DNA of 64,000 nucleotides, taken from the NCBI RefSeq assembly GCF_021155765.1, contig NC_060115.1:8660493-8724492 (forward strand), given 5' to 3'. The position numbers were made by a program, and so were the translations under genes. Positions within the stretch are counted from its first letter, which is position 1; each line of letters opens with the position of its first letter. The notes under the pieces were generated by a model. That model made no database searches. It was not told the DNA's origin and saw nothing but the letters and a program-made list of their open reading frames with translations. Source of the DNA: Diprion similis (Eukaryota; Arthropoda; Insecta; Hymenoptera; Diprionidae). Below are positions 1 to 64,000 of this stretch, piece by piece.

Positions 1-103
1 GCTCGGGGTTTGCTTAACTCGAGGTTAACTTGAGATTAACTCACTTAGAAGGAGTTGCCTCGCGGCCTGACATAGCTTCAGGCCTCTATTAGCCAAGCAT
101 TGC

Positions 104-153
104 TATTAGTATTAGTATTAGTATTAGTATTAGTATTAGTATTAGTATTAGTA
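104..153. repeat. ATTAGT hexanucleotide microsatellite
   Basis: About eight perfect ATTAGT units in tandem, in noncoding sequence at the window edge. Confidence 0.9.
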
Positions 154-1095
154 GCTACACCCCGGCATTAGTATTACTCGTATATAGACGTGCAGCATTA
201 GTCGACCCTTAGGATAGCGGCAGAACGCGTTACGCTCCCGCGGATTTACCCGCTGTTATAATTCATACGTCATACTCGACGGGAGGAAAGCTCCGTCTCT
301 ATGTAACAGACATTCCCTGGGTATGGGTTACGCGTTTACGCATAGGTGTGTATGGTACCTGCCACCATTTCACGACCATGAAGAGATTACTGTCCGTCTA
401 TGCTCATTCCGGTCCGCCTTCACCCTCTCGGCTTGATCACTCTCCCCGATGAACACTGTCAACACGATTACTCGCCCGGGTGTTGTAACGTAAAAATTTT
501 TAACTACTCGGAGAGAAATTTATGGTTTTTTGGTTACCATACTGTGGGATTGAAATTTTTCTTAAAGCAGAACAATTGACGACACGTGAGAAGGTGGCGG
601 GTTACGAGCTTCGTGACGTGACATATGATCTAAAATATTAATACAACTGAAATCGACTAGAGCAACCCCTTAATTAATATTGACAAACCGAAAGACCGTA
701 AAGTCATTCGACGCATATTTTCGCTTCTTGATGGTCTTTTTCAATTAATTTTGTTATTCATTAGTCAATGAAGATAAACAAATCATACAAGACTCTCTTT
801 GGTAAACAATGGCATATATTGGCACTTCCGATTTTCCTATCGTCATTCAAAAAGATAACGAATCGCGTGCTATGTCAGTAATGAATAATGCAAGGAAATG
901 ATTTTAAAGTCCATGGACACGGAATGATCAATTTTGTTTTCAACCAAAAACAATATAAGCACACACAATTCTTTTCTATTGAACTTCAGTGCGAATTGTT
1001 ACTTTACTTGAAATTATTAAAAACTAATGATAATACTAGGAGTCATTTTTTTATCCAGTTATAAATTGAAAATTGTAAAACGAGTTGCGTCACAA

Positions 1096-1132
1096 GGGGA
1101 GGGGGAGGGGGGAGGGGGAGGGGGAGGGGGGC
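1096..1132. repeat. G-rich GGGGGA simple repeat
   Basis: Runs of four to six G separated by single A. The plus strand could form a G-quadruplex, which is inference from the pattern. Confidence 0.85.
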
Positions 1133-4100
1133 TATAAAATAACCTAGAGGGTTACTATTACTTTTGAGTGTCTTATTACTTATATACTATTACTTTGAGC
1201 GTATCATTAATTTTCAGTATACATAACAAGTGTATAAAAAAATAAACTCACTGTATAAATCCAATAACATTTTCAAATATAAAATTGAATGCAACAAGTC
1301 ATTTAGTGACAATGACAATATTTTCGATTATTTAATAAGACTTGCTTTCTAATTTTATTTGTAAAATTAAACCGGGCTCTTGTTTGCTTTAAATTTTACA
1401 AGTCGTTGAACGAATGATGTAACATTATACTGTTCTTGGAGAATTGACGATTTTTTAACGTATAATCGACGCTTCGAAGCACTCGGAAAAAAATAATTAA
1501 TCATTCGAATATATGTGTAACGATATCGAAAAATTTCGTATCTGCGAAAAAGCACCGCTCTCAATTTTTCCGATCCAGTAGTCCTTCTTTTTAAACTTCT
1601 GAGCCACACGACAAAGTGAATGTTTTACAAGTTTTTGCGTTATTCCTAACATTTTTTTTTTGGTCAAATCACTTTCTTTTTTCTTTTTTTTTTTGGCGCA
1701 GCATATTCCGTTCTCTTACGAAACTAAAAACCACTAGCGTAAACCGCAACGTGTAGCTGCGGCGATGCGTGAAAGTTGAAAAGGACAAAAAGGGCCACGT
1801 CGATAATCGCGTGAGGTTCTATACGAAAATCCCTGGGCGACGCGACGCCTTGCAGCCACCCTTGGGTTCGTCGTGCGGAACTCATCGGCCGGCGGAAGGT
1901 GGAGGAAACCGGAGAGCGAGTAAGAAAGACGTCTTCGAACCTCGAACAAATCTCCGATTCAAAGATTACACTTCGAGGATCGGAGATAATTCAGACAGGG
2001 AAAACGTTGATCTTTTTCTCTCTTTTTTTTCCACCTTTTTTGGCACATGAAATTTCTCACAGCGTGAATGGATTTTAAGCGAAACTTTATAAAGTCCCTC
2101 CTTCCATAAAAGCATCGTCAAGATCTCGTGAAGCTATAGGACACCACCGAATATACCGTCTTTATTGTTGTTGTTGTTGTTGATATTGTTATTATCATTA
2201 TTATTTTCGTGCAAATTTCTTTTTTCATTCAAGAACGTTGCGACGTGTTTTCAATTTTTAGCCAAATTTCATTCGCAAGTGAATGAAATTTCCTTCCAAG
2301 AACGGAACACAGGGAAACACCCCAGAACCACCCTTCGAATTTCTTTTTTCAAAGGTGCTTACTCTCCACGCGCCAACTACATAAGGTGTAATATGAAAAT
2401 CTTATTTTATCATTCACGAATAATTCGTATAGGGTGGAATCGGTGTTGAATGCCTCTTACATGTATACCTTCATTTTTGATTACGTCCAAGAAAATTTCT
2501 CTGATTACCCCAACTTTGAAACAGTACCATGAATTTTTTTCAGATTTTTTATTCGACTGGTTAATTATTTTTAAATATTAATATTTTCAAAAACTGTATC
2601 TTCTTTTCGAAACATTTCAAGACCGGGCCAATAATGTGCGATTTTTCTTACTCACTTTTTTTTAACAATAGACGAAAATTACTACATAATGAAATCGGTC
2701 TAGAAATGTTCTAGGTAAAAAATAAAAAGTTTTAAAATATTTCGGAAATTTTCGGACCTTTTACACATGGATTTACTTGACCAAAAAAATCGAAAGTGCC
2801 GAAAAAATGGCCCGCCATGGGTACGTCCTTTAAACATTTAGAACAGTAAATACAGTTTTTGAATATTTTTCGAAAGTTTTGAAAAAAGTCTTTTTCAAAA
2901 TCACTCTCACTTCTTATAAATAATTACCCAGAAGAACGCGGCAGAATAAAAACTCTGTAAAAATTCAGGATTCACTATTTCACAGTTCGGACAGTAGCAG
3001 AAAATTTTGTTAAACAAAGTCAGAAATGGCGAGGATCAAACGTTGGTCAGATTCGCATGGAATTCCCCATATGTATAAATGGGAAGCCTCGTGGCGACTA
3101 CAATGAATAGGAAATCATTGCGCGGCCCTGGATTTTATCGAGGCGTAATGACCGTTGTCTATGACGTATAGATACGTAGATATAGTATATTGCAAATACG
3201 CAATATGCGATCGTCACCGGCGTTCAATACGTTAACGCGTTTCAGCAGACAGGAAGAATAGAATAGAATTAAAATAGAAAAATAGAAAAATAGAAATAGA
3301 AATATAGATAGATATGAGATTGATGTTTCACGTAGCATGAAAACGCTGATAATGAGATACAAAAAACAAAAAAAAAAAAAAAAGAATAAATAAATGAAAT
3401 ATTAGCCTGAAATTCATTGACTTCAACGTTATCCGATTACAAAATCTTTCCGAGCCTAATATGCAATAAACGAAAAACTATGAGTTAGAATAAGAAAAGT
3501 TAAGTCGTTGATAACTTTGAATAGATCGCATTTTTCTTTCCTCAACTGTTTTACACACGAAAATCGTTCGGTTTATTCGATTTTTATCAATCAGGCCTAA
3601 TTTTATTTGTAAATTTGTTTTTAATACTTTATAATTAATTATAACGAAACGTAATTTTGTGTTAGATATGTATAACGTTTTTCTGATCAACTGAGGTGCT
3701 GGGGCAAAAAAAAATCATAAAAATTAAACTGACAGTACATTTTTTACATCGTAATTACGTTATTGGTCCGAAATTAGAAACGATTGAGCCTGTTTAATTT
3801 ATGTTCGTGATATTGTAATTTCAGAATTCTCTTACAAGGCTATATCTTTTTTGATATATTTGTTCAATTTGTGTACTCTCGATCCACATTGAAAAAAAGG
3901 TTCAGGAAAACCAAAAAAAATTGCAAAAATTTGTTGACTAAACGTGGAGTTTTAAATTTTCTGATATATAAAAAAAAGAAAATATGTAGTTGAATGTATA
4001 AACACATGAACATAGCTGTACGTGATATTATATCGTATGCATTGAGTGTATGTAAAATATCTTTCACAGATTCGAAATGAAGTAAAAGTAAAAATAAAGA

Positions 4101-4206
4101 ATGAAGATAAAACAGAGAAAAAAAAGTCTAACAAGTAAAAAATAAAAATAAAACAAATAAACTAAAAAGGAGCAGGTTAAACTGAAGAAAAAGAAACGTT
4201 ATAAAA

Positions 4207-4238
<32 letters not shown>

Positions 4239-5015
4239 AACGGAGCAAGAAAGGTAAATAAAAATGCGTGCAGGAAGAAAGGGAGAGGTAAAAAAGGAAA
4301 AAGCTCAAGAGCCGAAGACTGGGATGCCGCAGGAGATTAATGTCTCCTTCACGACGTCCGCGGAGTTGCTTCCCTGGGTAGTTTTTTGATTAATTGTTAA
4401 GATACGTCACTGAATGCTCGCTACTTCGGCGAAGAGTACCTCATATCCCCTCCCGTTATATATAACCAAGAATTTTTCTCATCCTGCCTCATTAAGGCTG
4501 CATCTTCTTCGCTCCTGCCTAAGCGGGAAGGATTTTTATGAATTAGCCGAAGAAAATTTCTCACTCCCCTCATTCCTTCGTACCAAGTTTTTATATCAAG
4601 TTAACGTCGTCAACTTTTCCGAAAATTTTCTTCTTTCACCTTTCGTTTCATTTTATTTGTTTTATCTTTTCTTCTTCGTTATCCTTTCGCATCATGTGAT
4701 TAATCAAAGTTAAAAATTTTTATAAATTTCTGAGAACTCGGTTCTGGTACTCGTATTATTATTATTATTGTTATTGTTATTATTATTATTATTATATGTA
4801 TATTGTATGATTATACACTGTGCAAAAATAATAAACCGCAATCAACAAATATAATTCCAACTAATTTACTAACTTCTTCCTTTTCTACATAATATTATAA
4901 GTAATGCCTATTATTCATCGAGTTGAATCATTCTATTTTGTACAATATGTACAATTCATGAATACACAACAAGTGAAACGGGTGTGAATAAAAATTTCTC
5001 TCCGCATATTGATGT

Positions 5016-5020
<5 letters not shown>

Positions 5021-5070
<50 letters not shown>
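5021..5070. repeat. TA dinucleotide microsatellite
   Basis: About 25 uninterrupted TA units, followed by CACTAGGGTGG. Confidence 0.9.
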
Positions 5071-5073
<3 letters not shown>

Positions 5074-5122
5074 TAGGGTGGTCGTTAAATGATTTTTTTG
5101 GAATTTCAATGTTGATATGCTA

Positions 5123-5362
5123 CGAACAACAATTATCAATATTCATATCACCCAAAAATTATTAACAAATTGTTCAAACAAATAATTACTGAATAATCAT
5201 AAGAAAATTGTGAAAAATTCACGAGCATTCAGAAAATTGCACACATTTGATTCGTATAAGAAAAAAAGAGCCGACCAATAAATTATCGAATAATTATTTG
5301 TTTAAATAATTCGTTAATGACTCTGGGGGGATATTATTATTGATAATTGTTGATCATACAAT
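5123..5362. repeat. Imperfect inverted repeat (old foldback)
   Basis: AACAACAATTATCAATA near 5125 pairs with TATTGATAATTGTTGATC near 5336, and CAAACAAATAATTACTGAATAAT pairs with the complement around 5285-5310 (longer matches broken by mismatches). Arms about 75 bp, AT-rich, no coding capacity. Confidence 0.45.
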
Positions 5363-6713
5363 ACCAAATGTTTTTGAATTTTTTCAGACTTTTATTGAAT
5401 CGCGAAGTTCAAAAACTCTAATCGAATACAATTTTCAGCTGAAAAGCGTCCAACGTATGTACATCCTTAAATGAAAGATAAAATACGACCATAGCGTCAA
5501 TGAGAGCACGTGAGCGTTTAGCAAGTGAGCCGCGTTAACAGAAAATTGTAATAATAAGCAGGCCTCGATATTCCATTTTGAAAAAATCAAATTTCCATAA
5601 TTCTTTGGTATTAAAATCGATTTTTAACAACTTTGTGCACAGGTGTGATTTTTCAGATTATTTTTTCCATAATCCTGATGAAATTTCCAATCGAAAAACC
5701 GCTGTGAATAGGCGAGATCCTGGAAATCGTAAAATTCCATATTTTTCTAATTAAAAAAAAAGACTCAAAATAAAAATCTGTAAAAAATTATAGAAATATT
5801 TTTTCTAGATTTGAAGCCGATCGATGACCATCTATCACGACGTTACCTCCTAATACACACATCCATACTGATGAAAATAAATTCAGATATAAATTGTCGA
5901 TTGATGAGGGAGAGAAATTTTTATTCACATCGTTCTCATTATGCATGATTATTTATTGATTTATTTCGATGTGTTTTTTTTTTTTTATTCCTCATTCATA
6001 AGTTCGTTCATATTTATTAGTGATATTGGACTGTCGAGTCGAATTACCTGACGGGCAACTCGTCTCGACGCACGTACGTACGTTGGTTGCTGCTGGTCAT
6101 CTTTGTCCCCCTCCAACGGTGGATGACAGTCCTCTTGACAGGCTCGTGACATTTGTGGCGAGCTCTTCGCTATATACGCATCTAATTATTGTCCGGCATA
6201 GCTATACGAATTGCGCCGCGAATCGATAACGGGTGTTTGCACGGTACCTACGAACGAACCCGTAAATAGCTCTCCGAGCGACGAAAATTGTTTGAAAATC
6301 ACGTGTAAGACTTATTCCCGAATTAAAATAAGTACCTACGTATGTGTAATAAATAATTCTCGCATACGTATCCGTTGTAGAAAAAAAAAAGAAAGAAAGA
6401 AAGAAAGATTTTTTTACTAAAATTTTATTCCAATACGAAAACTAGTCAGTTATTATCATTATTATTATTTTCCCTTTATGATATATATCTATCATGTATC
6501 CATATCGAAGAATCGACGAGGTGTTAATTTTAACATATTGATCAGTAACGAATACCGAAAAAAGTATTACACATCGTTACAGTTCATTGGACTTCACACT
6601 GGATACACACAGTACATATAGGTAATATTCTGTACAAAATTCCCATCGACGGTATAAAATTCTGCATAAACGTACACATAACATATATATACAGTCTAGG
6701 TTTTTTTAATCCC

Positions 6714-6856
6714 TTCTCTTACTACCTCTCGAATTTCCCAATTGCAACAGAAAATGAGGAAAAACCATATTTTGTGTATATATATGTATATATAAAACCT
6801 ATTTTTTTTTTTTTCATTTTCTGTTGCAATTGGAAAATCGAGAGGTAGCAAGAGAA
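6714..6856. repeat. Compact hairpin: 44-bp inverted repeat, 56-bp AT loop
   Basis: Left arm 6714-6757 and right arm 6814-6856 are complementary except for two mismatches and one single-base indel (CCAATTGCAACAGAAAATGA against its exact complement next to the loop). The loop is T-rich and TA-rich. It could be a MITE remnant, a palindrome from a small insertion, or the source of a hairpin RNA. Confidence 0.7.
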
Positions 6857-8139
6857 TGTTATAAAAATCTGAGCTTTAATATTTTTTTCAAACACACGCG
6901 AATACTTATTTTAAAATACAATGAACCACTTGATATGTATATACATATATACTCAAACGAATATATAGATACGTATGGAAAACTCTTGCTACATTATTCA
7001 TCGCAGCTTTAGGTGAAATAATCGTGAATAACCGTGGCAGCGTGAATATTAAGTAAAGCAGAGCAGCGATGTTTTTGAAAATCTATACATACACGTGTAT
7101 AAGTGTAAAGAGTAGATGGTATGTATTAGGTGATCGGAAATTTGTTGAAAATCTGCAAAATTCAGTCTAAAGCTTTAAACGCGGTTACGAACTCAAGTTT
7201 ATTTTATCCACCCGAACCGCTCAGCGTCTGACCTCACTCTGGCATTTTCACTGCGGCTTGACCCGAAGATGATAAAACTGTTTTTTCAGTGATCTGAATG
7301 AAAATATTTTGAAGCAATTTATTTCATCAAAATTATGTATAATTGATAAGAAAAGATTTGACGATTTATTATAGCCAAATTATTTAGCGATTATTATATA
7401 TCTATTTATAAATGAGGATAAAATTGAAACGCCGCCCGCAGGGATTCGAATTCCGTTACAAATGTCAGAGCATTCTACATGATACATCCGCACGCAGCCA
7501 ACCGTCGGAAACTGAATCGAGGACTGTGTATTATAACTGCAATGAAGTCAAATATAATAGAAGGAAGGAGCGAGAAGTGTCGGATGGATATTTTTAGCTT
7601 GATAGGTAGGTGGAAGCCGATCGTTGTTGGAAACCACCGCGTTGTAGGTGCTGCTATCGAGCCGCAGGGCTTTGTCTAACTTTAATTGAAAATATTGGAA
7701 TAAATTTTCCCTGCCTATAGATTGTTGTGTAAATAGAAAGGATGGATATCGATGTGCCTGTATAGTTAGTCTCTGTTGGACAAGCCTCGCCGCTTCCGTT
7801 GATCACTTATTAAATATAGTACATATAAATATATATTGTTCTACGCTGTGCATTTAAAACAAAGTTAGATAACATGTCGACGATTTATATTGTTTTGTCG
7901 CATACAGATATATATACATATGTGTATATATGGTTCAAAAAAATGTGTCGCGGTTCGTCAGTCACCTTCTCTTGATTGATGCGTAAACTATATAGCCATA
8001 CTACAACAGTTCACTTCCTATATTCAATTCGAGTCTCGATTCCTATTGTCGTTACATTTCAATCAAGCTCGGTGTGCAGCTTTCGCTGCATATCTCGTCC
8101 CGAACGGTCTAAATTCTCTGTAATATCGGGAATGCACAG

Positions 8140-8776
8140 TAGGATGTCCCTTGTTTAAGGTGTTGACGAATTTTTGCCGCTCCACCCCCCAAATCAACTT
8201 CAAATAATTAGAAAACAATTACCTAATTTTTTTCAGATTTTTACTTCAACTCTGAGATAGTTCACCTAGTGGTCGAAGTTTCTTATGGAAATAACATGGG
8301 AAAAACTTTTTTTCTCAGTATATATTTTATTCTAAAAGTAATAATATTAAAAAAAAATTTTAACTGTGAGGTTTTAGTCGGCATTAGTGCTACTGTCTGG
8401 GAAAAAATTCACACAATCATACCACGCAATCTCGACGAATTGCACACCCTCGAAATCTGACTTTTTTTTTACATTATTTAGAGGAAGTGCAATTCGTCTA
8501 GATTTGCTGGTATCGTGACGTAAATTTTTCTACAGATAGTAGCACTAACGCCCACTAAAACCTCGCAGTTACAGATTAAAAAAAAATATTATTACTCTTG
8601 CAACAAAATATATACCGAGGAAACAAGTTTTTCCCATGTCATTTCCATAAGAAACTTTGATCAGAAAGCGAACTATCCCAGAGTTGAGGTAGAAATCTGA
8701 AAAAATTAGTCAATTGTTTTCGAATTATTTGAAGTAGATTTGGGGTGCGAGGCGGTAAAAATTCGTCAACACCCTA
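8140..8776. mobile_element. hAT-like nonautonomous foldback element with 8-bp target duplication
   Basis: Almost the whole 637 bp is one inverted repeat: arms of about 290 bp (8158-8445 and 8489-8774) pair around a ~43-bp centre. Examples are AGGTGTTGACGAATTTTT against AAAAATTCGTCAACACC, and CGACGAATTGCAC against GTGCAATTCGTC. The ends are TAGGATGTCC (left) and TAGGGTGTTG (right, reversed). They are flanked by the perfect direct repeat ATGCACAG (8132-8139 and 8777-8784), which fits the hAT target pattern nTnnnnAn. No transposase is encoded. The copy is noncoding, and the arms are diverged, so it is not new. Confidence 0.75.
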
Positions 8777-9244
8777 ATGCACAGTTTTTCGCATTATACG
8801 CGGCATCAAGACCTCGACGAAGAGAGAAGCCCGGCAACAAGTTTGTCGAGGTAACGTGTTTGCTGATAATTGAATTCAATGCCACTCAATTTCTCCAATT
8901 CGCCAATTCGTTTTTCCTTTCGACAAAAATATCGACGATCCTTGAATTCGAGTCCTGCCTCATTGCGAATTTTCCGTTATAACGCGGAACGTAGGACAGA
9001 ATTGTACTGAAACGAGTGTGACCGAATTGATAGCGGAATTCAGTTTGTATTTTGTAAACGCTCGGCTTGACGCGGAAGGCGGGAAAAGGGTGAGTGGCAA
9101 TTGGTATACGCGCGATGATTGCGCCTACTGTGGTGTAAATATTTCCAGTAACGGGTGTCCGGAATAAGTATATACGATGAAAATATATTTCAAATTTGAA
9201 TGAAGGCTGAATTTTGTCTTTGTGTTTAATCTGTATTCCATTTT

Positions 9245-9247
<3 letters not shown>

Positions 9248-9290
<43 letters not shown>

Positions 9291-9318
9291 AAAGAGAAAG
9301 AGAGCGACAGAGAGAGAG
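9248..9318. repeat. AT microsatellite followed by GA-rich repeat
   Basis: About 20 AT units, then an AAAGAGAGAG tract. Simple sequence, noncoding. Confidence 0.85.
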
Positions 9319-11629
9319 ACCTAACGACGATTTTCATATTAAAGCTTTATATCCGACGCTACTAATTCCTTTTATTCAGCTCAAGTTTAAACCGATTTTT
9401 TCCCCTTTCTATAAGGTTTTTTCAGGGAATTATATTTTTCATAAAATCTTCCCCTTATTATCGTTCTGATAATTCCACTCGAGTCACCGTTCAACCTCTG
9501 CAGAACTTGCGAGCAGACGCGACGATTATCGGAGTCGATGATTCAATTTCACGTTGCAAATTGTTCGCGCCGGAAGCTCATATCCGGGCACTTCCGGTTC
9601 CCCTGTTCCCGCCCCCTGACGCAGATGAGCGGTGAACTGACTTCCGTTCTCTGCCCAGCTCTACAACCCTCCTGAAAGCTCTGTCTAGCTTCGTGCACTT
9701 CACCTGCGTGATTTGCGCTCTCCGATTAAAAAGTTTCGACAGTTTTTTTTTTCTTTTTTGGTTTTTTTTTTCTTTTTTTCTTTTCTTGTTGTTCGGATTT
9801 TTTGTTTTTTTTTTATCCGCACGACTGTATTCCAAGAAATTAATACAGAATATGATTTGTCAGAAAGTAAGTGAATGAATTATTTAACAAACGTTCTTCT
9901 CTGCACTTGAGTGATTATAATTATGCAAGCTACAAAATTTCACGACACGTCGTCTGAACCTAAGCGCGATTATACTTGTTATCTTTGCCACGAGACACGT
10001 ATTTCCTCGATGTGGCTCGACAAGTGTACTAAAAATTAGATCACTTAACACCCAGCCTGTAATAATATCCTTCAACTTGTTTCGTCGTGTATAAATTTTA
10101 AATCTCATTGCCGTGCGTCAATATAGCATCGAAACTGCGCTTCGTTTCTGTATCGTATCTGTTGATCTGTTATTCCCATGTATAAATGATAATTGAATAA
10201 AAAATTTTATCAATATAAATGTAATGTAAGAAATATTGACTAAAAGTAAAAAAAAATTAAAAAATTTTTCCTCCACTGAAATCGATTTGGGAATTAAATT
10301 ATCTCCGTAAGAATATTTTATTCCCTCTGATAGTTACAATTTTCTATCTACCCCGAAAAAAAAATGACTGAATTACTTTGACGGTATATTTTTTTCTTTA
10401 TTTTTACCAACAAACAAGTAAAAACCCTAAATTTAACCGAAATATCGCGGTTCGAGAAATTTTTTTTTTTTCTCCCAAACAGTTCCGAAAAGTTCTGTAA
10501 TCCAAATACTAAAAGTCAAATATGAACATTTTCTCTCTGGTAAAATTTCGCGTCTCGTTTGTAGGATGACTCACGTATATTACACGCACTGTCTGAAATC
10601 AAAGTGAACAAGCGAATAATTCCATTCGACTGTTTTATTGACCGATTGTAATTATTATCAACCGAAGAATAAATTGCAATATTTGATAAAAATTGTGAAA
10701 TCAATTTGATAGACGATCAACTGTTGGAGATTTTAAGCTTGATAATCGGCGGGAGTAAACACCGCGTGTTAAAACGCTGTAAATAGAATTGTGCAGTGAT
10801 GCAAAAAGCATCTTCCTACAGGCGTGGCGTGTACCTACGTGTCTCGATCTATGCTAAAAAGATTTCCGTCGCTGAGCAAGCAGTTCGCGATGGGGGGGAG
10901 AAGAGACGTGTTAATTCGCAAAGATAGATGCCGAGGTTACATATTACCGCGTCCCGGACAATTTTGCGAATTCGTGTCCCAGCTTTTGGCGCCCGTCGCT
11001 GCTCCCGAAGAGAGGCCTGGAGGACAGTGTGAAGCATACAAGAAGAGGTAGGAAAACTCGGGTGAATAAGTCGCGGTGAAAGAGGACTTGAGGAATGAGA
11101 AAAGGGAGAAAGTAGGAAGAGTAAGAAAAAAAAAGAGAAAAAAAAAGACAAGCGGTGAACACTTCGATCGCGGAATCCATTACAAAAATCTGCATTCCAA
11201 AACAGCCTAGAAAATACGACGGATGTGAGTTTTGAACGAGCGATTCAAACGCCAAGAGGGGGGAAGAAATCATCTCTCAAACTTGTTGTGCGGAAAGAGT
11301 GAATCGAATTCTTTTTCACCGTCAACAAAGCCAAAACTCGTTCCTCTCGTGACGAGCTACCGATTTCAAAACGAATTTAACATTTTACTTACCATAAGTT
11401 GTAAGGGACAAAATATAAAGGGGGGAAAGGAAAGAAGGAAAAGGAAAAGAGCGCTTTTTCATTCATACTTTGGTAAATTACGAACTTCGTTCATTTCTGC
11501 AGTAAAAAAAAAAATAAAAAAACTGTAAAAATGATTTGCTCAAATTATACGCTTCTTTTTTTTTTCTTTTTTACTTTCTTTGGTAATTATATGCCTTTGT
11601 ATAAACGTATATGTTTTTGTTTTTCCAGT

Positions 11630-11872
11630 TGGCACGAGGTGATATCAGTGCTTACCGAGGTATAAAAAACAAACATGAAGAAACACCCTTAAAGCGAAAC
11701 AAGACCGACGTGAGTGTGGATCGAAGTTCGGAAGAGAGAAAGAGAGGAGAGAGAGAGAGAGAGAGCGAAAGAGAAAGAAAGAGAGCAGCGACTGCTAAAA
11801 ATTCAAAGAGGCGAAAAATTCGAAGGAATAAATTGAAAGTTTGCGTGGGAGAAAGGAAAAAACGAAAAAACC
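11630..11872 (+). other. Possible upstream exon of the otopetrin gene (weak)
   Basis: A polypyrimidine tract and CAG acceptor end at 11629 and a good donor (CCAC|GTGAGT) follows at 11873. The frame is open throughout (Glu/Arg/Lys-rich, from a GAGAGA microsatellite), and its phase (one base left over) fits the otopetrin exon at 13227. There is no ATG in this frame, and the composition is that of a simple repeat, so a 5'UTR exon or chance is more likely than coding. Confidence 0.15.
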
Positions 11873-13261
11873 CACGTGAGTTTCTGGTTGACTCGGAAGT
11901 GACACAAAAGTTTTCACCGCACTTCGTATTGTCACTGGATAAACTTTGGATATTGTTCAAGTAACGATTCCTCGCCTGCCTTAAGTATATACATATACAT
12001 ACATACATTATATAACGCCAACTTTACGAAAGCGCGAAAAAAAGAAGGAAAAGATTCGCGCGAAACGTCGTTTGAAATTTGGATGGGCTAAAAAAAAAAG
12101 AGGAAAAATACATATATAAATATTCGAAAAAATATATACATATATATATATATATATTTCAATCCACGCTTAATCCGCTTTGATCCCTGGGAAAGGATTT
12201 GCGAATCTGCAAATAACGAGGGGGAATTCCTACAGTCGAACCGACCAAGAAAATACCGCACACAGCATTGACGTAAGCAATTTTTCTTATTTATTCGTTC
12301 GTCGATTTTTTGTTTCGTTTATTTTACTCCGTTTTATACATTCAGATATATCGATCGACTCACCGTTTATGCAGGCAAGTTTCATGCCCCAAATTTTAGA
12401 CGCATGGGAATAATAAATTGTAAAAATTTCACATTTCATAAATAAAAAGCGTGAGATTCAATTTCGTATACAATGTATCAAGATTGATAAGCTTGCAATA
12501 TTATCTATACATAAAAATATAAAATGATTAAATAAATAGAACAAAATGACTCAAATTAAAGTAAAATACAAAGGACTAGAATTGCTGTTAATAAAACTTC
12601 AGAGCACGAATTTGGAGAAGTCTTATTTCTCTGATCGAAGTCAGAAATAACGATGTTGTTCAAAATTCCGGCATCATTGGATTATCGTTCAATTATCACA
12701 CTACTGTAGTACGTAAATAACTCTACGATAAACAACAGTCTTCAGACAAGTGGGTGATACTCGATATTCCCAAGTCCACAAGAGCATGTCTTTATACACA
12801 TACTTTGGAAGCAATGTTTAATGCCATTGGCTCGTTTCAATCGCTAACTTGGTGTCAGTCATTCGTACGGATACTAATCAAACGTATTGATTGGTCAAAC
12901 AGAGCCTGAAATATTAACGCGCTACGAATCACGCGGGCCAAATTTTTCGCGATAATCCGTGTTAAAGAGAATAGAGCACACAGCCCCATATATATATATA
13001 TATACAATAACGTTGTGTACAAAATAAAAATAATTATCAGGTTCACAGTTCGGTGCATAGGAGCACAAATATTGATAAAAGTTGTGATCTTTTGAACGAA
13101 TTTCAACAAGCCGCAGGTCATTTCGCGCTGTTAAAAAAAAAGATTGTTGTCGTTCCTCTTACGGTGATATTTATCAAAAGACACCGAGATGTTAAAGAAT
13201 AAAAAAAATGTTTCTTCTCCCTACAGATCTTCGAGAGTTTCTGAGTAACTCTTTTTCGAAG

Positions 13262-16200
13262 ATGAACAACGAGCCAATTCCAATGCCGCCACCTGCGGGT
13301 AGCGAACATTCTCCCGACATGCACATCAACATGGAACGAATAGATAATCCGCACAAACGTTTGAGTCTGAGAAGACAAAGCATAGCAAACGCCGTCATGA
13401 ACCAGAGAAGAGCTTTACTCGGGTAATTGATACTAATAAGTTTTTTTCCTTTTTCTCCTTCAACAACATCGAGTTAATATAAATCTTTCGAATCTTCTCG
13501 AGTTTATTCGAAAACGTATATAGCTGATTCGTCGAAGTTAAGATATTGTGAACTTTCAGGATTCTAAAAGTAAAATTTTTCTCATCATTATCGCGACAGT
13601 GTCAATTTCAATTTTTTTTTTTTTTTATTAATCTTTCTTTGGAATCGAAACAGTATTTATATACTCTTAAACGATATCATTCTTCAAGTAATGACCTATA
13701 TCAGCAGCGTTAATTGCCGTATCGCGAAAGGGGAACTGATTGACTGCATAATTTTTTGACGACCCTTGAAACCCCTCAATGCGGTATTGAATTTTCACTT
13801 ACTCCTGTCAAAAGGTCCATTAAGCATGAGATAGTACAAAAGAAAAACGGGCGTTCCCGTTTGAGTTCCCAGACAGAAATGCAATCGATACGAGATGCGT
13901 TCCACTTTGTACCCTCACAATACGTTTACACACATCCTCGTTCACTCACTCACTCACTCACTCACTCACTCACTGACAGATAAGAGAAATACATGTACCT
14001 ACGTCACAAATGCACTCGGGCAAACGTGTGCGTAAGATGCTAGGCACATAGTGCAGGTCTAGCCATACTACCATATCCTCGTAGGTACGTGTATCGAGTA
14101 TCGGAAACAACGGGTGTAATAATAGTATCTGGAACTGTGGTGCAAAGCGTCATTGAACCTTCGTTCATTTAATCAAGCAAATACAATGGCTCAACAGTTC
14201 CATTTAAGTTTACCCCTCAGCATTCGCTTCCACAAGTACGTATGTGCGAAACTCGATTCCTCGCCTCACCGTACAAGGGCGATGAATAGATGCAAAAAAG
14301 CAACCTTTGCTATCGACCCTCGAGTAACAGAACCGTTGAAAATAGTTCGGAGAGAGTTGTTAGTCCAGGAAACTCTGCGCCGATTTATCGGTTGATCAAT
14401 CCATCCAAAGTCGCCTAAAGTCGTTCGATTTTACTTGAAATGAATCACTACTCGGGGGGGATGAACGTCTTAGCTAACGAATGAACCACTCGAAAAATAT
14501 GAATTTTTGCATCGCGTTTCAGAGCTTTGATGAGCGAACTGGGAAGTAACATATCCCTTCCCTCGGCTGTGTCGCTCGATCACGACTATGGTCAGCCGCA
14601 CGGAAGCCAGCTCTCGATTCCTCATATTCAAGACCATCACTCTCTCCGGCCAACGATGTTGCAATTAACGCCGGTTGCCACAGCTGCAGGACCCTTGGTG
14701 AACATGGACGTCGCGAAGGGTGAGTGGAGTAAGTTTGGACTAAGTTACGTGGACGGTAGTTGGGATGGGGATGAAAACTTGAGAGGGTCGATATTTGGAA
14801 TTAATAAACTGTTCAAAATCTTGAGTCGCCGAATAGCAGTCATTCTGATCAGTGATACTTACTTTCGAAAATTAAGATTTCATTGTTTCATTCTCGCATG
14901 TTTGCAAACTCTTCCAATTCCTTTTCACCCCCACCGGGTAAATGAACTGCTTTAAGCAAGGGTTACGCCTTACTGGGACATATTTTCCGAGAAATTGTTT
15001 GACCTCGGAGGCGCGATTTCCCTGTTTCAGCGCCACCCACGTTGCCGACGCCACCGACGCCGCCGACGCCACCCACGGAAAAGAAGTACAACCACAAGTA
15101 CCAGGAGCTTATGTCAACTCTGAGCACACTTTACGCGAAACTTTTGGTAGTCGTGGGTGTCGCCATACCCGTTACCGCCAGCGTTAGCAAAGGCGTGCCC
15201 ACGGCTTATGATCAGGTCTGTAAAAACATGGGAATTCCAAGCTCAACGTTGTTTCACCGCGTATTCTGTACCCTAGAGATCGAAAAACACAAAACGATTT
15301 GTCCCAAACACTCCGATCCTATCGATCAAAGTGTGTCTTCTCCGACGACTTAAGCGCGAGTTTTGCGCCGACTTCTTGGTCTGCGATTGTGTTATAACTT
15401 ATGGACAAATTCAGACTCGACGAAACAGCAGCTCATATTGTACTTGATGACCAACGTTGACCAACGAATGGATAACACAAATTTTGTTCTACATACTCGA
15501 CAGGGATACTACCTTTACTTATACTTGACAAGTGTGGCATTTGTGGTGATGCTGTACACAACACTGATGAGGGACAAGGCGGTTAAAAGGTTGCTGATAA
15601 AGCACAACATGGAGGAAAAGATCTATGAATTTCCCGAGGATCCAGGCAGACCACCGATAATTCAGGTGATTGATTCCTCGACAGTGTTTTTTTCACGCGT
15701 CAAAACCTCTCTATTTGGAAGGAAGGAAATATTTTACAACGTCGAAAGACGAACACCTGCATTGGTAATGTCGACATTCTAAACATACCGAATTTCGTGA
15801 TACTCACAGGCTCAGCAGTATGGCAGCTTCTGTCTCCGACTTGGCGCGGTTGGCTTTGGCGCTGGTTCTCTGGTCTTCACCGGGTTGCAAATCGGCGCTG
15901 AAATATCGACATCCTCGGGTGCCCTTCGAGCACTAACGCCGGCGGCCCGTCTTCTCCTGGTCACAGCCCAGATGCACTTCATATTTTTGAACAGTAAAGA
16001 CTTGGAACTCGCGAGGCACGGCGCCCTCGCTAAATTGGGTCTCATGCATATGATCGCGACGAATTTATGCGAATGGTTGCAGGTAGAGTGCCAAGACGCA
16101 ACCATGATGAGCTGCTAAAATCGGGCCATTTCGCTTTGTTCGAGTAAAAATATGTCTTTTCCTTTGACAGGCTTTGATACAAGAGACACGTCACGAAATT

Positions 16201-18636
16201 GATCAGCTGGAAAACGAACACGAAAGTCGGCGTGGAATATTGTCAGGACTTCTAACGAACGCGAGTCCATTCCTGTTCCCTTGCACTATTGAGTTCAGTT
16301 TAATTTGCGCGGTTATACTGTTCGAGATGTGGAAAAGGATCGATGAAAAACCGATGAGAAGCGAAAGTCATACAAGATCTATTCACCAACTGAGCATAGA
16401 CTGCAGCAGTGCACATAAGCAAGTGATCTAATCAATTTTTCATTACCACTAACGTTTTGCACGAAGCTTTTTCATTTTCGAATATCATAAGTTTCTCGGA
16501 AAGGAACGAAGCACATATGCGATGAAATCTGAACGATAAAAGTCGAGCGAGATATTCGAACGTCCGGATCAAATTCCGGGCTCAAACGACCCTTTACTTC
16601 GTTCCATCGATATCATAAAGAGACGCGGTAATGAAATGTACAAATAAGATATGATACATTGAACTAATCGATGAACATGTTTGTTGTTGTCTTTCTTCAG
16701 AGGATTGTTCGCCGGTATATTGATCATAGCTGCAACCATACTTAGCTTGATCATGTTCTTCGTATTGAAAGAAGAAAAGCCCGACATCGCTGTGCAACAA
16801 GTCACGGTCCTTGAGGCTTGCATACTGCTCGGAGGTAAATCGAACAAAGTATAAAGGGTGTTTCACCGAAGCGATTGAGGCGTCAATATTATTCGAAATA
16901 ATTCTGTAATCTCCGAAATGACACTGAAATCGGTAATACTAAAATAAAATTGCACTAGTAATCATCAAGGTGATTTAGGATTACAGAATCCCTTTTCAAT
17001 CATGAGAAACCATATAAAAATCTCCGAAATCATGAGAATCGACGTAATCAAAGTAAAAGTTATTTGTCAAGTAACCTCTCGCAATGACTTTACAAAATGT
17101 AAGTAATCATAAAATCCGTAAAAGCATGGTATCGATTTTTACTCCGATGAAACACCCCTCGATATCGATGAAATTAGCTCGCTTGGATTATCGAATAATG
17201 CCAAGAAATCGCGTATCAAGCGATCGAAATGGTGTTCAGTTTTCACGTTAACAAGAAAATCCGGCAATCCTTCGCAGGCATAATGGCGTCCGTGGGAGGC
17301 GCGATAAAACTACGAAACCTAGAACCAAAGCCAGCGAAGGGACAGAACCTGGACGCAACTTTGCTGGCGGCAGCTCAAGCAGGAGTTTACTTGCACTGTT
17401 TGTTCAGCGTGGTGGGAGGATTTCTGACAACTGGTCCACGCTGGGGTATCGCTTTGACCGCCGACATATTGGCACTCGTTCAAAGCACCGTTCAAACATT
17501 GCTCATTAAGGTAAGTGACAAGAAATTAGATGAAAATTTCTCCCGTTGCCTGCGTCAGGATTAGGTATATATATATATACGTACCGTGACGTTGTCGAGC
17601 CACTTTGATACACGCTGTGTTCGCGGTTAAACTGTGCAAACACCTGCCACCGAACGCGGTCGTTGTCTGCCGTGTCACTGCGTTTCGCGCACCAAGGTTT
17701 TGCATTTCACAGCTCTGCAATACGACCGTTCGAGGATTAATACACTACACTAAAGGCCCGGCCGACCACGTTGCAATAACGGGTGCTCCGTTTTCGTTGG
17801 GCAACAACTGGGAAGAAATATCGCGAATTTGGTGGAAAAATTGGTGAAAGGTAAAAAAAAAAAAAAAATGGTCATGAAAATAAACGAAGCTAAGAGTCTT
17901 TATGTTTGGTGGAAACGTCCTTTTTACGTTTACATGCACACGTCCTTATACTATGAGAACGCGATATCAGTGCTTCGCTGCTTTTTCATACACTCTAAAC
18001 CACGTGGTTGTATAATGTGTATAGCTGTTAATCGATTACGATATTGACACATTTTTCGAACATCCGAGGATGAAATACATGATCCGTTTCACATAAATGC
18101 CGACGGTCTGTCTGTTTATGAACCTGCGACAGGGAATACGTGCACAGTTGTTGAGTAAACGAGGGAGTTCGTGATACTAAATACATCCGTTGAACCGTGA
18201 TGGATAAATATTTACTTCTCGAACGTTGAAACGTGAACACATACGTATCCACCTGTGTCGAATATGATGTGAAAAAATGTTTTGAAAATGTAGTGAACGC
18301 GGGTTAATATCGACATTACTTTTAGCCTTTTTTTACTCCCCCCAGGTTGCCTGGAGGCGACGTTCAGCGACGTACGATAAACCGGGAAAAGAGCTAATTA
18401 CCTTCCTGATAGTAGCGAACATCGCGCTCTGGTCGGTAAATACTCTGGAAAAATCTCGAGCTGGAGTCCGTCCGCAGCACATTGAATTCTTCGGTGTTTG
18501 GGCCTGGACGATAATCACTCACGTATCAATGCCACTGGCGATATTCTTCAGGTTTCACTCCGCGATCTGCCTTTTCGAGGTTTGGAAGAGCTGCTACAAG
18601 TACAGACCACCAGGATCAGCTCAAACGCCAAGCTAA
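13262..18636 (+). CDS. Otop: Otopetrin proton channel (otopetrin-like)
   Basis: Otopetrins are multi-pass membrane proton channels; in insects they serve acid sensing. Coding exons: 13262-13422, 14523-14719, 15031-15215, 15504-15665, 15810-16082, 16171-16418, 16701-16834, 17278-17510, 18346-18636 (627 aa, frame closes exactly). Residues 1-120 are a soluble, poorly conserved N-terminus, followed by a Pro-Thr linker (PTPPTPPTPPT, about 124-134). About twelve hydrophobic segments follow, such as AKLLVVVGVAIPVTASV, YLYLYLTSVAFVVMLYTTLM, LLLVTAQMHFIFLN, GLFAGILIIAATILSLIMFF and THVSMPLAIFFRFHSAICLF, in the otopetrin order and ending in the usual FEVWK. The sixth coding intron has a GC donor (16419-16420). 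The start is the first ATG of exon 13227-13422, but the frame stays open upstream to the acceptor, so a longer N-terminal isoform is possible. Family recognised from overall pattern; which insect paralogue is not decided. Confidence 0.93.
13941..13974 (+). repeat. CACT tetranucleotide microsatellite
   Basis: About eight CACT units within the otopetrin intron between coding exons one and two. Confidence 0.9.
16856..17157. mobile_element. Short TIR element (MITE-like) in an otopetrin intron
   Basis: Imperfect terminal inverted repeats: left GGGTGTTTCACCGAAG, right (reverse complement) GGGTGTTTCATCGGAG. They bound about 300 bp of AT-rich noncoding sequence inside the intron between coding exons seven and eight. 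I see no convincing target-site duplication, so the family is unassigned. Confidence 0.5.
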
Positions 18637-21600
18637 TACCACACGCGGGCCGAATATCTTCGGTGTAATCTGATGTAAATTGTATGTAAACTTGGGAAGT
18701 AAAACAGCATCGTTATCAGGGGCCAACCATTATGCTGTGAAGCCTATACACCCGAATCCAGAGACTGTCGAACTTGAACGACTTCTCGCGTGACTTTATA
18801 TAAGACTTGAAGCACAACCTGAAACGAATTTGTCTTCACGTCAGTGACGACAGTTCGAGTAAGTTCGCGGTGTGTAACTTGACTTGAAGAATGGTTGACC
18901 CCGGATCACCGCTATGACTGGAACAATTTGGTCTGTTAGTGTTATATTTTTTCATCACCGTCCTGACTGATTAATCCTAAAGAGATCCTATAAATGTGGG
19001 GGAACCATGGTACAATCAAGTTTCATTAGGCGACTCTAGGGTTGGAACGGACATGGGTGAAGTGGCGGTTGTACGCTCGATGGAACCCGGTGAACAGGCT
19101 TGGGGAAAATCGACGAGTGTTTCGCCGAGCATACATGCGAACGTATATGGGTAGGTAGACGGAGAAAAGAAAAAGAGCCGCATCCTTGCGCCGATCAAGG
19201 GTCATACGGAGCGAAGGAGAGCCGGTACCACAGGCCGACAGTTTGATACAGTTTACGGTAAACACATTTTGGTGGCAATCACGTCAGGCTGAACAACGAG
19301 GAGGTTAAAGAGGAGGGCGTGCAGCGGCAGCGTCAGGTACATCGAGGTAGGTGGAGGTAGGTGGAGGAAAAGCGACGGAGGTCAGGGAGAGTGGTCGAGC
19401 GGTGGTCCGGACGCGAATTGGAGGTCGACTGAGGGCCGGAATTGGGGTTGACTAGCGAAGGGCTCTTAGCAACCCTTTGCCAACCTGCAGCTTGGCTTCG
19501 CCCGCCTCGAAGGACCGGAGACCCGAAGGTTTCTGATTTACTTAGACCGGCGGCGAGTGCCCTCGATTTTGTCAGCGGCTCGGCGGAAAGACAGTTGCGA
19601 GAAAATCCCTGACTTATATCGACAAGGAGAAAATCAGCTGGATTCGAGAGAGCCGATAGTTGAGAAATAATTTTGCATTCGTTATTGCAGGGATCACTTC
19701 AAGTTTCCCGAAATTTTTTTTATAGATATAAACTTGTGCATCGATCAAATATTGGTTTGAAATTACGATGAGTGTTCACTCGCACTGAATAAATCTTGCG
19801 GAGAGTAAGACGAGCGAAGATTGTGCGAAGGAAAAAGAAGAACGGAAAACCCCGGATGGGTCCTCCCTCCCCCCCCCCCCCCCCCCCCCTCCGCCCCTCT
19901 TTCACTGGGGCATTGTTGTCGTTTATTTTTTATCTTTATCTTTTAGCTTTCCGTTTTCTTTTCTTTCGGATCTAACAAGGATTTAGAGGGACGATTCGCG
20001 TCCGCACCTCCGCTGCGTAAAACGCGGCCGCTGTCCATTTTTATTTTTGTTATTTGGTCCCCGTTCAACACACATACAAAGGCATGGAACGTTGGAAAGT
20101 CTTGTGGGGTAGTAGTAAGAATTCCGGTGAAAACTTGCTGAAACGTGTGTACCTTCCGGCTGTGGGAGGGATGAGGATTTTCTTGGTAAACTTTAGGGGA
20201 GGGTGGGTGCGTGTACGGATGTATACATATACATGTATATACAGAGGCGACAAGACGGACGAACAGATACAAAACAACGTTAAGAAACGTTGATATATCC
20301 GCCAAACACGGGAGGCTCAAACGCTTCGCGGATTTATCGGGGATGCGGATAATGGATGGAGGAGTCCGGGCGAGAGGTTTTGAAGAATAAAGAAAAGAAG
20401 ACGGAAGTAAAATAAAAACAAGGAGAATAAGAGGAAGAAGGAAACGTGGCATGTGAGATATTTAAAAATAAAACGAGACTGCAAAGTGTTCGATGCATGA
20501 GAAATTTTCCACCGTGAACCAACTCGGCTGTGTGCAAGCTCGTCGACCTTTTTCGAGATCATACGATAACTCTTGTAAGTGTGTGTAAAAATACAGAATG
20601 TACGTAGATATCACGTATTCTTCATATTCTTGCAGGAAAACGTAACGGAAACGAGGGTTGATGTTTGATTAAAAAATAATACACATCGCACGTGATAAGC
20701 TTGAAGTATAAAAAAAATTTATTGTACAATATTCATGGTGAAGTTGCCAGTTGCGATGGTATTTAATTTCGTTTTTTTTTTCTCTCCTTTTCTTCGGTTT
20801 GTTCAAGGCGAAAGAAAAAGGAAAAACTCTAACAATTTTTCCGACAAGAAGTTATCGCATTGGCAGCATGTAGGACCGGCAGATTAATGCGACGTTGGTA
20901 TGTAAATAGAATATGAGAATAGTGGGGTAAGTAACATTGAAAGATTGAAAATCGAATATACAAAAACCGTGCCAGCTGGCTTTTGCGGAGAATTTGACCG
21001 TGAAGGAAAAATAAAATGCAAGAAGACAACGAAAATCTGTCCAATTTATGCAAACGAAAACTTTTAGGTCAGAGTTATGTACTCGAACGCGAATGAATGA
21101 ACGAAACTGTGCATGTATGTACAACAATGTAGTATATGGATTTAATGAAGAAATGAAACTACTGCCGCAATCTCGTCCCGATTAAACTACGGATAACGGA
21201 ATCAAATCAGCATTTCGGACCGCCCGAGGCCGCAAAAGGTGAAGCTCTGGACAGAGGGAGGAAGAGAGAGTGAAGGAAGGGGAGAAAACAAGAGAGAAAG
21301 AGAGAAAGAGAGAAAGAGTGAAAGAGCGAGCGAGAGAGAGTAAGCGATGAAGAGTTAGAGACAAAACAAGCTGATTGGTCGCGCAACGGGAATGTATTTA
21401 ATTCGATTGGCCTTTGCCGACGGGCGAGGCGAGAAGGTGGGAGTCCCGTTTCCGGCGGAAATGAGGCCTTCGCGACGCTAAGCCCCCCTGCAGGGGTGGG
21501 TGGAAATCGTATTTACGTTCCATCTCCCGCAGCGCAGGTAACCGGCGTGGAGAAAGGAGAAAGTATGGCTCGGAAAAAACGGGAGAACGGGAGAAGTTAG

Positions 21601-23339
21601 GCGGGAAGAGAGGGAGGAGGACTGACGCGGGTTATGCCAATCCGTAAAACCAAAAATGTTGAAAATTGATGGTACGTTAAATGTAGATCATATATCGAAT
21701 CGCAAACTTTATCGTCTCCTTGGAATTTCGATCATGATGAATCCAAAAGCTGTAGAATTTAAGAAGGAGGAATTCACACGACGAATCTAAATTATTAACG
21801 AATCTAAACTTATTTCTATAAAATGTTGTGATTTTTATATTTATTTTAGATCAGAAACTTAACTTTTACATCGATTACAAAAAATTTAAATTTCAAGTAC
21901 GATACTGTGTAGTGAAATTGCAGAAGGAAATTTTTATTTACGAAATACTTGTCATTCCGAAAAATCTATATTTACAATATTGAACCGATTAATTGGTGAA
22001 AGAGAACGAATGTGAGAAAAAAAATACCTTACATCAAGTAAATTTATACTGAACCGATATTTCGAATGTAATTTGAAATGAATTTAAAATTACGGGCGAG
22101 GGCGGCTTCCGAGTGAAAAAAGGAGGACCTAAAGGAATAGCCGCGGGCGCCATTTTCTGTTTTGTCCTTTTTTTTTATTGCACCCCGGATGATCCGATTA
22201 TCCGACCTGCCGCAGTTCATCCTTGCAAAAGTTTTGGCACATGCTCTCTGTGAATCTAGCCTGATTCCATGATATCACCTTTTTCTCACGTAACACGTTG
22301 GTTGCCGGTAAATTTTTACTTCACAGAAAACCATAGAGATTCATTAAAAGCGTCACTTTCATGGTAGTAAAAAAAAAATTGGCGAATGAAAAAACGGCGT
22401 GCAGTTGGTGAAAAAAAGATTTCTTCACTGTCTGAATTTATTTAATCATTGGAAACATTTTTGGACTACCTTTTTTTTTCTCTCTTAACAAACGTTAAGT
22501 TTGCGAACTTCTCAGTGAATTCAAGACGAGAGTTTCACGATTTTTTGATCCTGAATAGGCGGAGGAAAGACGCGCGACAATTCTTTTACCTTCGGTGGGT
22601 CGAAATCGCGACGACTGGCTTCTAATCCGAGCATAGAGAGAAAATTAGATCCTTAGAGAGCAACTGGCATTTATGAAGAGTCAAGGAGCCCTTACTAAAG
22701 TCCCCATTCGCCCCTACATTTCCTTCTTCCGCATGTACGAGGCTACAGCCAAAGAAGAGGGACAAAAATGCTCCCTCCTAGGCGAAATGGAGAAGAGCTC
22801 GAATTCGCATGTACGTAAATCATTTTCAATTTCACTGCCGTTGCTTCGCTGTACGCAGGGTTAAACGAAACGAAACAAATAAACAAGACGAAAAATTATG
22901 ATTATTCCATGCTTAGTGAGACAAATTGGTCTTTCAAAGATGAAGTCAAAGAATCTTACGAATCTAAATTCAGACGTTCATTGTCATAATTAAATGCTTG
23001 CAGTGTTAATATACGTTCATGTTAATTTCATCCATAAAATAACGCTCAACCTGTATATACCTACGATTTATCATTTTAATTTATTCAAGTTTTGATACCT
23101 ATATTAATTACAAAATAGCAAAACCACGACTTTAAATCTAGAAACACGATTCGTTACGTATATGTATAAAGAAGAGGAAATAATTTAAATGAATTTGTCG
23201 ATAGTGGTAATTACTTCAGCTGAGGCATGACGAAAGTGCGATTAAACATCGGAATAAGATAACCTGTTTAGACAAATGAAATCATTCGTTAACTTTATAT
23301 CGCGTGCGGCGTTAGACGATATTTAAAAATGATTGATAA
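18637..23339. other. Otopetrin 3' flank and intergenic, no gene recognised
   Basis: Directly after the stop comes probable otopetrin 3'UTR; the first clear plus-strand AATAAA is at 19788. GC-richer purine-rich stretches occur at 19020-19620 and 21380-21640; the latter has two ATTGG boxes and may be a promoter or regulatory area. No frame shows recognisable protein sequence. Confidence 0.5.
19868..19889. repeat. Poly-C tract
   Basis: 22 consecutive C. Length is unreliable in most assemblies. Confidence 0.85.
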
Positions 23340-23345
23340 TTTATT
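23340..23345 (-). promoter_or_regulatory. Poly(A) signal candidate for Rbx1
   Basis: AATAAA on the minus strand, about 150 nt past the Rbx1 stop codon. This fits a short 3'UTR contained in the terminal exon. Position and motif only. Confidence 0.45.
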
Positions 23346-23494
23346 ATAACATTTTTCTTTTTTTTTTTCAGAAAAAACGTGAAAGCGGTTGGAACAGATT
23401 TTAATTATTTTGTAGAAATTGATTTTTCATTACACATGGGTCGGTCGCGGAATTCTTGAGGGTTCTGTTGTTCGCGTCGGCTGCGAGCATCCGG

Positions 23495-25951
<2,457 letters not shown>

Positions 25952-28900
25952 TTTTAATTTTGATCCCTTCGAGATTCGAGGTTCGATTGTGGTTCGATTT
26001 GGCGACAGAGACTAGAAAAAAAATGAATGATATTCCCTCGTCTAAGCGTCGCCCGAAGCTTTCGACTTTCGAGTTGATTATCTGTTTCGACCTGTTGTAC
26101 GCACTTTCAAAACCGTCAATAACAGACTTACCACAAAATGAAGCGTTAGATACTTACAAATACTTAGTATCGTTTTATTTCCCAACTTTCGAAAAGATTT
26201 GAACGTAGCTGCTGATTGGCTGATGTTTTCATACCGACCAATCAGACGAGTGTTTCAGTTCTTTTGTTTCTAAAATTACTAATCACATCCAGGAATCCCG
26301 AAATCGACACTCTGAATTAAATACAAACATTCCACGTGACCCCAGAAAGCCTAGTTTTTTTTATTACGATAACTTTATTTAGGAAAGTTCGTTAAAAATT
26401 TGATATATACCTTTACTATGAAAATTGAATTGTACATTTGATGTTATAACGATATTTACGTATTTAACATAGGCAGATTTTTTTGAATCGTTATAAATCA
26501 CAGCTTAATTAAACCGAAATATGCTAAAAAATTCCAGATTTTCAAATTAAAATGAGACTGAAGCGAAATAATTTTACTTTGAAATAAATAACATTCAATC
26601 TGAAAAGTTGAAAGTTTGATTTCAGTACCTCGATCTCGGTTGACTAGGAAGTACATAGTCTGGTCAAATGCTTCACAATTCAAGCATTATAATAACATTT
26701 CTCAAATTTTTATGATTTCTGACACAAAATACGTTTCATTATCCGTCCACTGATCATTTTTACTGAGTAAACAAGCACGATTTGTCAACAAAATACGTAT
26801 GATTGTAGAAATACATTCATGTAATTTATTTATTAATAACTTGTTTTATTCTCGTCCTTATGTGAATATTTCGTAGAACATCTTGTATTGCCGGATATAA
26901 GGGAAAATTAGGGATGGACGGTACGCGAAATATGCATGATGGCTTCTCCAACAATTTTACTAACAAAATCTACATTTAATTTGATGAAAATGACAAATGG
27001 ACGATGTGTACAAAAAAATAATAATGATATTAATAATAATAATAATGATAATGATAATAATAATAATAATGATAGTGGTAATAATAATAATTATTATTAT
27101 TATGATAATAATAATAATAATAATAGTAGTAGTAAAATAAAGTAACAACATTAATAAATTATGAGTTAGAATTTATCTAAATGCTGTAAAAGCCAAGAGA
27201 GACTTACAGTGAAAAAAGATTTGCAAGATAAAGACTTGAATAAAGTTATGTGTTTATTAAAATAATTATCATTCTAAACATTATCAAATATCGAAATAAA
27301 CAGTTTTGTTTACGTTATACTTTTAACTTTTTCGATTTCTTTTTTTTTTTCATTTCTTTCTTCTTTTCAACATGCTCTGAACTTACACCTAAGAATTTAA
27401 CTATTTTTTTGAGACCTTGGCAAAATGGGCCATTATTATTATTATTATTTGTATTACATCATCAAACTGAAATAAAGAACGGTTATATATCACAAATTTT
27501 TATCTTTTTTTTTGAGAGAGAGAGGTCACAAAAACACACTCCCAGAACAAACCTACTTCATACCAGTATAATATTTAAATCTATAATTTAATTTACAGTA
27601 TTGTTTACTATTATTATTGTTATACTTGTAATCGAATATATATATATATATATATATGTGTGTATGTATATTCCATTGTTATAATACAAAGCTGCTAGAA
27701 GACTGCCGCATGCCAAGTAAAATACAAACACCGAACATAAATGTTAGACCCGAGCTTTTCATGTTATTAATTGCTTCGTCCCCTTCTCCCTCCATCATAT
27801 TATCATACTTATTTCGTCTGATCCATAAATACGTATGGAATTGCACGTCAAGTTTCACGAGAAAAAAAAAAATAAAAAATAAAAAAAAATAAATAAAATA
27901 AGAGAATACCGAGAAAAAAAGAAAAGAAAAACAGCAATGAAATTTGATACATTAAAAAAAGATGTCTTTAATATAAGAATCAAATGACAAAAAACTATGA
28001 CGTAAGAATAAAAGAATATTTAAAGACCTATGTAGCTAAAATACTTGTATACGATTGACATTTGGCAGAAGTCTATTGTACGTGCTCTATCAAAAACCCA
28101 TTTATTGGTATAACACAGCATTGTGAACGAACGATTATTTCCAAAATTCTATTACCGCTATCGTGCCTGAATTGACTTGTATGTATAAATATAAATATGT
28201 CGAAAAAACATAAACATAGGGTGATCGGATGTATGTGAATGTAGATCAATAAATAATGATGCAAGATGAAAGAGAATATAGGTATAGTCATCCAACAATA
28301 GTCCTAATTCGTATTCATAATTAATTCACTGTTTCCTATGTATATGTATAATGTATTTTTTATACGGATTTACAAATTTTATTATAAACAGTGAATAATT
28401 TTACGGTCAGTTTTCGTACCGAGAAATAGAAGAGAAAATCAATTTTTTCAGTAAATTTTCTAAGTCTATACACCTCACAACACAAGCTTCAAATAGTTTA
28501 GCAATACAGTTAGCTTACAATGAACTTTTCAAATTTTTATCCATTGATCGAAATGCTTTGCATGCTGTCAAAGTTGAACAAAATTTTTTTCCTTCAATTC
28601 GCTCTCAAGTATCTTCACATAAAATTGGTGACACCTAATATCCCAGGAATTCACATAAATTTTAGCTAATTATAACCTTTCAATCCTACGCATTTATAAT
28701 AATTGAAGAAAAGTATATGTTCAGTATCATTTGTGAGCAAGATGAAAGATTTGGTACAACTCTGAGAAAATATTAAGTATTCCAAATATTCAATTTGTCA
28801 CTTACTCAATACATCATTTTTCATAATAGGAAAAGAATTCTTGGCTTTCTCTACGGGTACATTGAGCTGATATTTTATGAAATCCCTCATTTTACGTATT

Positions 28901-31223
28901 CATTTTTACATTCCTATACAAACAAGTACGATGAGTGAATGGCATAATCAGTTAATCCTATCATTATACACTGGTTATAGAAGCGTACAATATGTAAATT
29001 CTTGAGATAAGTTATGACATATCCGTTGAAAAATGTTTGAAAATTGCACCATGAATTAATTTGTTTAAAAATTTTCTCATCCTCCACAAGAATACTGGTT
29101 TAAAACAATGAAGCAGACAAAAAATCGAAAAATTTTATCTGAATGGGATTAATCGAAGATTACAGTTTATTCTTTTCTTAAACATTTATTTTCAAATAAC
29201 AGATTTCGGTTGCCAAGTAAAATCAATGCATGCGCTGAACGGATAATTTTTTTTTCAACGGATATTCCTACACAGTAGCTACTACATTGTTCAACATTAA
29301 ATCTTGCTGAATTAAAAGGGTAGTCAGAACTGATAATTATCAGATGTGTGTTGAGGCGCTGTATGAAAACAGAATACAGAATACTGTTACTATATCTTCA
29401 AATCTATTTACAATTGTTCTGTGATAATATGTCACATATTATTATTAATTAATAATTAATAATTAATAATCAATAATAATAATAATAATGATAATAATAG
29501 TTACTAACTAGTATTTAGCTATCTCAATTATTTTATAGTTTAATTGCTATTTATTATACATAGTAAGTATGGATTCTCTTCAATTGTCACTTTATAGAGA
29601 CAATGTACAAGAAGAGATTTAACAAGTGATTATGGAAAAATGACGAATAGTCTTTGTTTGACTGGGATTAAGATTCAGAGTCAATTTCTATTTTTTCGAC
29701 AATTTTCTTCACTTTTGTCCTACACCATTGTCAAAATGCAGACAAATCGATTTTCCGAATTCAATAACTATTTCTACATGTAGTTAAAAGTTGCATGGAA
29801 AGTTCATCATCATCGTCTACTTCTGTTTCTTTTCATTTCATGTCATATTTCAACATAGTCTCATGAACAGTAATTCAATAAGTTATATGAACACAGACTC
29901 AATAGGTAATATATTGAGTGACATTAATATTAATCACAATAATCAAGAGTCTCCAAAGATGATATACCTGTACAGACTAAATTTAATAGGATAACCCATC
30001 TTGTTACTTATAAATCATAATGAAACACCAGTTACATGTGTATAGAAATCTTTAATTATCAAAACATGAAGTTTGAAAAAAAAAAGAAATATACGCATTT
30101 ATAAAGAAGCCTTTTTCTTGTAATAAAGTTTATTTATGAATATAACGCGATGAAGAAAGAAACAAGATTTAGACTAGGAAATATCTTCAATTTCCGCGGT
30201 TACCTTACTAAATTTAAGATCTTTTTAGGTAAAATGTACATACCACAGGCATCAAAATATAATCATAAAACGTGAATTTTTTGCATTACATCTTTTGAAT
30301 TGAACGCAATGTATATCGCGTCTGGAAAAATCTATAATTGTAGATTGCTCTTTCAATTTTCTGAGCTTTTTCCTCTTACACATTTTTTATAATATACACT
30401 GATCATAAGTATAAACGCGTATCGCGTGGATACTTTCAAGTCCGGTGTAATTTGACAAGATATCAGTAAGCAGATATTTATTACATGTAAATACCGAAAA
30501 AACCTTTAATCGATTGATTATATTGATTATACAATTAACAGATAGCGATTTTCGTATTGGCAAAATGCAAGTTTTTTTTCTATCCATTTTCTTTTCGTAT
30601 CTTGTATTTTTCTTTTCGCCTGTAAGACATGCAAGAATCACCTTTGAAATCCCTTCATTTTATAACATAATGAATTTTATGAACGATTGAACACTGACAT
30701 TCCTTTAAATAAAAAATCTGTGCTTGAAAGCCATAGGATCCTGACTGCCATGGACACTTGACTCGACTGGACTAACTTGATTCAAGAAAAAATTCATCAA
30801 CATGACAATATTCCTGAAGCGGCTTATTTGACATCAAAGTTAAAACAAATAACCAGTTACCAAAAGCCCGCGTACTCACTCGGTTTGTCGAGCCTGATTA
30901 TTGCACACCATGCAGCACCAGAATATTCATCTCACCAAATACAATGTGGTAAATTATTATAAAATCTTACTTTTCAAATGGATCACAGGTGCTGAAACTA
31001 ATTGAATTGCCGGAAACAGTAAGCAGAGCCTCTGGTTGATAGTAGTAAAAAAAGGAAAAATGGGCAATGGCAAAAGGTTCCTATGTTGTCTTTGTCAGAC
31101 ACAATCTTTGATTTAAAGATGTTTCTTCTTTTTGTAACTAAAGAATAATGATAATGATAATGATAATAATGTCAATAATTGTCCATAATATTACAACTAT
31201 TTTTATATGCCCAGACCTATCCG
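25952..31223. other. Region between Rbx1 and Suv4-20
   Basis: It holds the Rbx1 promoter at its left edge and, because Suv4-20 also runs leftwards, that gene's 3'UTR at its right edge. The rest is AT-rich, with the AAT repeat block and other ATT repeats near 29440-29500. No coding exon recognised. Confidence 0.6.
27019..27137. repeat. AAT/GAT trinucleotide repeat block
   Basis: AATAAT units with GAT, AGT and TTA interruptions. The Asn-rich plus-strand frame across it is a by-product of the repeat. Confidence 0.9.
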
Positions 31224-36921
<5,698 letters not shown>

Positions 36922-36940
36922 TCTGCGGGTCTTGCTCTCA

Positions 36941-39438
36941 CTGAAATCAGAATAACGAATAAACTATCATCAGTTCAATTCCGAACAAAAATTTCTAAGC
37001 TGCCAACACTTTGATCAACTTTGAAGTCTGACAGAAATTACAAAAACCTGTAAAATGCTTTCTAAACATACGAACAAAAAAATGCATCGTTATATTACAG
37101 GTGGAATAATTTTCTATTGAAGATGTACTTCATTGTAACGAGTTACGTGTCAAGAGAAAACATAACAAACATTTCATTCAACAACATCACAAAACTCGAG
37201 ATTTTGTTAGTTGAGGTAAGACTAGAGCTTACGATTTAACAGGATGTTAAAACTAATGCAGCATTTACTTGTTCACGGTATATATGAAGAGGTTTACAAA
37301 ATGCTAACTGCAGTTATAAAGGTGCATAAAATTTCATTCAATTTCACAGGAGAACGCATCTACAGTAACAATAATGGAGATTATGAGGGTAAAACATGAT
37401 CTAATGCCATTTATACAGCATACCTAGAAACAGAATATTTCTCATGTGAAATGCATGTCTAATATATTAGACACCTGGGCCTAAGAGAGAAATTTGCTTG
37501 ATTTGAAGGAGCGGATAGGTGAATGAATGAATGATGTTGTGACCAGTGATGAATTCTCACAAACCATTGTACAATTCATTGGAAGATTAAGAATGCTAAC
37601 AGTTGATCAAATGACTAGAAGTATTCGATATAACTACGTGTAATGTAAATGCTGTTATACTGATCGAAGCTGTAACAATGTGATCCAGTAAACCTATCCT
37701 GATAGAGAGTCAAGATTGTTGGATGTTACATGCTACATCTTTACAAGAAAGTAAGACACCTTGCATTTTATAAAGGGAGAACCCCAAAAAAAGATGATAA
37801 TTCATAAATTAATATGACACTTTGTGACACTGAAAGTGAAGCTTCGCATAGTGATAATCATGCGATAACTACAATGGTGATGAGTTATTGAATTTAAGCA
37901 AAATTTATAATATTTTGACAATTTGACAAGAGGCTCTGGCGACCATGCCCTAATGGCCGCAGACGAACCGAGTGCCTGCTCGATATCCGTTTACTCCTTT
38001 ATTGTGGATTCAATTTGAGAAGTTGACCCGATATTTTGATCCGAGCGTGACACTCGGTGTCCGAATATTATTATAATTACCGTAAAATGCCGCTCCTTAT
38101 AGCAGGGTTCTCGCATTTTAGGTATATTTTCCGATATTTCACAGCGCAGAGAAGACGCGTTCCGAGCAATCATGGCAGGTTGACCGCGATACGCACTTGG
38201 AAAAATTAAACAATTTTATCGTATCAGTCCGTTAACCGGATTCTGAAACGGTCTCATCTCATTACCCGTACTTTTGAGTATTTTTCAATTACAAATATTA
38301 ACACGTCTTGCACCATATATTAGGCGTAATATTGCTGAAACTCTTGTTTTGGAACTACAAAATATCGCGTATGCTTCTGTACTCACCGAAGTATGCCGAT
38401 CTAGGGATATTTTCAGTGGTACCACGCGGTTAAAAATGATTTTTCCCTTGAATCAGTGGCTGATTAGCATGCCTCGCGTACCGCGCTACGCTCACTTCTC
38501 AGAATAGCAGTCGAACAGAGGGAATAAATTCTTCAAAATGATTCTTAACTTGTCACCTATTTCTAATGTTTCATCAATTTCTATGTCGTTTATTCATAGT
38601 ATTATTTGTCTACTGGTGCCAGAACTGTGTTGTCATGACGACCGTTCGGCGTTCATTGTGAAAATCTTACTTGACAACCTTTCCAGCGTCAAAATGACGG
38701 TGGAAACTAATAATATTTTTCACAATTTTCGCATTACGTGAAAATGAAGTACGTTTTATTTACGCAGCTTTCTATTCGAAATTTTACGTTTCCAATAAGT
38801 CTGACTTGTTTGTTCGCGGCTTACTTCAAGCCCGAATGAATCTTCAAACTGCTTTGTTCACGTGCTACAATCGAACGCCGATTCACAGATAAACCATCGC
38901 AGGTTGAAATGATGAAATCGACAGTGACTGATTGCCGATGACGGCACAAAGAAAATTCAATCAACCCAACAATTCTCGTTAATTGATTAATAATTTGAAG
39001 GGCCTGGGAGTTGCTAACTCCCCGATACGCTCCTGAGGCCGGCGCAATCAAGAACATCTCCAAATCCCACGTATGCACGTCACGCTGCATGTGTCTCAAT
39101 AGTCGCTTATCAATCGGCACACATTCGAGCGTCAGGCGTGTTTCTATTTGAACACAATCGGACTACATCGCGGCTTAACACGTATTAACACGTTAGCTCA
39201 AAAGCTGTCATTTTCTCGATCGTATCTAGGCATAGTAAACTGTAAACACAAGTAGTACCGTATCAGCCGTTGATCGGCGAAGGTTATAAATAGTTTGAAC
39301 ACTGCCGTTATACAGCTGCGAAAGGTGTTTCTGACCGTGGCGAAAGAAAGAGACAGAAGTTCCTTGATACAAGCACGTGTTAACCTAACAATCGATATTT
39401 AATCGAATTAGTCATTGGATTAATGAAGTAGCGCGAAA
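36941..39438. other. Divergent 5' region between Suv4-20 and the ornithine carrier
   Basis: The two genes point away from each other here. It must hold the carrier promoter and the 5' noncoding exon or exons and promoter of Suv4-20. A 99-codon minus-strand frame at 38821-39120 shows no recognisable domain and is not called as a gene. Confidence 0.55.
38083..38173 (-). other. Possible 5' exon of Suv4-20 (weak)
   Basis: On the minus strand an ATG at 38173 opens a 31-codon frame (MIARNASSLRCEISENIPKM...) that runs to a usable donor (ACG|GTAATT) at 38083. Joined to the Suv4-20 acceptor at 36940, this frame would hit an immediate TGA. If the exon is real, the frame is therefore an upstream ORF in the 5'UTR and not a longer protein. 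Splice logic only. Confidence 0.2.
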
Positions 39439-41306
39439 ATGGCCATGGAACACAAAGATGATCACGGAACTTTGAAAAGCCCGAAGAATCTGAAAACCGG
39501 AATTATCGACTTCACCGCGGGTTCTCTCGGTGAAAACACATTATCTCCATTTTAAACTATCAATTTTTTTTTAGCTTATTATTTAGAAAAAACGAGCCAA
39601 TAGAGCTTATCATTGCTTAAATTTTTAATTTTATTCATTTATTCATTAGTATCCAAACAATCGGACGCACTTTAACTTAAAAAATAAAAATAATAACTTG
39701 AACCTTGATCTTCGTTTAATATTGACCTCTTTCTCGGGTCTCGACTGTCATACAGAGATAGACACTTACACACATATTTTCTCATCAAAGTTTCAGTAAA
39801 TTGTTTGTTTTTGTCAGATGTTCACATATCTCTCCTACTTTTTTTCCTTCTCTCTCTTAGATTGAGTATGATTATTATCTCCTTACTCCACAAATGTTAT
39901 TTAATTTCATATATTTCGTATCATAAATTTTGTTTTTAATCATTTTTTACCTTTACTCATGATATTAGGTGGAATAACTCTGGTCTATGTTGGACAGCCG
40001 CTAGATACAGTGAAAGTAAAGATGCAAACATTCCCCCAATTGTACAAGGGGATGGTAGACTGCTTTATGAAGACTTTGAAACAAGACGGTATAGTCAGAG
40101 GTTTATACGCAGGGACTATTCCTGCACTCGCAGCAAATGTTGCTGAAAATTCTGTATTATTCGCAGCTTATGGACTGTGCCAAAATGCAATGGCTAATTT
40201 AACAGGTAAGAAATTAATTACGTGTTTTAACAAATAACAGACAATAGTTTATCGACTTTAGATATTTTTTAAGTTGAACGAGTCACTTTACTCGAATTAC
40301 TTAACTTGTCTTATTTTGATTTCCTAATTTGTGTTTTCTAACAGGTGTTCAGAAAGTAGAAGATTTGAGTTTACTGGGGAATGCCTGGGCTGGTTTTTTT
40401 GCAGCATTTTTTTCATCCTTATCACTTTGTCCCACGGAACTGATTAAATGCCAATTGCAGGCTATGAGAGAAGTTGGCACACAAAAAGCAGCTCCAGGTG
40501 AACGTGTTGTATGTAGGAATAGTACATTGAAAATTTTTGTCAAAAAAAAATGATAAAGATTCTCATCGTGGTATGTCGTAATAATTTTCATGGGAAATCA
40601 CATGTATAAGAAAACGGGTTATACTCTTGCGATTGAAAATTAGACACACTGATACTATGATATTTAATTTCACAAACTCGTGTACAATAATATAATTTTC
40701 AATGTCTTTTACAGAATTTTATTGGACCCTGGCAATTGACAAAACAAATTGTACGTGCAGAGGGTCCTCAGGGCTTATTTAGGGGCCTTTTATCTACCAT
40801 TGGTAGAGAAATGCCTGGATATTTTTGCTTTTTTGGTGGTTATGAAACGACGCGACAATTGCTTGCAAAACCAGGACAAAATAAAGAGGATATTGGCTGG
40901 ATTAATACAATGATAGCTGGAGCTGCCGGTGGTGTAATATTTTGGCTTGTCATATTCCCAGCTGATGTAATTAAAAGCAGAATACAGGTTTGTTAGGCAT
41001 TTTTATTTCTTTCTTTAGGGTTTCGCTAAGGGTTTATACCCATCTGCACCCTATTTCACCACGTCGGCTAAAGCCAAGTTAAATTATTTGGAACTGTACA
41101 TTCTAATAATTTGTCTTGTTATGCAGGTCCAGAATCTGAGAAAACCGGTGTATATTATTCTCAAAGATGTTGTTCGAACCGAAGGTATCGGTGCTCTATA
41201 CAATGGCTTAAAACCAACATTAATCAGAACAGTACCCGCTACCGCAACACTATTTGTTACATACGAATATTCGAAAGGATTGATGCTCAAGTATCTCGAT
41301 GATTGA
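39439..41306 (+). CDS. SLC25A15: Mitochondrial ornithine transporter (SLC25A15/ORC1 type carrier)
   Basis: An SLC25 carrier of the inner mitochondrial membrane; this subtype exchanges ornithine/citrulline and related basic amino acids. Coding exons: 39439-39529, 39969-40205, 40345-40508, 40715-40987, 41127-41306; 945 nt, 314 aa, close to the usual ~300. The three Px[DE]xx[KR] signatures are all present: [11 protein letters not shown] at about 40-50, [11 protein letters not shown], and [11 protein letters not shown], each opening one of three tandem ~100-residue repeats with two helices. The [22 protein letters not shown] segment and the C-terminal [20 protein letters not shown] match the ORC1 branch. 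The exon-three donor is taken as GTATGT at 40509, not the nearer GTGAAC at 40498, because only the former keeps frame with [11 protein letters not shown]. It is convergent with the FASTK-family gene. Substrate is inferred from family resemblance. Confidence 0.93.
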
Positions 41307-41703
41307 TTCCGGATTATTCAATTATGAACTGAGTTACAAGTGGAAAATCTTCAATTCATGGTAGTCGAAAGTCGGATTGAATATTAGGATGAAAATTCTT
41401 TTGGGAGAATTGGAACAGAATTAGTCTTTAGTTAGAACATTTTCATGCATTTTCACACGTTTCAACTGAAAAATGTCATTTCCTGTAAATCCCATGTCTC
41501 TATTCGTGCTGTACAATAGATTATATATTGTACAACCGTTATACAAAGACTTTTAGACACTGTTTGTCACCTTTGCACGCCTAGAACAGGAACATGACAA
41601 TATTCTTCAACAGAAAAGATAATTATCTTGCGTATTTTTATAGGTGTACACAAACACATCTAATAACAAAAATAATTATAATACATGTAACATATTTGTT
41701 GTA

Positions 41704-41709
41704 AATAAA
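41704..41709 (+). promoter_or_regulatory. Poly(A) signal candidate for the ornithine carrier
   Basis: AATAAA on the plus strand, about 400 nt after the carrier stop and only about 80 nt before the stop codon of the convergent FASTK-family gene. Cleavage here would place the carrier 3' end very near, or within, the neighbour's terminal exon. Confidence 0.45.
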
Positions 41710-41787
41710 ATGTGTTGTTCTGTTCATACTTGCAGACTGAATTTACAATTTTCCTACGATGCAGAGAGGTCATCTTACTTTCAGAAA

Positions 41788-44620
41788 TTATTGGTCAAGA
41801 ATTTTCTGCTCCAAATACTTTTTCTGAATCAGCTGTCTCGAATCCCATTCATGCCATGATACCTGCAAAGTTGAATAGGTCAAAATCAAATCATTATCAC
41901 AGACCATGATTATGCGTTTATATGTTTTTGATATGGCGAACAGAATCTGTTGTAATGAACGTAGCTTTTTTTCACTTGATATATAAAAAAGATTCTACCA
42001 AGAAGACGTACAATAATTGGCTTGTATCCTATTTTTTCCAACAGCCTAATTTTAGTGAGGTCTTTGCCAAGTAGAAGATTAGTGTTCTGAATGAAGCAAC
42101 CAGGTGTACAAACGACTACTGCAAGCCATTTGCATCCTTCGGGATATATTTTTGGTGCTCTTTTGATTTGTCCGAAAGGAATTTGACCCATTATTTGTTT
42201 CACGGGAAGTGGTGAATTATTCTTATCCAAACAAATAATCACATCTCTATCCACAAATTGTGGTAACACCAAATCTAGATGCATCATTTCACTCGAGCTA
42301 AAGATTGCCTGGAAAAATTTTTTGTAATTAATGTGTTAATTTTTCGCGTTGATCCAATGGATATGTGAGAAAAACGTACATCATTGCAATTCAGTTTAGT
42401 ACAGATTTATCAATACGAAATAATTTTGTAATAATTAACCAAACCTCAAGAGTATTCATAATATCAACCGTAAGCTTGTTTCGAATATTCAACTTTGTAG
42501 TATCTTTGTTTGGCGTTCGGGAAACATTTTTCTGCAAAATTAACACAAATATACGTATATGTAGATACATGATATGAAAACACTAATTGATGCTTCCCAG
42601 AGAGTTCCTTGGTTAATTCACACTACCTTAGTTATCATAGTTCGTGACTTTATGTCAAGTCTTGGGCCTGTGTAGTCTGGGACTTCTATTTCAACATTTG
42701 CATCAATAAATAATATTTGAATTGGTAAGCTGTATGCTGTTGGCCCATATGCCAACCTAAGATCATTAGGGTCCAACACCATTGTGATCAAATCCTTTGG
42801 ATAGACGTTCACAATACTAAGGTATTGCAAACAGTTAGCCAACGAACTTATGTATCTGTTTTAACAAAAATAAATGGTGTGACAGACTTATAATTGGGTC
42901 AACACATACAATTGTCTCTGGTAGACTTGAAATGGAATTTATCTGGCATTTCAGTGAAAAGAGAGTTATAGTTTGTTTGGCAAAATGAACGTACCTCTTT
43001 AATTCTTCCGTCCTACTGCTATCCCTTAATTCATCTAGGATACTTTCATAGAAGTCAGGATACTTGTCAGGAGTGAAATTAAAGCAGGATGCCCCAAGCA
43101 TTAAACGCTCTAGGTCCTTCAGCCTGGCGTTGTTCTTAGTCTCGGTAAACCTAAGTTGATTTTACACATTAATCTGTTAATAAACCATAAACGCGTCCCT
43201 TGAGAAGACAGGATTTTTAAGGGCTATTGAATCTTTCGGGAATTACGATGTTGAGTTTGCCTCTGAATCTCACCTTTTCATACAAGCAGTCAATACCTCT
43301 GTATGATAGAGGCGGAGCGATACACAAGTTGCAACAATGTGCACTACGGCTTGCACCGAAAGTCTGGGTATTTGCGGTAGGGTAGATGAAATTAATTTCT
43401 TAATCATGTCAGACCCTTCCTGAATATTAGATGAGAGCCTGGGAAATGTAGAGGCATTAAAAATAATAACGTATCATAAATAATGATCGAAAGTCAGATC
43501 ATAAACTTGATCTACATATGTACCTAAAATTAACAGTGATATCAAACATTCTTTTATGCTCTAGGGTTTTAGACAGCCGATCATCTCACCTTATGGATTT
43601 CATGATAGATGATAGGCAAATTTCATTGATGGTATCAATATCTTTGATCACTCGGTCGATTATTTTCACCAATAAGTTAGGGTTCCTAATTGGTGTTTGG
43701 GTTTTAAAAAATCCCATTGATACGATGGCCAGCTCGCTAATATCAAGTTCGTCGACGCAAGACGTAAGATGGTACTCAAGATTGAACATACTACCAGGAC
43801 GTACTCGACAACAATTAACATAGAACATAAATTGTACTAAATTAATTGGCGTCAATTTGCTCGGCTTAAGAATATTCTTATTCATAATAAACCAAGAGAA
43901 GTCCGTGTACTTGAGGAGTCTCCAGGAGAACCAATGGTCACAGAAATACAGCGCCTTGTTCGGCGACCAGTTTGGAGCTCGACGTATGCAGTCCTTGTCC
44001 AAAGCTTTGTAAAATGATTCGAAACTTCGGTCTTGCCTGTGGTGTTTCAGAGGCCAGAGAGTGACGAATCGTAAGACGTCGCTGAGTTCAGAGTCCGTGA
44101 ATTTCTTGCAATTTTCTATTAAATATCTGATAAATTTACAATACTTTTCATCGGTGATACACTCGCCATTTTTCTTGGCGTAGTACGATATCCTCTTGAA
44201 GGCATAAACTATCTCTTCGATAGGTAACCCCTTCCAGCTCTTATTCAAGTAATTCTCTATTTCCTCCTCTGCTATCTCCTCGGTGCAGGCTGGCAATGGC
44301 TGGACCAGATTCTCAGCGTAAGCTTCTCTTGCCTCCATAATTGAGTGCGCATACTTCTCTTCGGCGTTCTCGAAAACCTCCAAAGTTGGGGGAACTTGAT
44401 CCGATTGTTCCAAGATTCCATGATTTGTATTACTCGCATATTCATATTCCACGGTACGACTTGCGGTACAATTATTTCTCACATTTTGAAGCAACGTCTT
44501 CTTCTTATTTTTTTCCACGACCCAACTCGACGCCGCATTGTTGGTTATTTGACGTTTACCCACGCACCTTCTAACAGTGATAAATACCTCGCTTCGACGC
44601 CTCAATAGATGTCTAAGCAT
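41788..44620 (-). CDS. FAST-kinase-domain mitochondrial RNA protein with RAP domain (FASTKD5-like)
   Basis: FASTK-family proteins are mitochondrial RNA-binding factors that process or stabilise mitochondrial transcripts. Coding exons in transcript order: 44620-43590, 43438-43274, 43150-42995, 42855-42627, 42531-42445, 42308-42012, 41862-41788; 2040 nt, 679 aa, all GT-AG and in phase. The N-terminus MLRHLLRRRSEVFITVRRC is Arg-rich and lacks acids, as in a mitochondrial presequence. The middle is alpha-helical repeat-like (FAST_1/FAST_2 type), with WSPNKALYFCDHWFSWRLL and NLVQFMFYVNCCRV. The C-terminus, about 575-660, is a RAP domain ending IGYKPII-VSWHEWDS, with the last 75 nt in their own exon. 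Length suits FASTKD2, 3 or 5, and I cannot choose the member with certainty. The 107-codon plus-strand frame starting opposite the 5' end (44632) looks like chance. Confidence 0.85.
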
Positions 44621-45757
44621 AACTTGTAGCTATGAGAACGAAGTTTAAAACAATGTTAAGGAAATATTCACACGACTCAGTTTCTGCTGGGGAGTACATC
44701 AAGTTCGCTGTGTTCACAGGCTTAGAAAGATTGAGATTGATTCCCTGGCTAGTATTCGATTTGAGGTTATGTGAGAAAAACCACGCTGCGCGGGTTCTCG
44801 AACGCGAATCTCAATGGCCCACGTGTTTCTGTCGATCCCGCTATTCAATGACTATTCAAATTGTGATATTCGCCCGGTCGGTAAGGGTAGGAGTACTACA
44901 TAACCTTAAATACAGATACGGAATAAACCTGTTTGTTCCCTCTTTGAAAAGATGATCTGTTAAGTCGAACTTTAACTCGTCCCAATTAGAATAGCACCGT
45001 GTTTAAATTCTTCATCAATAAACACTGAAAATCCCAGAACCCGGAGCGAATTATGAACTAGATTTTCCTGCAAATTATTGAATGATAATGAAGTGTGAAT
45101 AAATTCATTTCATGTCCAACAGCCAGAAGTCGATTTATTTCACGTACAAACCTCGATACATATTTGGAAAAAGGGTTTAGGTCTAAATGTTGCTCTTCTT
45201 CGACTTTATTTGTGACATAGTAATTGTCATGTATTGTTCAGCTCAATCCAGACTCTCGAAAGCCTTATCCTACAAGATATTGGTGATTTCGAAAATTTTT
45301 AAAGCAGTTCGCTTACTGCGCAGTATTTCTCGCCTTGTCCCCCCCTTTTTCCATGCCTGCCTTAAATACAGTTTCAAATTTTTCGACTGAACGAGGTCGG
45401 TACTCTCTCTACGACATTTGTGGCAGAGTAATATATGCAATAACGTTATAACATACCCTCCATACTTGTCAATTCCAGAAACAGCATAACAATCATAACA
45501 TATATAATATACACATGTATATATATATATATAATAGTTTCATATCATGGGTACCGATTCGCTTTAATGATGCCAATTATAACAGGTTATACAATTATAC
45601 GTTTACGTACACGTTCGTCATTTTTTGGTTTTCAATTTTTAGAATTCTTTCAGAAAGCTTGCAGGACAAGTTGTACGTGTATATATACAAGAATATTGTT
45701 GTTGAGTATCGAAAAAATTGATTCGTAGGTAGATTACACGAGCTCATTGTTAAAAAA

Positions 45758-47158
45758 TTAATAGTCATCGCCGATCACGCTACTTCCCGGAAAATTGTCT
45801 TCGTTGAATTGTCCTTTGTTCCCGCCATTTTTCTCCTGGACTTGGGTCATGTACCAGTCGTAAACTACGTCGGGATTCAAGCCCTGAAAAAGAGATGAAA
45901 AATATCGATCAATCCCCACTTCGGAGTACTTCATTCAATTATGCAAACACGACGTTCATACTCGTGGAAAAAAATTAACACTTCCTACTGTTTTTGGCCG
46001 AAAAAAGATCCAACTTTGAAACGCTGTAACTTTGTGCAAATTGCAAGTAGTAAGTTGAAATAGAAACAACAGCAATGCTGAAGATTTTTGCTTCAAGCCC
46101 CAATTTCCAGGTTTAATCTCAGGAATTTTGCCTCGAGAAATCCTATCTCAAGTCAGTATTATCAAATTTGTAAAGTGAACCGTTTCGACTTCATGCACCC
46201 GGTCATACACAGCGAAGAGAATTGTTTTTATATTTTCAAGATAACCATTTTATAACACAGATTTTTCCCTTCAAATTGGTTTCTTTGAAATTTGTATACG
46301 ATTTCTTCTCGTCAAGTTATAGAATATCAAAAGAAATAGTGTCCGATAAAATTCGATCCCATGTAACCAGCGAAAATCTAAAAAAAAAATTCTTTTCATA
46401 ATTTATAACTCCGCGAAGTCAAAGGTCCACTTTAAAAATTTCTCATATATGACTTAAAAAAAAGAATTACTTGAAAAAGAATGCGAACAAACAAAATGTG
46501 GAAAACAGAGCTTGAAGCCAAGATTCTCACTTTCAAAATTTTTTTCGATTTAAAGTTCTATTTGTAATTTACGCAAATTTACAGCGTTTCAAGCGTTGGG
46601 CCTTTTTTCACAGAAGAACGAAGGGCCCAATTTTTTCCACTCACGTACATTGCCTTTATTTTATTCATCATCATAGTTACCCTGTCCAGTAGTGCAGTCA
46701 AAAGTCTCGATCTGTCGTAGTTGTTGTCGATATTGTTGCCGGATCGCGAGGAATGAGAAGACTTCCTTGAGCTGTCGGTCATTCCAAAGAGATCCTCGAG
46801 TCTGTGTGCGGTACGATAGTCAACTTCGTTCGTTGGAGACGACGATCTTTTACTTTGAATTCCCCGGCATTGAGGATGAAACGGATATTGCCTGTGGATG
46901 GAAAAAATTTCTGTCATCTTATGATTGTATTTCCAGAGAGACGAATTTGAAAATAATGGAGGAATTTCTCAATGAAATCGGAAAAAACCTACCAAATTTC
47001 AATATTATATTTGAAATAGAATTTTCTACAACTTACAGGCAGATCTCACCGATGTTCATCTGCCTTCCCTCTCGCAATCTGGGAAAATCGGCATGTATCA
47101 AGCTCGCCGAATAGCAGATAAAAATTCCCACGACGAAAGCGCATCTTTGAAAAGTCAT
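45758..47158 (-). CDS. Elevenin-like neuropeptide precursor
   Basis: Elevenins are disulfide-looped neuropeptides first known from mollusc neuron L11; in insects they act through a G-protein-coupled receptor, and in a planthopper they affect pigmentation. Coding exons in transcript order: 47158-47037, 46891-46645, 45883-45758; 495 nt, 164 aa, in phase. Residues 1-23 form a signal peptide (hydrophobic CAFVVGIFICYSASLIHA). The candidate peptide is QMNIGEICLQYPFHPQCRGI, with Cys40 and Cys49 eight residues apart followed by Arg-Gly-Ile, as in the family pattern Cys-x8-Cys-Arg-Gly. It is followed by Gln-Ser and a Lys-Arg cleavage site at 55-56. No dibasic site precedes it; Arg32 before Gln33 is the likely monobasic cut. 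The remaining ~108 residues are a hydrophilic spacer with an acidic tail. An acceptor at 47163 shows that at least one more 5'UTR exon exists. Orthology rests on the short motif and architecture. Confidence 0.75.
45958..46648. repeat. Long imperfect inverted repeat filling intron 2 of the elevenin-like gene
   Basis: Arms at about 45958-46150 and 46490-46648 are imperfect reverse complements. The best core is TTGAAACGCTGTAA at 46016-46029, matched by its complement at 46579-46592. A further match pairs GTGG plus an A-run plus TT near 45964 with the same string, on the other strand, at the exon-2 donor (GTGAGTGG then A-run). The central ~340 bp is AT-rich. It resembles a foldback or MITE-type insertion. 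Confidence 0.6.
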
Positions 47159-47617
47159 CGTCCCTGGAAAATAATTTTTTTTCACAATATTAATAACACA
47201 TTTTTAACATGGCTAGAAGACAGATTTAAAACTTTCTTCGTTGGCGCGTGAATCAAAGCGAACGAAATAAAAATGAAAATATAACATTGAAGACCTGCAT
47301 GCTAAAATTTTTTTGTTAATTTTTTTCCTAACCGTTGCGAATTACTTCGCACTGATTAGCCGACCCTGCTCTTGATCTCCTTAAATTCGATCCAAACGCG
47401 TCGCTTCTTCAAGCAAAGGTCGACAAGTAGAAGCTCAACTCAATTAATTAGTTAGTAGAAATTTTCAAGTCTCAAAATTAAATTTTTGATCCGTTTCTCC
47501 TTTTTTCAAACTCGTTACGTCGACCTACTCAGCGTATAAAAATAAACGATAAGCTCGAGTGCAAACATTCTTCAAACTCGTGATGCGCTGCATTAGCGCC
47601 GAAAAGAGAAGAGAGCA

Positions 47618-47627
47618 TTTATATATA
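47618..47627 (-). promoter_or_regulatory. TATA-box candidate upstream of the elevenin-like gene
   Basis: Minus-strand TATATAAATG about 460 bp upstream of the translated exon. That exon opens with an acceptor at 47163, so transcription would begin near 47595 and a small 5'UTR intron would be removed. No clean initiator is seen at the expected distance, so this is only a candidate. Confidence 0.35.
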
Positions 47628-47989
47628 CAGTAACCGAGAAGAGAAATTCGTGCAGTTTCGCAAGATATTTACGATTTCAGACTCACTGTCGCCGTCCCGG
47701 CTCGATGCAGAGTGACGACGCAATCTCATCCCCTGCTGAAAAGCTTATCCCATGGGAAAATAATCCGCTATTATATGCATTGCGATCCAGATACTTAGAA
47801 AGCGCGATCATCATCTTATATTTCAGAATCAATACTGAGCTGGTCCGATTCAACTCCCAGTTACATGATATACGATCGTTTATATCACGTTGCAAGTGAG
47901 ATTTGAAACAAGTCGTGTTTGTCGAACTCTGAGTTTTCTCTTTCAAAGGAGAGAAAGAAGTAAGAATTTCGAACTTGCGACTGTATTAG

Positions 47990-48240
47990 TTAATAAAATT
48001 GAATTTGGTAAACTATAAGATCGAATTTTGTTTCACTTGTCAATCTCTGATTGCATTATACAGTTTATTTCACAAGTAGATAATTAGGTTCACTACCCAA
48101 GAATGGGAATCGCAATTTATATGTCAATAAAGTTGAATTTGTTAAACTAAGATCGAATTTTGTTTCACTTAAGGATCTCTTATCGCACATCGTTTATTTA
48201 ATAAGCAAAGGTTCAATGCGTAAGAACAGAAACCGCATTT
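47990..48240. repeat. Diverged tandem duplication, unit about 130 bp
   Basis: The blocks starting near 47990 and 48124 share AAGATCGAATTTTGTTTCAC together with similar flanks (AATAAARTTGAATTT before; a TTTATTT block, then AAGAAYRGRAAYCGCA after). Two copies, several mismatches and small gaps. It is noncoding and lies about 0.85 kb upstream of the elevenin-like start. Confidence 0.6.
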
Positions 48241-51200
48241 CGTGATAGGGTACAGTTTTCGCAATATAGTTGTCGGTGTCGATATATTATTTTCATCAAA
48301 GGATTATCTCTCGAGCTTTGATAATTAACAGCGTGGGAAGTTTTGCAGGTGCAAAGCTTTTGTAGAAAGTTCCTTAGGAGGAGAGGATGGACCGGTTTGA
48401 CACCCAATTTACCGCATCTGAGATTATATATTAATTCTCCTGTGTATCCTTATTAATAGCACTGAATTCATCCCTTCCATGACAGGGGTGTGAATAATTT
48501 TCGGACAATCGACAATTGGCGAGCCTCTCCGGACTCCTTTTCAACCCAGTTATTTACGTGATATTTGTCGATTTATTACTCCTCCATGCGAATCTCGAGC
48601 AGCACGCGAAATCACATTAAGAAATTCTCTCAAGAATATCGCTTGTACGTGATAACGCGGGTATTAAGTGTGACACGCGATACGAAGATTGATAAATTGT
48701 CGTCTTCTTAATATGTAAAAACGAAAAAAATAAGGCGATAATATTGACGGGCCTCTGACGTTTTCAATATTCCCAAAAACACAAGGAAAATAATAACAAC
48801 AACCACGATTTTATTACTTTTAAAAATAGTTTTCGCACCGTGAACAGCTTGAATGCCTGTTTAATCGTTAAGACGGCGAACAGGCTTATCTTACATGTTA
48901 ATTATAATGTTCTTCCACGTTTCACACTGACCATTCAAAAGCTGTGTACACCATGCTTGCAGAGTTTGTATTGCGCGATGCTTTCTGATTGGTCAGCGTC
49001 CCGTGAGTCTTTTCAGTTAGCGATAAATTTGAAAACAATTTATAATACATTGCAGAGTTTGACAGGAAACTTACGGTAATGAGTGTTTGTTACTAAACTA
49101 TTACTAAACTGATATAGAGCAGTGTTTAGAAAATGGGATGTAAAAATCATCGTTTAACTTGAAATGTATATGTACTTTTGCATAGAAAGTTCCTAATTCC
49201 GAAGTGTGTAAAATTTATTTGTCACCCCCGAGGGATCGTAATTAAGAGCGCAATTTGCTCAGCGTGTTTTGCATTTCAGTTTTTTCTTCACTTAATTCCC
49301 GAAACTTCTTTCTCAAAATAAGACTGACAGTAATTAGGCGCGTTTTAATCACAAGCACGTTAAGAATTCTCTGCAAAATGTAAAGCATTTTTTCAGATCT
49401 ATACTATATTTAAGTATGCGTGGATCGGTGATTGCAGAATGAATAAACGAATGAATTTAGCGATAATGTAATGACATTTCAGTAAAACAAAGTAGCCGTA
49501 GTTTTGTACGAAAACGTGAAATCACTCGTCTGGACTTAAGCTACTAATTACTAAATATAAAGTGCATTCTCCGATTGTGTAATGAGCAATTAAGAGAAGA
49601 GACCATTTTGCAATTACAAGAGGTTTCGATGAAAGAAAGACTGTAATAACTGATACATCAATGATAACGATATTTATAATATAAATAAATATTTTCGTAA
49701 AGAAGCATATTTTTGAGAAGAGAGAATATTTGTTGCTGAACATTCTTTTAAAATGCTACTTCGGTTTCAGTTGCGTTATTCTCGTATCCTGCTAACAAAG
49801 AAGCGACGCGAACGTAGTTTTTCCTTCCCCAAAATCCGTGTCACGTTTCGGGTGAATCTTGATATCTCAATTTTTGTTCGATAAATCAAGTAGGTGTATA
49901 AATTTATTTACCAAAACAATTTCGAATGCCAAAAATTTCAACAATAACGAATAGTGAAAATTTACCGCAAAGGTAAATTAGCGGTTCGGTAACTTCTCGA
50001 AGTTTAAAACACCGAACTTATTGCCAAATTCCGGACAAAATGCACAGATTTTAGAAAAGTCGCAGTGCACTTGCAGATGCCAAGTTACAGACGACGGACT
50101 GGATTGCAAACTTGCCAAAAATTCACCCAACAAATTACATATTTCATATTAAGTGGCTAGATGTGTGTGAAAGATTTTTGCACGATGTGACTGGGAAAAA
50201 TCGTATTCAATTCGAATGCCTCGGTGTAATGTAATGACTGTGAATTGATCGACTCGGTAAGTAGCGACGAGATGATTTTGAATCGAGCAATCCAGTCTCG
50301 TAAAGTATTTTTCGCTCTACAAACTAGGTTCGTCAATCAGCGTAGAACAGAATAATTAAATCAAGCAAAGTCAAGCATAATTAGAGGAGTGAGAAACTTC
50401 TAAACTTTGGTCATTTGTTGCTAATTAGCTATCCAGAGATTACATCTAACACACTTTTGCGCGACGAAAATTCCTTCCCATTTGCTGAATAAAATTCCCC
50501 GCGCACTCACTGCAACGTTGTTTGCTAGATTACCACACGCCACTTCGTTCCTATTATCATCACTACTACTATTATTTTCACCGCCCGACATAGTTTGAAA
50601 TTTACACAAAATTCACGCCGCAGTAGCTCCCGTTTTCACTGCCAAATCCACGCTTTTTACACCCGGTTGATTTCCTGCTTAAGGAGGTATTCTGGTCCAG
50701 AGGCCTAAATTTTACGCATTTTTCTAACCAAGATACAAAAAAAAAAACATTTTTATCATCCATTTGTTTTACAAGACCTTTATTGATGTTTCAAAAATAC
50801 AAAAAATAAAAATATAAAAATTTAGAGGTTGGTAAAGTGGGGACTACAAAAAAAGGCGCGTCCTGGTCGACATGTTTTTGACTCTTGTAGTGTCAAAAAT
50901 AACTGCAACTTCGAAAATGATTTGAATTTAGAAAAATTCTCTTAGAAGTTTATTCTTAAAGGTCTAAACTTTTAAAATATGGAGTAAAAAAAATCCATTT
51001 TGTCTGTTTCCTCTGACTCCTAAAACACTCTTTGACCCTTTGTCTCAGCGATAAAACGGTTCGAAATCTTGTCTGACTTCTAAGCCGAAGATACCGAAAG
51101 TGTGCGTACATGTAATAACATTATAAAACTCGATTGTCACGGTGAATCCGCAAATTATTAATCTGCCGTGATATAAGTGATTAAAACTTTATAGAAAATT

Positions 51201-52845
51201 GACGTCAAACATTTTTTCCTTTCTCGTCAATTTCGGAAAATTTCCTCTGCCATATGAATATCGCGAAAGATTTATTATTTATTTCTTGATTTAAGACAAA
51301 GTTATAGGCACAAAGTTTTTCGAAAACAATTTTCTTTTATATTCTTCCGTTAAATTTTTATGTAAGTATACAGTTGAAGAAATATGAGATATGAGAAATC
51401 AATACGCATGAACATAATCTGAAATCGAAGAAGAAAAGTGGCGAGAACGGACTTACATTTTGCCCATGCAATGACATATATAAGAAAGTACAAACTTCTC
51501 GCGAATAATAATCCCGGAGGGTGCAGAAGTAAGCTGCGGATGGTATGAAAGAAAAAAGTAAAAAGTAAAAATAGAAACTTTCGGCGTACCAAGTTGATCG
51601 AAAGCTCGGATTTCGAAAGTGCCGCTGGCGGGATATTCGGTTCAGACTAAAGTTTCCGGAGCAGCCGATCTGACTCCGAACTTGAAGGATTCCGTCGTTC
51701 AAAGGACGTTAAGACTTTGCGGCTGCCGAGCCGAAGGGTCCGAACATTTCTGGACAGCATTGGAACTTTGTAAATTTAATTGACCGCTCGTAGGTAAAGA
51801 TAATATTAGAAGTTAGGCGGTCCACCGATCCGTAAGGATCGCGTCTTCGCAACTAATCTCAGCTTTACACTCAGCTTAGAATTGGAGAAGAGAAGAAATT
51901 TCTTCGTCGAATAATTTCTCTCATCGCTCGTCGATCCGAAGCAAACGCGAGTGCTAGATGAACTTCCGGAATTGGTCCTCCGATTTTTACGAACTGAAAT
52001 TGGTCTTTATTTATGCGGTGATCGAGTTGCTGCAGCGCCAACGCAGCTGTAATTATTTCGCGCCAAACACTTAATTAATCGACCAATTACAGTTTGAGGC
52101 CGTTCGTGAATAAGGAAAGTTTAGACAACGCCGACATCCTCGTGCAGGGATTCCATCAGCGAGTGAAATCTTCGCATTCGGTACTCGGTGACACCGTTTG
52201 CATAATAGAAGCGAATATTTAATTGCATCGCAAATTTTGATCGTCGAATTTGTGGTAAAATCAACCGAATCGTGAATCCGTTGAGTCGAAGATTTTGCTA
52301 TGCTACAATTTACGAGTAGTTATGAATAATTGAAAACAAAAAATTAGGATCAGATTTGGAAAAGAAGAACAAAGAAAAAAAAATCGGTTAAATTATTTAT
52401 TCGTGCATCGAAACTATAATTAACTGAAATAAAATTATTACTAAATTGTGCAGCGTTCAAATGAAAGTCAAATGAGAAGCAGGCTTAGGGTGAAAATGAA
52501 AGGTAGAGGAGAGAAAAGATTTTTTTTTTTTTAGGCAGCCGATGTCGAGGTGGCTTTGACTTTGTGATTCTGCTATAATTATATTATTACAGAAAATCAA
52601 ACGGGTTTTGGATTGTTTGCGCGAAATTAGCTGGAGTGCGGCGCGCGGCGTGATAATTCTTGATAAAAATACCGCCAAAGGTGAAAAAGACGTATTTCAT
52701 GAAAATTCCCGTGTAATTTTTATGCGTGAGTGTAATCACCTTTCGCACGAGATTATAATTGAACCTACATACATATGCACGTAGAATCCCTGACTACGTT
52801 GACGAAAAATAACCGTGTATTTGCATGAATATAGAACTTGAGAGG

Positions 52846-52885
<40 letters not shown>

Positions 52886-54158
52886 CATGTAAATTTTTAT
52901 ACAAAATAATAAATTGTAAAAAAAATTGAGGTGAAAAAAATTTATTCAAAACAGCCTGAGATTAGAGTAGGTGTGAATTTTTGCATGTGATTGCAAGTAA
53001 CAATTTTGATGTTGATTTTTAAAAGTACCGAATACATTGCAGATTAAAAAATTTTACCAAAACGCAAGTATTCCGCGGTGATTTTTGAAACTTGAATTAT
53101 TTCCGGGGGCAAAACGGCGGACAAATTAATTGCCGGAAACCGTTTTCTCGTACAATTTGCGGCAGATATTCACGTGTATCGGAAATATTTACGGAGTTAT
53201 TTATCATCGATTTGAATTCTTCTGAATGAAACATGAATCTGATAAATATTCTATTTGTTGGCGGTAAATTTTCGTTCGCGTACGTACGAATGGAAAATGC
53301 CTACAGATGGATATTTAGAATGAAAATTTTGAAAATGCTCCGGCGAATAACGGAGTGAATTTTTTTTTCATATAAAATGAAATTGCGTATTTGAATCGAT
53401 TATTAACTTTTCATTCGCGTTTGTATATATTGTAAATTAATATTATATATGTTCACATCGAAACAGTACAATAAGGAAAAAGAAAACATAATCCCTAAGC
53501 AAAAGTTTGCACAAATGATCATATTTTTCCACCCTGTAAAGAGGGGATAGAAAAAAGAGCCTTGACGTATGGTGCAGTGGCCATGAATGAAAGAATGGCT
53601 CGTTCGCGATAGCGTGACTTCTGCGTATCCGCGAGAGCTGGACGAAAGATAGAAAAGGAAGAGAAAAAGAGGACCCCAAGAGTCTGGGAGATGTGGGACG
53701 CCACGGCGTCTCGGTGTCTGCATTCGAAAAGCAGCCACTCGTTGCCGCAATCGCCATTCAAGAGTCGCGGTAAAAAGTTGCTCGGTGAAAATTTAAAGCA
53801 GTCGTACGAGTTGTCAAAAATTGATTTACGCTTAAGATTTTTATTTTTTGACAATTTTTATCAACAATCACAGACCTCGATTAAAAATGTCGTTTTGAAA
53901 ACCGGCATAAAAGAAAGCCCGGAAGCTTGTTTATTCCGAACAAAATTATAACAAAACCACGTGTCTTGGTTTGAGTAGAAAAAAAAATTATGCAAACATT
54001 TTTCAAATTGCTGAAAGTCTATAGAAGAGTTAAGCAAAATATTTTTATCGCTCTTTACATAATTCGCGATATAATCTGAGGGGTAAAAATTGAAAAAATA
54101 AATGTTCGAAGAGAGAAAGAGAAGGGAAAAAAAAAGAGACGAGATCGTGGCAACTTAC
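48241..54158. other. No gene recognised; probable intron or intergenic
   Basis: Apart from the GA microsatellite I see only low-complexity and repeat-like DNA, such as a mobile-element-like stretch at about 50690-51200. If the promoter at 54.4 kb drives a spliced transcript, part of this is its intron. A 62-codon minus-strand frame at 50421-50609 (Asn/Ser-rich) has no clear support. Confidence 0.5.
52848..52882. repeat. GA dinucleotide microsatellite
   Basis: About 16 AG units, noncoding. A similar tract lies at 4210-4239. Confidence 0.9.
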
Positions 54159-54394
54159 TTTTAGCTGCAGCGAGGATTTCCGCACGGAACTTCTGCAAAC
54201 GAAAACTTCTGATCCTTGTGTGCACAGGGTGTTTTCAGCTTCTACTATATTTTTATTTATATCTGTTGTGTTTTCTACTTGTCGGAATGAGCGATGGGGA
54301 AACGGGCGAGGGTTTAGGCGTGTTGATACAGCGACGTGTCGCACTTGAGGAACCGGGGTACCAAACCTTCGGGCTTAAGGATCGTCGAGCGAAT
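54159..54394 (-). other. Predicted first exon of an unassigned minus-strand transcript
   Basis: From the initiator at 54394 the first ATG is at 54344. Its frame runs 62 codons (MRHVAVSTRLNPRPFPHRSF...) and meets a good donor (AAAA|GTAAGT) at 54158 exactly in phase 0. I recognise no domain, signal peptide or partner exon downstream. It could be a coding first exon, or a 5'UTR exon with an upstream ORF. The elevenin-like gene, 7 kb away on the same strand, is one possible owner. Confidence 0.3.
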
Positions 54395-54427
54395 GATTGG
54401 TAGAGCTTGCGCGCCCCCGCTTATATA
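54391..54427 (-). promoter_or_regulatory. TATA plus initiator core promoter, minus strand
   Basis: On the minus strand a strong TATA box (TATATAAGCGGGGG, first T at 54427) lies 33 nt upstream of the A of an insect-type initiator TCATTC (A at 54394), with CCAAT overlapping just before it. This spacing is the canonical one for TATA promoters. A transcribed exon with a consensus donor follows. Confidence 0.5.
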
Positions 54428-57400
54428 CTCGGCGACTCGAGAAGCCCCTTCTTCGCCATGTTTCCGTTGTCTTTTGCGCGGTGTGACGTCACCTCGACGC
54501 AACTATGATGTCACAGAAAAATAGTTTCGCCATAAAGTTGTATTTTATTACGCAGGCTAATGCGTGGAGAGCATCTGCGAGGACGATTCGGAAACTTCGG
54601 AAAAGGCTTTGTTTCGTCAGATTTCCCTCTCTTCGAAGTCCTTGTACTTTTTCACTAAAAAATAGCTCGCACAAAATTTTTAATACTATCTCAACGACGT
54701 GAAGTTTCGGAAAAAAGCTGTTTTCGGGAATTTCAAAATTGAAATATGATCCTTAAGTCCTTTGGTCGCTGTGTTTTGTATGGCGAAACGAAAAATTTTG
54801 GCACAACTTGAGTGCGATATTTATATTTATTTATTTTTTTATAGCGAAATAATGACGCGAAATCGAAGGAATGCGAGCCAATATTGAATACCGTCTGATC
54901 AAATTATTCATGTTTCATTTTTTCCAGGCTATAAAAATAGTTCTTATAACATATGACGTTTATCGGGTTTTCAGGATATTTTTATATAAAAAATAAATCT
55001 CGTGTACTAAAAAAAATCACACCCGTTTCAGGTTTGACAAAGACTTTTGTTACGTCTAACAAAATATAGCCACCGAAGGATTTAAGGATATCTCAATTTC
55101 GAGATTCCTGAAAATAGACTTTTTTCGAAATTTCACGGAAATATTCCAAAGATCTTAGAAAGTTGATGGATTAGTAGTTAAACAAATTAAAACGTTTTAT
55201 TCCATTAATCTATAGATTATCCTTGCGTGTAGTTTTATTGCCTAAAGTCTGTTCGCCTTCTATCCTTCCATTCTCTCGTTTTTCTTTCGTCCTTTTTGGT
55301 ACGTCGAGACAATTCGCATCGTTAACGTTTGCATATTCTCACACCGCGTTGCATCTTCGGGACTTGTAGATCAGGCAGCGAGTATATTTTCTGCGGCCAT
55401 TCGTAGGGCGGCCGAGTTACTCTATGCAAATTAAACGCTGAAGAGAGAGAGAGAGAAAAAGAGCTTAAAAAATAAGAATACACGAGTGAGTCGTGCTAAC
55501 GCGATAAAAAGTTTGTAAAAAAAATGAAACAAAAAACAAAAACACCTACAGCAACAACGATATGCATAATAGAAAAGGGTCGCGAAGAATTTAAACGCTG
55601 TAATTCCCTGGAGCATAAGGACGATAATCGCGGCTCCAGGTGAGAGAGGCTTGGAAAATTGGAATCGTTAACACTCGCGTAACTCGACGAATCTCCGCGA
55701 GTTGTCGAATAACTTAGCTACGAATACTAGACGAATGTATATGCGTACATCAATGTGACAGCTGGAGAATATAAATGTAATTGATCAACCCATTAGCTGT
55801 CGGTCCGAGAGGTAGGCGCCAAATTACTCGGGGAAAAGTTAATGGAGAGATAGAAGCCGGGAATGTTATCGTAAAAACGGAAGAAATGATATAGGCATAA
55901 ATGGGCGAGGCGAGCTACGCGAGAGATTGCGTCTATCCTCATCCCGCGAACTATCCGCACGTTCCTGAAAAATTATTATTTTATTGGACAGTCGTTAGGA
56001 TCGGTGCACGCCTCTATCGTTCGTTATCCACTTGGGGGTGGCACTTTTTATTGTTATCATACACGCGTGTGTCTCTATCTCTCTGTGTGTGTATGTGTGT
56101 GTGTGTGAGTGTACAAATGTATTATACATATACACGATGGTCACTGAAAACAGTCAAAAGAAATTCCTTGATTTTTTTGAGCAAATTCAGATTCTTATCC
56201 TGATTAAAATGATAAGTAACAGTGCCGATAAGAGTAACTAATTGATGAAGCTAGGAATTTATCGGTATTTTAAAACATGGCAAGAATCTATTAAACGTCG
56301 ACCGAAAGTTGTTTATATACAATAGTTGTAAAATTATTTTGTCACAGAAACGTTTAGAGGGAACATCAGGACTAAATCGTTTTACGAAAACTTGAATATA
56401 ATATTTATATCCGTATAGAAAGGTGCTTGTTACGTAGATAGAATATCTTTCGTTGAGACTAGGACATCCTTTCCACTCACGCTTGACCCAAGCATCTTGT
56501 TCACTCCGTTTACAATATCTTTATTTATGGGTGGTGGTGCAGAGCGCAGACCGAAGCGGCAAGAACCCGGGAAGCGACGTTTCTTTTACGGAATTTTGAA
56601 AAATGTATCTCGTCTATAGTAGAAAATGTTGCGACCGAAAAGCACTTTGTTTCTCAACGCGATTTTTACTGATTAAAATTTCTGGCGGGTGATTCTTTCG
56701 AATTTTCATTTCTCGTGGAAGAAGCTCAGTTTTCACTCCTTCCGTCGAACCGCCGTTCCCTTTCCCTGACCAATTGAAAGACTCCCTAGATTTTCCCTGA
56801 CGAGTGGTCGGCCACCATGGAAAGCGAAAAACAGATGGACAGACATTGGCACAGGTTACTGAATTCAAACGGAAATGGATAGGCGTAAGACAGGCCTGTT
56901 TCCAGACAAGGCGGTTGAAGGGCGGTAACAAGCGAATGAATAATGAAAAGACAACCTTTTGCGGAAATTGTTCACAGCACACTAAGGAGTTGGGTGAATT
57001 ATTTCTCTTCGAATAAATTTTTCGCATATTTATTTAATTTTTAGAATTTATATTCCACCCAATGTAAAGAAATTTAAGGAATGTGAAGAAATTTTGAAAA
57101 GCTTAGTTTCATCGTGGGTCCGAAGGATCGGAAATTATCTACCTGCGAATGAGAAATAAAGGATTAAAAAATTACGAAACAAAATAAGCATAAAACTTCT
57201 TTCACTATGAGAATAAATATTGTATTAATAAACAAAATAATTTTTGCAGAAATTAATGTACATTTCGTCTACTTACGATTTTCATATTCGTTTAGTCTAA
57301 AAAATTTTCAACTTTAGTCTAAATGATATTCAGGCAACTTTAAAAAATCACCAAAGTATGAGAGAAAACAAAGGTAATCAGCCAGATTTTCAGAATTTCA

Positions 57401-60400
57401 GGGATTATTTTTAAGACCTGTATAATTATGTGAATCGTGTTTGTTATTGCAAGTTTCTCTCGCCTTCGGACGACGACGCCTCGTATCCATATACACTAAC
57501 ACCTGGTCGATTCCTGCGGTTATTTTGCTCGTTAAAATAACTAGGGGCGAGTTGGAAAATTCATCCACGTACATTTATAATTATTTGTCAGCATTCCGTG
57601 AAAATATAAGAGAATTCATTGAACAGATACGCGTATAATGTTGCTTTAATGAACTTTGATCAAGGAAACTAGGCTAGAACCGTATAACAATTTGAAAATA
57701 AACAATAAAAACGTAACGAACTTTCAGCTCGAAACGTCACTCATCCTTAAACAAAATAAAATTTAAAAACAATGTATCAATTCTAATGCAATTGTAATTA
57801 ACTTTGTATCCTTGATAATTATAAAGGATCAGACTGTCTTACTTTGAATAATTGAAAATATCTGCGTATGTCTTGAAAAGATTAATTAAAAATTAATTCA
57901 TCCGCAATTTAGAAAATGGGGCTGAAATTTTGAATAGTAAATTATTTTTTGCACGATCAATGTCGCCTTTTATTTTCCTTCAATGCGTTTCAGATATCCC
58001 TTTACACTTCTTTTCCCACAACCAGGATCTCGGTATTGATTACGCAAATTTCTGGTAAGTGCTCTTGCAATCTTTTCTCAAAAAAATGAGCCCAAGATTT
58101 ATTCAATACCTGGCAAATGCAACTGTGCCAATATCTATAATATTTCTCAGGAGGACCACCAATCTGCGATAAATTCATGTAATCCACAGAGTTGAAATAT
58201 ACGACTAAGAAAAACAATAATAAAAAGTGAATAAGAAAATCTCACGTTTAAAAACGAGTGAATTGCATAATTTATGAACGAACGTCGCGTCTTATATTAA
58301 TAAAATACGATGCAACAATTACGGTAGACGAGGTTAAATTCCATGCAGGCTTAATAATTATCTGTATCGTGTTACCGCAATAAATTTAAAAAATGTACGG
58401 TCTTTCCGCGGGTGAAAAATAAATCCCAGTCATGCAGAGGCGAAGTAGAGCGTCGGCATTTTAATTCTACCTATTATACGAGTTTTGTATTCCCCTGAAA
58501 TCAATTTTCACGATCGACATGGCGCAGGGAAAACTAATCGCCAGTTCTCGTATTCCTGTAGCAACGAAAATTTCATCGCGACATTAAGGAAGACGCAAAC
58601 TGAACAGCGGAGCTTTAAGAATTAATCAGCCTCGAAATTTCCGGGTAAATATTAACTCGGTATGTGATGTATATATACACAGTATTTCAGATGATTGCGA
58701 CTCGTCGTGAGACTGTAATTGACGGAAGTAAAAACAGGGCCGAACATAATTACTGAATTAAATTCATGTCCGTAATTGGAAAGAAATTTCATTCGTACAC
58801 CTTGATTAACACGTCGTCGAGGCCACATACGAGAGCGAGGAATGACTGCATGGTTTGCTCGATGTCAAGACACACGAGAAATTCGCGAATTATGGTGCAT
58901 TCGCGATCAATAACAAATGCCCTGTTACGCAGGGTGAGGGTGTTGCATTTGAGAAATTGGTTCGAGTTGTCGATTCGTGTTTTTATTCTACCTACCCGTC
59001 AAAAACTTAGCGAAAGCTGTTGAAGGATGCGTCGTCGCTGTACTTACGTGTAACACTTTTCAACAAACAAACGAGACAATTTCCGCGTGACGTAAAGGGA
59101 ACAACGGAATGCATTATATTTTCTCGTATAAAAATATACAAAATTCGAAGTAAGATTTTTATCCTTCTTCAGAATTTCACTAAATGTAATATATAGGTCA
59201 ACATTAGGACGACATACTTATTCAAACTCGACAGTTTCCAGCAGCGATCGTTATATGCAGTGGGGCTCATTTTATGTCATGTCCCATAATCTGCGAGTCG
59301 CGTAGGTATAACGCACTACGCAAATTTTCAAGAGCACAACGCGATACGTCCGGTGAACTATAAATCCACGCGACGCGTTTACCATCACGTTTTATCTCAC
59401 GCTCGAATAATTATTATTATAGCTATTACACATACAGCTGCGGTTCAGGAATACGTATGTAAGACTGCCGAAGGACATCGTTCGCTCTTATCCTTGAGAC
59501 GAAGAGTTGGCACTATCGTAGATCAGCGTGGGACTAACGATCTGTGGAAAATCTGCAAATAATTTAGAATCCAAATTTGTTGCTGAGCTTTTTCCATCTG
59601 CGATGCAGCGAAAAGTTCAGCCGTATAAATAAGCAATGTCATCCACAATCTGTGAAATTCCGAAGACGACCGAAACGATCGTCGAAATTCTTTTAAACGA
59701 GACAATTTTATCGATTTTCCAATTCCGTCGATGAAACGACCGCGGATAGCTCGATAATCTTGGGAAAATCACCGCGAATTTAAGACCATGAAAGTCAACC
59801 TGAATAAGTTGGAGAATAAGTTATACATCATTTGTTGCCGAGACACACGACGCGGACGCTGGAATTACGGTTAGCAAGCGATTCCGGAGCGGAGAATTTT
59901 ACGATTCGTATTATATATAGTGTATACTAGGTACTAAACGTATTGAATGAATGACAGGCGGAAATCCGCATGAATAATCGAAAAGTTTAACGACATTTTT
60001 AATACCCTCAAGAGTGAGACCGATTTAGATTTATAAAAGCGTGAAATCCAACCTTGAGATTGAAACGTGCGGATGTAAAAAGAGTCCATCGTGAGATCCT
60101 TGGATCATTCTGGATTTAATCCTGTGCGAATTTTTACAATTACACATTTGGAAAACTTGACAGTGAACTTGAAGAAGTCGCCGAACTTCACCCTTCAAGC
60201 GATATCCGTTTTCGAGACAATTGAGAGCCCGCTTTTCCCCTCGATTGCTTATATATGTTATAAACCCATCCCTGGCATACGCTGACTCGGATATTCTGAT
60301 TCCTGTATAATGTAAAAAAATATAAAACATTACAGGTATAAACCGATGTAAGGATTCAACCAATCTAAGAAAAACGTTCGCTTGGGATTTTTTTTTTTTT

Positions 60401-61261
60401 TTTTTTCTTTCTTTCTTTTTCATATACTTTTTTTTTCTCGTTGCGACTGGCAAACGATCATTTGATTTTAGGAGTGGAAAATTGAGTGGAAAGACAGACC
60501 ATAAATGGAGGATGCGAATTTAGTTGTTAGGCATTTGCATCTCGGCCTCCGAAACTTGCCGAGAGAGTGGAAAGAGCTTTTTACACCGGATTCGAGAAAC
60601 AATTAATTCCGAGGGTAAATTTCGAAGTGGAGAACGGGTGGATGGCTGAGGCTGTGCAGACTTTGCGGCGCCTGGCGAAAGACGTACGTGCAGCTAGAAA
60701 CATCAGTCGTAATTCGGTTCGTTCCTATTAGGCAAGAGCTTGCGGAGGATCGAGTTGGGAATCAGTCTATAGACAATTTCGCTGGAGGTTTTCCGTGTGG
60801 GCGAGTCAATTCATGTTTCCAGGATCCTTCGGCGACTCATTCTGCGCCACATTCCGCCCACGATAAGGAAATTAAGCTCGGCCGCATGACCAACGCAATA
60901 TTAAGGAGAAAAGTCAAAGATAAAAAAATAAAATGAAGGGAGAAAAAATGAAACAGCAACGACAGACATACGCGGAAGTGAACAGGAATCTCGCAGCTCT
61001 TTGAGGGTGAACGTAAAGAGAAGAAGACAAAAATGTCCAGCAACTTCCGCATTTATTGGTTCTAACGCGATCGTGAGATTTTATCCGTTGAAAAGTTTCG
61101 TTCTGATGTAGACGTAAAAGATCGCGTAAAACTGATTTCACGTTTCTAACTTTTCGCTTTTTTCTGGTTTCATTTAAATTACAACATTGCAAAAGATCAA
61201 GTGAAATGATGATATCGTGGGATGGATGAATGGATTTGATTGAGACGAGGGGATTGAATCT

Positions 61262-61940
61262 GACGTCAGATTTGCGAAATCCAAAATGACGGTTAAATGT
61301 AGTGGAAATTTTTTTTTCAATATTTGGATCCGTTAGCGTGGTTCGAAATAAAAAAAGATCGTTATATCTTCGTGTGACATGGTACCCGAGGGCCTTAAAA
61401 TCGGTAATCACGAATCTGAATCTGTAGTTCGAAATTCGAATTCGATGTTGTTATTATTATTATTTTTTTTTTCTATAAACTTGGTACTTGCATTGTATGA
61501 ACTGGAAATTCGAGGACTGCCTTTAAAGCCGCTTGTTTTTTTATTTTCACCTGTAATGACGTGAACACTGTTATACAAGAAGCTTGAGAAGAGAAACAAT
61601 CGGCTTAAGGCTGACCGCGAGCCCGCCCTCGAACTTCCGTTTTCACGCTGCAGGTTCCAAGTTTACCAAAAAAAATATTAATATCCATTCGAATTTCGAA
61701 TTACATGTTCAGATTCGTGATTAACGATTCGAAAAACCTCATGAATGCGACGATTTTTTTTACTTCGAACCACCATAATGGATCTGCTGTTACAACTTTT
61801 GGACGTCTGACCTTCGATTCGTTGTTGGCGATAAAATAAACCTCCGCTTACAAATTTCTAACAAAATCCGAATATTTTTATTTATTTATTTTTTTCTACC
61901 GCATTGCATTCGCCATTTTGGATTTTGCAAATCTGACCTC
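61262..61940. repeat. Large imperfect inverted repeat, arms about 185-255 bp
   Basis: The left arm 61262-61446 pairs with the right arm 61686-61940. Outer match: GTCAGATTTGCGAAATCCAAAATG against CATTTTGGATTTTGCAAATCTGAC. Inner match: TAATCACGAATCTGAA and GTTCGAAATTCGAAT against their complements at about 61692-61730. No coding potential. It resembles a nonautonomous DNA-transposon or foldback copy. Confidence 0.6.
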
Positions 61941-62753
61941 AAATTCTGGATCAACGACCCAGCAAACCTTCGAGTGACGATTTTCATCAAAATCCTAGTT
62001 TTTTTTTTTTTTTCATTTCATACTATTTTCTAGATCTTGAAACGTCGAGATCTAGCGAAAACTCAACTCTTCATTTACAGGGTGATTAGAATAACTCCCT
62101 TATTTCTTTAGAAATATCTCTTAGCCCCTTATTTTGCCACGATTTTCTTGATCAAAATGAACACAATCGAGAAAGAGAAAATCGAGTAGAAATTCATGGC
62201 GAAATTTGAGTACCACGAACATAATAACTGCTTGGATGTTTTTCTCGAATGGAAAAAAAAGACGATTCTCTGTTTTTTGCGAAAGAAACTGCTGTCAAGG
62301 ATTCGGGGGAAATAATTTTACCAGAGAAATATAATATTACTACATAACGTATATTCTATCGAGCGTATCGAGTTCGGCACATCCATCAGAATGCCGGGAT
62401 ATCTTGTTAAAGTTCAACAGGCGTTTCTCCAAAACGAATTAAGAGACATCAGTTCGTTTTTTACGTTCTGCCGCGATGATTATACGATAATATAGTGAAC
62501 CTAATTCCGCTCATGCGATCTCGAAAATGTTTTTTTAGCGAATTTCGGTTCCGGCGAAGAAAAATTCGCTATTTAATTACATCGCGCAAGGATTTCTTCC
62601 AACTGATGCTGATGTAACAGACACGAAATTATTCCTGCAACCGCGTTCTAGCTTCAGCCCATTTCTACTACCCAAGGATCTAAGGATGTTTTCCTAGACA
62701 TAACGCGATGTTGACACATTAGCCCAAGTCAATAGACTAAACGACGACCTGCC

Positions 62754-62775
62754 CTCCCCCCCCCCCCCCCCCCCC
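62754..62775. repeat. Poly-C tract
   Basis: About 22 C after CCTGCCCTC, in noncoding sequence. Confidence 0.85.
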
Positions 62776-63674
62776 TTCGCAAATCATTTTCATTTGTGTC
62801 AAATACGCGTGTTTCGCCAAAGGCGAAACCACCATGCATCGATGTCGCTGTTTCACGTCTGAATAACGTCCCGTTATCATTTGATCTGTTCTTTTGTAAA
62901 GAAAAGACACCGCATTGTATAATTAATTTGACGATTCATTGTGACATCTTACAATGAGAGCGATCATTATTAATCAATCCTTTTTCTCGCTTGGAATTTT
63001 CACCAGAGTTTCAAAGCTGATTTAAAAATTAGATTTTAAACGCCAGTGAAAAAATCTGGAGTCAGACGGACACGTGATTCCCAGCAAGTAGCAACCATGC
63101 GTTATTGGTCCCTGATATTCCAGTGGAAAGAGGCGACGCTTGATCAGACGGCAGTAGAAATGGAGGGTAACGTAACGCCGGGTCTGCAGTTAAGTAGTAG
63201 AAAAAGCGACTGGTCAGACGTGACGTTAGCAAGTAGTTCAGCCGCGGTTTGATCGGCCATTTAAGAAAAGTAGAAGGTTTGCGCCTATGGCATGAAAAAC
63301 GCTACGAATTTCAGAGATTATTTGACAGCCTTTCTTTACTATTTTAATCACTCACCATATTTTTACCCCATTTAAGACAAAAATAGAAATACACGTACTG
63401 AGAGAAATCTCATACCTTCTTACAATGATGCTGAGATATTATATTTATACAGTCAACACAAAGTGGGGCAAGCATCACTATATACAGTGTAACAATAATT
63501 CAATTCTGGGTAGCAAAGACGAGCCGGTCAACAACAACGAAAGTTTTTTTTCTCCATTTGAGAACGAAAATTTTTCTCCCAACTTTATGACTATAGATTT
63601 GAATCTATGTTGGCCGTAAGGTGTGGGCGTTGAAATGTCTTTGACAGGAAAAAGTGTTGGAGTGTGAATTTTCT

Positions 63675-63703
63675 GGGGGGTGGGGGGGGGGGGGGGGGGG
63701 GGG
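63675..63703. repeat. Poly-G tract
   Basis: Six G, one T, then about 22 G. Quadruplex-prone and of uncertain true length. Confidence 0.85.
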
Positions 63704-64000
63704 TCGGAAGGCTGAAAGATTTACGGAGAACAGTCTATACTCTATATTTACAGTAAAAGTTTTTTTAGGACTATACTAGAATCGTATTCCTCGTTGTGTA
63801 TGTAAGAACGATGAGTATTTTTCGAACGGGATAAACAAGAATTCTCATTAAGGAATCGGATCCAGCTGCAACTTTTCTATTCAAGTCGAGATTTGATTTA
63901 CAGAGATTGGACAGTTTTGTATATCTATAATTTCTTATCAACTCGTGGACTCGTATGCGCGTTGAAAAAAATTCTGCACAAAAAAGTAACGATTGTAATA

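Follow-up and report, generated by a model that had tools for sequence, protein, structure and literature searches.

An intact three-exon gene that very probably encodes an elevenin precursor

Elevenin genes are easily missed in genomes, the peptide sequence being interrupted by an intron, and the question raised here is whether three small exons at 45758..47158 on the minus strand of the window (the whole stretch of DNA analysed, 64,000 nucleotides long) make up such a gene, as the initial annotation had proposed. We inspected the minus strand over 45000-48600, compared the predicted product with published elevenins and searched the window and the genome for other sequences of the same kind. 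An intact elevenin gene of three exons is very probably present, a real but unsurprising one, elevenin being a disulfide-ring neuropeptide known in many insects and in other invertebrates.

Gene model and splice sites

The coding part of exon 1 (122 nt, 47037..47158, minus strand as are all features of the gene) carries the start codon, the hydrophobic leader, Arg-Glu-Gly-Arg and the peptide as far as Cys40, together with two bases of the Leu41 codon. Intron 1 (145 nt, 46892..47036) lies within the ring coding sequence and is of phase 2, splitting the Leu41 codon immediately 3' of Cys40. Exon 2 (247 nt, 46645..46891) supplies the remaining ring, the second Cys, Arg-Gly-Ile-Gln-Ser, Lys-Arg and a linker rich in Ser and Asn, and is followed by intron 2 (761 nt, 45884..46644, phase 0). 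Exon 3 (126 nt including the stop, 45758..45883) encodes the C-terminal tail, GLNPDVVYDWYM...GDDY. Joined by predicted splicing, the three exons (122+247+126 nt) give one open frame of 164 amino acids plus stop. Both joins are of the GT-AG type: at 47037/46891 the donor TGCCT/GTAAGT meets the acceptor CATCCACAG/G, and at 46645/45883 the donor TGTAC/GTGAGT meets TTTTTCAG/G (slashes mark the cuts). The base composition follows the same division, with a G+C content of 0.467, 0.449 and 0.468 in exons 1 to 3 against 0.283 and 0.334 in introns 1 and 2. Outside the coding sequence, a possible acceptor of a 5' UTR intron, TTTTCCAG (47164..47171, minus strand), was read by eye and ends five bases before the start codon, and a match to the consensus ATTAAA at 45563..45568 (minus strand), some 190 bases past the stop, is a possible polyadenylation signal.

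The joined translation reads, in order, a hydrophobic leader, Arg-Glu-Gly-Arg, the residues QMNIGEI, Cys40, the eight ring residues LQYPFHPQ, Cys49, RGIQS, Lys-Arg, the linker and the tail. The leader was judged by hydropathy, with 11-residue means of up to 2.55. The predicted mature peptide, QMNIGEICLQYPFHPQCRGIQS, would correspond to residues 33-54; its genomic span (46852..47062) is split by intron 1, and the Lys-Arg site follows directly at 46851-46846. The exon joins, the Cys-x8-Cys-Arg-Gly-Ile motif followed by Lys-Arg, and the single Arg in front of the peptide are all present in the sequence as the initial annotation had described them; the Arg is Arg32, before Gln33, and Arg29 lies at -4. 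It had also called the third-exon tail acidic, and this holds in a mild form, a manual count giving seven Asp or Glu against two Lys.

Assignment to elevenin

Published elevenins have two Cys with eight residues between them (PMC10175484, in its available text), and among the insect peptides aligned in PMC5831470 the two Cys and a CRGXXX end are given, in the part of that paper at hand, as the only common features. The candidate has exactly this arrangement, with eight residues between Cys40 and Cys49 and Arg-Gly right after the second Cys in the end CRGIQS, and thus matches the published pattern. Elevenin genes with an intron inside the peptide sequence are described in excerpts of PMC4237046 and PMC6585902, the latter speaking of a characteristic splice site within the peptide and drawing a parallel between this site and the phase 2 intron found in NPF genes. 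The predicted phase 2 GT-AG intron in the Leu41 codon fits these accounts, a comparison made by text description since the exact published site is given in figures. The general plan of leader, peptide and dibasic site is likewise present, Lys-Arg coming after IQS with no Gly for amidation before it and the leader being recognized by hydropathy. Polyneopteran elevenins are reported to end in Lys-Arg without amidation and to derive from precursors of 99-170 residues (PMC7179676, excerpt); two braconid precursors are given as 136 and 151 residues long (PMC7596734, PMC8397052, excerpts).

One feature departs from the usual pattern. Elevenins mostly have Asp ahead of the first Cys, a residue that is highly conserved though not universal, and the candidate has Ile39 in its place, preceded by Glu and not by Ile. 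We have not treated this residue as defining because insect and beetle elevenins are described as very variable (PMC5831470 and PMC6585902, as far as their available text goes). Out of the seven most conserved non-Cys residues ranked in the accessible part of PMC10175484, four are kept (Gly, Arg, Pro and Phe); a fifth, Val, is conservatively exchanged for Ile, as it is in two crustaceans; and the other two, Asp and Ile, are replaced by Ile and Glu. Taken together, the ring spacing, Arg-Gly-Ile, the conserved Phe and Pro, the Lys-Arg end without an amidation Gly and the predicted intron within the peptide back the assignment well.

Database comparisons added no relative. Pfam profiles gave no family for the candidate at E up to 1, from a library that may or may not hold an elevenin model, and there were no matches among PDB sequences at E up to 10. 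Two further collections, neither containing animals as such, were scanned for relatives: viral contigs gave three pattern stretches and bacterial and archaeal genome contigs 20, with none confirmed in either.

Uniqueness and alternative readings

We searched with a rule that called for an ATG-led hydrophobic stretch, a Cys, a split eight-residue ring, Cys-Arg-Gly and a dibasic site at most six codons on, the donor being GTAAG or GTGAG and the acceptor AG. A laxer version also admitted unspliced rings, these without the leader requirement. In the window the laxer rule found a single match, which was the candidate and of the spliced kind, and searching the 269-Mb genome in six frames returned three matches from three candidates, all of them exons of the same gene. 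The three exons very likely form an intact gene for an elevenin precursor, the sole one found in its genome. In dinucleotide-preserving shuffles covering both strands the spliced rule alone was matched once in 2000, and the laxer rule once in 40 dinucleotide shuffles; these figures are not clean probabilities because the candidate was already in view when the rule was drawn up.

A chance assembly of open frames mimicking elevenin, or a remnant whose expression has ceased, would draw on the motif having been picked after being seen, on the match in one of 40 shuffles under the laxer rule and on the lack of the usual Asp ahead of the first Cys. We consider either reading highly improbable, as the frame is intact across three exons with canonical splice sites, exons and introns contrast in G+C, and the spliced rule gave only the one match in 2000 shuffles. 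The idea that the gene encodes the precursor of some other cysteine-ring neuropeptide, for which allatostatin C or CCHamide could be named, draws on the shared plan of a leader, one ring and a dibasic site, and is extremely improbable: Arg-Gly-Ile after the second Cys is a mark of elevenin. CCHamides carry an amidated end, and the candidate has no amidation Gly. Allatostatin C was rejected on the spacing, six residues between its Cys according to an excerpt of PMC10175484 against eight here.

A further alternative leaves the elevenin assignment and the peptide unchanged and concerns the tail. Were intron 2 mostly retained, the product would have a different tail and about 144 residues, and the exon 2 frame does stay open past the donor, as far as a stop ending at 46579. 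A cricket for which three elevenin gene models are listed, one of them unexpressed in the data used (PMC9960350, in its available portion), also lends this reading some colour. It is nevertheless very improbable in view of the good donor and acceptor of matching phase and of the base composition, exon-like in exon 3 and intron-like in the sequence between.

Neighbouring genes and genome observations

Downstream on the same strand lie a frame of 347 amino acids at 44629-43586 (minus), with no Pfam family over the cut-off, and another at 42335-41910 (minus), with a weak RAP-domain match below it. We take the frames within 41910-44629 (minus) to belong perhaps to a FASTK-type mitochondrial RNA protein. 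Beyond them, on the opposite strand, are exons of a mitochondrial carrier gene (39905-41303, plus; Mito_carr, E down to 6.2e-18) and, farther away, exons of a gene for otopetrin, a proton channel (15801-18633, plus; E down to 1.7e-27). The frame 15354-15782 had one PDB match, at E 0.54, which was disregarded.

In the genome at large the TTAGG repeat is abundant: overlapping matches number 10300 forward and 6745 reverse, against 0 for the control pattern. The repeat fits bees, ants and basal sawflies, but it has been reported from 19 insect orders (PMC8977481, excerpt) and so does not point to any one of them. A profile search of the genome gave 0 matches to the Apis_Csd family, a count that does not equal absence.

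Proposed processing and action

From the precursor we infer that the gene would be transcribed and spliced, and its product processed, perceived by a receptor and put to use, along the following lines. The 164-residue precursor would enter the secretory pathway and lose its leader, perhaps after Ala23; nine residues separate this likely leader end from the peptide. Cleavage would follow Arg32 of R-E-G-R, with Arg29 at -4, and also take place at Lys-Arg, after which the basic residues would be trimmed. One disulfide ring would close across Cys-x8-Cys, and the N-terminal Gln might gain the form of pyroglutamate. The peptide would then be released from neurons and act on a Gq-coupled class-A GPCR.

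These steps can be set beside work on elevenins elsewhere. In Aplysia the disulfide is reported to be required for receptor activation, and the elevenin receptors of Aplysia, Platynereis and Ixodes to signal through the Gq pathway in CHO cells (both from excerpts of PMC10175484). In a planthopper, body colour is affected by elevenin through the receptor NlA42 (PMC5831470 and PMC10175484, excerpts).

A class-A GPCR family search of the genome gave 124 matches (231 candidates, 147 scored). The best 30 of these loci were inspected in translation, 17 of them again on the better strand, and none was assigned to elevenin. Two similar class-A GPCR genes, L018 and L021, stand adjacent and in tandem at G000:C13:4657833-4664298, and three related peptide GPCR genes (L012, L015 and L016) lie on G000:C1. 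By eye, we take the receptors of this last group to be pyrokinin/CAPA-receptor-like.

Distribution among insects

The presence of the gene is ordinary because elevenin has been reported from the honeybee, the bumblebee and an ant (Apis, Bombus and Cataglyphis; PMC10175484), from the braconids Habrobracon and Aphidius (PMC7596734, PMC8397052), from beetles, with at least three losses (PMC6585902), from bugs (PMC6250713) and from every polyneopteran order (PMC7179676), all as stated in the available parts of these papers. The candidate is a further member of this already known family. On the negative side, the accessible text of PMC5831470 has elevenin as not found in Drosophila, in Bombyx or in any Chalcidoidea, with a warning about limited transcriptome data, and that of PMC4237046 as not found in the Tribolium genome, which is at odds with Tribolium elevenin receptor work cited in an excerpt of PMC10175484.

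Absence from some insects, to which the initial annotation had pointed in calling a retained copy informative on losses, is thus borne out in what is available of PMC5831470 and PMC6585902; the weight it placed on this was overstated, elevenin being common and one retained copy saying little. We also give very little credence to the reading that the species comes from a lineage regarded as having lost elevenin and that the gene, with Ile for the conserved Asp, is a surviving copy which has diverged and altered its receptor preference. What is gained is one more intact elevenin gene, which would amount to no more than a single data point on the retention and loss of this signalling system across lineages.

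Comparison with known elevenins

The closest terms of comparison are elevenins whose peptides are given in the literature, here in excerpt throughout. With the L11 peptide of Aplysia, the first elevenin (PMC10175484), the candidate shares the ring size, Phe and Pro at ring positions 5 and 7 (Phe5, Pro7), Cys-Arg-Gly and the single-Arg cleavage before the peptide, but it has Ile for Asp before the first Cys, Ile for Val after Gly and a different N-terminus. The elevenins of the crustaceans Cherax (PMC5141488) and Portunus (PMC8449533) have the same Cys-x8-Cys-Arg-Gly-Ile, with FVFAP in the ring where the candidate has YPFHP and Asp before the first Cys where it has Ile. Beside the Aplysia and Cherax peptides together, Phe5, Pro7, Cys, Arg, Gly and then a branched residue agree (PMC10175484, PMC5141488).

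Among insects, the elevenins of the honeybee, bumblebee and desert ant (PMC10175484) and of the braconids (PMC7596734, PMC8397052), likened here by description only, have Cys-x8-Cys with Arg-Gly, an intron in the peptide and a similar precursor length. The 164 residues of the candidate precursor fall within the polyneopteran range and the end is Lys-Arg without amidation in both, whereas the peptide comes directly after the leader in Polyneoptera (PMC7179676) and would be set off from it by a nine-residue spacer in the candidate.
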